Below, one piece after another: positions 1 to 64,000 of a DNA stretch of 64,000 nucleotides. Under the pieces are notes generated by a model, which saw nothing but the letters and a program-made list of their open reading frames with translations, did no database searches and was not told the origin of the DNA. Position 1 is the first letter of the stretch. Every line of letters begins with the position of its first letter. Position numbers and translations under genes: made by a program. Source of the stretch: Cyanobacteria bacterium FACHB-502 (GTDB taxonomy: Bacteria; Cyanobacteriota; Cyanobacteriia; Elainellales; Elainellaceae); contig JACJNZ010000014.1 in NCBI GenBank assembly GCA_014695325.1, positions 168,102-232,101 on the forward strand, read 5' to 3'.

Positions 1-1
1 C

Positions 2-1102
2 CTCTGGCACAACGATCCCGAACTTGGCTCGCTCTGGGTGGACATCGCTACGGCTCGCACCGAGTTTTATCCCTATCCGGCGGCAAACCCTGAAGTCGAG
101 GCAAGCTCAATCCGGCAGGATTTATATCGGCGCGATTTCACGATTAACGCGATGGCAATCCGGTTGACTACCCCCCGACGCGGCGAACTGCTCGACTTTT
201 TTGGCGGTGTGATTGACCTGGAAGCAAAGCAAATCCGTGTCCTCCATGCCAATAGCTTTATCGAAGACCCAACGCGCATCTATCGCGCAGTGCGTTTTGC
301 CACGCGACTTGGATTTCAGATCGAACCGCAAACTGAAGGTTACATTCGCCATGCGATCGCCAGCGGGGTTTATGACCGAATCCAGCTCGAAATGGAGAAA
401 ACCCCCGCACTGCAAACCCGCCTGAAGCAAGAGTTGAAATACATTCTGGAAGCTTCCTATTGGAAACGGGCGATCGCGCTTTTAGATCATCTGGGCGCAA
501 TTTGCTGTATCCATCCTGAGCTGAAACTCACCGATTCCCTCTGGTACCAGCTCCGTTTTGCCGATCGCTGGCTGAAACAATTTGCCCCTTCCAAAACCTT
601 TTCTCACTGGCAAATTTTGCTCGAAGTCATGCTGCTGCACCTGCTACCCGCAGCCCGAGTCAAAGTCGCAACGCATTTTCAGCTTCCTGCCGGCAGCCTC
701 GATCGACTAGGACAGTTTGACGATCGACAAAAATGGGTAAATGAGCAATTGCCTGAATGCGATGCGAAGCACTTCCCTTCTGGGACAACCCGTCTTAGTA
801 AGGTTTATCGGCTGCTGCAACCCTTGGATTTTGAGACGCTGACGCTGCTAGCAATCACCAGTTCTCGCGCAATTCGACGACGTATTTGGCAATACCTCAC
901 TAAGGATTCGGCGATCGAACCTTTGCTCAACGGCAACGATCTCAAACAGCTTGGCTTCAAACCCGGACGGCAGTATAAGGAGATTTTAGAAACGGTTTTT
1001 GATGCAACGTTGGATGGAGTGGTGCGCGATCGAGCCGAGGCAGTGCGGTTTGTTGAGGAACAGTTTGAAAAGGGAGAGCGGTACAGCAAAGAGACGCATT
1101 GA
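2..1102 (+). CDS. CCA-adding enzyme / poly(A) polymerase family nucleotidyltransferase, 3' part
   Basis: The frame is open from the first bases of the window, so the true start lies upstream and the N-terminal nucleotidyltransferase signature is missing. What remains begins in the palm domain: VDIATARTEFY, then RRDFTINAMAIRL, the hallmark of class II CCA-adding enzymes, then the EDPTRIYRAVRFATRLGF helix region that binds the template-like nucleotide pocket. About 250 residues of helical neck/body/tail follow. The family adds or repairs the 3' CCA of tRNA in the cytoplasm. The encoded tRNA-Asn in this window lacks CCA, in line with a need for the enzyme. It stops 97 bp before the next gene on the same strand. 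CCA versus A-adding specificity cannot be told from this part. Confidence 0.9.
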   Translation, partial: LWHNDPELGSLWVDIATARTEFYPYPAANPEVEASSIRQDLYRRDFTINAMAIRLTTPRRGELLDFFGGVIDLEAKQIRVLHANSFIEDPTRIYRAVRFATRLGFQIEPQTEGYIRHAIASGVYDRIQLEMEKTPALQTRLKQELKYILEASYWKRAIALLDHLGAICCIHPELKLTDSLWYQLRFADRWLKQFAPSKTFSHWQILLEVMLLHLLPAARVKVATHFQLPAGSLDRLGQFDDRQKWVNEQLPECDAKHFPSGTTRLSKVYRLLQPLDFETLTLLAITSSRAIRRRIWQYLTKDSAIEPLLNGNDLKQLGFKPGRQYKEILETVFDATLDGVVRDRAEAVRFVEEQFEKGERYSKETH

Positions 1103-1198
1103 GCACGATCGCTCACTCCAGGCTTTGCAATTGCCAATTCCGAATTCCAAATTATTTACACGGCAGAATGGAAAGGTTGACTCGGACGCTGAGAACCT

Positions 1199-2092
1199 GT
1201 GAATTGGATTGAGACTTATAAGGGTGAAATCGCCGGATTGGGGGCTGCGCTGATCTGGGCGATCGCTTCCTCGATTTATGTGGGGTTGGGGAAACAGATG
1301 CCGCCCCTAATTTTGAACTTTACGAAGAGTGGGATTGCGATCGGCTTTATTTTGCTGACGCTGCTGCTGCGGGGCGATGTGCCTGACTTGAGCGGGATGA
1401 GTGTCTTGCTGCTGGGGTTGAGCGGGGCGATCGGAATTGGGTTGGGCGATACCGCGTTTTTTGCCAGTTTGAATGCGCTGGGGGCAAGACGATCGCTCTT
1501 ATTTGAGGCGTTGTCGCCTTCGATGGCAGCAATTTTGGCAGGGTTATTCCTTAGCGAACAGCTAGGGCTGCAAACCTGGATCGGAATTGCCTTAACCCTG
1601 GGAGGGGTTGCCTGGGTCGTGGTGGAACGCACACCCAATGAGCCGCGAGATCGATCGCACCGCTGGTTGGGGATTGGCTTCGGATTACTGGCGGCACTGG
1701 GTCAGGCAGGCGGAGCCGTTTTGTCCAGAGCAGCGTTAGCCGGAACCACAGTCAGCCCACTCTGGAGTACGCTGATTCGTCTTGCAGCAGGTGTGCTAAT
1801 TTTGCTAGTCTGGATGGTGGCAAAGCGTCAGCCCCTCCGAGTTTTCCAGCCGCTTCGATCGCCCCGCTTCCTGGCTATCCTGGCACTCACCGCGTTTAGC
1901 GGCACGTATCTGGCAATCTGGCTCCAGCAAACTGCCCTCAAATTCACTGCCACGGGCATTGCTCAGGCTCTCACCTCGACCAGTCCGCTGTTTGTGATTC
2001 CGATCGCTTTCTGGGCAGGAGAACGAGTGAGTTTAAGGGCAATTTTAGGAGCGACGATCGCCTTAGCAGGAATTTGGTTGCTGTTCGATTAA
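1199..2092 (+). CDS. EamA/DMT-family membrane transporter
   Basis: A 297-residue protein with about ten hydrophobic segments arranged as two EamA halves, the drug/metabolite transporter superfamily layout. Features seen are the early helix GLGAALIWAIASSIYVGL, the conserved first-half ending with ALSPSMAAILAGLFLSEQ, and the second-half equivalent LTSTSPLFVIPIAFWAGERVS. Both carry the typical Pro and Glu near the helix 4/9 ends. The start is a GTG, chosen because the first transmembrane helix begins about ten residues later. The substrate cannot be predicted. It lies 97 bp after the nucleotidyltransferase on the same strand and could be co-transcribed. Confidence 0.85.
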   Translation: MNWIETYKGEIAGLGAALIWAIASSIYVGLGKQMPPLILNFTKSGIAIGFILLTLLLRGDVPDLSGMSVLLLGLSGAIGIGLGDTAFFASLNALGARRSLLFEALSPSMAAILAGLFLSEQLGLQTWIGIALTLGGVAWVVVERTPNEPRDRSHRWLGIGFGLLAALGQAGGAVLSRAALAGTTVSPLWSTLIRLAAGVLILLVWMVAKRQPLRVFQPLRSPRFLAILALTAFSGTYLAIWLQQTALKFTATGIAQALTSTSPLFVIPIAFWAGERVSLRAILGATIALAGIWLLFD

Positions 2093-2122
2093 AAGAGAGC
2101 CAATCAAAATTAAGTCGGATTT

Positions 2123-2389
2123 TCATCTGCGATAGCGTTCTTCGAGCCAGATCCGAACTTCGTTTGCGCTCCCGAAGGTGAGTGATTGATGGGTCGTCGG
2201 GTCGTAGACGCTCCAGTAATGTTCACCCGATCGATCGCGCTTCAGCGTAATTTGCGGTTCAGAATAACCGAGACAATATTGCACAAATCGATCCCAGATC
2301 CGCTTGAGGCGTCCATTTTGCCAGGTTTGCGGCGATCGTGGATTAACGAGGGGGGAGGATTGCTGAATCGGATTGAAATCAGTTCTCAT
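2123..2389 (-). CDS. Small conserved hypothetical protein
   Basis: An 88-residue basic soluble protein rich in Trp, Tyr and Arg: WDRFVQYCLGYSEPQITLKRDRSGEHYWSVYDPTTHQSLTFGS. It has no signal peptide or membrane segment. The composition and compact length resemble small cyanobacterial proteins of unknown function. The pattern 'item-hYWSVYDPTT' with a C-terminal EVRIWLEERY helix looks like one small folded domain. It is divergent from the LysR gene, sharing a 275-bp upstream region, and convergent with the EamA gene 30 bp away. No function is claimed. Confidence 0.65.
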   Translation of the reverse strand: MRTDFNPIQQSSPLVNPRSPQTWQNGRLKRIWDRFVQYCLGYSEPQITLKRDRSGEHYWSVYDPTTHQSLTFGSANEVRIWLEERYRR

Positions 2390-2664
2390 ACCATGACTCC
2401 CGGATGCGAAGGGTGAATCAGACGGTTTGCAGGCAGATTACTTCTTTGGTCATGCTCGTGCTGGAGCACGATGAGTAAATTGAATGGCGGAATAAACTCC
2501 ATCGCCGTAACAAAATTTCATCTGATAGCCCCACTTTAAGTAGCTGCAACGATGAAATCAAAAAGCGCACTGCATCGTTTCCATGAAAAAAATTCATGTT
2601 TACCTCTGGAGTCTCCTGAGAATTTAAGCGACAATCTGGGAAGTGCAGGGAAGAGGTGGACGCG

Positions 2665-3591
2665 ATGAATCTTGAAGGCATTAAGCTATCGCAACTGCGG
2701 GCACTGGCTACGATCGCCAAGTATGGCAACTTCAGTGAGGCGGCTTTTCAGCTTGGTGTGTCTCAATCCGCCATCAGTCATGCAATCGCGGCGTTAGAAG
2801 CTGAATTAGGCGTGGTGCTGCTGTCGCGGGGGCGACATGGGGCTTCGCTAACTCCCGTAGGCGAACGCATTTTGACGCATACTCATACCATGCTGGATAA
2901 TCTGGAGGCGATCGGCAAAGAAGCAAACCTCGCGAAGGGGCTTCAGGGCGGTCATCTACGAATTGCATCATTTCGGAGTGCGGCGACTCACGTGCTGCCC
3001 GGCGTGATTGCAGAGTTTCAGAAGCGGTTTCCGGGCGTGAGTATTACGATTCGCGAATGTCGTTTCGGCGTTTCCGTTGCTCAAGCCCTGCGGCAGGGTC
3101 AGGCAGACCTGGGCATTACCATTTTGCCGACGACCGATGAATTTGAATCCTGGGAACTGCTGCGCGATGAGTATCTGGTTCTGTTTCCCCCCAGCTGCAA
3201 GCTCAAAGACTCCCTCACCTGGCAGGATCTGTACAGGCTGCCCTTAATTTTGCCTTCGTCGCAGGACGAGTGCCGCATCCTGATTGATGCTCACTTCGAT
3301 CGCTTTCAGCAGCCCTTAAAACCCACCTACGAAGTAACGGAAGATTCGACCGCTGTGGGCATGGTCAGCCAAGGCTTGGGCATTACGATTATGGGACGAT
3401 TAGCCGCCGAGCCACTGCCACCCCATGTTCAGGTGAGAAGTCTGCCCGTGAAACTAGAGCGAATTATCGGCGCAGCAATCTTGGCAGAAGGGTTACATTC
3501 TCCGGCGGTTTATGCGTTTCTTGACAGTTTGAAAGCATCAGGGTCAGTTCAGCCCGGCTCTGCCTTGTCTGATTTAAGCGCCGTTGTTTAG
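2665..3591 (+). CDS. LysR-family transcriptional regulator
   Basis: The N-terminal winged helix-turn-helix covers about residues 6-65: QLRALATIAKYGNFSEAAFQLGVSQSAISHAIAALEAELGV, with the usual LysR hydrophobic/Ala spacing. It is followed by the linker helix and a two-lobe periplasmic-binding-like effector domain (HLRIASFRSAATHVLPGVI ... QGLGITIMGRLAAEPLP). The ATG at 2665 has AGAGG about 9 bp upstream; a GTG three codons earlier is possible. LysR proteins usually control themselves and a divergent neighbour, here the small 88-residue gene. The region 2390-2664 would hold the operators and contains a hairpin TCGTGC/GCACGA at 2456-2471. The inducer is unknown. Confidence 0.9.
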   Translation: MNLEGIKLSQLRALATIAKYGNFSEAAFQLGVSQSAISHAIAALEAELGVVLLSRGRHGASLTPVGERILTHTHTMLDNLEAIGKEANLAKGLQGGHLRIASFRSAATHVLPGVIAEFQKRFPGVSITIRECRFGVSVAQALRQGQADLGITILPTTDEFESWELLRDEYLVLFPPSCKLKDSLTWQDLYRLPLILPSSQDECRILIDAHFDRFQQPLKPTYEVTEDSTAVGMVSQGLGITIMGRLAAEPLPPHVQVRSLPVKLERIIGAAILAEGLHSPAVYAFLDSLKASGSVQPGSALSDLSAVV

Positions 3592-3732
3592 CGTTCAGCG
3601 ATCGCCTAATCACAATCTCGTCAGACTAACCTCACTTCACAAAACCCAAAACAAACCCATTAATCCCATCTCCTCCAGGGAGGGAAGTCCGCAGGGCAGG
3701 GTGGGGCAAACCTTCGCGATCGAGCCAAGCTC

Positions 3733-3764
3733 CACCTTTCTGGAATCACCTTTCTGGAATCACC
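3733..3764. repeat. 14-bp tandem repeat, 2.3 copies
   Basis: CACCTTTCTGGAAT is repeated head to tail at 3733-3746 and 3747-3760, followed by CACC. It lies about 90 bp upstream of glmS in otherwise non-coding DNA. This looks like a slipped-strand duplication. Confidence 0.85.
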
Positions 3765-3855
3765 AGATCGACTGCTGTATATCCAGGTGCGTGAACAATA
3801 ATTGCCCCCATTAAAATAAATCCATCCACTTTAGCCTGAAGAGGAGCGTCAGCCC

Positions 3856-5739
3856 ATGTGTGGAATTGTTGGCTACATCGGAACTCAAGCAGCAAGCGGT
3901 ATTTTGCTCGAAGGGTTACGCAAGCTGGAGTATCGCGGCTATGACTCCGCGGGAATTGCCACCATCTGGGAAGGCGAAATTCACTGTGTCCGGGCGAAGG
4001 GCAAACTGCAAAATCTGCAAGACAAGTTAGAAGGCTTACATATTCCCGCACAGGTCGGCATTGGACACACGCGCTGGGCAACCCACGGCAAGCCGGAGGA
4101 ATACAACGCCCATCCCCACATGGATACGGTAAAGCGATTGGCAGTCGTGCAAAATGGCATTATTGAAAACTATCGCGAACTGCGCGAACACCTGAAGGCA
4201 AAGGGACACGAGTTTCGATCGGATACCGACACCGAAGTGATTCCCCACCTGATTGCCGATTATCTGGCAGAACTCTCTACCAGCCCCAATCCCTTACTCG
4301 AAGCGGCACGCCTGGCAGTGAATGACCTTCAGGGCGCGTTTGCGCTGGCGATCGTTTCAGCCGACTATCCCGATGAACTCCTTGCAGTGCGGCAGCAGGC
4401 TCCTTTGGCGATCGGGTTTGGGCAGGGCGAATTCTTTTGTGCGTCGGATACTCCGGCTCTGGTGACGCATACTCGCGCTGTGCTGACGCTGGAAAATGGC
4501 GAACTGGCAAGGCTGACCCCGCTGGGCGTAGAAGTGTATGACTTTGCCGGGCATCGACTCAAGAAAACGCCGCGAATGCTGGACATGAACCCGATTCAGG
4601 TGGAAAAGCAGGGCTTCCGGCATTTCATGGTGAAGGAAATCTATGAACAGCCGGGTGTGGTGAGAACTTCGTTGGAAGCCTATCTGGATAGTGGGTGGAC
4701 AGCCGCTAGTTCTACTTCCCCAATTCGCTTGAATCTGCCGGATGAGTTTTATGCGGATATTGAGCAAATCCAGATCGTTGCCTGCGGTACAAGCTGGCAC
4801 GCCGGACTGGTGGGTAAGTATTTGCTAGAACAGCTTGCCGAAATCCCCACACAGGTGCAGTATGCCTCTGAGTTTCGCTACGCACCGCCCCCACTCACGC
4901 CCCATACGCTAACGATCGGTGTGACCCAATCCGGCGAAACCGCAGACACCCTTTCTGCCCTGGAAATGGACAAGCGACGCAGAACCGATCTCGATCGCAA
5001 ATTTCAGTCCCGCATCCTGGGTATCACGAACCGCACCGACAGCACTTTGGGACATTTAGCAAATCATCTGATCGACACTCGCGCCGGAATCGAAATTGGT
5101 GTGGCAGCAACCAAAACTTTTACTGCGCAACTCGTCGCCTTCTACTGTCTGGCGTTAGAGTTTGCCTATCGGCGCAAAACCGTTCCGCTCGATCGCCTGG
5201 AGCAAATCATTACCGGGCTGCGCCAGCTTCCCTCAGAAATGGAGCTAATTCTTGAAAGCCAGGAACGCTACATCGAAGAACTCGCCCACGATTTCGCCGA
5301 AACCCAGGACTTTATCTTTTTAGGACGGGGCATCAACTTCCCGATCGCCCTCGAAGGCGCACTCAAACTCAAAGAAATCAGCTACATCCACGCCGAAGGC
5401 TACCCCGCAGGCGAAATGAAACACGGTCCGATCGCGTTACTGGATGCAAAAGTGCCTGTGGTGGCGATTGCCATGCCGGGAGCGGTGTATGAGAAAGTGA
5501 TTTCTAACGCTCAAGAAGCGAAAGCTCGTGATGCGCGTTTAATTGGTGTGACACCGATGAATGATGCTCATGCGGCGGAAGTGTTTGATGATATTCTGCC
5601 CGTGCCTTCGGTCGAGGAACTGCTTTCTCCAATTCTGACGGTCATTCCACTACAATTCCTGGCGTATCATATTGCGTCGCGCCGAGGCTTAGATGTGGAT
5701 CAGCCGCGTAATTTGGCGAAGTCAGTGACAGTTGAATAG
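3856..5739 (+). CDS. glmS: Glutamine-fructose-6-phosphate aminotransferase (isomerizing)
   Basis: Converts fructose-6-phosphate and glutamine to glucosamine-6-phosphate, the first step of UDP-GlcNAc synthesis for peptidoglycan and lipid A. The 627 residues match the usual length. The nucleophile Cys2 is in the N-terminal MCGIVGYIG after Met removal, then GIGHTRWATHG of the class II glutaminase domain. Two SIS isomerase domains follow (VACGTSWHAGLVGKYLLE, SQSGETADT-type GVTQSGETADT, FLGRGINFPIALEGALKLKEISYIHAEGYPAGEMKHGP). It ends with the conserved RNLAKSVTVE. AGGAG lies upstream of the start. No glmS ribozyme fold was recognised upstream. Stands alone, with tandem repeats just after the stop codon. 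Confidence 0.97.
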   Translation: MCGIVGYIGTQAASGILLEGLRKLEYRGYDSAGIATIWEGEIHCVRAKGKLQNLQDKLEGLHIPAQVGIGHTRWATHGKPEEYNAHPHMDTVKRLAVVQNGIIENYRELREHLKAKGHEFRSDTDTEVIPHLIADYLAELSTSPNPLLEAARLAVNDLQGAFALAIVSADYPDELLAVRQQAPLAIGFGQGEFFCASDTPALVTHTRAVLTLENGELARLTPLGVEVYDFAGHRLKKTPRMLDMNPIQVEKQGFRHFMVKEIYEQPGVVRTSLEAYLDSGWTAASSTSPIRLNLPDEFYADIEQIQIVACGTSWHAGLVGKYLLEQLAEIPTQVQYASEFRYAPPPLTPHTLTIGVTQSGETADTLSALEMDKRRRTDLDRKFQSRILGITNRTDSTLGHLANHLIDTRAGIEIGVAATKTFTAQLVAFYCLALEFAYRRKTVPLDRLEQIITGLRQLPSEMELILESQERYIEELAHDFAETQDFIFLGRGINFPIALEGALKLKEISYIHAEGYPAGEMKHGPIALLDAKVPVVAIAMPGAVYEKVISNAQEAKARDARLIGVTPMNDAHAAEVFDDILPVPSVEELLSPILTVIPLQFLAYHIASRRGLDVDQPRNLAKSVTVE

Positions 5740-6159
5740 TTTAACGAAGCTGTTCTAACGAAGCTGTTCTCGATGTTTGTATGCAAACAATAAAGTCTTG
5801 AACTCGCGCGTAAAGTTCTAAACTCGTGCGTAAAGTCTTAAACTAACTGTCACACTGAAGGAAGGTTGTGGCAGTTAGCTTGTCTATATGGAGAATGTTC
5901 TAACCTAGAAGATGAGAAAAACGGTGGCTTGTCCCTTGTGTACGCAATCAGCCCATCAAGTTCGTTTGCCATTCAGATATTTTTTGCGACGCAACACTGT
6001 GGCTACATTAGCCTAATTGAGACAGTCCCAATTAAGACAGTGAAGCTGTTCCTATAGTAGATATTACAAACATTATAAATATCACAAACATTGCTAAGCC
6101 CGACTACCGTTGTCAGTCGAGAGTTTTTTGTTGGCAGTCTTGCGCCTTGTCATTCCTGT
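5740..6159. repeat. Intergenic region with two tandem repeat arrays
   Basis: Non-coding stretch after glmS. TAACGAAGCTGTTC is duplicated at 5742-5755 and 5756-5769. A 20-bp unit beginning TAAAGTC/TTCT and ending CTCGCGCG-like is present three times at 5791-5810, 5811-5830 and 5831-5850, the third copy diverging at its end. A related GAAGCTGTTCC recurs near 6045. Short reading frames here show no convincing coding character. Confidence 0.75.
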
Positions 6160-7287
6160 TTAACTCGGTGCAGTTCTTTCCAGTTGGCTATTTAGCGGCT
6201 GGAACAGCTTAACAACAAAGGTTGTTCCTTCGCCCACTTCACTCTCTACATCAATTTGCCCGCCATGCAAGTCTAAGCAATGTTTTACGATGGTTAGCCC
6301 TAGCCCAGTTCCAGGAATTTTGCCCACATTGTTTGCTCGTTGAAAAGGTTCAAACAAATGCTTTTGAGCATCAGAAGGAATTCCAATTCCCATATCTCGA
6401 ACTTGTAAGGTGACTTGTTCTTCATGACAGGAAAGGTCAAAATAGACGGGGCGATCTTGGGGAGAGTATTTAATTGCGTTTGAAATTAAATTCGTGAGAA
6501 TGTGCCTGAGGAGTTTTTGATCCAGACAAGCATTCTCGCAGTGCCCCTGACTGTTGAAAAGGATGCGGTGCTTTGAACCTGTGCTAAATTGGATTTCCTC
6601 GACTAGTCTTCGACAGAAGCGATCTAAATTTAAAGAGGCTGGCTTAAACTTCAAGCTTCCACCTGCGGCTTGACCAACAGATAATAAATCATCCAACAAT
6701 TGATTCATCGATCGAACCGATTGTTGAATTATGTATAAAAACTCGCGTCGTCTTTCTTCGGTTAAATTATGATTTTCCTGCTCCAGCAATTGGGCACAGC
6801 CCAGAATTGAGGTCATCGGACCTCGAAGTTCATGAGCTGCCATTGACCAAAACCGAGATTTTAGCTCACTCAACTCTTTCTCTTTTTCTAGAGCGACGCG
6901 AATCGCAGTTTCTGACAATTTCCGGCGGAGGGCAACTTCGACTGCAACATGCAAGTCCCGCTCATCAAACGGCTTCACGATATATCCAAAGGGGTCTGTC
7001 ACTTTGGCTCGTTGCAATGTGGCTTCATCAGCATAAGCCGTTAAATAAATGACAGGCGTATCAAAATCGGCTCGAATTTGCTCTGCCGCTTCGATGCCAT
7101 CCATTTGACCTTTAAGTCGGACATCCATTAAAACTAACTCTGGTCGTAATTCCGCGACCTTTTCAACTGCTTCTTCTCCAGAGGCGACTGATGCAGGTAC
7201 ACTGTACCCCAACTTTTTCAATCGCTTCTCGATATCACGGGCAACAACTCTTTCATCCTCAACGACTAAAATCCTTTCATTAGCCAT
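6160..7287 (-). CDS. Receiver-histidine kinase (REC-HisKA-HATPase) protein
   Basis: A 375-residue cytoplasmic signalling protein. The N-terminal receiver domain (1-120) has acidic pocket E10/D11, phospho-acceptor Asp55 (LVLMDVRL), T83 and Lys105 (KPF). A short coiled linker leads to the HisKA dimerisation helix with His152 (MAAHELRGP, Gly where most have Thr), then an HATPase domain with N box LISNAIKY, G1 DMGIGIP and G2 GTGLGL. It is thus an input-receiver hybrid, with receiver before kinase. Its ATG directly follows the stop codon of the upstream kinase (TAAATG), so the two are translationally coupled and the light-sensing kinase is the likely donor to Asp55. No DNA-binding output is present. 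Confidence 0.93.
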   Translation of the reverse strand: MANERILVVEDERVVARDIEKRLKKLGYSVPASVASGEEAVEKVAELRPELVLMDVRLKGQMDGIEAAEQIRADFDTPVIYLTAYADEATLQRAKVTDPFGYIVKPFDERDLHVAVEVALRRKLSETAIRVALEKEKELSELKSRFWSMAAHELRGPMTSILGCAQLLEQENHNLTEERRREFLYIIQQSVRSMNQLLDDLLSVGQAAGGSLKFKPASLNLDRFCRRLVEEIQFSTGSKHRILFNSQGHCENACLDQKLLRHILTNLISNAIKYSPQDRPVYFDLSCHEEQVTLQVRDMGIGIPSDAQKHLFEPFQRANNVGKIPGTGLGLTIVKHCLDLHGGQIDVESEVGEGTTFVVKLFQPLNSQLERTAPS

Positions 7288-9498
7288 TTATTGTTCCCTT
7301 CCTATACTTTCTAATTCTGAAAATGTAATTCTAAAGGTCGTTCCTGTTCCTTCTGTTCGATCGAGTTCTATAGTGCCTTCGAGTTGTTCAGTAAAGACGC
7401 AGACAAGTTCCAAGCCGAGTGATTCTGTGTTACGGAAGTCTAGCTCTAACGGAAAGCCAATTCCATTATCCTGAACAGTTAATATGAATCGATTGTCAGA
7501 AGTGGGGGAAATTTCAATAAGGATTTCATTTTCTGAGGTTGGCGTAGGAAAAGCATGTTTTAAGGTATTGGAAACTAATTCATTGATGATTAATCCACAG
7601 GGAATGGCTGTATCAATATTGAGCCAAACGCCTGCTGCCTCAGCTCGTAGCGTTGCTGCTTGCGAATTTGCCGTATAGGACCGAAGCAGATTATTCGCCA
7701 AGTCACGAATATATTCATCAAAGTTGATTTTGAGTAAATCACTCGATTGATGCAGTTTTTCATGAATCAGCGCCATTGAACGAATTCGATTTTGGCTGTC
7801 CTTGAACAGTGCAAGTACCCTTTCGTCCCTGATGTAGTCCGATTGAAGTCTCAAGACACTTGAAATCACCTGTAGATTATTTTTGACCCGATGGTGGATT
7901 TCTTTCAATAGGGCTTCTTTTTCCTTCAATGACAGTTTTAGCTGCTCCTCGGTTCGCTTGCGTTCTTTCAGTTCGTTCTGGACTTGCTGATACAGCTCAG
8001 ATTGTTGAATCGCGATCGCCATATGAATTGCGAGTTGCTTCAATAAATCAACTTCAAACGATCGCCATTGTCTGGGGCCAGAGCAGTGATAGGCACATAA
8101 TAATCCCCACAAGTGTTCTCCTTGCAGGATCGGGACAACCAGGCTTGCTCGTATATCGTATAGGACCAGAATGTCAATATGACACTGAGTTAAACCAGCT
8201 GTATAAATATCCTCACAAACCTGAGTCCGTCCATTCTTATAAGCTTGGGCATAGTTTTGCCCAAAGCACTTATCCTGGATGCTGCTATTGAGTGCAGGCC
8301 TCCAACCGTCTTCGACTGACTCGACCACGACGGTGCCACTCCAGTCTGGATGGAACTGGTAGATAATCACTCGATCTGCTTTGAGAAATTGCCGGACTTC
8401 CTCGACACTCCGCTGCAGGATGTCATTAAGATTCAGGGACTCTCGGATGTGGAGTGCCATCGCGGCTAGAATCTGGCTGCATTGCAGCTGTTCCAGCAAG
8501 CCTACCGGATTTTCTAGCAGATGAAGAGCCAATTCTGAACCCTGTTCTTGAGCCAATTCACCGCTTGATGCCTCAAACTGCTCGATCGATCGCTGCAGTT
8601 GTTCCGCAGCGTCATACATCTCATTAAGAGCCAGAACCTCTAGAAAACTTGTGGGTGAGACAACGCCTAAAAGTTCTCCCTGGGGTCCGTATACCCCAAA
8701 CCGCTGCACTTTTGCTTGCTGCATCTTCCAGTAAGCAACTAATATCGACTCTGAGGATGGGAAGTGCAGGAATGGGCTGCTCATCACTGTCTGAGCTTGT
8801 ATCTGCGATAAATCTAGCCCTAATGTCCAAAGCTGAAGCACATGCCGCTCTAAAAGTAATCCCACAGGGTGGGAATTATCCTGCGTATCATCTGCTGCTG
8901 TCAGCACGACACAATCCGCTTCACGATCAAGCATTAATTGAGCTAACTGGAGAACTGATGTAGCTGCAGGTGCTTGAACGATCGGCAGAGAAACAATTTC
9001 TGCTAACTGCTTTAATTTCAGTAGTTCATCTAGTTGTAAGACACAGCGGAGACTCGCCGGGGTGATGATACCGAGCCACTGCTCCTGCTCATCCACAACA
9101 GGAAGATGATAAATCTGATGCTGACGGAGCTGAGCGAGGGCAGTAAAAACGTTTTGATCTTCAGTTTGGGTCAAGGCGATGACTGGTTGACGCACAACGT
9201 CAGCAACTTTCACTGCCGTTAAATCTCGCCCTGAAACAATCGCCTGTAGGGCGTCTCTCTCTCCGAATACCCCCAGGAGCCGTACCCCTTCTACAATCAG
9301 AATGCCACTTGCTCGCGCTTCGCTCATCAGTACGGTATTGAGCGAGAGTTCTAAACCCGGAAGAACACAGCTGCTCTGCGCTTTGCTCATCATCCTAATC
9401 GCGCTGCCCAGGGACGCATCAGGAGCTATGGTCAACGGGCGTCGATCAATTGCAGAATCTAAAGATAAGGAAGGGGCTGATGAATTTTGCGGATGCAT
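7288..9498 (-). CDS. CBS-cyanobacteriochrome (DXCF) HisKA_2 sensor kinase
   Basis: A 736-residue soluble sensor. Residues about 15-300 hold four CBS motifs (two Bateman pairs, e.g. IYHLPVVDEQEQWLGIITPASL), likely nucleotide-binding. Residues 345-505 are a GAF domain with full cyanobacteriochrome hallmarks: AGLTQCH with canonical bilin Cys439-His440, and D409-K-C411-F, a DXCF second cysteine exactly 28 residues earlier. The C-terminus is a HisKA_2/HWE-like kinase: EIHHRVKNNLQVISSVLRLQS (His535) with HATPase N box INELVSNTLKHAF and DNGIGFP. DXCF members of this family sense blue/green or teal light with phycoviolobilin or phycocyanobilin; that this one does is inference. First gene of a two-gene operon; a perfect inverted repeat lies 52 bp upstream. 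Confidence 0.92.
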   Translation of the reverse strand: MHPQNSSAPSLSLDSAIDRRPLTIAPDASLGSAIRMMSKAQSSCVLPGLELSLNTVLMSEARASGILIVEGVRLLGVFGERDALQAIVSGRDLTAVKVADVVRQPVIALTQTEDQNVFTALAQLRQHQIYHLPVVDEQEQWLGIITPASLRCVLQLDELLKLKQLAEIVSLPIVQAPAATSVLQLAQLMLDREADCVVLTAADDTQDNSHPVGLLLERHVLQLWTLGLDLSQIQAQTVMSSPFLHFPSSESILVAYWKMQQAKVQRFGVYGPQGELLGVVSPTSFLEVLALNEMYDAAEQLQRSIEQFEASSGELAQEQGSELALHLLENPVGLLEQLQCSQILAAMALHIRESLNLNDILQRSVEEVRQFLKADRVIIYQFHPDWSGTVVVESVEDGWRPALNSSIQDKCFGQNYAQAYKNGRTQVCEDIYTAGLTQCHIDILVLYDIRASLVVPILQGEHLWGLLCAYHCSGPRQWRSFEVDLLKQLAIHMAIAIQQSELYQQVQNELKERKRTEEQLKLSLKEKEALLKEIHHRVKNNLQVISSVLRLQSDYIRDERVLALFKDSQNRIRSMALIHEKLHQSSDLLKINFDEYIRDLANNLLRSYTANSQAATLRAEAAGVWLNIDTAIPCGLIINELVSNTLKHAFPTPTSENEILIEISPTSDNRFILTVQDNGIGFPLELDFRNTESLGLELVCVFTEQLEGTIELDRTEGTGTTFRITFSELESIGREQ

Positions 9499-9549
9499 GA
9501 ATCAGTGTTTTTAGCAGCAGGGCTTTAACAAGAGGTTTTATTCGGCAGT

Positions 9550-9572
9550 AGTTAAGTTAACGTAACTTAACT
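9550..9572. promoter_or_regulatory. Perfect 10-bp inverted repeat, candidate operator
   Basis: Arms AGTTAAGTTA and TAACTTAACT separated by ACG, 52 bp upstream of the start codon of the cyanobacteriochrome kinase. The symmetry and AT-rich composition suit a dimeric repressor/activator site or a promoter-proximal hairpin. No T-tract follows on the gene strand, so a terminator is unlikely. Confidence 0.5.
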
Positions 9573-10494
9573 CAAAATGATGAATTGAGCTAATTCCTAT
9601 ACAAACTATAAGTCATGAATCATAAACTTCTTCTTGGCATGTGGCATTGCTGAACCGGAGTAGGATTAGCCCCCCTAGCCTTCCAAAGTTGGAGGGAACT
9701 GGTGCTCAAAGCCCCCCTCGCTCTGGGTGTCGTGCTCCGAGGACTCCGTAGCCCTTTACCCTCTTACCCTTGTGCCCTCTGCCCTTTTTTCTCTTCCCTC
9801 TGGCGCGAAGTGCCTCAAAATTTTTTCTAAACATCAGCCACCCGTATGCTTCGCAGTTCCCCAAAGGGGTAATTGCCCCTTCCCCACGCTCCTCTCCCTC
9901 CTTCCCTTCTCTCGCTTCACCACAGGCGGTTGTGAAATGCCACCTCTCAAGGACTCTTGGACTGGAAAAATATCAGGTCAGGCGTAAATCCTTTTTCTCC
10001 CAACCGCATGACACCATCCCGAACAAATGATCGCTCTCCTATCCACAGCGCCTCGATTCATATTTCAATAGGAGCAAAATTTCAATGGGAGCAAACGTGA
10101 TCGCCGCAATCGCTAGCCAACCCTGAAGAATCTGTCGCAGCAGTAGTTGGCTACCCACGATTGTACTACCGACAATCAGGTGATCTTCGATCAGTTCGAG
10201 CTTGCCCTCCGGTCGGTGGTGCAAGAACGATTCAAAAATTCTTTAGTAGTAGGATACAAGGTACGATCGCCTCCTCATTGTGGGTCGGCTGCCATGTGGA
10301 ATGTAGTACCTGAAAGCCTTAGTTTACAAAGGCATCAAAAATTGGCAGTTTATTTTATCACAGAGTAGGATCAAGAAATTGCAACAAATGGAGTAAATTG
10401 GCAAACCATTTTTTCGTACCGTCTAAAAACTGTACCTAAAGATGAGGGTTCTAGACGACGAGATTGGCAATTCGTTTTATTGCTGTACACATAG
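9573..10494. other. About 0.9 kb without a convincing gene, repeat-rich
   Basis: Contains GGCATTGCTGAAC at 9643, similar to the ends of the MITE-like element near 29.9 kb. A poly-C block is at 9667-9725 (CCCCCCTAGCCTTCC ... GCCCCCCTCG). A copy of a dispersed repeat is at 9846-9876 (ATGCTTCGCAGTT ... GGGGTAATTGC). A minus-strand frame at 10039-10224 (KLELIEDHLIVGSTIVGSQLLL) looks like the remnant of a coding gene, reminiscent of Uma2/DUF820-type proteins but too short to call. The rest shows nothing recognisable. Confidence 0.5.
10039..10224 (-). pseudogene. Possible remnant of a Uma2-like gene
   Basis: A 61-codon minus-strand frame reading RPEGKLELIEDHLIVGSTIVGSQLLLRQILQG followed by a hydrophobic stretch. 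The 'KLELIEDHLIVG' wording resembles the N-terminal strand region of Uma2-family (PD-(D/E)XK-fold) proteins common in cyanobacteria, but no catalytic D/ExK part follows before the stop. I read it as a degraded fragment; it may equally be chance. Confidence 0.25.
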
Positions 10495-11238
10495 TTAGTT
10501 CCAGCGATCGATCACTTCCAGCATCTTTTCCTTAGACAGTGTTCCTTTTTCCAGGACACCCAGCACGTCGTTGAACTGCTTAAACTGAGCGTTTGGATGA
10601 CGCTTGCGATGTTCCTGGAGTTTTTCAATAATCTTAAGTGCCTTTTTCTGGCTTAAAAACTCCAGCTTTTTAAGTACTTGCTGCTGTACTGCCGGTTCCG
10701 AGATTCTATTGAATGCCTCCAGCGGCGGTAAAGGCTGCGGCAACTTGCTGTCGATCGTTTCTGTTAAATCTAGCTTTAACCGTTCGATCGAACTGCTGAG
10801 ATGCTTAAAGCTTTGCTCAAGCCTAGATTCTAAATTCTTCAGCTTAAGCGATAAAGTCCCTTCATCAGAGAGGGCTGGATTTGAAGGGGATGGAGGGCCT
10901 GGCAGTGGAGGTTGACGAACGGCTTCAGTTACCTCTAATTGTTTAAGCATTGCGCCCTCAATTTTGGGCTTCAAAATGAATACCGTAATGCGATCGGGTA
11001 ATTCGGGATCGATTTCTCTTGCTTTGAGGAAAGCATAGTACTCTAAATGTCCTGACACCAGTTCGTATTCATCAATTCTTAGCGCTCGGACGAGAGGAAT
11101 ATCAATCAGCCCTCTTAGCTCAACGATGGTATGAGCTAAGGCTTCAATCTCTGTTGCTTTGTCGTCCAGATTAAACGGTAAAGATGCAGAATTAACCTGA
11201 ATACTATCCAGATCAACAATTGATGTGAGTAGACTCAT
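10495..11238 (-). CDS. Divergent ParB-like protein
   Basis: A 247-residue protein starting at ATG 11238; a TTG at 11310 would overlap the upstream parA-like gene by 11 bp. Residues 1-100 resemble the ParB/sulfiredoxin N-terminal domain: VDLDSIQVNS, then ELRGLIDIPLVRALRIDEYELVSGHLEYYAFLKAREID. In canonical ParB the segment after 'ELV' is GERRxRA, the CTP/DNA contact motif; here it is GHLEYYA, so CTP-dependent clamp behaviour is doubtful. A Pro-rich linker and a helical segment (LKLKNLESRLEQSFKHLSSSIERLKLDL, likely coiled coil) precede a Lys-rich helical C-terminus. It follows the nuclease-ParA gene, the usual parA-parB order, though no parS-like repeats were seen. Confidence 0.6.
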   Translation of the reverse strand: MSLLTSIVDLDSIQVNSASLPFNLDDKATEIEALAHTIVELRGLIDIPLVRALRIDEYELVSGHLEYYAFLKAREIDPELPDRITVFILKPKIEGAMLKQLEVTEAVRQPPLPGPPSPSNPALSDEGTLSLKLKNLESRLEQSFKHLSSSIERLKLDLTETIDSKLPQPLPPLEAFNRISEPAVQQQVLKKLEFLSQKKALKIIEKLQEHRKRHPNAQFKQFNDVLGVLEKGTLSKEKMLEVIDRWN

Positions 11239-11299
11239 TGGAGCTTGCTGCCAAAATTTTCTCAATTTATTATGTCTGGAATCTGCGGAGCAGTGACAA

Positions 11300-12670
11300 T
11301 CAAGCGTCAATCAACGCGAGAACTTCTTGCGCCAATTGGCTAAATTCTTCAGCAGATTGGGAATCTGGTTTGTGATCCAGAATTGAACGCGGATCAGGAA
11401 TATCAAGCTGACCCATTTCAATGGTTCGCTCAATTGCTGATGAGACATCTCGACGTTCAAAAATGCGCGATTTCAGCAGCGGAAAGCCGTATTGGTTCTG
11501 CACGATCGCTTCCATTTTGGGCAGCGTGTAGTCTACAAATCGGGCATAGGTCGCTAGCTTGGTTGGCAAAACCCCCAGCACTTTAATTGTATCTCTGCCC
11601 ATTTCTTCCTTAAAATCGTTGATTTCTGCAACAAATTTCTGCACGTTCCTTAAGCCTTCGTTTGCAAAGGGCTTTAGATCCGACGGGATAAGCAAATAGT
11701 CTGCTGCAATTAAAGCAATCCGCGCATAAATATTGAGTGAGGGAGGTGTATCAATCAAGACAATATCATAGCGGTCTTTCACATCCTGAAGCTTTTTCAC
11801 CAGTCTTGTGCGAGCGTGTTCAGTTTGAACAAATTCCTGTTCACACTCCATCAGCCGAATGTGGCTGGGAATGACATCAAATTCAGGCGATGAAAAACTA
11901 GACTGCCGTGCAACTTCAGAAATAGAGAATTTGTTTTTCTCAATAATCACGTGATACACGTATGAATTCTTGATTGTGTCTGTCAGTTCATCCTGAAACT
12001 TAACTAATCCTGTAGCAAATGTCGTATTTGCCTAACTATCCAAATCGATCACGAGGACTCGCTTGTTCTGCTTGCTGAGAGCGGCAACCAGGTTAATCAC
12101 AGTCGTTGTTTTGCCTACTCCACCTTTATTGTGATAAACCGCGATAACTTTCATGTTTGGCTCCTGCTTTGATGAAGTTTGATTTATTTGCTGCTCTGGA
12201 TCTGCTGGGTGCAGTTGCGGCGATATCTCTTGAATCAATGCTTCCTGCTGTAGTGTTTCTCGACCAATAATTTGTTTGATGGTTCCAATCTTCTGAGGAA
12301 CCTCGTGCCCTGGAACTTGCAGCAGTAGGTTTAGCTCTCCATTGCTCTGCTCATAGATTCTGACCAGATGACCGTTCGTTAACAGTCCATAGCGAACATC
12401 TAAACTTGTTAGATAGCGGCGAAACTTTCTGACATGGCGATCGAGGTTTTGGCGAGGATGCTTCGCCTCTAAAATTAATTGGAGCTGATTTTGATAGCCT
12501 AATAAGTTTGCTGCAACCGCTAAAAAATCAAGGCGAATTCTGCCAAAAGTGACCTCCTGCTGCCAACATTGTGGTGAATAGCCCAACATCGGCAGTAGAT
12601 AGAGAACAATAAACTTACTCTCTACCTCCGATTCATTACGACATTGCCCTGGATCAAAGAACGTGGACAC
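11300..12670 (-). pseudogene. PD-(D/E)XK nuclease-like domain fused to ParA ATPase, with in-frame amber codon
   Basis: One continuous frame of 457 codons from GTG 12670, interrupted only by TAG at 12034-12032. Residues 10-110 resemble the HsdR N-terminal type PD-(D/E)XK fold: IRLDFLAV (Asp48), LILEAKH (Glu68, Lys70), and a [11 protein letters not shown] helix. A linker follows, then ParA from Met173: [22 protein letters not shown] (deviant Walker A), RVLVIDLDS, then the amber exactly where ParA proteins have Gln (DxDxQxN), resuming ANTTFATGL. The downstream part is intact ParA: VLIDTPPSLN (Walker B), LLIPSDLKPFANEGL. No other stop or frame change occurs. It may be a recent nonsense mutation (CAG to TAG), a read-through case, a sequencing error, or two polypeptides. 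Followed by the ParB-like gene. Confidence 0.75.
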
Positions 12671-13101
12671 GCGATTTATGGCATGAGGGTGACAATACGA
12701 ATCTCTTCTAAAATACCCATCCCAGTCTGGCTACTGCCGGAAAGAGCTAGATCTTTGACAAAGCATTACCCCCATAGCAAGGTTGCGTGAAATGAAATGC
12801 GTCAAGCCTGGTTTAGAGCCGCAGCGATGTCCTGATGCCGAAGCACATCTGCGAATTTTGCAGCACCTTAGCCCCACTGCCACCTATCGCATTCTGTTTG
12901 ATGTGCCGAAACATCATCTACAGGATGTCAGGCAAGAGAGCGATCGAACAATTTGTAAAGCGATCGAATAATTTACCTCAGTCAAACTATAATCGCTGAA
13001 GGGGAGTCGATCGGTGAGTTTCCTCAATCTGAAGATATTGTTGAGCAGACGAAAGCGATCGAGTGGTGTTGATCGAAAACAAATTTCCCAACAGAACAAT
13101 C
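12671..13101. other. 430-bp gap between divergent genes
   Basis: Separates the nuclease-ParA gene from the VanW gene. A short plus-strand frame at 12783-12971 has no recognisable domain. CGATCG motifs occur but no repeats resembling a centromere site were seen. Confidence 0.4.
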
Positions 13102-13899
13102 ATGCATCTTTTCTGGGAGAACTGTAAGCGACCGATTCGTAATCGGCTGAAACAAGGTAAAGCGTTTTTACGAGGCTATCCCTTTTATTACACTCGAACG
13201 CAAGACCCCGAATTTGCTAACCGCTACGGTTATTTATGGAGTGAATTTAGAACGCCGATTCCCGATCGCGGTACTCCCGAAATTCGTGCCAATCGTCTGT
13301 GGAATTTGCAGCTTGCAGCCGAACGGATTCACTGCTTGCGCTTAGCACCGGGAGCAATTTTCAGTTTTTGCGATCGGATCGGTGAACCTACTTTAAAGAA
13401 TGGCTTTCGAGCCGCTCCAGTCTTTATTCGGGGTAAAGTTTTGACCGATGTGGGTGGTGGTTTATGTTTGATTGCAACCAATTTGTTTAACACATTTTTA
13501 CAGGCAGGCTGCGAGATTTTAGAACGTCATTGTCACAGCATTGATGCCTACGGCGACGAACGCTTTTATCCGCTGGGGCAAGATGCTGCGGTTGCCTATG
13601 GCTACAAAGATTTAGTCGTGAAAAACTCCAGTCAAATTGCTTTGCAGTTGCGCTTTCAAGTTATGGGCGATCGGGGTGAAGTGCATTCCAGCGTATGGGG
13701 TGAACAGCCTTACTCGATTCAAATCAAGATTGAATCTAAAGTGTTAGAAGAGATTCCTCCTGCCAAAGCAGACGATTGCTCCGGCTGGATTGTGGAAACA
13801 ACGCGCTCCGTTCAAAAGACTTCCGATCTGTCCCTGTCCCCTCAATGGCAGTTAGACTATCGCACCGTTAGCCATTATGCCCCCTGTGAACGATCGTAA
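13102..13899 (+). CDS. VanW family protein
   Basis: A 265-residue protein with the VanW core: NRLWNLQLAAERIHCLRLAPGAIFSFCDRIGEPTLKNGFRAAPVFIRGKVLTDVGGGLCLIATNLFNTFLQAG, including the conserved SFxxxIGEPT and GGGLCxxAT motifs. Basic N-terminus, no signal peptide. VanW was first named in vancomycin-resistance clusters; its biochemical role is unsettled, and short stand-alone forms like this are widespread in bacteria. The ATG at 13102 is taken as start; an in-frame GTG at 13063 would add 13 residues and neither has a strong ribosome site. It is not linked here to van genes, so no resistance role should be read into it. Confidence 0.88.
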   Translation: MHLFWENCKRPIRNRLKQGKAFLRGYPFYYTRTQDPEFANRYGYLWSEFRTPIPDRGTPEIRANRLWNLQLAAERIHCLRLAPGAIFSFCDRIGEPTLKNGFRAAPVFIRGKVLTDVGGGLCLIATNLFNTFLQAGCEILERHCHSIDAYGDERFYPLGQDAAVAYGYKDLVVKNSSQIALQLRFQVMGDRGEVHSSVWGEQPYSIQIKIESKVLEEIPPAKADDCSGWIVETTRSVQKTSDLSLSPQWQLDYRTVSHYAPCERS

Positions 13900-14236
13900 A
13901 TAATGAGCGCTCGTTAAAAAAACACTGCTTTCCTGACTGCTCCCATTGCCTCGAACTGTGGCTTAGATATCAAGATTGACGGTGAGGGGAATCGTTTCGG
14001 TGTGAATCAGGAGGGTTGTTCTGATGAATCAGCAATCAATGGTAGAAAACGATGGTAGAAAACGATCGACTGCCTTTGTGATACTGGCTACTTGCGATCG
14101 TCCCCGCTTGCTGATGCGTTAATGTGCGATCGATGCTGCCTTGGGGTAACAAGCCCTGGAACTAAATTTAGTTATCTAAGAACCTTTTGCGTTTCGCGAT
14201 CGTCTATCTTATGAGAGGCGCAGTGGAGATCGGGCA
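13900..14236. other. Intergenic region with a perfect 14-bp palindrome
   Basis: No gene recognised. AACTAAATTTAGTT at 14160-14173 is a perfect palindrome 63 bp upstream of the next short frame, a possible operator. Confidence 0.4.
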
Positions 14237-14437
14237 GTGCAATTTAAGATTCGTTCGTGGATTATTGAAATTGGGTTTGGTATTGGCCTTTTGCTGCTAG
14301 CAAGTCTGGCTCTGCTGCTGGCGATGGAGCATCATCCTCAAATTCCTCAGCCCCATAGCTCGACAAGACAGATCATGCCAGGCAGTTCTCTAGCGAGAAC
14401 AATTATCCCTTTGGGAAACAGCGAAGCGATCGGCTGA
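14237..14437 (+). CDS. Small single-pass membrane protein, hypothetical
   Basis: A 66-residue frame with a GTG start. It has a short basic N-terminus (QFKIRSW), one clear hydrophobic helix (IIEIGFGIGLLLLASLALLLAM) and a polar Pro/Ser-rich tail. It fits a small inner-membrane or secreted peptide, but I recognise no family. It lies in the same direction as the TamB-like gene with a 236-bp gap, and a palindrome sits upstream. It could be chance. Confidence 0.35.
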   Translation: MQFKIRSWIIEIGFGIGLLLLASLALLLAMEHHPQIPQPHSSTRQIMPGSSLARTIIPLGNSEAIG

Positions 14438-14673
14438 GAGACGTAGAAACTTAGCGACAATTTAGACACAGGGGAGTCCGCAAAATCTGGTATCCTGCTG
14501 TCATTTGTGTTGCTCCCTCTCCCAAAGACTCGGCTATAGTGCTTAAGGACAATTTGAGAAAACGATTCTGAAGAAACGGGTAAAATCTTTCGGCAGTTCT
14601 GTCCGTCGTGAGGCGGGTTGCGCTGGTGCACAGCCGAAGGACAGCGGTGGGAAAGGCGAGTGGGGTGAGACGG

Positions 14674-17600
14674 ATGACGAATTCTCCCAATAATAATAAA
14701 GAGAATCAGCCTGAGCAGCAAACGTCTACAGCGAGGCAAAACCGTACGGGGGGCAGGCGGCGCACGGTAATTCGGGCGGGTTTCGTCGCGGGGGGTCTGC
14801 TGCTCGTGGGGCTGGCAGGTGGCGTGTGGTGGGCATGGCGATTTGTGAACGAGGGTTTGTCTCCCCTGATTGCTCGTCAGGTCAGTACGCAGCTCAATCG
14901 TCCGGTGCAGGCAGGCGAGGTCGAGCAGATTTCTTTGACGCGGATTGTCTTTGGTCCTTCTGCAATTCCGGCAACGCCAACCGATCGCGATCGGCTAGAA
15001 ATGCAGCGGGTTGAGGTCACGTTTAACCCGTTTGAAGTGTTGTGGGATCAAACGCTCAGCGTAGATGTGACGCTGGTAAACGCCCAAGCATTTGCCGACC
15101 AGAATGCAGAAGGACAGTGGATCACCACAAGGGCAAGAAACAACGAAAATGCACCTGACCCTTTTATTGCCGTTGAAGTCGATGCGCTGCGCGTGCGGGA
15201 TGGCACATTAACGCTGCTGCCCTATGGAAACGTAGAGGAATCAGAAGTGGTTGACCCGGATGAGCCGAATCCGCAAAACCCGACGCCCGAACCGCGTGAC
15301 GATGATTCGCCGGAAACCCTTTCCCGCAATGCCGTTGCCCGTCCGCAAATTGTGATCCGAGATGTGGATGCCGCTACGCTGTTTCGGAATCAAAACAGGC
15401 TGATTTCCTACGAAGTCACGGGCAGACCCGATACTGGGGGCGAACTGCGAATCGAAGGCGAGTCTAACCTTGATCGCGAACAAACCACGCTCCGCGCCAG
15501 AGGTGAAAATCTGCTGGGTCCTGATGTGAATCTGCTGGTTCCGCTGCCTGTGGAAATTAGAGCCGGACGCTTATCGAGCGATCTGGAGGTGGTGTTTCCC
15601 CCCGAAGACGAGTCGCTTCAGCTCAACGGAGTCGTGCAGTTTCAAAACGCGACGGGCAAAATTAAGCAGGTTCCACAGCTCTTGACGCAAGTCAACGGCA
15701 GGCTGCGGTTTCGCGGTCAGGATGTGTTCTTTGAAAACGTGCGCGGTAGGTATGGCTTAATCCCGACTCGGGTGGGCGGCAGCCTCAACACCCAGCGCAA
15801 CTACAACCTGAGGGCGCAGGTCGATCGCACCACGATTCGAGATCTCTTCAATACGTTTGACGTGGATTCTCCGGTTCCCGTATCGGGTGAAGTGCGCTCT
15901 CAGCTTCAAGTTACTGGGGCGATCGATAAGCCAGTGGTTTCGGGCGTGGCGGAGAATTTAACGCCTATCGTTGCCGATCGCGTGACGTTTCAGTCGGCGC
16001 AAACTCGTTATCGGGTCGGGGATAGCGTTCTGGCGTTTGATGGGATTCGGGCAGTGCCGCGTGGGGGCGGCTTGGTTACGGGCAGTGGACGCATTGGCTT
16101 TGGCGAAAACAGCAGCGTTGCCTTTAATCTGCAGGGACAAAACCTGCCCGGTGACACGATTGCCCGTCAATATGGCGCGAATCTGAATAATTTTGCGATC
16201 GGCTTAGTCGATGCCCAGGCGCGGCTTTCGGGTTCTCCCGATAATCTGGTGACGACGGTAGATTTTCAGGCTCCCCAGGCAACCTATGCAGCACGGGGAA
16301 GAGTGCGAATTGCGGGCGATCGAATCCAGTTGCAGGATGGGGCAGCTCTGGTGGCAGGCGGCATTGTTCGGGCAGATGCAGAATCCGTCAACGGACGATT
16401 CACCGCAGATGTTCAGACTTCGGGGGTTGCGCTGCGGCAGTTTTCGCCGGATTTGCGGGGCTTGCTGAGCGGTGATTTCCAGCTTGCAGGCAGTTTGAAT
16501 AACCTGAGTCCAAGGGCGATCGCGGCATCGGGACAGGTGCGGCTATCGGAGGGGCTAGCAATTATTAACTCGCCTTTAACGGCAGATGTGCGCTGGCTGG
16601 GCGATCGGCTTCAGGTTCGCAATGCGACGGCGACGGGCTTTCAGGCAGACGGATTGGTGTTTGCGCGGCTGGAAGGCACGCCTGCGATCACCAATCTGGA
16701 TTTGAATGTGAATTTGCAGGATTATGCGCTCTCTGAACTGCCGATTAATACTCCAGAGCAAATCCGGCTGGCAGGACGCACCAACTTTAGCGGACGAGTC
16801 ACGGGAACACCCGATGCGCCACGAGTCGCCGGACGGCTGGGCTTAAACGATTTCCGCGTGAATCAGGTTGCCTTTGAACCGCGCCTGACCGGAGACTTTC
16901 GCTACACGAATCGTGGTATCAGCCTGGATGTGGCAGGACAGCAGGATCGAGTTGCCCTGACGCTGGACGATCGCAACCGTCCGGTGAGTTTCCTGGTGCA
17001 GCAAGGAGAGTCGATCGCGCAAGGACGCACCGCAGGCGACATTCTCACGGCAACGCTGGAAAACTTTCCGCTTCAGGTGTTGGGTCTTGCCCCCGCTGCA
17101 GATTACGGCATTGGCATTGTCGCGGGTGAGGCAAGCGGTCAGATCGAGGCGAATATTGCCAATTTGAATAATCCCAGCGTCATCGGGCAGTTGACGATCG
17201 ATCGTCCGGCGTTAGGCTATATTGCAGCCGAGCGGTTTGCGGGACAGTTCCGCTATGTAGACGGGGTGGCGGTGCTGCAACAGGGCGAACTGCAACAGGG
17301 CGGTAGCCGCTATTTGCTATCGGGAACGTTTAATTCGCGATCGGACAATCCGCTGCAAGCTCGCATTGTGGCAGATCAGGGGCGGATCGAAGACATTCTC
17401 ACGGCACTTCAGTTCTTTAATTTTTCTGACTTTGGGCGTGGGCTACGTTCCCCGGTTTTTGCGACTGCTGCCGAGGTTCAGCCCTTTTCGGTGGGTCAGC
17501 CGGATGCCGCTCTCATCAATCAGCTTCGCCGTTACTCAGAAATCAATTTGTTGCTGAGTCAGCAGGCTGCTGCGCGGGAACAGTCTTCGTTTTTTCCCGA

Positions 17601-19674
17601 TCTCTCGAAGCTGCAAGGCGTGTTTACCGGGGCGATCGACATTGCCTCTTCTGCCCAAACTGGCGTGGATGTTCGATTTGACCTCGCTGGGCGAGATTGG
17701 CGATGGGAAGATTATCAAGTCGATCAGGTAATCGCACAGGGACAGTTTCAGAATGGCGTGCTGACGCTGCTGCCGCTCCGGTTTCAGTCGGATGAGTCGT
17801 TTCTCACGTTTTCGGGGCAGGTGGGCGGTGAACAGCAGTCTGGACAGTTGCTTGCCGAAGGAATTCCGGTAGAGGCACTGCGCGATGTGTTCCGGCTGCC
17901 GATCGACATTGAGGGCGATCTAACCGCAAACGCCACCCTGGCAGGCTCGATCGGAGATCCGCAGGTGATCGGGGAAATTCAGCTCAATAATACGATCGTC
18001 AACAATACGGAACTGCCGCCGCTTCGCAATTTGTTTGGCTACAACGATGCGCGGCTGACCTTTGATACAGACTTTGTGCGTGAGCAGCCGCAGACCACTG
18101 CAAACAGTGCGACAAACAATAATGGGACAAACAATCCAGATGGCTCCAGAAACATCACGCCCGAACCCGCCGAACCCACCTCAACCGACGAGTTTTCACT
18201 CACGGGCAGCATTCCCTACAAGTTTCCCTTTATGACAGTGGAGCCAGCGTCGAGTGCCTTTAATGTCAATCTGAATGTGCGAAACGATGGGCTGACTCTG
18301 ATTAACGCCTTTACCGATCAGGTGGCATGGCGCGAGGGACAGGCAGATGTGCAGGTTCAGGCAAGCGGCATTTTGACCGACACTCAGCAAGATCTGACGA
18401 TCGGCGGCACGGCTGAATTTGCTAATGCTCGCGTTTCGGCGCAGGCTCTGCCCGAAGATATCACCAATCTCAACGGCACGATCGTCTTCAGAAACGATCA
18501 GGTTCAGGTGCAAAACCTGCAAGGTGAGTTTAGCGACGGGCAAATCGTAGCGCAGGGAACGCTGCCGATCCTCCTGCCGCTGACCGTGAATAACCCCGAC
18601 AACCAGCCGCCGCTCACACTCAATCTGGACAATATCGCGCTCGATCTGCAAGACCGCTACGAAGGTGATGTCGCCGGACGGGTCATTCTCACCGGAACAG
18701 CTCTGGCTCCAGAAATCAGCGGCGAAGTTTTGCTAAGCGATGGGCAAGTGCAGTTACCCGAAGACAATGGCTCAACGATCGCCGCCGCCCCAACTTCCCA
18801 GTTTGGCAATACAGAGTCCTCGCTTTTCACACCCCCTCTCTTGCAGAGTCTGCGGCTCACGCTAGGTGATGATTTGCGCGTCACCCGCGATCCGCTGCTG
18901 AGCTTTGTGGTGACAGGAGATTTAATTGTGGATGGCACGATCGACGATCTGCGCCCGGAGGGAACTGTGCAGTTGCGGAGTGGTCAGGTCAACCTGTTTA
19001 CAACGCGCTTTAATCTCGATCGCGATTACACCAACACGGTCGTGTTTCAGCCCAGTCGCGGACTCGATCCATTACTGGATGTGCAGTTAGTTGCCTCTGT
19101 CCCTGAAATCACCCGATATCCGGTTCCCAATACTTCTCCGTTTGCCGCTGCTGAAGTTGCCGATCTACCCTTAGCTGCCGATTTTGGTCGCCTGGAAACT
19201 GTGCGAGTGCAGGCAAGCGTCGCCGGACCTGCCAGCCAGGTGTTCAACAATCTAGAGTTAACCAGTAGCCCCAACCGCAGCGAAACCGAAATTCTCGCGC
19301 TGATCGGCGGTGGCTATGTCAGCACCCTGGCTCAACAGGGCGGCGTGACAACCGCGATCGCCTCCCTTGCCGGATCAGCCGTATTAAGCCAGCTCCAAAA
19401 CCTGATCAGCAACGCCCTCGGCTTAACCGACTTCAGCCTCTTCCCCACTACCCTCGTTTCCGATGATGCCCGCACTTCCACCCTGGCGATCGCCGCCGAG
19501 CTGGGCTTTGACATCACTGACAACCTCTCTGTTTCCGCTCTGCAAATCCTCACCGCCCCCGAACCTACCCAATTAAACCTGCGCTACCGCCTCACCGATG
19601 AGCTCTCTGTCCGAGGCTCCTCCAACTTCCAGGGAGAAAGCCGCGCCATCCTGGAATTCGAAACTCGCTTCTAA
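14674..19674 (+). CDS. TamB-like (translocation/assembly module) envelope protein
   Basis: A very large protein of 1666 residues. The N-terminal tail is polar, then one transmembrane anchor (AGFVAGGLLLVGLAGGVWWAW). About 1500 residues of beta-rich repeats follow, of the AsmA/TamB type ('VSGVAENLTPIVADRVTFQ', 'VNLFTTRFNLDRDYTNTVVF'). It ends with the TamB C-terminal signature (ELTSSPNRSETEILALIGGGYV ... AIAAELGFDITDNLSVSA ... LNLRYRLTDELSVRGSSN ... ILEFETRF). The family bridges inner and outer membranes as a hydrophobic groove for lipid transport and helps outer-membrane biogenesis. ATG 14674 with GGTGAG upstream is preferred; a GTG at 14608 would add 22 arginine-rich residues. A low-complexity Asn/Thr stretch lies near 18110-18170. 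Confidence 0.9.
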   Translation: MTNSPNNNKENQPEQQTSTARQNRTGGRRRTVIRAGFVAGGLLLVGLAGGVWWAWRFVNEGLSPLIARQVSTQLNRPVQAGEVEQISLTRIVFGPSAIPATPTDRDRLEMQRVEVTFNPFEVLWDQTLSVDVTLVNAQAFADQNAEGQWITTRARNNENAPDPFIAVEVDALRVRDGTLTLLPYGNVEESEVVDPDEPNPQNPTPEPRDDDSPETLSRNAVARPQIVIRDVDAATLFRNQNRLISYEVTGRPDTGGELRIEGESNLDREQTTLRARGENLLGPDVNLLVPLPVEIRAGRLSSDLEVVFPPEDESLQLNGVVQFQNATGKIKQVPQLLTQVNGRLRFRGQDVFFENVRGRYGLIPTRVGGSLNTQRNYNLRAQVDRTTIRDLFNTFDVDSPVPVSGEVRSQLQVTGAIDKPVVSGVAENLTPIVADRVTFQSAQTRYRVGDSVLAFDGIRAVPRGGGLVTGSGRIGFGENSSVAFNLQGQNLPGDTIARQYGANLNNFAIGLVDAQARLSGSPDNLVTTVDFQAPQATYAARGRVRIAGDRIQLQDGAALVAGGIVRADAESVNGRFTADVQTSGVALRQFSPDLRGLLSGDFQLAGSLNNLSPRAIAASGQVRLSEGLAIINSPLTADVRWLGDRLQVRNATATGFQADGLVFARLEGTPAITNLDLNVNLQDYALSELPINTPEQIRLAGRTNFSGRVTGTPDAPRVAGRLGLNDFRVNQVAFEPRLTGDFRYTNRGISLDVAGQQDRVALTLDDRNRPVSFLVQQGESIAQGRTAGDILTATLENFPLQVLGLAPAADYGIGIVAGEASGQIEANIANLNNPSVIGQLTIDRPALGYIAAERFAGQFRYVDGVAVLQQGELQQGGSRYLLSGTFNSRSDNPLQARIVADQGRIEDILTALQFFNFSDFGRGLRSPVFATAAEVQPFSVGQPDAALINQLRRYSEINLLLSQQAAAREQSSFFPDLSKLQGVFTGAIDIASSAQTGVDVRFDLAGRDWRWEDYQVDQVIAQGQFQNGVLTLLPLRFQSDESFLTFSGQVGGEQQSGQLLAEGIPVEALRDVFRLPIDIEGDLTANATLAGSIGDPQVIGEIQLNNTIVNNTELPPLRNLFGYNDARLTFDTDFVREQPQTTANSATNNNGTNNPDGSRNITPEPAEPTSTDEFSLTGSIPYKFPFMTVEPASSAFNVNLNVRNDGLTLINAFTDQVAWREGQADVQVQASGILTDTQQDLTIGGTAEFANARVSAQALPEDITNLNGTIVFRNDQVQVQNLQGEFSDGQIVAQGTLPILLPLTVNNPDNQPPLTLNLDNIALDLQDRYEGDVAGRVILTGTALAPEISGEVLLSDGQVQLPEDNGSTIAAAPTSQFGNTESSLFTPPLLQSLRLTLGDDLRVTRDPLLSFVVTGDLIVDGTIDDLRPEGTVQLRSGQVNLFTTRFNLDRDYTNTVVFQPSRGLDPLLDVQLVASVPEITRYPVPNTSPFAAAEVADLPLAADFGRLETVRVQASVAGPASQVFNNLELTSSPNRSETEILALIGGGYVSTLAQQGGVTTAIASLAGSAVLSQLQNLISNALGLTDFSLFPTTLVSDDARTSTLAIAAELGFDITDNLSVSALQILTAPEPTQLNLRYRLTDELSVRGSSNFQGESRAILEFETRF

Positions 19675-19768
19675 CCTCGCCCCTCCATCCCTCTACCCCT
19701 CCACCCCCTCCGCATCCCCCACTCGGTAGAATAGAAAAGGAGAACCTCACCGATATCGATCGCCCCCA

Positions 19769-20509
19769 ATGCTGGATTCGCTGCAAACTTTCCTTTATCA
19801 TCTTGCCCATTCCGCCGATACGTTGGTATCCGATCAGCTCGTTCACCTGAGTCCAGTCAGCGTTGGGGTGATTTTTCTGGCGGGACTGCTTACCAGTCTC
19901 ACTCCCTGTATGCTGTCGATGTTGCCCATCACGATCGGCTATATCGGCGGCTACGAAGCCAGAAGTCGGATTCAGGCAGCCGTTCAGTCAGCATGGTTTG
20001 CGCTGGGCTTGGCGACTACACTGGCAGGGCTGGGTATTGCAGCGGCGATCGTCGGTCAGGTTTACGGTCAGGTCGGGATTGGTTTACCGATCGTCGTCAG
20101 CATGATTGCAATTTTGATGGGGCTGAACCTGCTGGAGCTACTGCCATTGCAGTTGCCCAATTGGGGCGGAACCGAATGGATTTCAAAAGAGCTACCGGAA
20201 AGCGTGCGATCGTATCTGGTCGGCTTAACGTTTGGCTTAGTCGCTTCCCCATGCAGCACCCCCGTTCTCGCCACCCTGCTGGCATGGATTACCGAAACCG
20301 GAAACCCGCAATTGGGCGCAATGCTGCTGCTGGCTTATACGGCAGGCTATGTCTCTCCCCTGGTATTGGCAGGAACATTCACTGCATCGATTAAAAAACT
20401 GTTAGAGCTGCGTCGCTGGTCGGGCTGGATTACGCCTGCAAGCGGTGCGTTGCTGGTCGGGTTTGGCTTATTCTCGCTGCTGTTTCGATTATTTCCCACA
20501 GGGGTTTAG
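19769..20509 (+). CDS. ccdA: Cytochrome c biogenesis protein CcdA
   Basis: A 246-residue polytopic membrane protein with six predicted helices. The two redox cysteines lie in LTPCMLSMLPITIGYIGG and ASPCSTPVLATLLAW, the CcdA/DsbD hallmark. It passes reducing equivalents from stromal/cytoplasmic thioredoxin across the thylakoid or plasma membrane to keep apocytochrome c cysteines reduced for heme attachment (system II). About 300 bp upstream of ccs1 on the same strand, the usual cyanobacterial partner. Confidence 0.94.
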   Translation: MLDSLQTFLYHLAHSADTLVSDQLVHLSPVSVGVIFLAGLLTSLTPCMLSMLPITIGYIGGYEARSRIQAAVQSAWFALGLATTLAGLGIAAAIVGQVYGQVGIGLPIVVSMIAILMGLNLLELLPLQLPNWGGTEWISKELPESVRSYLVGLTFGLVASPCSTPVLATLLAWITETGNPQLGAMLLLAYTAGYVSPLVLAGTFTASIKKLLELRRWSGWITPASGALLVGFGLFSLLFRLFPTGV

Positions 20510-20803
20510 CACAGCGAATTTCTAAGAGGAGGTTTGAATTACGATCGCGATTCGAACCGTCCCCCTTAACCCCCCTCGATTCTGGAGGAACCGAGCCGTC
20601 CCCCAACCTCTCACCAGTTAACCCTTTACCTGTGAAGCATTTCCGATCTAGTTCTCAATTCAAAGCCTCCCGTTTATACCCATCGATAGGGAATTTAGGG
20701 GCTGTAGCACTCCAATCCTCACAGACATTTCCTAAACAATAACTTTTCAAATTTCCACGTTTATTATTCTCTGTTTTTTCTGTCCTCAAAACTATCTTTA
20801 ACT
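20510..20803. repeat. Intergenic region with CCCCCT-type dispersed repeat
   Basis: Contains GTCCCCCTTAACCCCCCTCG at 20560 onwards, then TCTGGAGG. This is a C-block repeat type also seen at 9667, 48382 and, inverted, near 55205. No gene seen. Confidence 0.5.
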
Positions 20804-22201
20804 ATGTCTGCCGATTCCTCCTTTCGCTCTGCCCTGGCTCAATTCACAAATGTTCCCAAACAATATTTCAAAAAAGAACTATTGCCGTTACTTGCCGATT
20901 TGCGATTGGCGATCGTCCTCCTTCTCGTAATTGCCATTTTTAGCGTCTCTGGAACCGTGATTGAGCAGGGTCAAACCCTTGCCTTTTATCAGGCGAACTA
21001 TCCTGAAGATCCAGCTTTGTTTGGCTTTCTAAGCTGGAAGGTCATTCTCACGCTAGGATTCGATCATGTCTACCGAACCTGGTGGTTTCTGGCACTGCTG
21101 ATTTTGTTTGGCTCCAGCCTCACTGCCTGCACCTTTACCCGCCAGTTTCCCGCCCTCAAAGCTGCCCGTAAATGGAAATATTATGAGCAGCCACGCCAGT
21201 TTGAAAAGCTTGCCCTGAGTGCCGAAGTGGATAAGGTTTCGATCGACTCACTCTCCCACCTGCTGAGCCAAAAACGCTATCGCATCTTTCAGGAAGGCGA
21301 CAAGCTCTATGCGCGGAAAGGCATTACCGGACGCATTGGTCCGATCGTGGTTCATGCCAGTATGCTGCTCATTTTGGTGGGGGCAATCTGGGGCGCAATG
21401 ACGGGCTTTTTTGCCCAGGAAATGATTCCCAGCGGCGAAACGTTTCAGGTGAGGAATATCTTTGATGCAGGGCCGTGGGCAGCGGCGCAGGTTCCCAAGG
21501 ACTGGTCAATGCGGGTGAATCGCTTCTGGATCGACTACACACCAAACGGCACGATCGATCAGTTCTACTCCGATTTATCCGTTCTCGATCAGCAAGGGCA
21601 GGAAGTCGATCGCCAAACCATTCATGTGAATAAGCCCTTGAGACACAAAGGAGTTACTTTCTATCAGGCCGATTGGTCGATCGCCGCTCTCAAGTTCCAC
21701 ATCAACAATAGCCCCAGCCTTCAACTTCCGATGGCGCAGCTTGAAACTGGAGGCGCAGGTCGCCTGTGGGGAACCTGGATTCCTACCAAACCGGATTTAA
21801 CGGCAGGCGTGTCGATCGTTGCCAAAGATCTTCAGGGCATTTTGCTGGTCTACGATATGCAGGGCAAGCTGATCGCAACCGTCCGCGAAGGAATGTCTAC
21901 TGAGGTGAATGGCGTGACGCTGGCGATCGAGCAGGTGGTTGGCAGTACGGGACTTCAGATTAAAGCCGATCCGGGTATTCCACTGGTTTACACCGGGTTT
22001 GGCTTGCTGATGCTGGGCGTTGTCATGAGCTACGTTTCCCACTCGCAAATCTGGGCACTGCAAACTGCAAACAGAACCTACATCGGTGGCAAAACGAATC
22101 GGGCACAGGTCGCATTCGAGCGGGAGATGATCGAAGTCCTGGAACAACTTGAAACGCCCCAGCCTGACACGACTGAAGCGTTTGCAGAAGCAAAATCCTG
22201 A
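20804..22201 (+). CDS. ccs1: Cytochrome c biogenesis protein Ccs1 (ResB)
   Basis: A 465-residue ResB-family protein. Hydrophobic helices are at about residues 35-55 ([25 protein letters not shown], the conserved family opening), 95-115 ([19 protein letters not shown]) and 170-190 ([19 protein letters not shown], with the conserved His). A large lumenal domain follows ([40 protein letters not shown]), then a final helix ([23 protein letters not shown]). With CcsA it forms the heme-delivery and ligation complex for c-type cytochromes of photosynthesis and respiration. CcsA itself is not in the window. Confidence 0.95.
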
Positions 22202-22266
22202 TTGACTGACAAATCTAGATCAAGCGACAGAGGCACATCACGGCGGCTCCCATCTTTCGATTGCTT

Positions 22267-22785
22267 TTACAGCAGGTTTCCAGCGGCTTTGGCAAGCAAG
22301 TTAAATTTACCGGATGAGAGTGAAACCATCGCTGCGACCAAGCTGACAACGATCGCGATCGCCCCAAATGACTCGTTCAGCTCTTTGAGCTTATCCAGTG
22401 CCTCTTTTAAGTCTTTGGACGCATCGTTGATCGTCTTTTCATAACTACTCATGCCAGCAATAATCTTTGTTAAAAGAGTACTGTTGAGTTTGGCTCGAAG
22501 ATTAATCAGCTCAAGTTCCAGGGCGTGAACTGTGGGTTTGGCAGGGCTACTTTTTGCCAGTAGATCTGTCACTTCTTTCACCAGATTTTTCTTTTCTGAA
22601 TCGGTCAAGCCAGCCCTATCTGCCACTGCTTTCACATAATCCAGAACTGCGGTTTGATCTGCTAACTCCCATTTAACTGTGGAAATCTTGCCTGCTTTGA
22701 AGAGTGCTGTTCGTTCAGCAAACGAAGCATCTCCAATTTCTTTGACTGTCGTAATGAGTTCGGCTAACTTTGTTGTGCTTGACAT
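22267..22785 (-). CDS. Unrecognised helical protein with C-terminal hydrophobic segment
   Basis: A 172-residue, almost wholly helical protein rich in Lys, Leu and Ala. It ends in a hydrophobic stretch (FGAIAIVVSLVAAMVSLSSGKFNLLAKAAGNLL) that could be a membrane tail or a membrane-active helix. There is no signal peptide. AGGAGATCTT sits right before the ATG, a strong ribosome site, so it is probably translated. It lies 49 bp after the lipoprotein gene on the same strand and is likely in an operon with it. I recognise no family. The layout (soluble helical bundle plus hydrophobic tail) resembles tail-anchored or pore-forming proteins, but this is speculation. Confidence 0.7.
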   Translation of the reverse strand: MSSTTKLAELITTVKEIGDASFAERTALFKAGKISTVKWELADQTAVLDYVKAVADRAGLTDSEKKNLVKEVTDLLAKSSPAKPTVHALELELINLRAKLNSTLLTKIIAGMSSYEKTINDASKDLKEALDKLKELNESFGAIAIVVSLVAAMVSLSSGKFNLLAKAAGNLL

Positions 22786-22834
22786 AAGATCTCCTGAAGA
22801 AACTTGTTAAAGATCGCTCAATCGAAGACAGGAA

Positions 22835-23893
22835 TTACTGCTTGAAATCAACTCGTTTCATTTTTTCAATCATGGGAGCCGTAGTTCTTTCGTAATCCTT
22901 CAAGATGTTGACAATTCTGCTGACATCCGACGGCGTGAGCTGAATCGACACGGGTTCCTGATAACGCTGAGTCGCACGCTCGGCACAAAAAGCATCTCGT
23001 TTAAGCGGATCAATTTCTGGCTGTTTCTCCTGATTCAACTTCGTTAAGTCAAGCTTTTCTGCAAAGACTAAACTAATCGATTTGTGGCTCCCACGAGTTG
23101 CGTCCAGAACTTTTACAAATTCTTCAGCAAATGCTTTCTTCTCGTTAATCTTGTCGATCGCCTCGTTATATTCGCGATCGAGCCGAAGCAAGCTAAGAGC
23201 CTCAGACGGTGTGAAAACAGTGCCTGGTGGTGGCGTCAGGAGTCCGAAATATTGTCGATGCTGGTCTGCTTCTAGCTGAAGCTGATTCACATAAACAACC
23301 GACGCAATTTCGATTAATCCCTGGGTGTAGCTGTCAATCGCTTCGTCTGTACAAACCATCACCGGGGGAATTGTGTCTCCGCGAATGTCAGCCGCAACCG
23401 CATCAAAAATGACGTTCAGGATACTTGAACCTTGTTCCAGAATTGTGCTGACTGGCTCTGGAACCGAGCCGCTTGTATCGCTCAGCGAGGTAGACAAATC
23501 TCCCAACGCGCCCTGTAGCTTTTTCTGATTTTCAGGCGTAATCACGCTGGAGCGATTGTCCGCTAGCATCATCAGATTGTTCAGGTAAGCGATTATCACT
23601 TGATTTGCATCTGCGATCGCCATCCCTAACTCACGATCGTTTTGCCGACAAGCCTCTTCTGCCGCCGCTCTAGTATTGGCAATATCTGGAAATGTGTCGA
23701 TCGGAACCCTGGCACGCCTGAGGCAGGACTGATAGTAATCAGTTGCCATTTCCTGTGATTTTGCCGCAATTTCTTTGGAGTTCTCGCCTAGCTTTCGCAC
23801 ATTGCTAAAGTCTCGGCATCCCACCAGAGACATTCCAACCAAAAAGCAGAGAGAAACTGTCCTGAACCTGAATTTGAATTCTTTGTGACGCAT
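22835..23893 (-). CDS. Unrecognised lipoprotein
   Basis: A 352-residue protein with a bacterial lipoprotein signal: basic MRHKEFKFRFR, hydrophobic TVSLCFLVGMS, lipobox LVGC with the lipidated Cys near residue 26. The mature part is largely helical, with several Cys (YYQSCLRRARV, EEACRQND, VCTDEAID, FCAERATQ) and a repeated theme of long amphipathic helices. ATG 23893 has GGGAG 8 bp upstream and is preferred to ATG 23908. The next gene, the 172-residue helical protein, follows by 49 bp. I do not recognise the family. Together they suggest an envelope-anchored two-protein unit. Confidence 0.75.
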   Translation of the reverse strand: MRHKEFKFRFRTVSLCFLVGMSLVGCRDFSNVRKLGENSKEIAAKSQEMATDYYQSCLRRARVPIDTFPDIANTRAAAEEACRQNDRELGMAIADANQVIIAYLNNLMMLADNRSSVITPENQKKLQGALGDLSTSLSDTSGSVPEPVSTILEQGSSILNVIFDAVAADIRGDTIPPVMVCTDEAIDSYTQGLIEIASVVYVNQLQLEADQHRQYFGLLTPPPGTVFTPSEALSLLRLDREYNEAIDKINEKKAFAEEFVKVLDATRGSHKSISLVFAEKLDLTKLNQEKQPEIDPLKRDAFCAERATQRYQEPVSIQLTPSDVSRIVNILKDYERTTAPMIEKMKRVDFKQ

Positions 23894-24132
23894 CGAAACG
23901 ACTCCCATCGAAAAGCACTAGGCTGGCGATCGTCCACCGTCTGACATAGCAAGTTGAGGAGATTGCTTTAGCTGCTGAATGCTATGTACCGAGCGACCTT
24001 TGACGATTTCTGCCTTTGTAAGAACTTATCCAGCCTATAAAAGAAAAAACTGAAAGTCAGCTAACAAGCATTAGGAACTTTCAAGGAACTAAGGTAAGAA
24101 AGTGAGGTTATACGGTTAGGAAAAAAGAGCGA

Positions 24133-24915
24133 ATGAGCGGTGAGCAGCAGTTTTCTCCAGAAGAAAATCGGATTGGGAAGGTTTATCTGGTGGGTTCCGG
24201 CGTGGGGACGATCGACCTGCTTACGGTCAAGGCGTATCGGCTGATTAGTCAGGCAGAGGCGATCGTGTATGATGCGCTGGTGGATCAGGAAATTCTCGAT
24301 CTTGCGCCCCCAGGCTGTGAAATTTTGAACGTGGGCAAGCGAGGCGGACAGCCCAGTACCCCTCAAGCGGAGATAAACCGTCTCCTAGTCAGCCTTTGCC
24401 AGCAGGGAAAGCAGGTGGTGCGGCTCAAGAGTGGCGATCCGTTTATTTTTGGGCGATCGACCAGCGAGATTCAGGCATTGATGGAGGCAAGCTGCCCGTT
24501 TGAGGTGGTTCCGGGCATTTCCTCGGCGTTAGCGGCTCCGCTCTTGGCAGATATTCCCCTGACCGATCCGGTGCTGAGCCGAGGCTTTGCAGTGGTGACG
24601 GCACATGAACCTGATGCATTGAACTGGCAAGCGTTGGCACAGCTTGAAACGCTGGTCATTTTAATGGGCGCAAAACAGCTCCCGACCATCATTGAGGAAT
24701 TGGTGCGGCACGGGCGATCGTCTACTGCCCCGATTGCGATTGTTCGCTGGGCAGGACAGCCCAATCAGCAAATTTGGACAGGAACGCTGGAAACGATTGT
24801 GCGGCAAACCGATCGCCAGTCTCTCTCGCCTGCGGTCATGGTGATCGGAGAAGTTGTGCGGCTGCGCCCCTATCTTCAGTTCCCCTTAAACAGGCACAAT
24901 AGTCGTGATCAGTAA
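24133..24915 (+). CDS. cobA: Uroporphyrinogen-III C-methyltransferase
   Basis: A 260-residue SUMT enzyme that uses SAM to methylate uroporphyrinogen III at C2 and C7, giving precorrin-2 for siroheme and cobalamin. Motifs: GKVYLVGSGVGTIDLLTVKAYRLISQAEAIVYDALV (N-terminal SAM site loop), VRLKSGDPFIFGRSTSEIQAL, FEVVPGISSALAAPLLADIPLT, and VILMGAKQLPTII. Stand-alone form, without the CysG dehydrogenase domain. First gene of a cobA-hemD-coaE run; hemD starts 41 bp later. No cobalamin riboswitch was seen upstream. Confidence 0.95.
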   Translation: MSGEQQFSPEENRIGKVYLVGSGVGTIDLLTVKAYRLISQAEAIVYDALVDQEILDLAPPGCEILNVGKRGGQPSTPQAEINRLLVSLCQQGKQVVRLKSGDPFIFGRSTSEIQALMEASCPFEVVPGISSALAAPLLADIPLTDPVLSRGFAVVTAHEPDALNWQALAQLETLVILMGAKQLPTIIEELVRHGRSSTAPIAIVRWAGQPNQQIWTGTLETIVRQTDRQSLSPAVMVIGEVVRLRPYLQFPLNRHNSRDQ

Positions 24916-24956
24916 GATCAGTAGATTTACATAAAAACAACGATAGCGATAGAACC

Positions 24957-25829
24957 GTGGTAAACCTTTTTCTTCCCCGACTACCGCTGCCGCTTGCGGG
25001 CAAAACCGTTCTGGTTACGCGAGCGGCTGGACAATCGAGCCAGTTTACGCAACTGCTCCAGCAGCAGGGTGCAACGGTGATCGAGCTGCCTGCAATCGAG
25101 ATCACGCCCCCCTCAAGCTGGCATGGCTTAGACCAGGCGATCGATCGGCTGCACGAGTTCGACTGGCTGATACTCACCTCGACCAACGCCGTCGATTATT
25201 TCATAGAACGATTAATGGCTCAGGGTAAATCCCTCAGTGTGCTGTATCAGCTCAAAATCGCGGTGGTCGGGCAAAAAACGGCTGCCTGTCTTCAGCAAAA
25301 AGGAATTCAGCCCAATTTTATTCCGCCCAACTATGTTGCTGATTCACTGGTCGAGCATTTTCCCGATCGCGATCGGTTGCCTGAACTAAAGCTGCTGTTT
25401 CCCAGAGTCGAGACGGGTGGACGGGAAGTGCTGGTGAAAGAGCTATCTGCACAGGGCGCAACAGTGGTGGAAGTCGCAGCATACGAGTCGGGCTGTGTTC
25501 GCACGATCGCTCCTGAAATTGCCCAGGCACTGCAAAAGGACGCGATAACCTCAGGCGAAGCTCCCTTGCACATTGATGTAATCACGTTTGCTAGCTCTAA
25601 AACGGTGAAATGCTTTCATCAGCTTGTGCAAAGCATCGCCCCTGCTGCATCTCAGCCGATTCCTTCTCCCCGCACCTGCCTTGCCTCGATCGGGCCCCAA
25701 ACCTCGATCGCTTGTCAGATGTACTTCAAGAGGGTCGATGTAGAGGCAGCCGAGTACACCCTGGAAGGACTCACGCAAGCGATCGGGCAATGGGTTACCG
25801 GAGGAAATTGCTCTAACCGCTATGACTGA
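24957..25829 (+). CDS. hemD: Uroporphyrinogen-III synthase
   Basis: A 290-residue HemD-type enzyme, which closes and inverts ring D of hydroxymethylbilane to make uroporphyrinogen III, the branch point before CobA and towards heme and chlorophyll. Seen: LAGKTVLVTRAAGQSSQFTQLLQQQGATVIELPAIEI, DWLILTSTNAVDYFIERL, KIAVVGQKTAACLQQKGI, LLFPRVETGGREVLVKELSAQGATVVEVAAYES, and VITFASSKTVKCFHQL. The start is GTG with no earlier in-frame ATG close by. Its stop overlaps the coaE start by 8 bp, so translation is coupled. Sequence identity in this family is low but the motif order is clear. Confidence 0.92.
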   Translation: MVNLFLPRLPLPLAGKTVLVTRAAGQSSQFTQLLQQQGATVIELPAIEITPPSSWHGLDQAIDRLHEFDWLILTSTNAVDYFIERLMAQGKSLSVLYQLKIAVVGQKTAACLQQKGIQPNFIPPNYVADSLVEHFPDRDRLPELKLLFPRVETGGREVLVKELSAQGATVVEVAAYESGCVRTIAPEIAQALQKDAITSGEAPLHIDVITFASSKTVKCFHQLVQSIAPAASQPIPSPRTCLASIGPQTSIACQMYFKRVDVEAAEYTLEGLTQAIGQWVTGGNCSNRYD

Positions 25830-26481
25830 TTCAAATCAACCATCGGGGAATTCACGTTCAAATTCTGCATCTTCTCGTCAGCGCATTATTGGCATTACTG
25901 GGGGCGTTGGCATGGGTAAAACAACGGTTTCGGGCTATCTCGCACAAACCTATCAAATTCCGGTTCTGGACGCCGATCTGTATGCCAGAGAAGCCGTTCA
26001 TCCCGGATCGCGGGTGCTGCGCGAAGTTGTCGAACGCTATGGAAAAAGTGTACTCCAGTCAAATGGGCAGCTCGATCGCCGTCGATTAGGCGACATCATA
26101 TTCAGCAGTTCGGCAGAGCGGCTCTGGCTGGAGCAACAGATTCATCCCTACGTGCGCGATCGAATGCAGAGCGATTTACGCCTACTCCCTGCAGACACTT
26201 ATCCGATCGTCGTGCTGGTGATCCCCCTTTTGTTTGAAGCCCGTATGACTGATCTAGTCACCGAAATCTGGGTGGTGCGAACGTTTCCAGACCAGCAGCG
26301 ACAGCGGCTTCGGCAGCGCGATCAGCTTGACTCAGTCCAGATCCAGGCACGGATTGATAGCCAAATGGCGATCGAGCGAAAAGTTCAGCAGGCAAACGTG
26401 GTGCTGGACAATACCGGAACGCTGGAAGACCTGTATCACCAGATTGATGCCCAGATCTGCAAAGCTCAGGACGGTGCTTAA
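25822..26481 (+). CDS. coaE: Dephospho-CoA kinase
   Basis: A 219-residue P-loop kinase that phosphorylates dephospho-CoA at the 3' hydroxyl, the last step of CoA synthesis. Walker A GITGGVGMGKTTVSGYL, VLDADLYAREAVHPGS, LDRRRLGDIIF, EQQIHPYVRDRM, and VLVIPLLFEARMTDLVTEIWVV are all present. The N-terminal 20 residues are Ser/Asn-rich and probably disordered. It overlaps hemD by 8 bp. Its last codons (GAC GGT GCT TAA) are the first unit of a four-copy 12-bp tandem array that runs to the end of the convergent sbcC gene. Confidence 0.95.
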   Translation: MTDSNQPSGNSRSNSASSRQRIIGITGGVGMGKTTVSGYLAQTYQIPVLDADLYAREAVHPGSRVLREVVERYGKSVLQSNGQLDRRRLGDIIFSSSAERLWLEQQIHPYVRDRMQSDLRLLPADTYPIVVLVIPLLFEARMTDLVTEIWVVRTFPDQQRQRLRQRDQLDSVQIQARIDSQMAIERKVQQANVVLDNTGTLEDLYHQIDAQICKAQDGA

Positions 26482-26520
26482 ATAGGTGCTTAAACAGGGG
26501 CTCAAACGGGGGCTTAAACA
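26473..26520. repeat. 12-bp tandem repeat, four copies, bridging two convergent stop codons
   Basis: Units GGTGCTTAAATA, GGTGCTTAAACA, GGGGCTCAAACG and GGGGCTTAAACA lie head to tail. The first includes the coaE stop and the last overlaps the stop of the minus-strand sbcC gene. Confidence 0.9.
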
Positions 26521-29500
26521 GATAACTGAATCTGCGATCCCTGCTCGGTTTTATGAACTTCGATCCGGGTCTGAAACGCCTCTTTCAGGTGGGGAATGTG
26601 GGTGACGGTGAGAATGCAGGCAAAGTCCGGGGCGATCGCATTAATGGCAGCAATTAGCCGATCGCACCCCGCATCGTCCTGCGTTCCAAAGCCCTCATCG
26701 ATAATCAAGAGCTGTAAGGCAGTGCCCGATCGCTGTGCCAAAAGTCTTGCCAGGGCTAAGCGAATCGCAAAATTGACCCGAAACGCCTCGCCGCCGGAAT
26801 AGGTTTCATAAGGGCGCGTGCCCTGGGTATCGCTGATCAAAATATCCAGCGTGTCGATCAGTTTATTGGCAGATTGATGATTCCCTGACTGTGCCGATTT
26901 GCGGCTACGCTGGGTGACAAACTGTACATGAAGCTGGTTTGCGCTGAGCCGTCCCAAAATTTGATTGGCTTCGGCTTCGAGCTGGGGCAGCACGTTTTCG
27001 ATCATGAGGGCCTGAAGTCCGTTTTTGCCGAAGGCTTGCGCGAGTTCCTGATGCACCCGGTACTGGCGGTGCAGGGTTTGAAGCTGTTCGACCAGGGCGG
27101 TTTGCTGATTGCTGAGTACGAGGAGCTGCTGTCGCTGCTGTTCAAGCTTACCCAGGGCGGCAAATTGGGTATCGAGGCGCGATCGTCTCAGCAGCAAATT
27201 TTGCTCGATCGATCGAATGTCTGCTGCAGGATCGGGCGTTTGGGCGAGGGTGTGATCGATCGCCTGAAGCTGGGCGGCAAGGGTTTGAAGGGCCTGGGTG
27301 CGATCGTGCCAGAGTTCGGTCAGGTCACGCATTCGCTGACGCAACTGAGGATAGTGCTGCTGTGCCTGAAGCAGTTCCTGATAGCGCAGCGGGATATCCT
27401 GCGCCTGTTTGAGCGTTTGCCGCAAAGCCGTATGCCGTTCCAGGTCATAGCCGATTTCCTGAATGTGACGATCGATTGCCTCGATTTGCTGCTGCAAGGG
27501 CGAATGGGGAATCTGCTGAAGCTGCTGTTCCAGGGCGGCGATCGTTTTGGCAATGTGCGGTTCGCGTTCGAGGAGCTGGCTTTGTTTGCGCTGAGCCTGC
27601 TTTAGCTCTGCCTGCTTGACTTCTGCCCATCGCCAGCGATCGACCTGTCCCCGTGCCAGGGCATGATTGCGATCGTCGTAGCCGAGTTGGGTAAGCCGCT
27701 GATCCAGTAACCGCAGTTCTTCCTGAAGGTCGGCGGCGTAATCCTGCTGCTGAAGTGATCGTTCCAGATGGATTTGTTCTGATATCACCTGCTGAAGTCG
27801 GGTTTGTGCTTCCGAAACGCCGTAAAGCTGCTGCTGTAACTGTCCGCGCCGCTCCAGAACAGTGCCATACTGCTCTAGCTCGATCTCCACTGCCCGATAT
27901 TCCTGCCGCAAGACGCGAATTTCACGATCGGAGGTCGTGAGCTGCTCCCGAATTACCCAGAGCTGATTGCGGATTTCCTGCTGTTGTGCCTGATGCCGCT
28001 CGATCACCAAATGCCAGTGATCCTCATCCAGAGGACGATCGCACAACGGACAGGGCGGAAAGGCGGAAGGGAATCGAGATTCAATTGCTGCCACGACCGA
28101 GAGTTGCGCGTCTTCGCCGTCGTGGATTGCGGGTCTACTCGCCTGAAGCAATTGCTGAACGCCTGCTTGAATCCCAGATTCGGCGGCATCGTGCTGAAGC
28201 ATTCGCAGTTTGTGATCGAGTTCGGCGAGTTCTCGTTCGCATTTGCGCTGCTGTTCCTGCAAGCGTTCCATAAAGGTGCGCCGCTCCATGCCTTTCTCGC
28301 GAACCTGCTGCTGATAAAGGCGGCGTTTTTCCAGATAGCTGATCTGTTCGGAAACCGTCAGGGTTGCTTTTTGCAGGTGAGGCTGGGTTTGCTGCTGTGC
28401 TTCTAGCTGCTGCCGTAAGGATTGGACTTCCTCAAGACGGGCTGTGAGCTTTGCTTGAGCGCGATCGAGCTGAGTCTGCACTTGCTGTCTGCGCTGTGTC
28501 AGCGGAGAAGCCTGCATCTGTATTTGATCAAGCTGTGCGAGGTGCGATCGCGCCTGCCGGAGTTGTTCCAGTGCCGCTTCGATTTCGGGTGCTCGGCTGA
28601 GAATCTGTCCAATTTCTTGCTGCTGTTGGGCGATCGTCTCTTGCTGTAACTGTGCCTGCCGAAGCTGGTCTTTAATCTGCCCCAGGGCTGCTTGCTGCTG
28701 TTGCTGGAGTTGGCTCCGCTGTGCCAGAGCATTCTGATGCGCCTGAAACTTTGCCGTGAGCTGCTCTTCTTCGCGCTGAAGCTGCTGATATTGGGCGTAC
28801 TGTGCGCCGATCGCCTCCCCGTTTTGCAAAAGCGACTCAAGCTGAAGCTGCTGCTGCTGAAGGGTTTTTAGCTCCTGCTGAAGCCGCTGGCAGTCCTGCT
28901 TTAGGGGATGAACCTGCTGCTGCTGAAGGGTTTGCTGCTGCATCCACGCCTGCCGCTGCTGCTGCAACTGACGCAGTGCTGAGAGCCGATCGCCATCCTG
29001 CTGCTGTTCGGTCTGCAACTGCTGAATGGTGTCGCGTAGGCTGGCTTCGTCTGCTTCTAGACTGGGCTGTGCCAACTGAGCCGCGATCGATTCTAGCGTG
29101 CGTTCCAGCACGGTCATTTCCGCTTTGAGCTGGCGCGATCGTTCTTTTGCCTGCTCGGCTAAATCATCGTACTGTTCTAGCTTGAGCAGATCGGCGAGAA
29201 TTTGCTTGCGATCGGTAGGACGCTTGAGCATAAACTCGTCTGCCCGTCCCTGACGCAAATAGGCGGAGTTGATAAACGTTTCATAGTCCAGCTTCAAATG
29301 CTGCAAAATCAGCTGCTGCGTTGCCCGAATTCCCTTTTCCGTTAAGGTGCGAAATCCATTGGGCGTTGAAATCTGAAACTCTAGCGAACTGGCTTGCCCT
29401 CGCCGCCGGGTGCGAATCACGCGATAGGCGTGCTGCTGATACTCAAACACAAAATCCACCTGGGCCTCGATCGCTCCCTGGTGAATTACATCATCTTCGC

Positions 29501-29675
29501 TCAATGCCCGACTCGCGCCCCAAAGTGCCCAGGCAATTGCTTCTAAAAGCGATGATTTTCCGGCTCCGTTTGCACCACAAATACAGGCAACATTTAAGCC
29601 GCGAAAATCGAGCGTTGCCTCGCGGTAGCTCAGAAAGTTTTTGAGAGTAAGCTGCTGCGGAATCACGGAGAGCAA
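26514..29675 (-). CDS. sbcC: SbcC/Rad50-type SMC-like exonuclease subunit
   Basis: A 1053-residue ABC/SMC-like protein. The N-terminal half-ATPase has Walker A CGANGAGKSSLLEAIAW. Two long Gln/Leu-rich coiled-coil arms are separated by a zinc hook, CPLCDRPLDEDHWH. The C-terminal half has signature TYSGGEAFRVNFAIRLALARLL, Walker B LLIIDEGFGTQD and the switch His in VTHIPHL. With SbcD nuclease it processes hairpins and protein-blocked DNA ends. The arms are extremely Gln-rich, with CTGCTG-type codon runs on the plus strand. No sbcD is adjacent. The gene is convergent with coaE. Confidence 0.93.
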   Translation of the reverse strand: MLSVIPQQLTLKNFLSYREATLDFRGLNVACICGANGAGKSSLLEAIAWALWGASRALSEDDVIHQGAIEAQVDFVFEYQQHAYRVIRTRRRGQASSLEFQISTPNGFRTLTEKGIRATQQLILQHLKLDYETFINSAYLRQGRADEFMLKRPTDRKQILADLLKLEQYDDLAEQAKERSRQLKAEMTVLERTLESIAAQLAQPSLEADEASLRDTIQQLQTEQQQDGDRLSALRQLQQQRQAWMQQQTLQQQQVHPLKQDCQRLQQELKTLQQQQLQLESLLQNGEAIGAQYAQYQQLQREEEQLTAKFQAHQNALAQRSQLQQQQQAALGQIKDQLRQAQLQQETIAQQQQEIGQILSRAPEIEAALEQLRQARSHLAQLDQIQMQASPLTQRRQQVQTQLDRAQAKLTARLEEVQSLRQQLEAQQQTQPHLQKATLTVSEQISYLEKRRLYQQQVREKGMERRTFMERLQEQQRKCERELAELDHKLRMLQHDAAESGIQAGVQQLLQASRPAIHDGEDAQLSVVAAIESRFPSAFPPCPLCDRPLDEDHWHLVIERHQAQQQEIRNQLWVIREQLTTSDREIRVLRQEYRAVEIELEQYGTVLERRGQLQQQLYGVSEAQTRLQQVISEQIHLERSLQQQDYAADLQEELRLLDQRLTQLGYDDRNHALARGQVDRWRWAEVKQAELKQAQRKQSQLLEREPHIAKTIAALEQQLQQIPHSPLQQQIEAIDRHIQEIGYDLERHTALRQTLKQAQDIPLRYQELLQAQQHYPQLRQRMRDLTELWHDRTQALQTLAAQLQAIDHTLAQTPDPAADIRSIEQNLLLRRSRLDTQFAALGKLEQQRQQLLVLSNQQTALVEQLQTLHRQYRVHQELAQAFGKNGLQALMIENVLPQLEAEANQILGRLSANQLHVQFVTQRSRKSAQSGNHQSANKLIDTLDILISDTQGTRPYETYSGGEAFRVNFAIRLALARLLAQRSGTALQLLIIDEGFGTQDDAGCDRLIAAINAIAPDFACILTVTHIPHLKEAFQTRIEVHKTEQGSQIQLSV

Positions 29676-29936
29676 GCCATACGCATATTCATAAGATAAC
29701 AGTACGACTGCACTTTAATACAGCCGAACTTAAGTTGATTAGGAGGATTTGTTGTGATTTGGAAAGTGATTTTTGGGGAAATGAGGGCGGCTCAGTGATT
29801 AAATAGTGCGCTGCGGCGAGTTTATTTTGAGGGGGATTAAGGAATTGGGCGATCGTGGGTTGAATTTAATTAGGGCTGGTATCCGAGTTGCCTGACTCGA
29901 TTGAAACTCGATGGAAAAGGAGTGAAGAAAACTAAG
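29676..29936. other. Upstream region of sbcC, nothing recognised
   Basis: About 260 bp of AT-rich non-coding DNA between the sbcC start and the MITE-like element. No clear promoter or repeat could be assigned. Confidence 0.3.
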
Positions 29937-30082
29937 GGCGTTGCTGAATCATGCAATGAATTTGACTTGAAACGCTCACTAGGGCAAAACTTTCAACGCT
30001 CAAAATCTGCCAGAATTGACCGATTTAGGGAGCTGCCCAGCATAGTCAAACCCAACCGTTTATCCTTTAATTCAGCAACGCC
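29937..30082. mobile_element. MITE-like element with 13-bp terminal inverted repeats
   Basis: A 146-bp stretch bounded by GGCGTTGCTGAAT (29937-29949) and its perfect complement ATTCAGCAACGCC (30070-30082). No coding capacity. A further near-copy of the right end, ATTCAGCAATGCC, follows at 30088-30100. Related left ends occur at 31638 (24 of 25 bases shared with 29939-29963) and at 9643. This fits a non-autonomous element mobilised by a transposase not in this window. No clear target duplication was found. Confidence 0.65.
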
Positions 30083-30206
30083 AAATAATTCAGCAATGCC
30101 AAAGCAGGTTCTTTTCCTGCCGAAACTTCCACCCCTGCTCGATCGTCACTTGTCATGTCATCCGAGATCAGCTGGATTGCAACTCGGAGTTCCTGAAAAT
30201 ATCACG

Positions 30207-30755
30207 ATGTTCAAGATGTTCACGATGTTTAAGTCTTCTCTTCGCAATAGATTTCTTTTAGGGTTAGTCACCGTCGCAGGTTTAACGGCTGCCGTCACGC
30301 CTACGATCGCCGCTCAGCTTGAAGCAACGGCTCCCCGGCCTCAAAGGGTAAAAGTTTTCTTTCCCAAAAATCCGCAGCAGCAAAGCGACCTGAGCTATGT
30401 AGAACCTGTGTGGCGACAGGCTCAAACTGCAAGCGTGGCTCGGTTTGCCGTGAGCCAGGTGGTGGCAGGGCCAACTCGCCAGGAAAGACAGCAAGGGTTT
30501 ATCGCACCCCTCACCTTACAGGGCAATTCTAACTGTGGCGGCAGAGACTTCACGCTGTCGATCACTTCAGCAACAGCAAGGCTCCAGTTTTGTCGGCAGG
30601 TGGTGTCAGCCGGAGTGGGGGATGATGCGCGGATAATGAGTTCTCTAAATGCCACGCTCAAACAATTCCCAACGGTTCGATCGGTAGTCGTTCTCGACCA
30701 AAACGGAAACTGTGTGGGAGATATGAGCGGAGAAAACCTTTGCCTGCGCCGCTAA
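30207..30755 (+). CDS. Secreted GerMN-domain protein
   Basis: A 182-residue exported protein. The signal peptide is SSLRNRFLLGLVTVAGLTAAVTPTIAAQ, probably cleaved after the ...IAA segment. The mature part has the GerMN layout: VKVFFPKNPQQQSDLSYVEPVWRQ, ... AVSQVVAGPTRQERQQGF, ... FTLSITSATARLQF, ... VVVLDQNGNCVGD. GerMN domains occur in spore-germination and cell-wall proteins; in cyanobacteria they are lipoprotein-like or secreted proteins of unknown role. Three closely spaced ATGs (30207, 30216, 30225) could start it; the frame is open further upstream, but that part is the MITE. Its stop overlaps the stop of the convergent CDF gene. Confidence 0.75.
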   Translation: MFKMFTMFKSSLRNRFLLGLVTVAGLTAAVTPTIAAQLEATAPRPQRVKVFFPKNPQQQSDLSYVEPVWRQAQTASVARFAVSQVVAGPTRQERQQGFIAPLTLQGNSNCGGRDFTLSITSATARLQFCRQVVSAGVGDDARIMSSLNATLKQFPTVRSVVVLDQNGNCVGDMSGENLCLRR

Positions 30756-31531
30756 GCCTGCGAAGAACGACGCAACGCCTGCAAACTTTCACGCAAAAAG
30801 GGCAGTGTGCTCACAGCAATAAAGGCAGCAGCAAGTAAGCTCACGATCGCATCTGCCCATTCCCAATGAAACACCAAAATTAATAGAGCGGAGATAACGA
30901 CGGCGATCGAACTCACGGTATCGGCGAGAATGTGTAAAAACGCGCCGCGAACATTCAAATCAGAATGGCTGTGAGCATGAAAAAGACGAACAGTGAGCAA
31001 ATTAAACAGCAACCCAACGATCGCCGTCAGCAGCATCGCTTCGCTCACGATCGCAGTATGGCTCTGAAACCGATCAATCGCTTCCCAGGCAACCCAGCCT
31101 GCCAACACCAGTAGCCCAATCCCATTGGCGATCGCAGCCAGCACTTCCGCCTGTCGAATATTCAGAAAAGACGGGTGACGGTTTGCTAACTGCGCCACAC
31201 AGGTTGCCAGCAGCGATAGCCCCATTGCCAGACAGTCAGACAGCAAATGACCTGAATCGGCAACCAGCGCAAGACTGTGGCTCCACCAGCCCATGCTGTA
31301 TTCAATCAGGGAAAATCCGCCTGTTAAGATCAGCCCCAGCGTCAGCAGTTGCAGCTTGGCGGCAGGGTTAGAATTTTCTTCAGGAATGGGTAATTTTCCT
31401 TGAAGCGGGTCACAGTTCAGGCATTCACAGGGCTGCATCATGGTCGGTAAAGTCACGCTCTCCTCATTGCTGGACGAATTTACTGACGAATCCACTGACG
31501 AATTGAATTTGCGTAAAGTTGCGCTGCTCAA
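30752..31531 (-). CDS. Cation diffusion facilitator (Zn/Co/Cd exporter)
   Basis: A 259-residue CDF antiporter with six predicted transmembrane helices. Both metal-site motifs are HxxxD: ADSGHLLSD in helix 2 and HILADTVSS in helix 5, the pattern of Zn2+-transporting CDFs. A short His-rich loop (FHAHSHSDLN) lies before helix 5. The N-terminus is unusual, with Ser/Asn-rich repeats and four residues CECLNCD that could bind metal. The C-terminal cytoplasmic dimerisation domain is missing or very short, as in truncated CDFs. The stop overlaps that of the GerMN gene by 3 bp. Confidence 0.9.
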   Translation of the reverse strand: MSSATLRKFNSSVDSSVNSSSNEESVTLPTMMQPCECLNCDPLQGKLPIPEENSNPAAKLQLLTLGLILTGGFSLIEYSMGWWSHSLALVADSGHLLSDCLAMGLSLLATCVAQLANRHPSFLNIRQAEVLAAIANGIGLLVLAGWVAWEAIDRFQSHTAIVSEAMLLTAIVGLLFNLLTVRLFHAHSHSDLNVRGAFLHILADTVSSIAVVISALLILVFHWEWADAIVSLLAAAFIAVSTLPFLRESLQALRRSSQA

Positions 31532-32050
31532 AGGTTAGCCTCGATCGGTTCGTCTGGCAATGGTTGGTCTGGCAATGATTGGTTTAGTAACAGTGGATTT
31601 GGAATGGGTTGATCTGGCAGAGGGTTGCTTTGCCGGACGTTGCTGAATCAGGCAATGAATTTCACTGCACAAATTCTTCCCCGTTTCCTACGATTAAACG
31701 ACGGGGTGTGGAAAAAATCTGGCGCATCGTTTAGCAAAGAGCAGTCTTGATGCAACTGGAGGCAGCGGGCTTCAGGGCGTTTTGTATAATAAGTTAAATC
31801 AGGGGAGCTAAGCCGTTGATTGGGGTTTGTTTTATCCCGCTAATTTTTAAACGCAGAATGAAAGGGGCATTTTTTGTCTCATTACGAACTAATCATTCCT
31901 TGGAAAGGCAACATAAGCATATTAGTATCGCCGCTTGCTGTTTAGGTTTATTGTTTATTGATTCACTGTTTAGGTTCTATCATTTGGGTTCACTGTTGTA
32001 AAAGTTTGGGTTCGCTGTTGTAAAAGGGTCATTCGCCAACTGAAAATCTT
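31532..32050. repeat. Repeat-rich 0.5 kb upstream of the multi-domain kinase
   Basis: Contains degenerate repeats based on TGGTCTGGCAATG at 31550-31640, a solo MITE left end at 31638-31662, and a 22-bp unit (TTTGGGTTC ... GTTGTAAAAG) present twice in tandem at 31983-32004 and 32005-32026, just before the kinase start. No credible gene. Confidence 0.7.
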
Positions 32051-35000
32051 GTGGCACCTGCAAATTCGGGCTCCTCGCTTTCGCTTGAGAAGATTCTAGA
32101 GAACATTTCCGCTCTTGCCCTTCAGATTCAACAGTGCAGGGATTTAGAGGAGATTCTACAGTGGGCGATCGCTGATACCAGAAGCCGACTGCAAACCGAT
32201 CGCGTCTTGATCTACTGCTTGCGAGAAGATGGGAATGCTGTCATTGCCTATGAGTCTGCTGGTGCGGAGTGGACACCGCTGATCGGGCAGGTGATTTGTG
32301 ATCGCAGTTTTAATGAAATCTGGGTCGAACGATACCGCCAGGGCGAAGTCGCAGTGATTTGTGACATTCGAGCAGGAGATTTGCCAGCCAGCTCGGCTGA
32401 ACGGTGGGAATGGTTGCAGGGGCAAGCCAATCTGGTCGCGCCGATTGGGAGCCAGGGCAACTTGTGGGGACTGCTGATTGTTCATGACTGCCGCAGCCCG
32501 GGTGAGTGGCAGCCGATCGAAATGCAATATTTGCAGCAGGTCGCGCTTCATCTGGGCATTGCGGTTCAACAGGCAAATTTGCAGCAATCTCAGCAGGGGC
32601 TAGTCGCTGAGCTAGACGATCGCCAACGGCAAATCTATCAGGCATTGCAGACCAGTGAAAATCGTTTGTCACTTGCCTTGAAAGCAGCAAACGCGGGGAT
32701 GTGGCAATGGGATCTGATAACCAATCAAACGTTTTGGTCAGAAGAGAACTACCGCTTGTTGGGCTATGAGCCGCAGATCCATAACCCCAGCTATCAAAAC
32801 TGGCTTAACGCGATTCATCCAGACGATCGAGAAGCTGCCGATCGGTTTGTGACCCAGGCATTAGCAGAAAAACGGAACTGCAGCATAGAATATCGCGTGC
32901 TCTTGCCGGATAACCAAGTGCGCTGGTCTGCTGATATAGGTGAAATTCTATATGACGCAGACGGCAACCCCACGGGCATCATTGGCATTCAGATTGACAT
33001 TACCGAGCGCAAGCGGGTCGAAAACGAACGCAAACAGGCTGAGCTTGCTCTGCAACAGCTTAACCAGGAACTCGAACTTAGGGTGCAGAAACGCACGCTC
33101 GCCCTTCAGCAAAGCGAGGCTTGCTGGCAGTTTGCGCTAGAAGGGGCAGGCGATGGCGTGTGGGATTGGAATATTCAAACCAATCAGATCGCCTTTTCCT
33201 GGCAGTGGGGAGCGATCTTGGACGATGCTGAGCCTGGGGGAATCAAGACACTGGAGGAATGGAATCGTCGAATTCATCCTGATGATCGCGCCTCGTGCAA
33301 CGACAAACTGGCTGACCATCTCAGCGGCAAAACTCCGATTTATCAGAATGAATACCGGGTTTACTGCAAAGACGGCAGCGAAAAGTGGATTCTCGATCGC
33401 GGCAAGGTCGTGGAGTGGACGGCAACGGGCAAACCGCTAAGAATGATCGGCATTCATACCGATATCACCGATCGCAAACAGGCAGAGGAACAGCGACAAG
33501 CCCTAGCCAATCGCCTTAAGCTGGCGGTAGAAGCAGCCCATATGGGGGTTTGGGATTGGGATCTGGTCAACGATTGCCTCGTTTCAGACGATCGCATTCA
33601 TGAACTTTATGGCATTCAGCTGCCTGGAGCAGTCGACTCCTACGCAGCCTGGGAAGCCTGTGTTCATCCTGATGATCTACCGACCCGCCGTGCGGCTATC
33701 CAGCAAGCTCTTGTAGAAAAAACAGCGGTTAAATCAGAGTTTCGGGCAATTTTACCAGACGGAACCCTGCGCTATATCGAATCCTGTACGCTGGTGCTGC
33801 GCGATGCAGCGGGCACTCCGATTCGGATAATTGGCATCGATCTAGATATTAGCGAACGCAAGCGCGTTGACAACGAACGAAAAGCTGCCGAAGCCGCCCT
33901 GCGAGAACAGCAGCAGTTAACTGAGCAAATTGCGGAATCGACTCTGGCAATTTTGTATATCTACGACTTGATTGAACAGCGCAACGTCTACTGTAGCCAG
34001 CAGGTTGAAGCGGTATTGGGATACTCCTCCGCCGAGGTTCAGGCAATGGGTGATCTGCTGTTTGTGCTGCTGATTCACCCCGATGATATGCCCAGAGTCA
34101 TCCAGAATCAGCAGAATTTTTCTCAAATGCAGGAGAATGAGTTTCTCGAAACCGAGTACCGAATGCGGCATAAATCGGGAGACTTTCGCTGGCTACTGGG
34201 TCGAGACAAAATTTGGAACCGCACTCCTGCGGGAAACCCCAGACAGGTGGTTGGCGTTGCCGTTGACATTACTGCGTTAAAGGAATACGAAGCAACGCTG
34301 CATCAGCAGGCAGAACGGGAACGGCTTCTGACCACAATCGCCCAAAATATTCGTAAAACGCTGGATCTAGAGCAAATCCTCGACACGGCGGTCATAGAAG
34401 TTCGGCGGCTGCTTCAGGTCGATCGCGCGATTATTTATCGCTTTGAAGCCGGCTGGAGCGGCTTGGTTGTGGCTGAATCCGTGGCGGAAGGATGGCAATC
34501 GCTGCTGGGCAGGCAGATCACTGATACCTATTTTGCAGAAACCCAGGTACAGCTGTACTTTCAGGGACAAATCACTGCCGTCGATGACATTTACCGTGCC
34601 AGCCTGACTCCCTGCTATCTCGAAATGCTGGAACAAATTCAAGTGCGGGCGTTGCTGGTGGTGCCCATTCTTCAGAACGACCATTTGTGGGGGCTTCTGG
34701 TGGCACATCATTGCCACAACACTCGCCAGTGGGAATCCTTTGAAATGGCATTGCAGGAGCAGTTGGCAACCCAGCTTGCGATCGCTATTCAGCAGTCAGA
34801 ACTGCATCAGCAGGTGCAAATTCTCAACGCTGAATTAGAGTTGCAGGTGCAGGAGCGAACCGCTCAACTTCAGCAGTCTCTCCACTTTGAGGAATTGCTG
34901 AAACGCATTACGGATAAGGTGCGAGACAGCCTGGACGAACAGCAAATCTTGCAGGTAGTTGTCGAAGAGTTAGCCAAGGATTTACCGATCGAAGCCTGCG

Positions 35001-36097
35001 ACACTGGAATTTACAACGCCGAGCAGACGCTTTGCACCATTGTGTACGAGTTTACCAATACTCTCTCTCCGATTCAGGGACAAACCTTTGAGATTGCCAA
35101 GGCTCCTCACAGCGAGATTCATCTCTCTCTTTTGCAAGGACAACTCTGCCAATTTTGTGGGCTGACGACCAATACCCTTCGCTCCGGGCAGCAATTGTTG
35201 ACGATTCTGGCTTGTCCCATTCGGGATGAAAAAGGAATTTTGGGAGAGATCTGGCTGTTCAAATATTCGCAGGAACTGTTTAACGAGCTAGAAGTGCGGC
35301 TTGTGCAGCAGGTTGCCAATCAATGTGCGATCGCCCTGCGTCAATCTCGGCTTTTCCAGGCAGCGCAGCAGCAGGTGCAAGAACTGGAGCGGCTCAATCA
35401 GCTCAAAGACGACTTCCTCAGCACTGTTTCCCACGAACTGCGAACGCCAATGTCCAATATCGGTATGGCAACCCATATGCTCGGAATTAGCTTGGAGCAG
35501 TTGGGCATCCTCACCAATGAGTCAAATCCGATCGCTCGCTACTTCAATGTGCTGCGAACTGAGGGACAGCGCGAGATTAGCTTAATTGACAATCTGCTCG
35601 ATCTCACCCGTCTGGACGCGGGGACTGACCCGCTCAATTTCACAAGCATTGGGCTTCAGTACTATCTTCCCCATCTTGCTGAAAGTTTTGTTGAACGTGC
35701 CCGCCAGCAACAGCAGCAATTCGCCATCCACATCCCGTCCGATCTGCCTCCCCTCATCACCGATATGTCCTATCTGGGGCGCATTCTCAGCGAACTGCTG
35801 AACAATGCCTGCAAATATACCCCCTCTGGAGAAGCGATCGCCCTTGCTGCCCAAGCCACACCAGAACATTTAGCAATTCGGATTAGCAACTCTGGTGTCG
35901 AAATTCCTCCAGCGGAACATGAGCGGATCTTTGACAAGTTCTACCGTATTCCCAACAGCGACCCCTGGAAATACGACGGGACAGGACTGGGATTAGCGTT
36001 AGTGAAAAAGCTTGTTCAGCGATTAGGCAGTAGAATTCGCGTGGAAAGTGCAGCTGGACAAACTGCCTTTATTGTCGAATTTAAGATTTCTGCTTAA
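32051..36097 (+). CDS. GAF-PAS(4)-GAF-GAF sensor histidine kinase
   Basis: A 1348-residue soluble kinase. Order: GAF (10-175, no Cys at the bilin site), PAS/PAC modules at about 200-320, 355-475, 485-605 and 625-745, each ending in a DITERK-like motif, GAF (760-915), GAF (945-1100), HisKA with His1128 (TVSHELRTP) and HATPase (NNACKYTP, GTGLGLAL). The second GAF is cyanobacteriochrome-like: SLTPC855-Y856-LEML aligned to the bilin cysteine, but Tyr follows where His is usual, and the DXCF position is D-T-Y827-F. Bilin binding is therefore uncertain. GTG start. It overlaps the convergent M15 peptidase gene by 4 bp. No response regulator is adjacent. Confidence 0.92.
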   Translation: MAPANSGSSLSLEKILENISALALQIQQCRDLEEILQWAIADTRSRLQTDRVLIYCLREDGNAVIAYESAGAEWTPLIGQVICDRSFNEIWVERYRQGEVAVICDIRAGDLPASSAERWEWLQGQANLVAPIGSQGNLWGLLIVHDCRSPGEWQPIEMQYLQQVALHLGIAVQQANLQQSQQGLVAELDDRQRQIYQALQTSENRLSLALKAANAGMWQWDLITNQTFWSEENYRLLGYEPQIHNPSYQNWLNAIHPDDREAADRFVTQALAEKRNCSIEYRVLLPDNQVRWSADIGEILYDADGNPTGIIGIQIDITERKRVENERKQAELALQQLNQELELRVQKRTLALQQSEACWQFALEGAGDGVWDWNIQTNQIAFSWQWGAILDDAEPGGIKTLEEWNRRIHPDDRASCNDKLADHLSGKTPIYQNEYRVYCKDGSEKWILDRGKVVEWTATGKPLRMIGIHTDITDRKQAEEQRQALANRLKLAVEAAHMGVWDWDLVNDCLVSDDRIHELYGIQLPGAVDSYAAWEACVHPDDLPTRRAAIQQALVEKTAVKSEFRAILPDGTLRYIESCTLVLRDAAGTPIRIIGIDLDISERKRVDNERKAAEAALREQQQLTEQIAESTLAILYIYDLIEQRNVYCSQQVEAVLGYSSAEVQAMGDLLFVLLIHPDDMPRVIQNQQNFSQMQENEFLETEYRMRHKSGDFRWLLGRDKIWNRTPAGNPRQVVGVAVDITALKEYEATLHQQAERERLLTTIAQNIRKTLDLEQILDTAVIEVRRLLQVDRAIIYRFEAGWSGLVVAESVAEGWQSLLGRQITDTYFAETQVQLYFQGQITAVDDIYRASLTPCYLEMLEQIQVRALLVVPILQNDHLWGLLVAHHCHNTRQWESFEMALQEQLATQLAIAIQQSELHQQVQILNAELELQVQERTAQLQQSLHFEELLKRITDKVRDSLDEQQILQVVVEELAKDLPIEACDTGIYNAEQTLCTIVYEFTNTLSPIQGQTFEIAKAPHSEIHLSLLQGQLCQFCGLTTNTLRSGQQLLTILACPIRDEKGILGEIWLFKYSQELFNELEVRLVQQVANQCAIALRQSRLFQAAQQQVQELERLNQLKDDFLSTVSHELRTPMSNIGMATHMLGISLEQLGILTNESNPIARYFNVLRTEGQREISLIDNLLDLTRLDAGTDPLNFTSIGLQYYLPHLAESFVERARQQQQQFAIHIPSDLPPLITDMSYLGRILSELLNNACKYTPSGEAIALAAQATPEHLAIRISNSGVEIPPAEHERIFDKFYRIPNSDPWKYDGTGLGLALVKKLVQRLGSRIRVESAAGQTAFIVEFKISA

Positions 36098-37761
36098 TGT
36101 GTCCACCGGGCACGATACCCTCGCGCATCCAGATGGCAGAGAGCCGGAAAACTGCTGTAGCGTCCTAATCCGCCTGTCCACCAGGGGTCGAGTGCCCGAT
36201 AAACCTGATCACCCGTCAGCCCATCGCAGTAAAAATCGATCGCATCCCCAATGAGGTGACGGCTAAACGAAGCTCCGCCCACGTCCTGATTAATTGCCGG
36301 AGGACGATACCAGCTTGTTACCCGAAATGGACGACCAATGCGGTCGCGGGCTTGCTGGGCTAAAGCTGCAATTCGCACAATGCCGTCTACCGTCGCCTGA
36401 TTGGGTGGCATTCGGGTTCCGCCGTGGGTGGCTTCTGCCCAGGTAAAGCTGCCGTTGGGCATAATTGCCGCATAAAGCTGAATATTCTCCGGTGTCCAGC
36501 GGGTCGGACGGGGAGGCAGAGGCGCAGGTTCAGGCGCAGGGGCAGCGTCGGTTGATCCACGCCCAGCCGTTTCCATTCGCCGCACATCTTGCAGTAAAGA
36601 CTGAAGTGCCTTTTCGCGGGTATCCAGTCCTCGCCAGAGCTGCACCAGTCGAATCAGCGCCTCTCGCTGCTGGTCAGTTTCGCGATAAGTAACGGGCACA
36701 CGGCGCATAAAGTCCAGCAGAGCGCGATCGAGCTGAGTCGCCGCATTGATGAGCTGTGTGCGATCGGGATTGCTGGCGGTCAGAATCTGCGAATTCACGC
36801 CCAGAGCCGTCAGAGCCGAGGTGCGCGAGTCTAACCCTGCCCAAAGGCGATAGGTTTCTGTGAGTGCGTTGCGCTGATCGCCCCGTCCCTGATAAAACTG
36901 CGGAATGCGCTGCACAAACGCCATCAACGCCGGATCAACAATTTGAATATTCGTTTCTGCCGAGAGATTATTTTGCAGCGCGACGATCGCCTCTTCCCGC
37001 GAATCGAGCTGCCGCCAGAGCTGCACTAATCGCACCAATGCCTCTCGCTGATGAGGGTATCCGGCAAAAAAAGGTGAAACCTGCTGCATAAACTGAAGCA
37101 AAGGCTGATCCAACCGGGTCGCATCCAGGGTCAGCAAAGCCGGATCGTTTTCCGGGATTCGGAGCAAGCCTGCGATCGTCGCCTCACGAGTATTCAGCTT
37201 GCGCCAGATTCGTACCGCTTCCAGCAAAGATTCCTGCTGATAGCTCAGTCCCAGATAATAGCGCGGCAGTCGTTCCACAAATCGCAGCAGCGCATTGTCG
37301 AGATAATCTAAGTTCTGCGGCAACTGGCTTCCGCTAAAGTCGATCGCCAAATCTGCAATCAAAGCCTGCTTTAGTGCATCCCGATCGCCGGGTTCTAATC
37401 GAGCAGAAGTCGGCTCACTCACCGGCGGAATGTAGCCCAGCGCAACCGTTTGAATGAATCGATCGCTATACCGCCCCTCTGCCCCATTCCACAAATCCGC
37501 CCCCTTCCACCCCTGAGCCGTCAACTTATCCGTCAGGCTGCGAATCGTATTTGCTGCAAACTGTACCTGTTCTGGAAACGTATCCACCTGCTCCGGCGGA
37601 ATCCGATTGGCAGGCGAAATGCCCAACCCCGTTTCTCCATCGCTCAGTGCAGGACGACGCTGGACAGCATAAAGGGCGGCAAGAATGGGTTTATGAATCC
37701 CAGTGCGGGCGGCTTCGAGGAGATAGTAGTAGTTGCGCTGCTCTGGGTTGAGTCCTGCCAT
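36094..37761 (-). CDS. M15A-type peptidase with four internal repeats
   Basis: A 555-residue protein. The C-terminal 130 residues are a peptidase M15A domain (D-Ala-D-Ala carboxypeptidase/VanY type): FRVTSWYRPPAINQDVGG, then S-x-H502-x2-G-x3-D509 in SRHLIGDAIDF, and H544 in LCHLD, the zinc triad. The N-terminus resembles muramidase-associated cyanobacterial domains (LEAARTGIHKPILAALYAVQRR). Between lie four repeats of about 45 residues (about 155-200, 219-263, 279-320, 346-391) built on 'LxFxxRxPxxYxGxxxQxEALxRxxxLWRxLDxREEALxAL'. A Pro-rich linker follows. No signal peptide is evident. The likely substrate is peptidoglycan stem peptides. Confidence 0.85.
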   Translation of the reverse strand: MAGLNPEQRNYYYLLEAARTGIHKPILAALYAVQRRPALSDGETGLGISPANRIPPEQVDTFPEQVQFAANTIRSLTDKLTAQGWKGADLWNGAEGRYSDRFIQTVALGYIPPVSEPTSARLEPGDRDALKQALIADLAIDFSGSQLPQNLDYLDNALLRFVERLPRYYLGLSYQQESLLEAVRIWRKLNTREATIAGLLRIPENDPALLTLDATRLDQPLLQFMQQVSPFFAGYPHQREALVRLVQLWRQLDSREEAIVALQNNLSAETNIQIVDPALMAFVQRIPQFYQGRGDQRNALTETYRLWAGLDSRTSALTALGVNSQILTASNPDRTQLINAATQLDRALLDFMRRVPVTYRETDQQREALIRLVQLWRGLDTREKALQSLLQDVRRMETAGRGSTDAAPAPEPAPLPPRPTRWTPENIQLYAAIMPNGSFTWAEATHGGTRMPPNQATVDGIVRIAALAQQARDRIGRPFRVTSWYRPPAINQDVGGASFSRHLIGDAIDFYCDGLTGDQVYRALDPWWTGGLGRYSSFPALCHLDARGYRARWTH

Positions 37762-37875
37762 AGCGATCGGTGGGGGGAATCAGATGGTCTGTTTTATTTT
37801 GCCTGATTCGGGGGTGAGTGGGTGAGTGCAGGGTGGTTTTGGGAGGCGATCGGGAGAATAGGGCGATTGGGTGGA

Positions 37876-40800
37876 TTACGGCAGTGGCAGGTAAGGACGA
37901 TCGCCAAAGTCGGGCAAGGAAACATCCTGCTGCTCAAGCTGAGCCAGAGCGACCTCGATCGCCTTTTCGAGCTGAGAGTCTTTGCCCTGTCGCCAGTCTT
38001 GCGGGGTGATTTCGACTTCAATATCGGGATCAGTGCCGTAGTTTTCAACATTCCAGCCCACATCTTTGAACCAGAAAGAATACTCAGGCTGCGTCACCGT
38101 GCTGCCATCCACCAAGGAGTGAGTGGGTGAAATGCCAATGACTCCGCCCCAGGTGCGTTTGCCGATCAGCGTACCGATTTTCATCAGCTTAAAGCAGTGG
38201 CTGAAGATATCTCCGTCTGATCCGGCTTGTTCGTCAGTCAGGGCGACGACCGGACCCAGAACGGAATCGCTCGGATAAGGTTCTGGTTTGCCCCAGCGCG
38301 GCACATCGTAGCCAACTCGCTCTCTCGCCAATTTTTCGAGCAAAAGCTGAGAAACATGACCGCCGCCGTTATAGCGCACGTCTACAATTAAGCCCTGTTT
38401 GTGGACTTCTGCGAAATAGTAGCGGTGAAACTCTGCATAGCCACCCGCGCCCATATCCGGGATGTGCAGATAGCCAACTCTGCCCTGGGTTGCTTCTGTC
38501 ACCTGGCGATGGTTGCGCTCGACCCATTCTCGATAGCGAATATGGGTTTCCCGGTTCAGTGTTTTGACTGAGACAGTGCGAGTCGTCGGTTTCGATTCGC
38601 TGGCTGTGTTATCTGTTGAATTATCGGGTGAGTTCTCTGGGGGTGCAGCTTCAGTAGGTACAGCTTCAGTAGGTACAGCTTCAGTAGGGGCAGTTTCAGT
38701 AGGGGCAGAATTGGTTTGGGCGGTTTCGGCATCGGTTTCAGCCTCTTCAGGACGGGCGGCAAAGGTAAGGCTTACTTCACAGCCCGACTGGTGAACGAGC
38801 AATTCCTGGGGCGATCGGTGTAACCCCACCCGTTGCCCGTTGATCGCCAGCAAAATATCGCCTTCCTGCACATTCAGCCCGACCTGATTCAAAGGTGAAT
38901 CGTGCTCGGTCCAGGAGTCTCCCTGCACGATGTGGGTAATGCGATAGCCGTCTGTATCTGAGTCGTACTGGAAATCTGCACCCAAAAAGCCTAGGTGATA
39001 GTGGGGTTCGTGGCGATAGTCGCCGCCGTATTCGTAGGCATGGGACGTGCCCAGTTCGCCCTGCATTTCCCAGATCAGGTCAGAAAACTCCGATCGCGTT
39101 GAAATCCGATCGAGCAACGGACGATAGCGATCGTACACGCGCTCCCAATCCACGCCGGACATATCTGCCGTCCAGAACTGCTGCTGCTGAAGCCGCCAGA
39201 TCTCTTTAAACATTTGCTGCCATTCCTGGGCAGGCGTCACAGAGACCCGAATGCGATCGAGCTTGAGCCAGCCGCTTTTCTTACCCGGTTCTTCTTTGGC
39301 GCGTTCCTTATCTTGGGGATTGGTGGAACAGACCCGCAGCCGATGACCCGATCGATAAATCACCGTCTTGTGATCTCTTGAAACTCGGAAGCTCGACACT
39401 TCACAGGCGAGACGTTCCTGCTTTTGTGCTTCAAAGTCATAGAGTTCCAGCGTTGCTTTGCCGTTGCCATTGCCGTTGCCCTGCTCCAGGCTGCCCGTGA
39501 CCGGATATGCCGTAAACAGCACTTTCCCTTCTACGCCCCAGATTTGCCCGTAGCGTCCTTCGCTGACCGGGAATCCCAGAATGCGGCGATCGATTCCTTC
39601 AAGGTCAACTTTGACAGGCTGAATTTTCTTTTCTGCCTTCTCTGAATCTTTCTCTTTTTCTTCTTCTTTCTTATCGTTTGTCTTGTTCTCTTCCTTTCCA
39701 TTTAGCAGCTTTGACTGCATCACAAACGGATTCGGTGTCTCTTTTTGCAGCGAGATTAGGAACGGACGCATTCCCTTTGGAAAGCCCAGATCAAAGTAGA
39801 TTGAGTCATACACCGGATTAAAGTCGCGCACTGAAAGGAAATAAATAAACTTACCGCCCGGATCAAAAGCAGGCTGTACATCCCGGAAGCGGGGCGGTGT
39901 TAGGCGATGCAAGGTTCCGTCTTCCAGGTGACAGAGCTTGATCGAGAAAGTGAGCTGACTCTCGGCGCAGCTATAGGCAACCCATTGTCCATCTGGCGAC
40001 CAGGAAAAGCCCTGGATCCAGGCAAAATTGCTGCGATCAAGGATTCGATGCTCCCTGGTATTCAAATCAATCCAGATCAGCTCGTGTCGATGGTTAGTCA
40101 AAATTACCTGATCGGCGGTCGGCGATACCTCTAGCCCGTTCACCCGCCCAATATCCAGCCCTTCCAAAACTTCTGCTTCTGTATCCAGATTCAGTGACAG
40201 GATTTCCAGTGCCTCAACTCCAGTGCAATCGCTCACCGATACCAATCGCTTTTTGTCATTTAGCCAGCGCGTTAATCGATAGCGTCCGGCTTCAGATTGC
40301 CCCAGCGACAGCACTGCCCCTTCCCAATTGCTCAAGGCAAACGGTTTGCCTCTGGTGCTCAGCGTCGTGGAATGTCCTTTTGGGTGCAGGTCATAGCTGT
40401 CAAGAAACTCGCTTGCTTCGACAAATTTTCGCTGTCGCTGCACTCTGGGACTGTAGAAGTCAACTTCAATTCGAGTGTTAGTGTTGGCTGCGGGATCAAA
40501 GCAGTACAGCTCTGCTCCTGCATGGTAGACAATGCACTGTCGATCGGTAGAAGCGTGGCGGGCATAGTATTTGCCGTGATCCGTGTGACGCTGCAAATCT
40601 TCCCCTTCAGGGGTGCAAGAGTAGATATTGCCGATGCCTTCGTGATCTGAAATGAAATAAATGCGATTGCCTACCCACATGGGCGCAGCCAGATTACCGT
40701 TGAGCTGAATCAGCAGCCGAAAGTTACCGTCCCCCTGCACATCAACCCACAACACGCCCACAGTGCCGCCTCGATAGCGTTTCCAGCGTGCCGGGTCCGC

Positions 40801-41250
40801 AATATTTCTGCCGATGACGACACCCCCGGCACGACCAAAGCTCACTGCATTCGCCACACCCCAGGGAAGCTCTTTGGGTAGACCGCCCTCAGGCTCGATC
40901 GTGTACAGCCGGGGCATTCGAAAAAAGGGCTGCGTTGCGCTGCTGCAAAACACAATCTGGCTGTCGGGAGTCCAGCCTACGGTTGAAGCGGAACCCGTAA
41001 ACGTGAGCCGAGTGGCTTCGCCCCCGGTTGCGGGCATACAGTAAACCTCTGGGTGTCCTTCTTCCCGTCCGGTAAACGCCAGCAGCTCGCCATTGGGAGA
41101 GAGAACAGGATGCCTCACTTCACCTAGATTTGCCGTTAACCGGACTGCCGCACCGCCCGATCGCGGAACCGTCCACAGGTCATCTTCGCAGACAAACACA
41201 ACACGATCACCGCTCAGGGTGGGATAGCGATAGTAACCAGCTTGATTCAT
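37876..41250 (-). CDS. Tricorn-like S41-family protease
   Basis: An 1124-residue protein with the tricorn layout. The N-terminal beta-propeller (YYRYPTLSGDRVVFVCEDDLWTVPRSGGAAVRLTANLGEVRHPVLSPNGE and further WD-like blades) is followed by a second propeller, a C1 domain, a PDZ (LNVQEGDILLAINGQRVG) and a C2/S41 peptidase domain. The catalytic Ser is in EQAGSDGDIF, with GGGHVSQLLLEKL and IDVRYN-type LIVDVRYNGGG. A Lys/Glu low-complexity segment (about residue 520) and a Thr-Glu-Ala-Pro repeat beside the PDZ are insertions. Tricorn cleaves peptides released by larger proteases; here its partner is unknown. Confidence 0.9.
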   Translation of the reverse strand: MNQAGYYRYPTLSGDRVVFVCEDDLWTVPRSGGAAVRLTANLGEVRHPVLSPNGELLAFTGREEGHPEVYCMPATGGEATRLTFTGSASTVGWTPDSQIVFCSSATQPFFRMPRLYTIEPEGGLPKELPWGVANAVSFGRAGGVVIGRNIADPARWKRYRGGTVGVLWVDVQGDGNFRLLIQLNGNLAAPMWVGNRIYFISDHEGIGNIYSCTPEGEDLQRHTDHGKYYARHASTDRQCIVYHAGAELYCFDPAANTNTRIEVDFYSPRVQRQRKFVEASEFLDSYDLHPKGHSTTLSTRGKPFALSNWEGAVLSLGQSEAGRYRLTRWLNDKKRLVSVSDCTGVEALEILSLNLDTEAEVLEGLDIGRVNGLEVSPTADQVILTNHRHELIWIDLNTREHRILDRSNFAWIQGFSWSPDGQWVAYSCAESQLTFSIKLCHLEDGTLHRLTPPRFRDVQPAFDPGGKFIYFLSVRDFNPVYDSIYFDLGFPKGMRPFLISLQKETPNPFVMQSKLLNGKEENKTNDKKEEEKEKDSEKAEKKIQPVKVDLEGIDRRILGFPVSEGRYGQIWGVEGKVLFTAYPVTGSLEQGNGNGNGKATLELYDFEAQKQERLACEVSSFRVSRDHKTVIYRSGHRLRVCSTNPQDKERAKEEPGKKSGWLKLDRIRVSVTPAQEWQQMFKEIWRLQQQQFWTADMSGVDWERVYDRYRPLLDRISTRSEFSDLIWEMQGELGTSHAYEYGGDYRHEPHYHLGFLGADFQYDSDTDGYRITHIVQGDSWTEHDSPLNQVGLNVQEGDILLAINGQRVGLHRSPQELLVHQSGCEVSLTFAARPEEAETDAETAQTNSAPTETAPTEAVPTEAVPTEAAPPENSPDNSTDNTASESKPTTRTVSVKTLNRETHIRYREWVERNHRQVTEATQGRVGYLHIPDMGAGGYAEFHRYYFAEVHKQGLIVDVRYNGGGHVSQLLLEKLARERVGYDVPRWGKPEPYPSDSVLGPVVALTDEQAGSDGDIFSHCFKLMKIGTLIGKRTWGGVIGISPTHSLVDGSTVTQPEYSFWFKDVGWNVENYGTDPDIEVEITPQDWRQGKDSQLEKAIEVALAQLEQQDVSLPDFGDRPYLPLP

Positions 41251-42061
41251 GGAATTCGATCGGCTAAGAGAGGCAATTTCCTGATTTTAGACAATCTCCG
41301 CTAATTTGAGCGATTTATTGTTTCTCTGGGTACTTGACAAAAAGTAAAACAAATTCACCACAGTTTTCTTTTAGTCATATCCTCACTCGTATAGCTGAGT
41401 ATCGTTTAAGTTTACTTAGGCTTCAATTTGCTACCGTCTCAATCACACTTCCCCTATCCCCATTGCTCGCCTGTTGTTCAATGCCTTCAGCAGCCATAGT
41501 TCACGCAGGAGGATTGATTAAAGTTTTTACAGAAGTTGTTTCTGATACTGACGTAAACCGTGAATTTGCGGTTTGAGGTCGAGTAAGTGAGGTCGAGAAA
41601 TCAATAAAGTTTCTACAAAGACGATCGATTCTCTCGGTTATAGGCAAACACAAGCATTATTCAGACTCTCAAAGTACTGTGAGGCAAGCTTTTTAGTAGG
41701 GTTAGCAACCTTTGTTCTCCTTATCCTTCAGGATCACTCAGACGGAGGCGTAATAAAGTTTTTACGAAGACGACCGTTTCATGCCTTTTTCTCTAGGGGA
41801 GATCAAGTATTATCTTTAGTTCAATTGCATTAAGAGACGCTGAGGCTTTCTTAGAAAGGTACTGCTCTTAACCACCGTGCCTTGATTTTTTTGGAACGTC
41901 CGTAACGTGAGGTTGGAGACTGAATTGAACATAATTAAATCGAAATTAAATCGAACACTGTAGCTTCATAAATTCCAGATTGGTTTTGATTGGCTTAATT
42001 AGTTTCTATTGCTTACCCTGAATTCCCTTACCAAGCTATTTGCAGCACGGAGATACTGAAT
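41251..42061. repeat. 0.8-kb intergenic region with scattered TAAAGTTTTTAC repeats
   Basis: Degenerate copies of a motif near TAAAGTTTTTACRRAGACGA occur at about 41518, 41602 and 41749. ATTAAATCGAA is duplicated near 41934-41956. No convincing gene; short frames such as 41334-41576 lack family features. Confidence 0.55.
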
Positions 42062-43183
42062 ATGCTTCTTACAGATCGCCTCCGGGAGCTATCTACTCAA
42101 AATCCTTACTTCACGGTTACAGAAAATTTCTTCAAGCCCTTGCCCTATCCTGTCTATTTCGTAACCAAAGACCCCAAATGGCTTCCCTTAATTAATAACC
42201 CCGATTTGGCGTTTGATGATTCGTTTTATGAACTGTGCGTCACTGGACATGACATGTGGTCGGCTCAGGCATATCTCGATCTAAAGCGGCGCGGCTTTGA
42301 TGTTCATCTGGTATCAGAGCCAGTACCAGGAAAAATTTGTATTATTCCTTACTATTACCTTCAACCTAAAGATTGGCTATTTAAAAGCTATGTTATCGGC
42401 TGCCGATACGATACTCCTCACCCCCAACTTTGTAATCACCGAATTGTTATCAACCCGCTACAGGTTCGAGATCAAACTCATCACTACTTACCCCATCGAC
42501 CTCAGCCCAATCTTCGACCTCGTGATGCTTTGCGGGGCATAACGCTCAAAAATCTTGTCTTCAAAGGACACTCTTATAATCTTGCAGAACCGTTCAGAAC
42601 TCCAGAGTTTCTATCAGCATTGGAAGCAATGGGAATTACTCTGAGAATGAGTACCGAAAATTTAGATTCAAGTTTTGCGGATTGGGCAAACTACACTGAG
42701 GCGGATGCCGTAATTGCAGTGCGGAATAACACCGTTTACGATATTTCTCTAAAGCCAGCTCTGAAGTTGATCAATGCTTGGTTTGCAGGATGTCCAGCTA
42801 TTTTGGGTCCAGAGCCAGGATATCAACAAATACGCCGATCGGAACTGGATTACTTTGAGGTACGCACCCCCGAAGAAGCGATCGCAGCTCTCCAGCGGCT
42901 CCAGCAAGATCCCGAACTTTATCTAGCAATGGTTGAAAACGGCTTTAAGCGCGCTCAAGAATATACCCTCGATCGCGTCATCTTGGAATGGCATCACTTC
43001 TTAACTGGACCGATCGCTCAAGGATACGAACAATGGCTGCGTCGATCGGCGATCGAAAAACAGTTTGGGCGCCCCCTGCGCTATGCAGGGCAAATCGTTC
43101 GCCAGAAATTGGCAGAGAAAGAGTATAAGCACAAGATTCATCACGGACCTCGAATCCTTGAGGGAGCGCAAAGCAGCGTCTAA
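42062..43183 (+). CDS. Putative glycosyltransferase
   Basis: A 373-residue soluble protein with two lobes. The C-terminal half has GT-B-like features: ADAVIAVRNNTVYDISLKPALKLINAWFAGCPAILGPEPGYQQIRRSELDYFEVRTPEEAIAALQRLQQDPELYLAMVENGFKRAQEYT, resembling the donor-nucleotide lobe and its terminal helix in family 1/4-type enzymes. The N-terminal half is less familiar (DPKWLPLINNPDLAFDDSFYELCV). The neighbourhood offers no pathway. It is more AT-rich than flanking genes. Sugar donor and acceptor are unknown; the assignment rests on the fold-like pattern only. Confidence 0.55.
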   Translation: MLLTDRLRELSTQNPYFTVTENFFKPLPYPVYFVTKDPKWLPLINNPDLAFDDSFYELCVTGHDMWSAQAYLDLKRRGFDVHLVSEPVPGKICIIPYYYLQPKDWLFKSYVIGCRYDTPHPQLCNHRIVINPLQVRDQTHHYLPHRPQPNLRPRDALRGITLKNLVFKGHSYNLAEPFRTPEFLSALEAMGITLRMSTENLDSSFADWANYTEADAVIAVRNNTVYDISLKPALKLINAWFAGCPAILGPEPGYQQIRRSELDYFEVRTPEEAIAALQRLQQDPELYLAMVENGFKRAQEYTLDRVILEWHHFLTGPIAQGYEQWLRRSAIEKQFGRPLRYAGQIVRQKLAEKEYKHKIHHGPRILEGAQSSV

Positions 43184-43351
43184 ATTTTGCCTGCTCCTAA
43201 CTTTTGCGTCTGACTTTTGCTTCTAACTTTGCGAGTGATGTCCCTTGCCCTGTTGGTTTCCAAGAATAGGGCAGGGAAACCTCGTTTAGCGATCGAGTTT
43301 ACGAAAGCAGCTCAAAGTCCCCTACTCTTAGGGAGCATCCCGTAAAGCAAC

Positions 43352-43372
43352 AAAAAAGGCGGCAGAGCCGCC
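43352..43372 (-). terminator. Intrinsic terminator of dnaK
   Basis: GGCGGC-AGA-GCCGCC hairpin (43358-43372). On the minus strand it is followed by six Ts (43352-43357), 60 bp after the dnaK stop. Confidence 0.9.
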
Positions 43373-43431
43373 CCAGTTGTTTTATCGGAGGTTTACCAGA
43401 TCACTTGCACTCCACAGGAGTTCTAACTGGC

Positions 43432-45333
43432 TTACTTGTCTTCTGTGAATTCGGCATCGATCACGTCATCGCCGCTGGGAGCCGAACCGCCCGTGCTGCC
43501 GCCATCATCGCTCGGACCTGCGCCCGGTGCGCCTGCGCCCTGATACAGATTGCTACTGATGTTATAGAGCAATTGCTGCATTTCGTTCGGCAGGGAGCGC
43601 ATCTTGTCGTAGTCTTCGGCGTTGATCGCCTGACGCAGCTCTGCCACCATGTCTTCCAGCTTGGTTTTGTCGTCTGCGGGAATTTTATCGCCCAAATCCT
43701 TGAGCTGCTTTTCAGTCTGGTATGCCAGCGATTCAGCCTGGTTCTTGATGTCGATCTTCTCGCGTCGCTCTTGGTCAGCCGATGCATTCATTTCGGCATC
43801 GCGCACCATTTGCTCAACCACATCCTTCGGCAGCGTCGAAGCACCCGTAATGCTGATCGACTGCTCTTTGCCCGTGCCCTTATCCTTCGCGCTCACATTC
43901 AGAATGCCGTTAGCGTCGATGTCAAAGGTGACTTCGATTTGAGGCACGCCCCGGGGAGCCGGGGGAATGCCATCCAGACGGAAGGTTCCAAGGCTCTTGT
44001 TGTCGTTTGACATCTGACGCTCGCCTTGCAGAACGTGAATTTCTACGTTGGTTTGACCGTCAGCTGCCGTCGAGAAGGTCTCAGATTTCTTGGTGGGAAT
44101 GGTGGTGTTGCGCTGAATGATCGGGGTCATCACGCCGCCAAGGGTTTCAACGCCCAGCGAGAGCGGAGTCACGTCCAGCAGCAGAATATCTTTCACTTCG
44201 CCTGCCAGCACGCCTGCCTGAATTGCCGCACCGACTGCCACCACTTCATCCGGGTTCACCGACTGGTTGGGGTCTTTGCCCAGCACGCGCTTCACAACTT
44301 CCTGCACAGCGGGAATCCGGGTTGAACCGCCCACCAGGACGACTTCATCGATCTGGCTCTTGTCCAGCTTCGCGTCGCGCAGCGAGTTTTCAACGGGAAT
44401 GCGGCAGCGATCGATCAAATCAGAGCAAAGCTCCTCAAACTTGGCGCGGGTCAGGGTGACATCCAGGTGCTTGGGACCGTCCTGCGTTGCGGTAATGAAG
44501 GGCAGGTTGATTTCGGTCTGAGTCACACTGGAGAGTTCGATTTTGGCTTTCTCGGCTGCCTCAGTAAGACGCTGGAGTGCCTGCTTATCTTTGCGAAGTT
44601 CAATGCCTTCGTTGCGCTTAAACTCTTCTGCCAGGAAGTCTACGATCTTCTTGTCGAAGTCGTCGCCGCCCAGGTGGGTGTCACCGGAGGTCGATCGCAC
44701 TTCAAACACACCGTCGCCCACTTCCAGGATCGATACGTCGAACGTACCACCGCCTAAGTCGAATACCAGAACCGTCTCGTTGGTCTTCTTATCCAAACCG
44801 TATGCCAGTGATGCAGCAGTCGGCTCGTTGATAATTCGCAGCACTTCCAGACCTGCGATCTTGCCTGCGTCTTTGGTTGCCTGACGCTGGGAGTCGTTAA
44901 AGTAAGCAGGAACGGTAATCACTGCCTGAGTAACGTCTTCGCCCAGATACTTGCTGGCATCTTCCTTCAGCTTCCGCAGCACTTGGGCGGAAATTTCTTC
45001 GGGGGCGAACTGCTTGCCCTGTGCCGTACAGTCAATCTTGACGTTGCCGTTGATGTTCAGCACTTTGTAGGACACTTCGGTCATCTCGTTGCCGACTTCA
45101 TCAAAGCGACGACCGATAAACCGCTTCACCGAGTAAAAGGTGTTCTCTGGGTTCATCACTGCCTGACGCTTTGCAATCTGTCCGACAAGACGATCGCCAT
45201 TTTTCGTATAAGCAACAACCGAGGGTGTCGTGCGGAACCCTTCTGCGTTTGCAATAACGGTCGGCTTACCCCCTTCCATCACTGCCACACACGAGTTGGT
45301 TGTTCCTAAGTCAATTCCAACAACTTTAGCCAT
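43432..45333 (-). CDS. dnaK: Chaperone DnaK (Hsp70)
   Basis: A 633-residue Hsp70. It starts [22 protein letters not shown] (phosphate 1 loop). It contains [14 protein letters not shown] (phosphate 2), [12 protein letters not shown] (adenosine), the [11 protein letters not shown] linker and a substrate-binding domain ([23 protein letters not shown]). It ends in a Gly/Ser-rich tail and [12 protein letters not shown], the EEVD-like ending of bacterial forms. It binds exposed hydrophobic segments with ATP-driven cycling together with DnaJ and GrpE, neither of which is near. No CIRCE element was recognised upstream; an intrinsic terminator closes the gene. Confidence 0.98.
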
Positions 45334-46368
45334 ATACCTTTCAAATCTCCGGTTCTAGAGTTCTCGATGATCTGGTTGCTCACAAACCAAATGGATTGGG
45401 GTGTCCGTCCCTCGGCTGCCGGGTGTCCCGGTCGTCCTTTGTTCTAAGCAACGAGACTGCAATAAACAGCCAAACGCCGCCACAGCTCAGGATGCAGCAC
45501 TACCTCTATAGTGTGTATTTTTGCTCATTCCTTGAAGGCGGGTTTACCGAACAAGGGGTGGGACGGTTTGATAATTCGGGATTGATGAATGAGTTTGTCT
45601 ATTCTGTAAAAGATCCAATCTGTAGAAGATCCAAACGGCAAGGGTGCTGATAGAACAAAACCACGATCGATCGCAGAACAGATAGGCTTTATCCGAAATT
45701 TCAAATCCCAAACTCAAAGCTCACATGGTCTTAGTGTAAGAATTTCGATCGGGTGGCGCGTGGGGGCGAACCGTAACAGACAGGTGGTATTTGCCGTGCC
45801 GAGATAGATTTGGCTTCCGAGAGGAGAGCCATAGTCTCTGTAAGGGCAGGTTTTGCCAGAGGAGTAATGTTGGTTACGCTTTGTTGATGCGATCGCCCGT
45901 AACCGTAGAAGGCAGTTTCCCTGATGTTGTAGTGATACAGTCACCCAGTAATTCGCAAGGTTCGAGTATCACTGCCCAACCGGACAATCTCTATAAAATT
46001 TCTAAGTAGAATCTAAGTGTATTTTTTAACCTTTGTGTAGAATCTACGTAGGAACTATATTTTTTTGTGGAAATAAGTAAACTGTGAACAGTTGACCCAG
46101 AAATGAAAACGTTAGCGGGGCATCTTCACTCGATTTGCTCCAATCACTCCCGTCTCATCAGATTGCATCAGGGAATGTTGGGATGCCAGGGGTGGTTTAT
46201 CAGAGCATCCGTAGAATCAGGCTTTTTGCATCAGGATCACAGTTTGCATGAGTTGACTCCGCAGCGTTAGCTCAAGGTAGGCGATCGTCTTATTTGTGCG
46301 ATCGTCTCATTTCAGGTGGTCAACATTCAGGGACTCCTACCATTCACCTTTTTCAGGAGTATAATCCT
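45334..46368. other. 1-kb intergenic region, possibly structured RNA
   Basis: Divergent upstream region of dnaK and the PTPA-CTERM gene. At 45700-46000 several hairpin-capable segments lie close together (GGCTTCC-GAGA-GGAGAGCC near 45810; GGCAGGTTTTGCC near 45845). AGAATCTA is repeated around 46011 and 46041, and AACTGTGAACAGTT at 46080-46093 is a short inverted repeat. No convincing reading frame. A small RNA or regulatory region is possible but unproven. Confidence 0.35.
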
Positions 46369-47067
46369 ATGTTGACGTTGAAGAACGCAGCAACGAAAGT
46401 TTCAGCAACCGCTTTTGGAACAGCAATGCTCACTGTGGGTGTTTTGCTAACATCGGCAACTGCTTCCGATGCCGCAATTATTGCATTGGGTGATTCCCAC
46501 TCACCTTTTGGAACAAATACGATCGCTAATCTTGGCTTTAACTTGGTCAATGTGACGGACAGTGCTGCTCCGAACGGAACTACAATTTCCTCGCTTTTAG
46601 CACCTAATGGAATCACGGTCACTTTCAGCCCAGAGACTGGTAAAAGGACAGTTCCTGATGGATGGTCTACATGGAGCAATGGTTACACAGGTCCTGTCTA
46701 CAGTGATTCCGTGACGACAAGCCTCACGCTTGCTTTTTCATCCCCTATCACTGCCTTCGATTTCTTTGCTGAACCCAATCCTTTTGACTTCCGCAATATT
46801 ACAGCAACGACTGCAAGTGGTGCGACCTTGACCCAATCTGTTAACGGTTTAGCGGGAGCCAAATATTTCGGGTTCTACTCGGACAATGCTACTGACGAAA
46901 TTACTTCAATTACCATTTCGAGTTCAGATAACTTTGCAATTGGTCAAATGCGACTTGCTGCTACGCCAGTTCCGACTCCTGCCCTCCTGCCAGGTTTAAT
47001 TGGCATGGGCATTGCAACCTTCCGTAAGCGCAAAGGGGAAGCGGCTCAGGAAAGCAGCAAAGCTTAA
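46369..47067 (+). CDS. PTPA-CTERM sorting-domain protein
   Basis: A 232-residue exported protein. ATG 46369 has CAGGAGT upstream. The signal peptide is ATAFGTAMLTVGVLLTSATASDAA. The mature part is a Thr/Ser/Asn-rich beta protein (SLTLAFSSPITAFDFFAEPNPFDFRNITATTASGATL). The C-terminus is a sorting signal: VPTPALLPGLIGMGIATFRKRK, i.e. a PTPA motif, hydrophobic helix, then basic residues, the cyanobacterial variant of PEP-CTERM recognised by an exosortase-type enzyme. No exosortase gene is in the window. It is probably a surface or matrix protein. Confidence 0.9.
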   Translation: MLTLKNAATKVSATAFGTAMLTVGVLLTSATASDAAIIALGDSHSPFGTNTIANLGFNLVNVTDSAAPNGTTISSLLAPNGITVTFSPETGKRTVPDGWSTWSNGYTGPVYSDSVTTSLTLAFSSPITAFDFFAEPNPFDFRNITATTASGATLTQSVNGLAGAKYFGFYSDNATDEITSITISSSDNFAIGQMRLAATPVPTPALLPGLIGMGIATFRKRKGEAAQESSKA

Positions 47068-47131
47068 TTTGCGTTAACCCATTAAGTCTTGAGTCGGAGG
47101 ATTGAGTCCAGCTTCAGGTGAATGCCTGGAT

Positions 47132-47158
47132 GCCGGGAGCCAACCTCCGGCTTCTTTT
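47132..47158 (+). terminator. Possible intrinsic terminator after the PTPA-CTERM gene
   Basis: GCCGG (47132-47136) and CCGGC (47147-47151) form a stem followed by TTCTTTT. Confidence 0.6.
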
Positions 47159-47205
47159 GTGGGAATCGATTTTGGGAAAACGATCGCCCTTCACCCACAC
47201 ACCCC

Positions 47206-48021
47206 CTACGCGATCGAAGCAAACAGCCCCGACCAATCGATCGCCTCAGGACGATTCCCCTTATTCACCATCTCAAAAATCTTGTTTGCCGCATTCGGGT
47301 TATGCAGGGATTCTACGCAAGCAGCCGCCACATCGATTCGGCTGGTTTGCCCGGAGAGCGTGTCGCCGGTGCCGATCGCAATTCCCTTTTTACCGCCTGT
47401 GGTGGCTTTCATCAGCGTATTGAGGTCATAGGACGTAAAGGGACCGTCGATGAGTTGTCCGGGTCGAATGATGGTGTAGGGTAAGCCGGATTGGACGATC
47501 GCCGCTTCGCCCTGCTGTTTTGCATCCAGGACACCAAAGGCGTTGAGTACCGTATAGGGAAACTGGGTTTTGTGTTCCACGCCGCAGGAAGAAACAAAGA
47601 CAAATCGCTGAAGATAACTTGGAGCTGCCTCAACCACATGGCGCACGCCGTCCGCATCGACAATTTGGGGACTATTTTTGGCGTGAGCAGTCCGGTAGCC
47701 TTTGTCCAGGAGAATCTTGCTCCACTGCTGGAGCGTTTGCAGCCCTTTCGCTTCGGGGAGGTCAAACTGCCAACGAGCCGAAGGAAACGCGGTTGTTCCA
47801 GTGGCGCAAATCAGATGGGTAATGCCCAGCATGGCAGACGGCAAGGTTTCAGGCTGACGAATATCCCCGATTGCCGCTTCTACTCGATCGCCAAACAGTT
47901 TTTCTGCTTTCTCTGCACTGCGCGTCAAAACCCGAACCGGAATTTCTTTTTCCAGCAGCTTTGCCACCGCTAACTGTCCCACGCCTCCGGTTGCACCCAC
48001 CACCAGCACCAGATCTGCCAC
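47206..48021 (-). CDS. Atypical SDR / NAD(P)-binding protein (Ycf39-like group)
   Basis: A 271-residue Rossmann protein. Nucleotide site MADLVLVVGATGGVGQLAVAKLLEKEIPVRVLTRS (GxxGxxG), then RVEAAIGDIRQPETLPSAMLGITHLICATG, VVEAAPSYLQRFVFVSSCGVEH, and YTIIRPGQLIDGPFTSYDLNTLM. It lacks the classical YxxxK, as in NmrA/Ycf39-type atypical SDRs. Such proteins serve as redox-linked assembly factors or reductases in photosynthetic organisms; the exact member is not clear. It is convergent with the PTPA-CTERM gene. Confidence 0.85.
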   Translation of the reverse strand: MADLVLVVGATGGVGQLAVAKLLEKEIPVRVLTRSAEKAEKLFGDRVEAAIGDIRQPETLPSAMLGITHLICATGTTAFPSARWQFDLPEAKGLQTLQQWSKILLDKGYRTAHAKNSPQIVDADGVRHVVEAAPSYLQRFVFVSSCGVEHKTQFPYTVLNAFGVLDAKQQGEAAIVQSGLPYTIIRPGQLIDGPFTSYDLNTLMKATTGGKKGIAIGTGDTLSGQTSRIDVAAACVESLHNPNAANKIFEMVNKGNRPEAIDWSGLFASIA

Positions 48022-48498
48022 GATCGCCTTCCTCCTGAAATTTTGGTTTCTAATTTCTCGATCTACTTTTTCGATCTACGTCAGTTTAGAAGGATTGCTC
48101 CAGCAGCGAATCTGCTGAACGAATTAAGTTTTGCCGAATGCAACCCTGAAGGAGTTGTAGGAAAAGTGCGATCGATCGAGCACCTATCGAACTTTCTCGC
48201 TGGAATGACTAATCTTGTTACCCTTGTGCTCGTTGAGAATGGTAATGGGCTGCGACTCCCGAATCGATGGTTCGCAAAAATGTAACGAGAGAACCTGGTG
48301 CCGGAACATTGCCAGAAAATAAGGAATCAACCCCTTTGCAGGAGTCATCACAGCAGTAATCAGCTCTACGTCTCAACTTAAAGTCCCCCCTTGCTCTTTC
48401 AAAGCAGCAATTTACAGATGGGGGATTCAGGAGGCAATGTAGAGACTCCAAGCCTCCTCAAACAACCTTTTTTCCCCTCAACTCATTTACGACCCATC
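48022..48498. other. 0.48-kb intergenic region with a C-block repeat
   Basis: No gene recognised. A CCCCCTTGCTC ... GATGGGGGATTC repeat lies at about 48384-48430, of the same type as those at 9667 and 20560. Confidence 0.4.
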
Positions 48499-49200
48499 AT
48501 GCTGACTCCCTTCGATCGCCAAACTCAATCCCACCATTTCAGCCCCTTCGCTTTCCTCACCAGACCCAAACGCCTCATGCTGTGGGGACTGAGTGGAATC
48601 ACCTTATTGCTGGTGAGCTGTCAATCTGCGCCCCGCCCCCTCCCGGCTCCCGTTACTCCTTCAGAAACACCAACCCAAACTAATACGACCTCGTCTACCC
48701 CCAGTCCATCTGCGTCGAAGCGGTATGCGTTTCCGCAAGCAGGGTTCGGCTTTGTCTATCCCGCAGATTTTGCGATTGCCGATCCGGTCGATAATGCTTC
48801 TGATGGACTCGTGCTACTAGAACTCTGGCAGCAGAAAGTGTATGACGACATCGTTGCCGGAAAGTATGAAGGCGGAACCGAATATCCGTCCAGTGTCCAA
48901 GTTGTTGTTGATCGCAATCCCGATAACCTGGATTTACAAGCCTGGGTTGAAGGTCACTCCAGCCGCTTCTCGCAGCCAAAAGACTTTCAGGCACGATCGA
49001 TCGCAGGTCAAAACGGGTTGAGCTTTAGTTCCACTGGCTTATATGAACATGAAAACGTCGTGGTTGCCCATCCCAGCGGAGAAGCAGTGATTGTCATCAG
49101 TCTGGCAACGATCGGCAATCCAGAAGTGGATGAACCCAATCGACGAGCATTCACCGAAATTGTGAACAGCTTGCAGCTCAGCTCACTGACCCAGCCCTGA
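48499..49200 (+). CDS. Lipoprotein of unknown function
   Basis: A 233-residue protein. The signal region is RPKRLMLWGLSGITLLLVSC, with lipobox LVSC and the Cys near residue 40, then a Pro/Ser/Thr linker (ETPTQTNTTSSTPSPSASK). A single globular domain follows: YAFPQAGFGFVYPADFAIAD ... VVVDRNPDNLDLQAWVEGHSS ... GQNGLSFSSTGLYEHENVVVAHPSGEAVIVIS ... FTEIVNSLQL. This resembles the PsbP/DUF4367-like 'stress-region' beta domain found in many secreted cyanobacterial proteins, but I do not name it. ATG 48499 is chosen because it precedes the signal. The stop overlaps the convergent membrane gene by 18 bp. Confidence 0.75.
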   Translation: MLTPFDRQTQSHHFSPFAFLTRPKRLMLWGLSGITLLLVSCQSAPRPLPAPVTPSETPTQTNTTSSTPSPSASKRYAFPQAGFGFVYPADFAIADPVDNASDGLVLLELWQQKVYDDIVAGKYEGGTEYPSSVQVVVDRNPDNLDLQAWVEGHSSRFSQPKDFQARSIAGQNGLSFSSTGLYEHENVVVAHPSGEAVIVISLATIGNPEVDEPNRRAFTEIVNSLQLSSLTQP

Positions 49201-49875
49201 GCCAGAGTACTCCTGAGCAGATTGGGTGCGAAACATCAGCAGCGGCGGACGAATACACAAGTAGAGAAGGGGGCCAAACAGGGGAATCAGCGCGACGATC
49301 CAGAACAACTGCGAGTTGCTGTGGAGTCCTCGACGTGCCATATCATCGCTTAGCAGCGTGGGATAGGGAAACAGCAAACAGAGAATGCCAAATGCCAGCG
49401 TCATTGCGTGGATAAAGCGATCGCCCTGAAAAACTTGAGCAAACGCCCCCCAATCGCCAAAGAACAGGGCAAACCCCAGCAAAAACAGCGTACTGCCCGT
49501 CAAAATCAGCCCCATGATTGGAGAATCGAGCCACTTTAACCAGGCATCCTTTTCGCCGGAAAACTGCTGATTGGGTTCGCGCAGTGCCAGATAGGGAACC
49601 AGGGATAGAAATCCAGTTCCAATTGAACCCAGCATAAATGCCCAGGCGGGTAATTTTTGCATTCTGCCGTCCGGGAAGATCAGACAGCTATAAATCAATA
49701 GCCAAATGCCAATCATGCTAAACAGTGAAATTGTCACCGGATTGATCGCAGGGAGCTGTCCCTTGAGAAGCGTTTGCACGGGTTCTAACAAATTGACCCG
49801 CAGCGGCGGCGCAAACAAAAACACATAGGCAATAAAACCTAGCTCAATCAACCAGAGAATCAGTCTACGCAGCAT
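49183..49875 (-). CDS. Conserved multi-pass membrane protein
   Basis: A 230-residue protein with about six transmembrane helices (LILWLIELGFIAYVFLFA, ISLFSMIGIWLLIYSCLI, AFMLGSIGTGFLSLVPYLAL, LILTGSTLFLLGFALFF, FIHAMTLAFGILCLLFPYPTLL, WIVALIPLFGPLLYLCIRP). Polar loops carry conserved-looking FPDGRM and LSDDMARRG. The look is that of proteins shared by cyanobacteria and plastids with unknown role. Overlaps the lipoprotein gene at its 3' end. Confidence 0.7.
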   Translation of the reverse strand: MLRRLILWLIELGFIAYVFLFAPPLRVNLLEPVQTLLKGQLPAINPVTISLFSMIGIWLLIYSCLIFPDGRMQKLPAWAFMLGSIGTGFLSLVPYLALREPNQQFSGEKDAWLKWLDSPIMGLILTGSTLFLLGFALFFGDWGAFAQVFQGDRFIHAMTLAFGILCLLFPYPTLLSDDMARRGLHSNSQLFWIVALIPLFGPLLYLCIRPPLLMFRTQSAQEYSGSGLGQ

Positions 49876-50499
49876 TATCCTCCTCCCTTTTCATCGTCCT
49901 CGATGGCTTGCTTCTCAGATGCTTCGCAGTTTCCCTTGTGGGGTAATTGCTTCCCTTATTGTTCAGAGTTTATGCGACGAAAAACACTGCCAGAGGGAAG
50001 ACGTGCAAGCTCTTTGATAACCCACTAAGAGGACTGTCTGAGGAAACGGTGACTGCAATTTTATTCGGCGATCGATCATCAATAAATCATCAATGAATTA
50101 TCAATAGAATATGTATAGTTTCTGCTGCCACATTAATAATTGGTAATTTATTGATACCTTGACTTGAATTTATTTATTAGAGTCATCACAAAAAAATCAA
50201 TTTTGTCTATCTATTATTGTTGGTATATCAGTATATTTTGCCTTCGATTGGGGTTAACGAATCACCCAAAAATTTTCTGAAAGTCACTTTTGCATAAATT
50301 TAGTGAATTTTAATCAAGCAATAGGGTTTACAGACTATTGATGATTATCTGTAAGTTGATGATTGTCTGTAAACATAGCGATCGTTTCTCTGGCGATGCG
50401 TTTAGTTGGGCAATCGAGAGATGCAGTAGGGTAGGGAGTTGAACCTGACCATCTACCTGGTCGATCGCCTGCTGTGCGTCAGAAGAAATTCAAGACAAA
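49876..50499. repeat. AT-rich 0.6-kb intergenic region with repeats
   Basis: The second copy of the dispersed repeat ATGCTTCGCAGTT ... GGGGTAATTGC is at 49919-49950. ATCATCAATAAAT-type repeats lie at 50075-50106. An 18-bp unit (TTGATGATTRTCTGTAAR) is tandemly duplicated at 50338-50355 and 50356-50373. No coding frame supported. Confidence 0.65.
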
Positions 50500-51267
50500 C
50501 TATGGAGAAGACGGAGAAGAGTTTGGAGAAGGACTCGGAGCGGCTGGACTTGCAGGAGACGCTTCAGGACTCGGAGAACTTGCCGAACTCGGTGATGCAT
50601 CAGGGGATGGATCAGGTGACGGCTTTGGAGATGCTTCAGGACTCGGAGAAGATGCACCGGGAGATGGGCTGGGAGACGCTGCGGGTGCAGCCTGCTTTTC
50701 CGCTGCTGTTTGTTTCCATTCTGCTAAAGGACGATTGACTGCATTCTCAAAGCTGGGAGAAACCAGGCTTACTTTTAGATCGGCATTGGCGTCGGTGGAT
50801 GGATCAGCTAGCGCGTAGAGAAAACTGCGGTTAAAGTCATATTCCCCTACAATCAGGCGATGGGTTTCCTGGTTGTCGAGCGTGACTTCGATCGCTGCAA
50901 ACGGCTGATGAAATCCATACTGTTCTCGCTGTGCTGCCGGAACTGTAAACGTCCGATCGCTCGTGCCCGATGTCATTAGATCCAGCAGAAAGGCGATCGA
51001 GGCGGCACTGGCAGGGGTTTGTTCAGGTTGCTGCATTTGCCAGATTCCCTCAGCGTCACGCTCAAACTTAAGCGACCGAAGGGGCGTCGTGAGCGACAGC
51101 GTTTTAACCTGCTTTTCGGTGAAGGCAAAGAGATCGCTAGGTTCGCTCTGGGAAGCCTGCTGACCCTGTGATTGATTTTGAGGCTGATTTTGTACCGCCA
51201 CCAGCGTTACGCCACCCAGCAGTAAAGCAGTGAGCAGCAGCAGAAAAGTAGAGGGTTTGATCTTCAT
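50500..51267 (-). CDS. DUF4340 domain protein with Ser-Pro tail
   Basis: A 255-residue protein. N-terminal hydrophobic segment STFLLLLTALLLGGVTLVAVQ (signal anchor), then a DUF4340-like domain (FAFTEKQVKTLSLTTPLRSLKFERDAEGIWQM ... AASIAFLLDLMTSGTSDRTFTV ... YGFHQPFAAIEVTLDNQETHRLIVGEYDFNRSFLYALAD). The last 70 residues are almost only Ser, Pro and Ala. It follows the gldG-like gene by 39 bp in the same direction, completing a four-gene set (ATPase, permease, GldG-like, DUF4340) that recurs as an uncharacterised ABC-type system in bacteria. Probably periplasmic and membrane-anchored. Confidence 0.85.
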   Translation of the reverse strand: MKIKPSTFLLLLTALLLGGVTLVAVQNQPQNQSQGQQASQSEPSDLFAFTEKQVKTLSLTTPLRSLKFERDAEGIWQMQQPEQTPASAASIAFLLDLMTSGTSDRTFTVPAAQREQYGFHQPFAAIEVTLDNQETHRLIVGEYDFNRSFLYALADPSTDANADLKVSLVSPSFENAVNRPLAEWKQTAAEKQAAPAASPSPSPGASSPSPEASPKPSPDPSPDASPSSASSPSPEASPASPAAPSPSPNSSPSSP

Positions 51268-51306
51268 TGCTTCTGCAAGTTCAAGGAATCGGATCTTAGA
51301 GAACAG

Positions 51307-53061
51307 TTATCGCCGCTTCCACCACACCAGTCCGGCAGCAGCAAAAGCGATCGCAGGCAGCAGCGCAAGCGCAGTTCCGGCGGCAGACATCTGCTGTTGA
51401 GGAGACATCACAATCCGGCGATTTTTCACTTCTCGCGGACGAATCGCCAACACCTGATCGTCTTGCTGACTCAGCCAGCCCAGCGAGTTCAAAAACACAT
51501 CGCTGTTAAGCTGCTGGGCAAATACGCCGTCTGTTGCGAAGCCAGAGTTGCCAATCACCACCAGGCGAGATTGTCCCTTATTTTCGCTGGCTGCTGGATT
51601 GGGGCTGGGACTGGCTGCTGGACTAGGGCTGGCTTCCGGGCTAGGACTCGAACTGGAACTGGCACTGGCTTCCGGGCTAGGACTGGCACTGGGGCTGGCA
51701 CTGGGACTGGCACTGGGACTGGCACTAGGACTGGCACTGGGGCTGGGACTGGGACTCGGAGCAGGGCTTGGAGCTTCTGCCTGTACCCCCCGGCTCAGGG
51801 CATAGCCGATCGCAAATGGACCCTTTGGATCGGTCGCTGCATCGAACTGAAGTTCACCATTTTCGGCAACGCGCTGGGCGGTGGTGCGATCGCTGGTAAT
51901 CAGAAGACCCGTGGCTTCGATGCCCTCGACCTGCCGCTGCTGCACCGGACGCGCTAGAGGATAAAAGGAAATGCCGTTGCCAAAGCTGCGTGTGATCGGA
52001 TGATCGCCATATTGATTAATAATCGTCACGCCCGGACCCAAGCCAGAAGCTTCTCCGGCGGGGTCAATGACAATGCGATCGCTCATCTGAAGTCCCCACT
52101 CCTCCAGCAGCGGATTGAGCTTGGGGTCGGTTTGCGGATCGATCAGCAGCATTAAGCCGCTCTTGCGCTTCAGATACTCCCTGAGGGCTTTGACTTCTGA
52201 TTCGATCAAGGGACGCTGGGGACTGGCAATTACCAGCACAGCAGCATCTGCCGGAACCTGCGGGTTTTCTGCCAGGTTGAGCGGCGCGCCTTCATAGGCT
52301 TCTTCAGTAAGCCGCTGGGATGCCTGCAAAAAGCCGCCCTGTCCTGCTTCTAGCTTGCGTTCACCGTGTCCCTGCAAGAAGTAAACCTTTTGCGGCTGGC
52401 TGTTGGTGATTTGGGCAATGCCGTTGGTCAGCCGTCGTTCTGAAAGTTTTTGCTCTGGAGTCACGGTCTGCACAGGTCGGCGGTTCGTTCCCGATTCAAC
52501 AAATACATCGCCGATCGTCTGCACTTTGTATTCTCGCGCCAGTCCCGGTTCGCGCTGGGGGTCGATGTACTGATAGCTGAAATTAGAGTTGATTCGCCGA
52601 TAGTTATCGAGCAACTGCTGATCGATCGGATTGGGTGTGGGCGAAAAAATCGTGGCTTTAACGGGCTGTTGAAGCTGCTGCGCGATCTCCTGCGACTGAG
52701 GAGCAAGGGTAAAAATCTGGTTTTCCGTCAGGTCAACCCGGCTGTTAAACCGCACTGCTAGAAAGTTCACCATGCCCAAAATGGCTAAAACGGCAAGGGC
52801 AGACAGCAGCGCATTGGTGCCAATTTGAGTCGATCGCCTACCCCAAAAATTTGGCTGCTGATAAATCAGAAATACTAGCCACAGTCCGAGGAGAACAAAT
52901 CCAGCGATCATTAGTCCAGATGGAATGCCCGCCCAGTTTCCCGCTACGATTCCTGCGGTCGCACCCACAATCATCAGCACAGGACCAAGCCAAAATAGCC
53001 ACTTGAGATGGTTCCAGTTCAGTTGCTTCCAGTTCAGTCGTTTTGTCAGCTTCATGGACAT
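51307..53061 (-). CDS. GldG-like ABC system protein with Ser-Pro-Ala repeat insertion
   Basis: A 584-residue membrane protein. Two or three N-terminal helices (WLFWLGPVLMIVGATAGIVAGNW, GLMIAGFVLLGLWLVFLIY, ALLSALAVLAILGMVNFLAV) precede a large extracytoplasmic GldG domain (SRVDLTENQIFTLAPQSQEIAQQLQQPVKATIFSP, VYFLQGHGERKL, AVLVIASPQRPLIESEVKALREYL, GLMLLIDP) and a C-terminal helix (GTALALLPAIAFAAAGLVWWKRR). A low-complexity run of about 60 residues of SPSPSASPSA type sits in the extracytoplasmic part (DNA about 51590-51775) and is coded by a 12- to 18-bp tandem repeat. Partner of the ABC permease and ATPase upstream. Confidence 0.85.
   Translation of the reverse strand: MSMKLTKRLNWKQLNWNHLKWLFWLGPVLMIVGATAGIVAGNWAGIPSGLMIAGFVLLGLWLVFLIYQQPNFWGRRSTQIGTNALLSALAVLAILGMVNFLAVRFNSRVDLTENQIFTLAPQSQEIAQQLQQPVKATIFSPTPNPIDQQLLDNYRRINSNFSYQYIDPQREPGLAREYKVQTIGDVFVESGTNRRPVQTVTPEQKLSERRLTNGIAQITNSQPQKVYFLQGHGERKLEAGQGGFLQASQRLTEEAYEGAPLNLAENPQVPADAAVLVIASPQRPLIESEVKALREYLKRKSGLMLLIDPQTDPKLNPLLEEWGLQMSDRIVIDPAGEASGLGPGVTIINQYGDHPITRSFGNGISFYPLARPVQQRQVEGIEATGLLITSDRTTAQRVAENGELQFDAATDPKGPFAIGYALSRGVQAEAPSPAPSPSPSPSASPSASPSASPSASPSASPSPEASASSSSSPSPEASPSPAASPSPNPAASENKGQSRLVVIGNSGFATDGVFAQQLNSDVFLNSLGWLSQQDDQVLAIRPREVKNRRIVMSPQQQMSAAGTALALLPAIAFAAAGLVWWKRR
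51590..51775. repeat. Coding minisatellite for a Ser-Pro-Ala linker
   Basis: Tandem GGACTGGCACTG / GGGCTGGCACTG-type units within the gldG-like gene encode PSASPSAS repeats. The period is a multiple of three, so copy-number change keeps the frame. Confidence 0.85.
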
Positions 53062-53135
53062 CTGAGGAAATAGGGAGAGACAGAGAAATAAACCTGTTTG
53101 TATGGATGAGCCGGAGGGAAACTGCGATCCCCCAA

Positions 53136-53936
53136 CTAGCTACGCTGGAATCGAAATGCCTCGATCGACTGTGCCGTGAGAAATAGCCCCAGCACAATGT
53201 AGCTGAGAAACACAATCAAGCTACTGCTGTCTACAATGCCCTGCGTCAGGTTCGTGTAGTTTTTCACCAGAGACAGATGACCCAGCGCATTACCTACTGG
53301 ACCACCGATCGCGTTAGCGACCAGATCTACGACCCATAGGAGCAAAATCAGCCCGAACGTGAGAATTGCCGCCAGAATTGTGCTGTCCGTCAGCGAAGAG
53401 ATAAACATCCCCAGCGACAAAATCGCCGCCCCCATCAGAATCAGGGCAAAGTGGCCCAGCAGCATCACCGTGGGCGACACAGGCGGGTCAGCAGCACTCA
53501 GGGCGATCGCTTGATACACTAGCAACGGCAGCACCAGCGTTGTAAAAAACGTGACCACGCCCAACAGCTTGCCCAGCGCGACCGCCCAGTTTGTTACCGG
53601 AGAAGTTGCTAGAAGTTCGATCGTGCCCCGCTTGCGCTCTTCGGTGTAGAGCCCCATCGACAAAATCGGCAGCACAAACAGAGCCAGCGAGCCCAGTACC
53701 CCCAAAAACACCGTGAGAAACTGATAGGCAACGTCGATCGGCGGTTCTGTAATTCCTACCTGATCGCGCACTGCTACTTGAGCAATTAACCCTTCGGGGC
53801 TAAGCAAAATCGACACAAAGAAAAAGCCGCTCAGCAGCCAGAACACGCCTGCAATGATGTAGGCAAAGGGAGAAGCAAAATAGCTTTGCAGTTCCCGCCG
53901 ATAGATTGCGATGATGTTGCTTAATACGATTCCCAT
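53136..53936 (-). CDS. ABC transporter permease, GldF type
   Basis: A 266-residue permease with six helices. It starts IIAIYRRELQSYFASPFAYIIAGVFWLLSGFFF, the conserved opening of ABC-2 GldF-like proteins, and continues GLYTEERKRGTIELLATSPVTNWAVALGKLLGV, the coupling-helix region. No signal peptide. It lies 12 bp after the ATPase gene and 74 bp before the GldG-like gene, in one operon. Substrate unknown: in Bacteroidetes the Gld set serves gliding; here that role cannot be assumed. Confidence 0.9.
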   Translation of the reverse strand: MGIVLSNIIAIYRRELQSYFASPFAYIIAGVFWLLSGFFFVSILLSPEGLIAQVAVRDQVGITEPPIDVAYQFLTVFLGVLGSLALFVLPILSMGLYTEERKRGTIELLATSPVTNWAVALGKLLGVVTFFTTLVLPLLVYQAIALSAADPPVSPTVMLLGHFALILMGAAILSLGMFISSLTDSTILAAILTFGLILLLWVVDLVANAIGGPVGNALGHLSLVKNYTNLTQGIVDSSSLIVFLSYIVLGLFLTAQSIEAFRFQRS

Positions 53937-53948
53937 TGCCGCTTCTCC

Positions 53949-54974
53949 TTATATCGCCGTACCCGTTGCCGAATTAGACTCGCTCTGTGCTGCTGCTTCT
54001 CCGAGGGCTTCTTCTGAAATCGTTTCTTCGGTCGTCAGTTCCAAAAACACTTCTTCCAAACTCACCTGCACTCGCCGCATTTCGTGTAGCCCCCAGCCTG
54101 CGGAGACGATCGCCGCTGCAATATCGCGTCCTACATGATGTCCAGCCTGGAGTTCTGCGTCTAATGTCAGACGATATCGGCGGTGCGTCCCCGGTAAAGC
54201 CTCGTCTGCAATGACCTCAACTGCATTAATCGGGGGCAACTGCTGAAGCTGCTGCTGGATCAAAAGTGGATCGCCTTCGACCTCTAGCTCATAACCCGCC
54301 CCGCCCGTGAGCTGTGCCATGAGCTGATCGGGTGTGTTCATCGCGACTACCTGCCCCCGGTTGATAATTGCCACCCGGCTACAAGTCATACTTACTTCTG
54401 GCAGGATATGGGTCGAGAGAATAATCGTATGCTCTCCCGCCAGGCTCTTAATCAAATTGCGAACTTCGATAATTTGACGGGGATCAAGCCCAACCGTGGG
54501 TTCATCTAGAATAATCGCGGGCGGATCATGCACGATCGCCTGGGCAATGCCGACTCTCTGACGAAATCCCTTCGACAGCTTGCGAATTAAAACCTGTCGC
54601 TTGTCCAACAAGCCGCACCGCTTCATTGCTAGCTTTACCCGCGTGGGACGATCGCCTGCCGAAACCCCCTTAAGCCGACCGACAAAATTCAGATAGCCCT
54701 CCACCGACATATCCGGGTAGAGCGGCGGATTTTCGGGCAGATAGCCAATGCGCTGACGCACTGCCATCGAGTCTTCATGCACCTCAAAGCCAGCAATTCG
54801 GGCTGTGCCGCTGGTCGCAGGCAAATAGCCTGTCAAAATTCGCATCGTCGTGGTTTTCCCGGCTCCGTTTGGTCCCAGGAAGCCCAGAATTTCGCCTTTC
54901 TCCACGGAAAATGTGATGTCCTGGATCGCGGAAGTCGTGCCGTAAATCTTACTCAGATGGTCTGCTTCAATCAT
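53949..54974 (-). CDS. ABC transporter ATP-binding protein, GldA type
   Basis: A 341-residue ATPase. Walker A LGPNGAGKTTTMRILTGYL, Q-loop GYLPENPPLYPDM, signature LSKGFRQRVGIAQAI, Walker B AIILDEPTVGLDP and switch His in ILSTHIL. The C-terminal 100 residues are an extra domain typical of ABC-2/GldA proteins (ELEVEGDPLLIQQQLQQLPPINAVEVIAD). ATG 54974 (MIEADHLSKIYGTT) is preferred; upstream codons come from a short tandem repeat (GCTTCAGATGG). First gene of the four-gene Gld/DUF4340 operon. Confidence 0.92.
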   Translation of the reverse strand: MIEADHLSKIYGTTSAIQDITFSVEKGEILGFLGPNGAGKTTTMRILTGYLPATSGTARIAGFEVHEDSMAVRQRIGYLPENPPLYPDMSVEGYLNFVGRLKGVSAGDRPTRVKLAMKRCGLLDKRQVLIRKLSKGFRQRVGIAQAIVHDPPAIILDEPTVGLDPRQIIEVRNLIKSLAGEHTIILSTHILPEVSMTCSRVAIINRGQVVAMNTPDQLMAQLTGGAGYELEVEGDPLLIQQQLQQLPPINAVEVIADEALPGTHRRYRLTLDAELQAGHHVGRDIAAAIVSAGWGLHEMRRVQVSLEEVFLELTTEETISEEALGEAAAQSESNSATGTAI

Positions 54975-55512
54975 TCTGCTTTTGTTGTGCTTCAGATGGT
55001 TCTGCTTCAGATGGCTTGCTTTGGTTATTCTGCTGCAATCATAAGCGACATGATCGGGAGGGTCGGAGATCGCCAATTCAGGTCAATTCGCATTTGTTCG
55101 GCATCTATAAGGAGATTTGAGAAGGGTTCCAGGTTCTGCATTGTCCCCTAAATTCCTGACAGGTGGGAAACTTTGAGCGTTAAAACCGATCGGCTCGGTT
55201 TTCCTAGAATTAGGGGTTAGGGGGGCGGATCGAGTTGCAGATACAACGCTTCAAACATCCTCTTTAGACGGAATTCTCCAGAAATTCCCTGAAATCTTCC
55301 CGGAAAAGAACTGCACCGCTAATCATAAGGCGATCGGACAAGTTCTAACCAAAGGGAATCCAACCGTGTCAGATCTTAACGATATTTTCCTGCAGTTGAC
55401 TTGACGAAGTTTTGATAACTTTGTTACGATTAGCAATAGAATAAAGTATTCTTAACACAAGTTCGCAGCGCAAGCTTGCAACACAAGTTCGCAGAAAGGA
55501 TCTTCTTTTCCT
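54975..55512 (+). promoter_or_regulatory. DAHP synthase upstream region: direct repeats and candidate promoter
   Basis: Between divergent operons. A 15-bp direct repeat AACACAAGTTCGCAG occurs at 55454-55468 and 55480-55494, 26 bp apart centre to centre, just ahead of the first leader ORF, possibly an operator. A candidate promoter TTGACG (55401-55406), 18-bp spacer, TACGAT (55425-55430) precedes it; TAGAAT at 55437 is an alternative -10. The start site is not determined. Confidence 0.4.
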
Positions 55513-55575
55513 ATGGGTCTGGCAAATCAGTCTTACTTTTATTGGTTTAGCTTTACCACGGCTCACCGGGGGTAA
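55513..55575 (+). CDS. Aromatic-rich leader peptide 1 of the DAHP synthase attenuator
   Basis: A 20-codon ORF whose centre reads Tyr-Phe-Tyr-Trp-Phe-Ser-Phe (codons 55534-55554): six aromatic codons in seven. AAAGGA lies 12 bp upstream of the ATG. The codons just after the cluster contain CGGCTCA (55559-55565), which is perfectly complementary to TGAGCCG at 55602-55608, overlapping the 5' arm of the following terminator. Ribosomes stalled at scarce aromatic aminoacyl-tRNA would leave CGGCTCA free to pair and block termination; ribosomes reaching the stop would cover it. It probably has no function as a peptide. Confidence 0.85.
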   Translation: MGLANQSYFYWFSFTTAHRG

Positions 55576-55605
55576 TTCCACTCAGTTAGGGAACCTCTCG
55601 ATGAG

Positions 55606-55638
55606 CCGCAGAACTTGAAAGTCTGCGGTTTTTGTTTT
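55606..55638 (+). terminator. Attenuator terminator 1
   Basis: Perfect 7-bp stem CCGCAGA (55606-55612) / TCTGCGG (55622-55628), 9-nt loop, then TTTTTGTTTT. Alternative pairing of 55602-55608 with 55559-55565 in the leader ORF would prevent the stem. Confidence 0.9.
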
Positions 55639-55685
55639 ATCTAGCTTCTTCGATTAATCACACTCGATTCGCACCGATGACGACT

Positions 55686-55745
55686 ATGCCCTACACTGTT
55701 TGGTTTTTTGGCTTTTACTTTTGGACCAGGCTCACGTCCGGGTAA
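55686..55745 (+). CDS. Aromatic-rich leader peptide 2 of the DAHP synthase attenuator
   Basis: A 19-codon ORF with Tyr at codon 3 and a run Trp-Phe-Phe-Gly-Phe-Tyr-Phe-Trp (55701-55724): eight aromatic codons of 19. An in-frame ATG at 55677 could extend it by three codons. Its last codons and stop include TCCGGGT (55737-55743), a perfect complement of ACCCGGA (55771-55777), the 5' arm of the second terminator. The geometry is the same as in leader 1, though sequence outside the aromatic run is unrelated, so the two attenuators look like functional repeats rather than a recent copy. Confidence 0.85.
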   Translation: MPYTVWFFGFYFWTRLTSG

Positions 55746-55770
55746 AGTCGTCATGCAAAAGTCGAACCCT

Positions 55771-55801
55771 ACCCGGACAGCCTCAAGGCTCCGGGTTTTT
55801 T
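55771..55801 (+). terminator. Attenuator terminator 2
   Basis: Stem ACCCGG (55771-55776) / CCGGGT (55791-55796) with inner stem AGCCT/AGGCT, followed by TTTTT and TAATG. Antiterminator: 55737-55743 with 55771-55777. Confidence 0.9.
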
Positions 55802-55847
55802 AATGCTCCTTCAGTCCCATCTCTCACTCAATCCCCAAAACTCCACC

Positions 55848-56708
55848 ATGCAGAAAGCAAAACTTGTCCTCAAAACTTCCGCTCAGCCTCAAACAATCGT
55901 CCATTTAAGCGAAACTGTCACCGTTGGCGGTTCTGATTTGCTGATTGTCGGCGGACCCTGTGCCGTCGAAACCGCGGCACAAATGGAAGCAGTCGCCTGT
56001 CGCCTCGCTACGGGTCCAATTCAGGCAATTCGCGGCGGGGTGTACAAGCCCCGGACTTCGCCCTATGACTTCCAAGGACTCGGCATCGAAGGGCTGAAGA
56101 TTCTGGCATCGGTGCGCGATCGCTACGGACTGCCTGTGATTACCGAAGTGATGGCAATTTCCCAAATCGAAGAAATCGCAGCTTATGCCGATGTGCTTCA
56201 GGTTGGCAGCCGCAATATGCAAAATTTCGATTTGCTCAAGGCACTGGGACAGGCAAACAAGCCGATTCTGCTGAAGCGCGGTTTGGCAGCGACGATCGAA
56301 GAATTCGTCATGGCAGCCGAATACATCATGAGCCACGGTAACCCGAACGTCATCCTTTGCGAGCGCGGCATTCGCAGTTTCGATACCTACACTCGCAACG
56401 TGCTGGATCTGGGTGCAGTCGTCGCATTGAAGCAAATCACTCACCTGCCCGTGATCGTTGACCCTAGTCATGCTGCCGGAAAGCGCGAACTCGTTCCCAA
56501 TCTAGCAAAAGCGGCGATCGCTTGCGGTGCAGATGGCATTATCGTTGAGTGCCACCCGGAGCCGGAGCAGTCTGTTTCGGATGCGCGTCAGGCACTTTCG
56601 CTTGAGGAAATGGTGAATCTGGCGCGGAGTCTGGAGCCGATCGCTCAGGCTGTGGGTCGTACGATAGTTTCTGGAACCGGGAATGTACCCCGGTTTTCTT
56701 TTGTCTAA
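55848..56708 (+). CDS. aroF: 3-deoxy-7-phosphoheptulonate (DAHP) synthase, type I-beta
   Basis: A 286-residue aldolase-fold enzyme that joins PEP and erythrose-4-phosphate, the first step of the shikimate pathway to Phe, Tyr and Trp. Motifs: LLIVGGPCAVET, GGVYKPRTSPYDFQG, LQVGSRNMQNFDLLKALG, KPILLKRGLAATIEEFVMAAEYI, NVILCERGIRSFDTYTRNVLDLGAV, LPVIVDPSHAAGKRELV and ADGIIVECHPEPEQSVSDARQ. No ACT or chorismate-mutase regulatory domain is present, so feedback is likely weak, and the two upstream attenuators may be the main control. ATG 55848 is preferred over 55803, which lies at the base of terminator 2. A terminator hairpin overlaps its last codons. Confidence 0.95.
   Translation: MQKAKLVLKTSAQPQTIVHLSETVTVGGSDLLIVGGPCAVETAAQMEAVACRLATGPIQAIRGGVYKPRTSPYDFQGLGIEGLKILASVRDRYGLPVITEVMAISQIEEIAAYADVLQVGSRNMQNFDLLKALGQANKPILLKRGLAATIEEFVMAAEYIMSHGNPNVILCERGIRSFDTYTRNVLDLGAVVALKQITHLPVIVDPSHAAGKRELVPNLAKAAIACGADGIIVECHPEPEQSVSDARQALSLEEMVNLARSLEPIAQAVGRTIVSGTGNVPRFSFV
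56675..56705 (+). terminator. Intrinsic terminator inside the 3' end of the DAHP synthase gene
   Basis: AACCGGG (56675-56681) / CCCGGTT (56689-56695), 7-nt loop, then TTCTTTTGT. The hairpin codes for GTGNVP and the T-tract for the last residues; the stop codon is at 56706-56708. Confidence 0.85.
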
Positions 56709-56742
56709 ATCGCTTTTGTCCAAATCGCTTTTGTCTAAATTT
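56698..56742. repeat. 15-bp tandem repeat, three copies
   Basis: CTTTTGTCTAAATCG at 56698-56712, CTTTTGTCCAAATCG at 56713-56727 and CTTTTGTCTAAATTT at 56728-56742, beginning inside the final codons of the DAHP synthase gene, so each copy brings the T-rich end and the stop. Confidence 0.9.
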
Positions 56743-56925
56743 CTCTTGCTCAAAAACAACTGCCAGAAATAACGAAATGAAGGACGTAGGGCGATCCATC
56801 TCTGTCTGAATTAAGATGCGGAGCGATCGCAACACTGATATCCTACTGAGAGTTTGCAGGGTTGGATTTGAACGATATCTGACACTCTGCGCCTCGCCCA
56901 AACGCTTCAACTCGCCCCTTTCGGC

Positions 56926-58167
56926 ATGATTGACTTCGGTAAATTAATGCACCAGCAAGCCGATACCATTGTTCAGCAGTGGGTCGAAGCGGTGCGTCAG
57001 GATGAGCAAATTCAAACTACTGGCGAACTCACCTACAAAGCCATTCAAAATAGCTTGCCTAAAGTGCTAAATGCGCTGGCAACGATTTTGTCTGAGGAAG
57101 AACGCAGCGACGTGCAAACCCTGATCGAAACAACGCTAGAACATGGCATAGTCCGGGCGGATCAGGGGTTCGATCCGGGTGAGATTGCGCGGGAATATCG
57201 CCTGCTGCGATCGATTATTTTTGAGGTGATTGAAGCCGAGCTGCTTCAAGCTTCGGCTGCCGAACTGCTGCGTGCGGTCAGGTTAATTGACACGGTGATT
57301 GATGAGGCGATCGCCCGCTGCTTTCAAAGCTATACCGAGAGTCGGCTGCATGAGTTAGAGCAGCTTCAAAGTCAGCTTAAGTTGACGAATCAGGAATTGA
57401 CCCGCCTCGTTCGCGCCAGCAAAGCTAATCTTTCAGAGCTTGCCCATGAGCTAAGAACGCCCCTCACTTCGATTATTGGCTACTCGGATCTGTTTTTGCG
57501 GCAGCATCGACAGGACGGTAGCACCAGAGACTCGGTTCCTAATCTAGAGAGTATCGATCGTGTTTTACAGGCAGGACGACAGTTGCTCCGCCTGATCAAT
57601 GATTCGCTGGAAATCTCGCGCTACGATGCAGGACAAATGCAGCTTCAGCTCAGTCCGGTGAATATTTGTGAGCTGGTGCAGACGACGGTGGACATGGTGC
57701 AACCTCTGGTGGCGGCTAGAAATTTACAGCTCCAGTTTGACTGTGATCCCGCTCTAAATCATATTTTGACTGATTCTCTACGGCTTCAGCAAATCGTCAC
57801 TAATCTGCTGAGCAATGCCATTCGCTACACCGAGCAAGGTGAAATTCATGTCATTTGTCGGGCGGAGGCGATCAATCTCCTAAAAGGGAAAGCGGATTCT
57901 CCCTGTTGGAGCCTGACAGTTGCAGATACCGGGTTGGGCATTGCCTCAGAGGAGCAGCAGCGCATTTTTGAACCCTATGTACAAAGCAATTTGCAGAAGC
58001 TCCGCGACAGCGAAAGTACGGGGTTGGGATTGGCAGTTGTTTCCCGATTGGTGAAGCTGTTCCAGGGCGAAATTCACCTCGAATCTCAGTTCGGCATTGG
58101 CTCTACCTTTATCCTGACTTTTCCGCTTCTGTCTCCCGATGGCTCTACTTTAGCTTCGATGTCTTGA
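56926..58167 (+). CDS. RsbRD-type N-terminal sensor histidine kinase
   Basis: A 413-residue soluble kinase. Residues 1-140 are helical and resemble the RsbRD/N-terminal helical sensor domain (ADTIVQQWVEAVRQDEQIQ ... LEHGIVRADQGFDPGEIAREYRLLRSIIFEVIEAEL). A coiled segment leads to HisKA with His174 (SELAHELRTPLTSIIGYSDL), then HATPase (IVTNLLSNAIRYTE, VADTGLGIASEEQ, STGLGLAVVSRLV). Related cyanobacterial kinases of this layout act in stress responses, but no partner regulator is adjacent. It overlaps the convergent glycosyltransferase gene by 23 bp. Confidence 0.9.
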   Translation: MIDFGKLMHQQADTIVQQWVEAVRQDEQIQTTGELTYKAIQNSLPKVLNALATILSEEERSDVQTLIETTLEHGIVRADQGFDPGEIAREYRLLRSIIFEVIEAELLQASAAELLRAVRLIDTVIDEAIARCFQSYTESRLHELEQLQSQLKLTNQELTRLVRASKANLSELAHELRTPLTSIIGYSDLFLRQHRQDGSTRDSVPNLESIDRVLQAGRQLLRLINDSLEISRYDAGQMQLQLSPVNICELVQTTVDMVQPLVAARNLQLQFDCDPALNHILTDSLRLQQIVTNLLSNAIRYTEQGEIHVICRAEAINLLKGKADSPCWSLTVADTGLGIASEEQQRIFEPYVQSNLQKLRDSESTGLGLAVVSRLVKLFQGEIHLESQFGIGSTFILTFPLLSPDGSTLASMS

Positions 58168-59953
58168 CCCTGCCGCGACAGCGATACATCCGATAACGGT
58201 ATCCATCAACTGATTCTGGCTCTGTTTTTGCCGCACAACGCTGCTTTTTAAGCACTCGATCGACTAACCCTGGCTCTACCTCATGAAAATTAATTAGCCA
58301 TAGATCGATCGGTGTTGTGACTTCGCTTAAAGTTTTGTCCAATGTTTCTGCAACTGTGCTGGTGCTGCGCGGAGTATCGTGCGCCAGAAGAAACCGCAGA
58401 TCGATCGGCAGCGTTTTTCCTGCTGAAGTCGCCTGGGAGCCAGCCTGTTCAACTGCCAGAGCAACTCCCATCAACCGCCCGGTTTGCCCATGGGTGCGGT
58501 GGGGAATCGCAATCAAAGTGCTCTGCGAGGAGTGCCGCAGAATATCCTGTGCAACCACATCCGGGCGATGAACTTTTTGATAGCCCAAATTGAAAACAAC
58601 GGTCAGTCCACCGACTAGACTCAAAAGCCCGATTAAAAGAATGGTTTTGCGTCTACTTACGCGCAGCAGCTTGAGTAGGGCGATCGACACTTGATCAGCA
58701 CGGGTTTGGGCAATCTCACGAACAACATTCCACCCTGCCGCCAGACCTGCCGCGATCAGGGCAACCGTCCCCGGAAAGTAAACAAAGTTGTAGCGAAACG
58801 CGCCGGTCAACTCTGCCTCAAAAAGATAGGTGATGCTAAAGAACAGTAAAATTGCACTGATGACAAAGCAGCCCAGCACCCAAACGGAAAGTCGGGTATC
58901 CCGATCGACACACTGCACGTTTAGCCCCCAGAAGACTTTGGGCAGTGTCCACAGGGTCAACATCAACAGCCCTGCTCCCGATAGGACAGCGATCGTCTCT
59001 GAAGGGGACTGGATTGGTAACAGATAAATCATCGAAATCCAGCCTGCCACTGCCTGACCGACCGGCTCTAACCAGGCAAATCCACTGCGCTCGCCTCGAT
59101 AAATCCAGCGCGTTAGCTCCCCATCCTGAATATTCAGCAGCACCGGAAACCAAACGATTCCCGTGCCCGCAGTTCCGGCTGCCACAAGCCAGATGCGTTG
59201 CCAGTGGACTGAAGGATGCCAGATTCCTCCTTCTCGCCAGCTCTGCACCAATCCCAGACAGGCAATGACGACGGCTTCGGCAATCAGGGTAAAGGTAAAA
59301 AAGTAATGGCTCGCAATGCCCAACCCGTTGATCAAAATCCAAACCCAGCACACCCAGTAGGGCAACGCAATCCGATCGCGAATCGTGCGGGTAGCCACAA
59401 TCAAACAGCAAAGGGAAGCAATAATCCAAAGAATTGGCAGCGTATAGTGCCGCGCTTCTTGAGCGAGATAAACGGCAAACGGTGAAACTGCCATCAGCCC
59501 GGCTGCTACCTGTCCCACAATCCGCGATCGAAACGCCAGCCGGCCTAGCCAATAACTTGCCGGAATCGAAGCAACGCCAAACAAAACCGACAGTGATCGA
59601 GCTGCCCAGGCGGAAACCGTTCCAAGCTGATTCGTCGGAAAAAGCTTCAGCCAAAAGTGGCTCAGTATGAAATACAGGGGCGGATGGTTACTCTCGCTCA
59701 GCAGCGATTGCACGACCTGATCCACGCCGGTTCTAGATTGCGGGCGCAGGGGCTGCAAAAGCTGATCGGCTGTAATCACCTGATCGAGCGGCACGGTCAA
59801 AAAACGATTGCCCAGGCTAAAGACGATCGTAGAAAACTCATCTGTCCAGAGCGGCTTTGCAGCAAGCTGAATCAGACGCAAACCCAGCCCCAATGCTATT
59901 AGAAACAGCAAAAGCCAGAGATGCTGCCGACCATGATTAAACGCCGCTTTCAC
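58145..59953 (-). CDS. GT39-like membrane glycosyltransferase
   Basis: A 602-residue GT-C protein with roughly 10-12 transmembrane helices. Family marks: KPLWTDEFSTIVFSLGN (Asp-Glu in the first external loop) and SNHPPLYFILSHFWLKLFPTN (second loop, PPLY motif), as in ArnT/PMT-type enzymes using polyprenyl-phosphate sugars. A soluble C-terminal domain follows the last helix (STLIAIPHRTHGQTGRL). Acceptor unknown. It is followed upstream by the class V aminotransferase gene, 65 bp away on the same strand, possibly co-transcribed. Confidence 0.85.
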   Translation of the reverse strand: MKAAFNHGRQHLWLLLFLIALGLGLRLIQLAAKPLWTDEFSTIVFSLGNRFLTVPLDQVITADQLLQPLRPQSRTGVDQVVQSLLSESNHPPLYFILSHFWLKLFPTNQLGTVSAWAARSLSVLFGVASIPASYWLGRLAFRSRIVGQVAAGLMAVSPFAVYLAQEARHYTLPILWIIASLCCLIVATRTIRDRIALPYWVCWVWILINGLGIASHYFFTFTLIAEAVVIACLGLVQSWREGGIWHPSVHWQRIWLVAAGTAGTGIVWFPVLLNIQDGELTRWIYRGERSGFAWLEPVGQAVAGWISMIYLLPIQSPSETIAVLSGAGLLMLTLWTLPKVFWGLNVQCVDRDTRLSVWVLGCFVISAILLFFSITYLFEAELTGAFRYNFVYFPGTVALIAAGLAAGWNVVREIAQTRADQVSIALLKLLRVSRRKTILLIGLLSLVGGLTVVFNLGYQKVHRPDVVAQDILRHSSQSTLIAIPHRTHGQTGRLMGVALAVEQAGSQATSAGKTLPIDLRFLLAHDTPRSTSTVAETLDKTLSEVTTPIDLWLINFHEVEPGLVDRVLKKQRCAAKTEPESVDGYRYRMYRCRGRVKTSKLK

Positions 59954-60018
59954 GCTACGCGGGCTCCTTTAATGCGATGACTGCCCCAACCATGAAAACT
60001 TTTCCTGAAACTTCTCCC

Positions 60019-61296
60019 TTAAACGGGTTTGGGTTGACTCGATGCGGATTCTGCCAGCAGCGTCAGCAAGGCTTCAGCGAGACGATCGTAGTCCGCCAAA
60101 CTGTTATAAAGCTGAGCTGAGATGCGAATCAGAGCGTTGCTTTGCAGTTCCCCCACGAAAGAATCGGCTTTACCCTGCCCGAAAACACGCTGCCAGGGAA
60201 TCAAGGGCACTTCAATCTGAAAGCGATCGAACAACTGATGCTGTACCCCTGAGGCCAATTTCCCAGGTAAAGGAATCGCTGCCATTGAACCAACCAGGGT
60301 GTCGGGACAGGGAGGCGACACACTCAAGGCATGACAAAGAAGTTGACGCGCCCTGATTGCCATTTGATGATTGCGCTCTATGACGGCATTCCAGCCCCCT
60401 GGTAAGAGGGAGTCCATAAACTCAACTGCACTTGCCACACAGCAATAGGCGGTTGGGTCGTCTGTGCCTGTCCAATCAAACTCCAAATGAAAGCGCGATC
60501 GATCGGTCCGAACTGAATTTGCACCATGACTGATCACAAGCGGGCGAATCAAGGACTGCTTTGCTTCGGAAACATAGAGAAAAGCAGCTCCTTTCGGCGC
60601 ACATAACCATTTATGACAGTTCCCTGTGTAGTATGTTACCCCTAATTCCTTCAGGTTGAGTGCCACCATTCCGGGGGCGTGTGCCCCATCGACCAAAACA
60701 TCCACCCCTGAACCGCGAAGCTGCTGTGCGATCGATTGAATTGGAAAAATCAGCCCGGTCTGGCTGGTAATGTGATCCAGCAGCACAATTCGAGTTTTGT
60801 CAGAAACTTGTGACATAACAGCGGTGATTACCTGCTCAGCAGACGCTAACGGAAAGGGAACTTCTGCAACCACCACCGTTGCCCCAGATCGCTCCGCTAT
60901 AAAATCCAGCGCATTGCGGCAGGCATTGTACTCATGATTCGTCGTCAGCAGCTCATCCCCCGCCCGCAAAGACAGCGATCGCAGCACTGTGTTCACGCCT
61001 GTGGTGGTATTGGGAACGAAGACCAGCTCTTGTGGCGTTGTTCCGATGAACTCGGCTAGCCGCTCACGCGATCGATCCAGCAATGGCTCATAGGCATCCT
61101 CAAAAAAGCGCAATGGCTCTGCCTCAAGCTGCTGTCGAAAAATTTGCTGCTGTTCCAGAACGGCGATCGGACAGGCTCCAAAAGAACCGTGGTTCAGAAA
61201 CGTGATATTGGGATCGAGTGACCAATGATGGCGCCAGGGGGATTGAGGTTGCGTACCCAAATCTATCCCTGTCTGTCTTTTGTCGATTGATTTCAT
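60019..61296 (-). CDS. Class V aminotransferase (isopenicillin N epimerase-like)
   Basis: A 425-residue PLP enzyme. Motifs: TFLNHGSFGACPIAVLEQQ, FVPNTTTGVNTVLRSL, LLTTNHEYNACRNAL, VLLDHITSQTGLIFPIQSIAQQLRGSGVDVLVDGAHAPGMVALNL and TGNCHKWLCAPKGAAFLYV, which holds the Schiff-base Lys. The C-terminal domain is intact (IEVPLIPWQ, NALIRISAQLYNSLADYDRLAEALLTLL). Such proteins are labelled isopenicillin-N-epimerase-like but mostly act as aminotransferases, desulfurases or lyases on amino acids; the actual substrate here is unknown. Confidence 0.9.
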   Translation of the reverse strand: MKSIDKRQTGIDLGTQPQSPWRHHWSLDPNITFLNHGSFGACPIAVLEQQQIFRQQLEAEPLRFFEDAYEPLLDRSRERLAEFIGTTPQELVFVPNTTTGVNTVLRSLSLRAGDELLTTNHEYNACRNALDFIAERSGATVVVAEVPFPLASAEQVITAVMSQVSDKTRIVLLDHITSQTGLIFPIQSIAQQLRGSGVDVLVDGAHAPGMVALNLKELGVTYYTGNCHKWLCAPKGAAFLYVSEAKQSLIRPLVISHGANSVRTDRSRFHLEFDWTGTDDPTAYCCVASAVEFMDSLLPGGWNAVIERNHQMAIRARQLLCHALSVSPPCPDTLVGSMAAIPLPGKLASGVQHQLFDRFQIEVPLIPWQRVFGQGKADSFVGELQSNALIRISAQLYNSLADYDRLAEALLTLLAESASSQPKPV

Positions 61297-61420
61297 GGAT
61301 GGCGATCGTCAACTTTAATCGTCAGCTTTAACTTTAAGTTGACAACCTATCATCCTTCTCTCACTGATCTAGCAAAACTTAACTGATCTAGCGAAATTTA
61401 TTTTGATTGAATTGACTTAA

Positions 61421-61492
61421 CTCCCCAGGCTGGATTCGAACCAGCGACCAATCGGTTAACAGCCGACCGCTCTACCACTGAGCTACTGAGGA
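61421..61492 (-). tRNA. tRNA-Asn (GTT)
   Basis: A 72-nt cloverleaf on the minus strand: acceptor TCCTCAG/CTGGGGA with one T-G wobble, D arm AGCTCAGTGGTAGAGC, anticodon loop CTGTTAA with GTT, T arm with GGTTCGAATCC. CCA is not encoded. Confidence 0.97.
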
Positions 61493-61673
61493 ATGCTCAC
61501 GCGAATCTAATAATAGCCAGAAAAGCCTGAATTTGGCAACCACTTTTCTAAAATTTTTTGCTGAATGCAGCGGAGGCAACCAAATCAGAGCGAGAACCCA
61601 GCTTGATTCAGACAAATTTACAGACAAACTTATTCAAACAAATTCATCTAAGCAAAGCTTTCATCCAGGAAAA

Positions 61674-62246
61674 CTAGCTTTTTTTCCGATCTTTGCCAAA
61701 TCTCAGGTCGGCAAGACGCTGCTGAGCGGCAGGATCAAGCCCACTCGCTAAGAATCGACTGGTCGATTGCTTTTGTTGCCTGTGGGTTGTGCGATGCTGC
61801 CGTCGAACTCTGGCAAACATTAGCTCAACTTCTGTCTGAAGCTTTTGCGCTGACATCCACTCTGCCCCATAGCCGACCACGGTCAGCTGCTGAGCGCGAT
61901 CGGAGGTTGCCACAATTAGCCTCTGACTGAGTTTACGCGGGTCATTGCGAAACAAGGCACAGGTTTTCTCAATATAGGAGTCTGCGGTTTGGCGATAGTC
62001 GGTGTAGCAGATACAAAGATAGCTGGTGATGACCTCGCGACTGCCCGGTGTGTCTTGATACTGAGCATCAAACACAACATGAGTATCAAAGCTGTGATAG
62101 GAGCTGTAGTCCATCAGGCTATGCAACAGCTCACGCCGCGCTTCCTCTAACCCATGTCGATCGCGGGTCTGCTTTAAGTCTGACCAAGCACCGATTACGT
62201 TATAGCCGTCAACTAGGAGCAGGGCTTGGGGAGGGGAAGAAGGCAT
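61674..62246 (-). CDS. YacP-like NYN-domain endoribonuclease
   Basis: A 190-residue protein with the NYN/PIN-like fold of the YacP (Rae1) family: ALLLVDGYNVIGAWSDLK (first acidic Asp), ARRELLHSLMDYSSYHSFDTHVVFDAQ (second Asp), YTDYRQTADSYIEKTCALF and RLIVATSDRAQQLTVVGYGAEWMSAQKLQTEV. The C-terminus is basic and Gln/His-rich. Bacillus Rae1 cleaves mRNA at the ribosome; a similar RNA-processing role is likely but inferred. Confidence 0.88.
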   Translation of the reverse strand: MPSSPPQALLLVDGYNVIGAWSDLKQTRDRHGLEEARRELLHSLMDYSSYHSFDTHVVFDAQYQDTPGSREVITSYLCICYTDYRQTADSYIEKTCALFRNDPRKLSQRLIVATSDRAQQLTVVGYGAEWMSAQKLQTEVELMFARVRRQHRTTHRQQKQSTSRFLASGLDPAAQQRLADLRFGKDRKKS

Positions 62247-62482
62247 AATTTACATTGGAGGGCAATGGGTAGAAGCTATTTTATATTCTTATATATTGTC
62301 ATTCATGATTGCAAATTGTAAACCAGGAAGAGAACGACCCGCTTCGATTTCTTCTCATCATTCATTACAAATCGTTTTTGGGAATTGCTTGCCGAAGGGT
62401 GCTTGCCGTAGAAAGGGTCTGACCGAAGGCTAGAAGAATACTTGAAAAGCTTCTTACTTAAAATCTTCCTCAGAATCCGCGC

Positions 62483-63157
62483 TCAGCTCCTCATGCTAGT
62501 CTGCATCAGTCTTTGTTTCAGCCGAGTCGGATCGCCCTGATCCGCCACTTTGCCTGCTTCTAATAAAAATGCGCCATCACAATAGTCAAGCTCATCTAAA
62601 CGGTGCGTTACCCAGAGTGCCGTCATGCCTCGGCTCCGCACCAATCCCTGAACTTGCCGCACCAGATCAAGCTGGCTATCAGGGTCAAGTAAAGCGGTCG
62701 GTTCATCGAGCAGCAGCACTTCACAATGGCGGGCGATCGCTCCTGCAATGGCAATCCGCTGTTTCTGTCCGCCGCTCAAAGCATAAATAGGGCGACGCTG
62801 AAGTGGCAAAAGATTCACAGCGTTCAATGCTTCCTCAACCCGCTGCCGCACTTGCCTAAAAGACAGCTTTTCTTCAACTAGACCAAAGGCAACATCTGCC
62901 CCCACTGTCGGCATCACGAGCTGATGATCAGGATTTTGAAAGACAAATCCAACCGGAGGCTGCACTTCAACGGTTCCAATCTGGGGCTTTAGTAGCCCGG
63001 TCAAGAGTTTCAGCAAGGTTGATTTGCCGCTGCCGTTTGTGCCCAGCAACATCCAAAATTCGCCCTGCGGCACTTCCAGCGAACAGGCTTGCAGGACGGG
63101 AGCTTCCTTGAGCCACTGAAAAGAAACGTCCTGAACAACGATCGAGGGTTTACCCAT
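62483..63157 (-). CDS. Energy-coupling-factor/CbiO-like ABC ATPase
   Basis: A 224-residue ATPase with Walker A LLGTNGSGKSTLLKLLTGLL, Q-loop VGFVFQNPDHQLVMPTVGADVAFGL, signature ALSGGQKQRIAIAGAIA, Walker B VLLLDEPTALLDP and switch His in WVTHRLDEL. The FQNPDHQ and DVAFGLVEE wording is typical of ECF (EcfA/CbiO) subunits that drive uptake of vitamins or cobalt/nickel. No T or S component is in the window, so the substrate is unknown. Confidence 0.88.
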   Translation of the reverse strand: MGKPSIVVQDVSFQWLKEAPVLQACSLEVPQGEFWMLLGTNGSGKSTLLKLLTGLLKPQIGTVEVQPPVGFVFQNPDHQLVMPTVGADVAFGLVEEKLSFRQVRQRVEEALNAVNLLPLQRRPIYALSGGQKQRIAIAGAIARHCEVLLLDEPTALLDPDSQLDLVRQVQGLVRSRGMTALWVTHRLDELDYCDGAFLLEAGKVADQGDPTRLKQRLMQTSMRS

Positions 63158-63268
63158 AATTTGGCTTGATACTTAACGTTACCTAGTTACAAGGAGTGGG
63201 GTGGCGATGTGAAGCAATTTCTCTTCGAGGTAATCGCTCTCGCCTAATTCCCCACTTGTCCCTATGGC

Positions 63269-63538
63269 TTACTCAGCTAAGGCAAAAAAGCCGGGAGGTC
63301 TACCCGACGAAGTTGCACTGCCCGATTTTTCCGCCATTTGTACCGCAGCAATTTCGCTCACTAAAACACAAACGGTTTTTCCAGCTTGCTGTTCGCAGGT
63401 GAGTTCGATCGAAACCGGATTGCCAGAGCGCATTGCTTCTGAAATTTGCTGGTACAGAGCTTTTGCGTCATCACCGGATTTTCGCTGAACCGATATCGGT
63501 ACGGGGTTATTCTTGAGAGCCACGTCAACAATAAACAT
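63269..63538 (-). CDS. UPF0367 family protein
   Basis: An 89-residue protein: MFIVDVALKNNPVPISVQRKS, DDAKALYQQISEAMRSGNPVSIELTCEQQAGKTVCVLVSEIAAVQM. This matches my memory of the small cyanobacterial/plastid UPF0367 group, which has no assigned function. It lies between the ECF ATPase and psbD, with no overlap. Confidence 0.75.
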   Translation of the reverse strand: MFIVDVALKNNPVPISVQRKSGDDAKALYQQISEAMRSGNPVSIELTCEQQAGKTVCVLVSEIAAVQMAEKSGSATSSGRPPGFFALAE

Positions 63539-63732
63539 GAGGCTGCCTTTACCACTGAACTTGTGAACTTACTTCTTTAGTATCTCTCGTTCAGCCCAGC
63601 AAGTGTTTTCTTTATCGGTACGGTCGCATCCGCACTAGCTGATCCCTGCCTAAATAACCCCACCGACAAAACTGCTTCGCATTGTTAAGGAAAATTCAGA
63701 TTTAGGGGATGAAAAATTCTAGAGGGTGTCTG

Positions 63733-63738
63733 TATAAT
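63733..63738 (+). promoter_or_regulatory. Candidate psbD -10 element
   Basis: TATAAT preceded by TG one base earlier (extended -10), 150 bp upstream of the psbD start. It implies an untranslated leader of about 145 nt. No convincing -35 box was seen. Region 63539-63888 holds no gene. Confidence 0.6.
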
Positions 63739-63888
63739 GAGTGATTAGTAAAGAAAAGTAAACTCTGTTCTCATTCCCTTGCGTTTTCTGCCTCTTTATC
63801 TCATATCTCAGGGCGCGATCGCGAGGCGACTGTGAATCAGGCGAACTCATTTTGATCAGATAATTTCTAATTTCTTGGAGATTGTGCA

Positions 63889-64000
63889 ATGACCATAGCA
63901 ATGGGGCGCGCACAAGCCCAGCGAGGATGGTTCGACACCGTCGACGACTGGCTGAAGCGCGACAGATTCGTTTTCATCGGCTGGTCAGGACTGCTGCTCT
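63889..64000 (+). CDS. psbD: Photosystem II D2 protein, 5' part
   Basis: The first 37 residues, running off the window end: [37 protein letters not shown], the highly conserved D2 N-terminus followed by the first transmembrane helix start. D2 pairs with D1 to bind the P680 chlorophylls, pheophytin and plastoquinone of photosystem II in the thylakoid membrane. GGAG lies 8 bp before the ATG. psbC normally overlaps its 3' end, beyond the window. Confidence 0.98.

Follow-up and report, generated by a model that had tools for sequence, protein, structure and literature searches.

The 64,000-nt stretch of DNA from Cyanobacteria bacterium FACHB-502 analysed here (the window) carries aroF, whose product, a DAHP synthase, opens the route to the aromatic amino acids. 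Pfam finds PF00793 in AroF and no PF18152, which bears out an earlier reading of this protein as an enzyme without a visible regulatory domain. AroF is not the sole DAHP synthase of the genome, which also encodes a class I-alpha enzyme; no class II enzyme was found in it. No aromatic leader was found ahead of the gene for this other DAHP synthase, nor, in the same genome, ahead of pheA, two tyrA-like genes or the genes for three chorismate-binding enzymes. The 5' leader of aroF very probably consists of two trp-type, ribosome-mediated transcription attenuators in series, a prediction made from sequence (Table 1).

Table 1. Features of the aroF leader and its target gene, in window positions.
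Feature	Position	Strand	Description and basis
Predicted promoter	55401..55430	+	TTGACG, 18 nt, extended -10 TGT-TACGAT; promoter consensus scan
Leader ORF 1	55513..55575	+	MGLANQSYFYWFSFTTAHRG; core with 6 aromatic codons of 7; kept in 118/120 loci
Antiterminator 1, 5' strand	55559..55571	+	End of leader ORF 1; covariation
Hairpin within antiterminator 1 loop	55576..55593	+	TTCC/GGAA in the window; weaker support
Antiterminator 1, 3' strand	55596..55608	+	Last nucleotides common with terminator 1 5' arm
Predicted intrinsic terminator 1	55606..55638	+	CCGCAGA/TCTGCGG 55606-55628, T-tract to 55638; covariation
Helix P1	55677..55685 x 55746..55754	+	9 bp; 5' strand in leader 2 start region; own-versus-swapped pairing
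Leader ORF 2	55686..55745	+	MPYTVWFFGFYFWTRLTSG; 8 aromatic codons of 19; kept in 118/120 loci
Antiterminator 2, 5' strand	55736..55744	+	Leader ORF 2 end and part of its stop codon; covariation
Antiterminator 2, 3' strand	55770..55778	+	Doubles as terminator 2 5' arm; covariation
Predicted intrinsic terminator 2	55772..55801	+	CCCGGA/TCCGGG 55772-55795, T6 to 55801; covariation
aroF	55848..56708	+	DAHP synthase, type I-beta, catalytic domain alone, 286 aa; matches TIGR01361, NF006421 and PF00793

Two leader ORFs rich in F/Y/W codons had been proposed upstream of aroF in the original prediction. A screen of the window for ORFs 8-60 codons long, with length taken from the first ATG, GTG or TTG, recovered both where they had been placed, and they were the only ORFs on either strand with at least 6 of 7 codons for F, Y or W. 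Leader 2 has an alternative in-frame ATG start at 55677. Codons for the pathway products are thus abundant in these short ORFs, which is one of the marks of an attenuator. Phe, Tyr and Trp codons are all present in leaders 1 and 2 combined at each of the 109 two-leader loci of the main set; taken singly, 107/109 leaders 1 and 108/111 leaders 2 contain all three kinds. At most core positions F, Y and W interchange, and 168 of 180 row-changes one base off a consensus aromatic codon (a count of rows, not of events) are synonymous or F/Y/W swaps.

A lack of conservation of the leaders and paired segments in relatives had been named as grounds for abandoning the proposal; the opposite was seen. Both leaders, leader 1 always first, precede a short aroF in 116 of 120 evaluable non-redundant cyanobacterial loci, and the loci with the pair span genera from Leptolyngbya to Nostoc. 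The other four have one attenuator, attenuator 2 being lost in L145 and L148 and attenuator 1 in L026 and L139. Loci with less than 100 nt upstream (L036, L046, L068) and L140, a duplicate of L022, were left out, and leaders missed by the motif filter were placed by hand (leader 1 in L020, L031, L045, L108, L116 and L125; leader 2 in L020, L051, L056, L062 and L139). Leader 2 of L051 and L062 lacks an in-frame stop at the usual position, and a premature stop lies before the pairing strand in leader 1 of L116 and L125 and in leader 2 of L056. In the latter three loci the strand and its partner are nevertheless retained, and consequently the strand appears to be selected as RNA. For these five loci and L139, the conserved end of the pairing strand was used as the leader stop in the ribosome model and in the P1 swap, codon and leader-stop analyses.

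Each leader had also been predicted to be followed by an intrinsic terminator, and its 3' end to pair over 7 bp with the 5' arm of that terminator. Both hairpins proved terminator-like, with a T-tract and covariation; a terminator scan with loop 3-8 reported neither. The alternative pairings were correctly located and too short as described. In attenuator 1 the pairing of 55559-55565 with 55602-55608 extends, past one C-A mismatch, by a further five pairs, two being G-U, and antiterminator 2 comprises nine perfect pairs. The antiterminator and terminator overlap by only four nucleotides in attenuator 1 and by nine in attenuator 2. Both attenuators have a predicted antiterminator that is mutually exclusive with the terminator and could be blocked by a translating ribosome. 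Among distinct rows, antiterminator 1 is paired in 91.3% of cells, with 56 two-sided changes vs 16.5 in shuffles, terminator 1 in 93.7% (18 vs 4.9), antiterminator 2 in 91.0% (40 vs 11.7) and terminator 2 in 94.2% (56 vs 16.6); these shuffles leave relatedness among rows in place, and the terminator 3' arm of row L121 in alignment A2 was counted as gaps. When partners were slid by 1-3 columns, 14-63% of cells were paired, and one slid antiterminator 2 control had 34 double-change cells vs 40 unslid. In attenuator 2 neither the number of pairs with double changes nor the number of pair types is clearly above shuffles, in the antiterminator (223 and 80 of 500, respectively) or in the terminator (19 and 81 of 500). 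These two-sided compensatory changes in both antiterminators and both terminators support the trp-type logic originally suggested. The hairpin in the antiterminator 1 loop is paired in 75.7% of cells (104 distinct rows), and the 395-nt leader region as a whole folds with z = -3.1, none of 100 shuffles being as good.

Attenuator 2 has a further helix, P1, that is missing from the original prediction. Its own pairing is stronger than swapped pairing in 88 of 99 rows. No P1-like helix was found in attenuator 1, where own pairing exceeds swapped pairing in 49 of 109 rows.

The placement of the aromatic codons was examined with a model in which the ribosome is assumed to cover 12 nt ahead of the A site. 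Leader 1 is aromatic in 79-99% of rows at codons stop-12 to stop-7 and in 2% at stop-6; leader 2 in 86-97% at stop-14 to -12 and -10 to -7, and in 7% at stop-6. The aromatic codons end approximately where a stalled ribosome would start covering the antiterminator strand. Before the terminator 3' arm is made, antiterminator 1 is paired to 0.94-0.96 with the ribosome at stop-12 to -9 and to 0.05 at stop-6, and antiterminator 2 to 0.85-0.94 at stop-14 to -7 and to 0.09 at stop-5. Antiterminator 1 is blocked in part at stop-8 (0.66) and for the most part at stop-7 (0.38), two codons of leader 1 that are aromatic in most rows. In the model, the control codons are thus placed so that a stalled ribosome would free the antiterminator strand, the two final aromatic codons in leader 1 being borderline. 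At full-length equilibrium, averaged over rows, a ribosome at stop-12 to -9 leaves the nucleotides common to terminator 1 and antiterminator 1 about equally divided between the two, and terminator 2 beats antiterminator 2 (0.56-0.78). Since this model average does not favour read-through, we assume that the antiterminator has a kinetic head start. For the window sequence itself the antiterminator is favoured at the upstream codons of both leaders (0.70-0.74 for stop-13 to -9 in leader 1, 0.96-1.00 in leader 2); at the final Phe codon in leader 1 it is not.

A promoter-like site ahead of leader 1, absent from the original prediction, was noted in the consensus scan, for which the chance level of such sites is 1.5 per shuffle. 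Ahead of leader 1, the pattern TTGACn-N17/18-TGnTAnnnT occurs in 105 of 109 loci, compared with 1/109 in a control stretch. A second promoter between the attenuators was considered and rejected: the stretch between stop 1 and a point 30 nt short of stop 2 (105-331 nt) has the strict pattern in 0/109 loci and a loose one in 5/109, the latter being found upstream of leader 1 in 109/109. Between leader 2 and aroF the strict pattern occurs in 0/111. One conserved promoter-like site before leader 1, and none by the strict pattern between the attenuators, supports their action in series.

According to the proposed mechanism, when Phe-, Tyr- and Trp-tRNA are charged and plentiful, the ribosome would reach the leader stop and cover the 5' strand of the antiterminator; the terminator would then form and transcription would end. 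When any one of these charged tRNAs is scarce, the ribosome would stall at the aromatic codons and leave the strand free, the antiterminator would form first and RNA polymerase would read through. As RNA polymerase would have to clear both gates, their leakage would multiply, keeping basal expression of aroF very low; we infer a need to relieve both gates and a sharp response. The gates would be wired differently, P1 being predicted to shut gate 2 when leader 2 is untranslated and no such helix having been found in gate 1. Such a device would supply transcriptional feedback for an enzyme without the known regulatory domain.

The same leaders could serve other ends. Were only one attenuator regulatory, probably the first, the second would be a redundant or constitutive terminator. 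The four loci with a single attenuator, and relatives outside the class with one leader, are compatible with this, but leader 2 is kept as widely as leader 1, and a constitutive terminator would not need an antiterminator paired as consistently as antiterminator 2, even if the covariation statistics there are weaker than in attenuator 1. We regard a single regulatory gate as improbable. Translational coupling or re-initiation, by which leader ribosomes would feed aroF translation instead of controlling termination, draws on the position of the leader 2 stop, upstream of aroF in all 111 rows, and on a proposal, in excerpts of PMC4833913, that leader genes are translation enhancers. The gap from that stop to aroF is 74-300 nt (median 109), however, far beyond the 10-11 bp peak of the proposal, a peak that the same excerpts describe as not seen in cyanobacteria. 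Coupling also leaves aside the covarying terminator-like hairpin and T-tract after each leader, and the antiterminator strand retained where the ORF stops short of it, and is highly improbable. Strong conservation of the motifs YFYFWF..VHRE and WFYGFYFWPRxSSG could mean that the peptide is the conserved object, functional or ribosome-arresting, with a sequence that matters. Yet the interchange of F, Y and W in the core, the coincidence of the conserved ends with paired strands that change by compensatory substitutions, and the three loci where an early stop removes the end of the peptide and the RNA is kept leave a peptide function with hardly any likelihood.

The distribution of the leaders bears on how the attenuators might relate to the enzyme. 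In 386 genomes, covariance model R1 gave 38 matches at 55-95 bits, the next best scoring 28.5; 37 of the 38 lie at or just before aroF in genomes with the short type, and one lies before a decayed aroF. An aromatic leader accompanies 128 of 129 short enzymes vs 1 of 37 longer, domain-length relatives, and is thus near-complementary to the FXD domain. A strict rule that the domain excludes the leader is broken by L154/L199, which has both. Of nine short relatives outside the class, eight (L206-L210, L212-L214, of the same phylum) have a single F/Y-rich leader. These resemble the present locus in their short catalytic-domain DAHP synthase, aromatic leader and terminator-like hairpin with, by eye, a similar ACCGC core; they differ in having one leader only, with a Trp codon in 1/8 cores (L210). 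Rule-based terminator stems were found in 4/8, the other four hairpins being identified by eye, and in 3/5 out-of-class single-leader loci checked the frame after aroF is, by eye, tyrA-like. A tentative joint reading, possible but on balance doubtful, is that the leader is an RNA regulatory domain replacing the missing allosteric one, its two differently wired gates forming a coincidence gate. Gate 1 would fail open and report starvation alone; gate 2, locked by P1, would fail shut and also sense ribosome initiation, so that aroF would respond to aromatic shortage AND running translation, with leakage multiplied. Attenuator 1, common to relatives outside the class, would be the older, and attenuator 2 a later addition. 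The odds of this RNA-domain reading are lowered because the domain-bearing L154 also has an aromatic leader.

The trp, his and phe leaders of E. coli combine control codons for the product, an intrinsic terminator and a competing antiterminator, with a stalled ribosome as the switch. The two aroF attenuators are predicted to share all four features, and P1 of attenuator 2 may play a part like that of the trp 1:2 pairing. Unlike those leaders, the aroF leader is cyanobacterial and has two full units in series with mixed Phe/Tyr/Trp codons. Searches of Rfam (amino acid leaders, T-boxes, riboswitches) at positions 50000-60000 gave no match up to E = 1, and full-text literature searches found no report of this attenuator pair. 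Tandem leader attenuators are already known: in the Salmonella mgtCBR leader, according to excerpts of PMC3641672, two short ORFs within one mRNA leader act as attenuators, as is predicted for aroF, but their signals differ (ATP and proline) and their stem-loops are unlike intrinsic terminators. Both aroF gates, by contrast, carry the same class of codons, judged by codon content, each with an intrinsic-terminator-like hairpin. The uORFC-13-1 motif upstream of aroF in Acholeplasma (24 examples), for which attenuation has been proposed, likewise has a leader ORF with one or more Phe codons and a terminator, as described in part of PMC8632094; it has a single leader and belongs to another phylum, whereas the two leaders here are rich in Phe, Tyr and Trp codons.

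Together, the comparative evidence is strong and points to leader-peptide control of aroF in cyanobacteria. Such control would sit at the first step of the shikimate pathway, the source of the aromatic amino acids and of products including scytonemin (excerpts of PMC7997468), and deleting both terminators is predicted to raise flux. Attenuators in series with the same input would offer a natural test of cascaded termination setting dynamic range, and the way in which leader and FXD domain nearly exclude one another may provide a concrete, testable case of RNA-level feedback replacing allosteric feedback.

The original prediction placed two aromatic leaders, each followed by a terminator-like hairpin, upstream of aroF, and both units were found where it had put them (table). 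The 7-bp alternative pairing that it proposed between each leader's end and the 5' arm of the terminator (the antiterminator) is present and longer: it spans 9 perfect bp in attenuator 2, whereas in attenuator 1 the 7 bp are followed by a mismatch and 5 further pairs. Leaders 1 and 2 are the only ORFs of 8-60 codons on either strand of the 64-kb window to carry six aromatic codons in seven. AroF (286 residues) had been described as having no visible regulatory domain, and Pfam indeed reports PF00793, with a weaker, overlapping NeuB match, and no ferredoxin-like PF18152. Its closest solved structure is the short DAHP synthase 1vs1; to our knowledge, short enzymes of this kind are insensitive to aromatic amino acids. 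An in-frame upstream ATG (window 55803-55847) would add 15 residues to AroF, reaching into the stretch directly after terminator 2; the AroF alignments of relatives begin at the start at 55848, not at this ATG.

Features of the aroF leader region (window coordinates)
Feature	Position	Location	Product	Family models
Leader ORF 1	55513-55575	upstream of aroF		
Terminator-like hairpin 1	55606-55638	after leader ORF 1		
Leader ORF 2	55686-55745	after hairpin 1		
Terminator-like hairpin 2	55772-55801	after leader ORF 2		
aroF	55848-56708		type I-beta DAHP synthase	TIGR01361, NF006421

Conservation was assessed in the best 80 of 505 loci from named genomes (including Oculatella, Elainella, Leptolyngbya, Nostoc, Calothrix, Scytonema, Oscillatoria and Microseira) together with further loci from genomes of the phylum. 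Removal of duplicates left 114 loci, and 111 once three with <100 nt upstream were set aside; these loci, like the nine added below, encode closer AroF relatives, with about 70% identity or more. Leader 1 was present in 109 of the 111 (absent from L026 and L139) and leader 2 in all. Nine added, non-duplicate loci (L141-L149) had leader 1 in 9/9 and leader 2 in 7/9 (not in L145 and L148). Each leader thus occurs in 118/120 loci and both in 116/120, bearing out the expected conservation in relatives; L145 and L148 lack attenuator 2, and L026 and L139 lack attenuator 1. An ATG lies 17-22 codons upstream of the leader 1 stop in 109/109 rows and 19-25 codons upstream of the leader 2 stop in 99/111, the remaining rows having another or no identified start. 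At L036, L046 and L068 the contigs end close to the gene, and the little upstream DNA is filled by short CCCAATGCC/CCCAATTCC-type direct repeats; at L188 such repeats occupy the interval between attenuator 2 and aroF.

Compensatory changes, also anticipated by the original prediction, were seen in the antiterminators and terminators of both attenuators (alignments of 109 rows, 104 of them distinct, for attenuator 1 and 111 rows for attenuator 2). In antiterminator 1, 91.3% of cells are paired and two-sided changes fall at 7/12 pairs, in 56 cells vs 16.5 in shuffles. The corresponding values are 93.7% and 18 vs 4.9 for terminator 1, 91.0% and 40 vs 11.7 for antiterminator 2, and 94.2% and 56 vs 16.6 for terminator 2. 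Antiterminator 2 does not exceed shuffles in pairs with double changes (4; reached by 223/500) or in pair types (80/500); for terminator 2 these were reached by 19/500 and 81/500. A small hairpin in the antiterminator 1 loop is weaker (75.7% paired; double-change pairs reached by 471/500). When partners were slid by 1-3 columns, paired cells in the four main helices fell to 14-63% and the covariation score was lower every time; one slid antiterminator 2 neared the real one on double-change cells (34 vs 40). Both controls leave the relatedness of the rows in.

In the aromatic core (counting back from the leader stop, codons stop-12 to stop-7 of leader 1, and stop-14 to -12 and -10 to -7 of leader 2), 168/180 changes that lie a single base from the consensus codon are silent or replace one of F, Y and W by another, a count of rows rather than events that excludes larger changes. 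This pattern suits leaders that would sense the entire aromatic pool. The ends of the leader ORFs are conserved along with the RNA pairing. In L116 and L125 (leader 1) and L056 (leader 2) a stop precedes the pairing strand, yet strand and partner are retained; as a counter-example, L051 and L062 retain the leader 2 strand without an in-frame stop there.

A promoter-like TTGACn-N17/18-TGnTAnnnT ends 81-163 nt upstream of the leader 1 stop in 105/109 loci, vs 1/109 in a control stretch. The same pattern was found in 0/109 loci between the leader stops and in 0/111 between leader 2 and aroF; a loose -35/-10 pattern occurred in 5/109 between the attenuators vs 109/109 upstream of leader 1. Because a promoter-like site is conserved only ahead of leader 1, one transcript most likely reads both gates in series.

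The geometry of a stalled ribosome was modeled by assuming that it covers 12 nt past the first A-site base and folding the downstream RNA. Aromatic codons occupy stop-12 to stop-7 in leader 1 and stop-14 to stop-7, with a single gap at stop-11, in leader 2; stop-6 is aromatic in 2% and 7% of rows, respectively. In folds before the terminator 3' arm exists, antiterminator 1 is paired at 0.94-0.96 with the ribosome at stop-12 to -9, declining to 0.66 at stop-8, 0.38 at stop-7 and 0.05 at stop-6. Antiterminator 2 is paired at 0.85-0.94 from stop-14 to -7, then at 0.56 at stop-6 and 0.09 at stop-5. Averaged over all rows, the full-length equilibrium fold does not favor the antiterminator; the mechanism would therefore need an antiterminator head start, which folding during transcription would supply. 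In the window's own sequence the antiterminator wins at equilibrium too, except with the ribosome at leader 1 stop-8 and stop-7.

Attenuator 2 has a third helix, P1, formed between the start region of the leader and the sequence beyond its stop. Its own pairs beat swapped ones in 88/99 rows (mean -13.5 vs -9.9 kcal/mol); no such helix was found in attenuator 1, where own beat swapped in 49/109 rows. The ribosome-free fold in the window is P1 plus terminator for attenuator 2, and antiterminator plus a shortened terminator hairpin for attenuator 1. We infer that, when untranslated, gate 2 would fail shut and gate 1 would fail open.

The covariance models of attenuators 1 and 2 (R1 and R2) have a single match each in the window, at 60.9 and 58.9 bits respectively, ahead of next-best scores of 10.3 and 10.1. 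In a search of 386 genomes of the phylum under strict filters, with scoring limited to each genome's 12 top candidates, R1 gave 38 matches of 55.4-95.1 bits, the next lower being 28.5. Of these, 37 lie in genomes with this aroF type (all but G188 of 38 such genomes), and 36 end 72-345 nt upstream of the aroF match. In G423 (L151/L188) the match precedes the start of a split aroF; here the rest of the gene is several kb away from the gene start and both attenuators, an instance of aroF decay. The remaining match, in G086 (L187, contig 48), lies ahead of a decayed aroF whose remnant is fused to attenuator 1. R2 marks aroF in 37/38 genomes with this aroF type (not G161), G137 being at background level (30.5 bits); elsewhere its matches are weak, at 31.5 bits or less. 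At seven of the nine loci L141-L149, which lay outside model building, R1 was found in 7/7 and R2 in 5/7. In the organism's own genome, no aromatic leader was found within 700 nt upstream of three chorismate-binding enzymes, pheA and two tyrA-like genes, or within 500 nt upstream of a second DAHP synthase (L180, contig 55; class I-alpha by appearance, 380 aa frame, PF00793). L202 has one 5-of-9 aromatic stretch, overlapping the gene start.

Longer DAHP synthases were represented by 28 loci (frames 344-423 aa), and PF18152 was present in 8/8 of those tested (L192-L199). R1 and R2 found nothing above chance at these 28 loci. Four 5-in-9 aromatic stretches occur in three of them; at L163 and L179 there is no leader-like arrangement near the gene. 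The third, L154/L199 (G055, contig 15), has a single aromatic leader, MKNSQFWYSFTFRSATGVRHRSG, then a strong terminator-like hairpin ~160 nt upstream of the gene for a 341 aa DAHP synthase carrying PF18152. It is a real exception, the sole one among 37, to the rule of domain present, leader absent. Outside the class, 29 genomes around G384 yielded nine loci (L206-L214) with a 55-63% identical form, three further matches of 54-57% being left out; five checked as ORFs measure 279-289 aa. A single F/Y-rich leader precedes eight (L206-L210, L212-L214; none at L211), with a terminator-like hairpin identified by script at four and by eye at four. A tyrA-like frame lies downstream of aroF in L206, L208 and L209. 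The terminator core of these single-leader loci, ACCGC, is by eye similar to attenuator 1, hinting that attenuator 1 may be the older unit. Nine domain-length relatives from the same genomes (L215-L223) have no such leader; two contain a 5-of-9 stretch that is not arranged as in a leader. Overall, an aromatic leader precedes 128/129 short enzymes vs 1/37 longer ones, points that are not independent.

Trp-type attenuation is an established logic, which the aroF leader design matches. Tandem leader attenuators are known from Salmonella mgtCBR, where the two respond to different signals, ATP and proline (PMC3641672). A Phe leader before aroF has been proposed in Acholeplasma (PMC8632094), and for cyanobacteria a 2016 paper saw "no reliable data" on attenuation (PMC4833913). 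Among the titles and abstract starts listed by full-text searches, mostly outside subscription journals, none describes a tandem aroF attenuator pair. We rate the aroF attenuator pair as new in its arrangement and built on a known regulatory logic.
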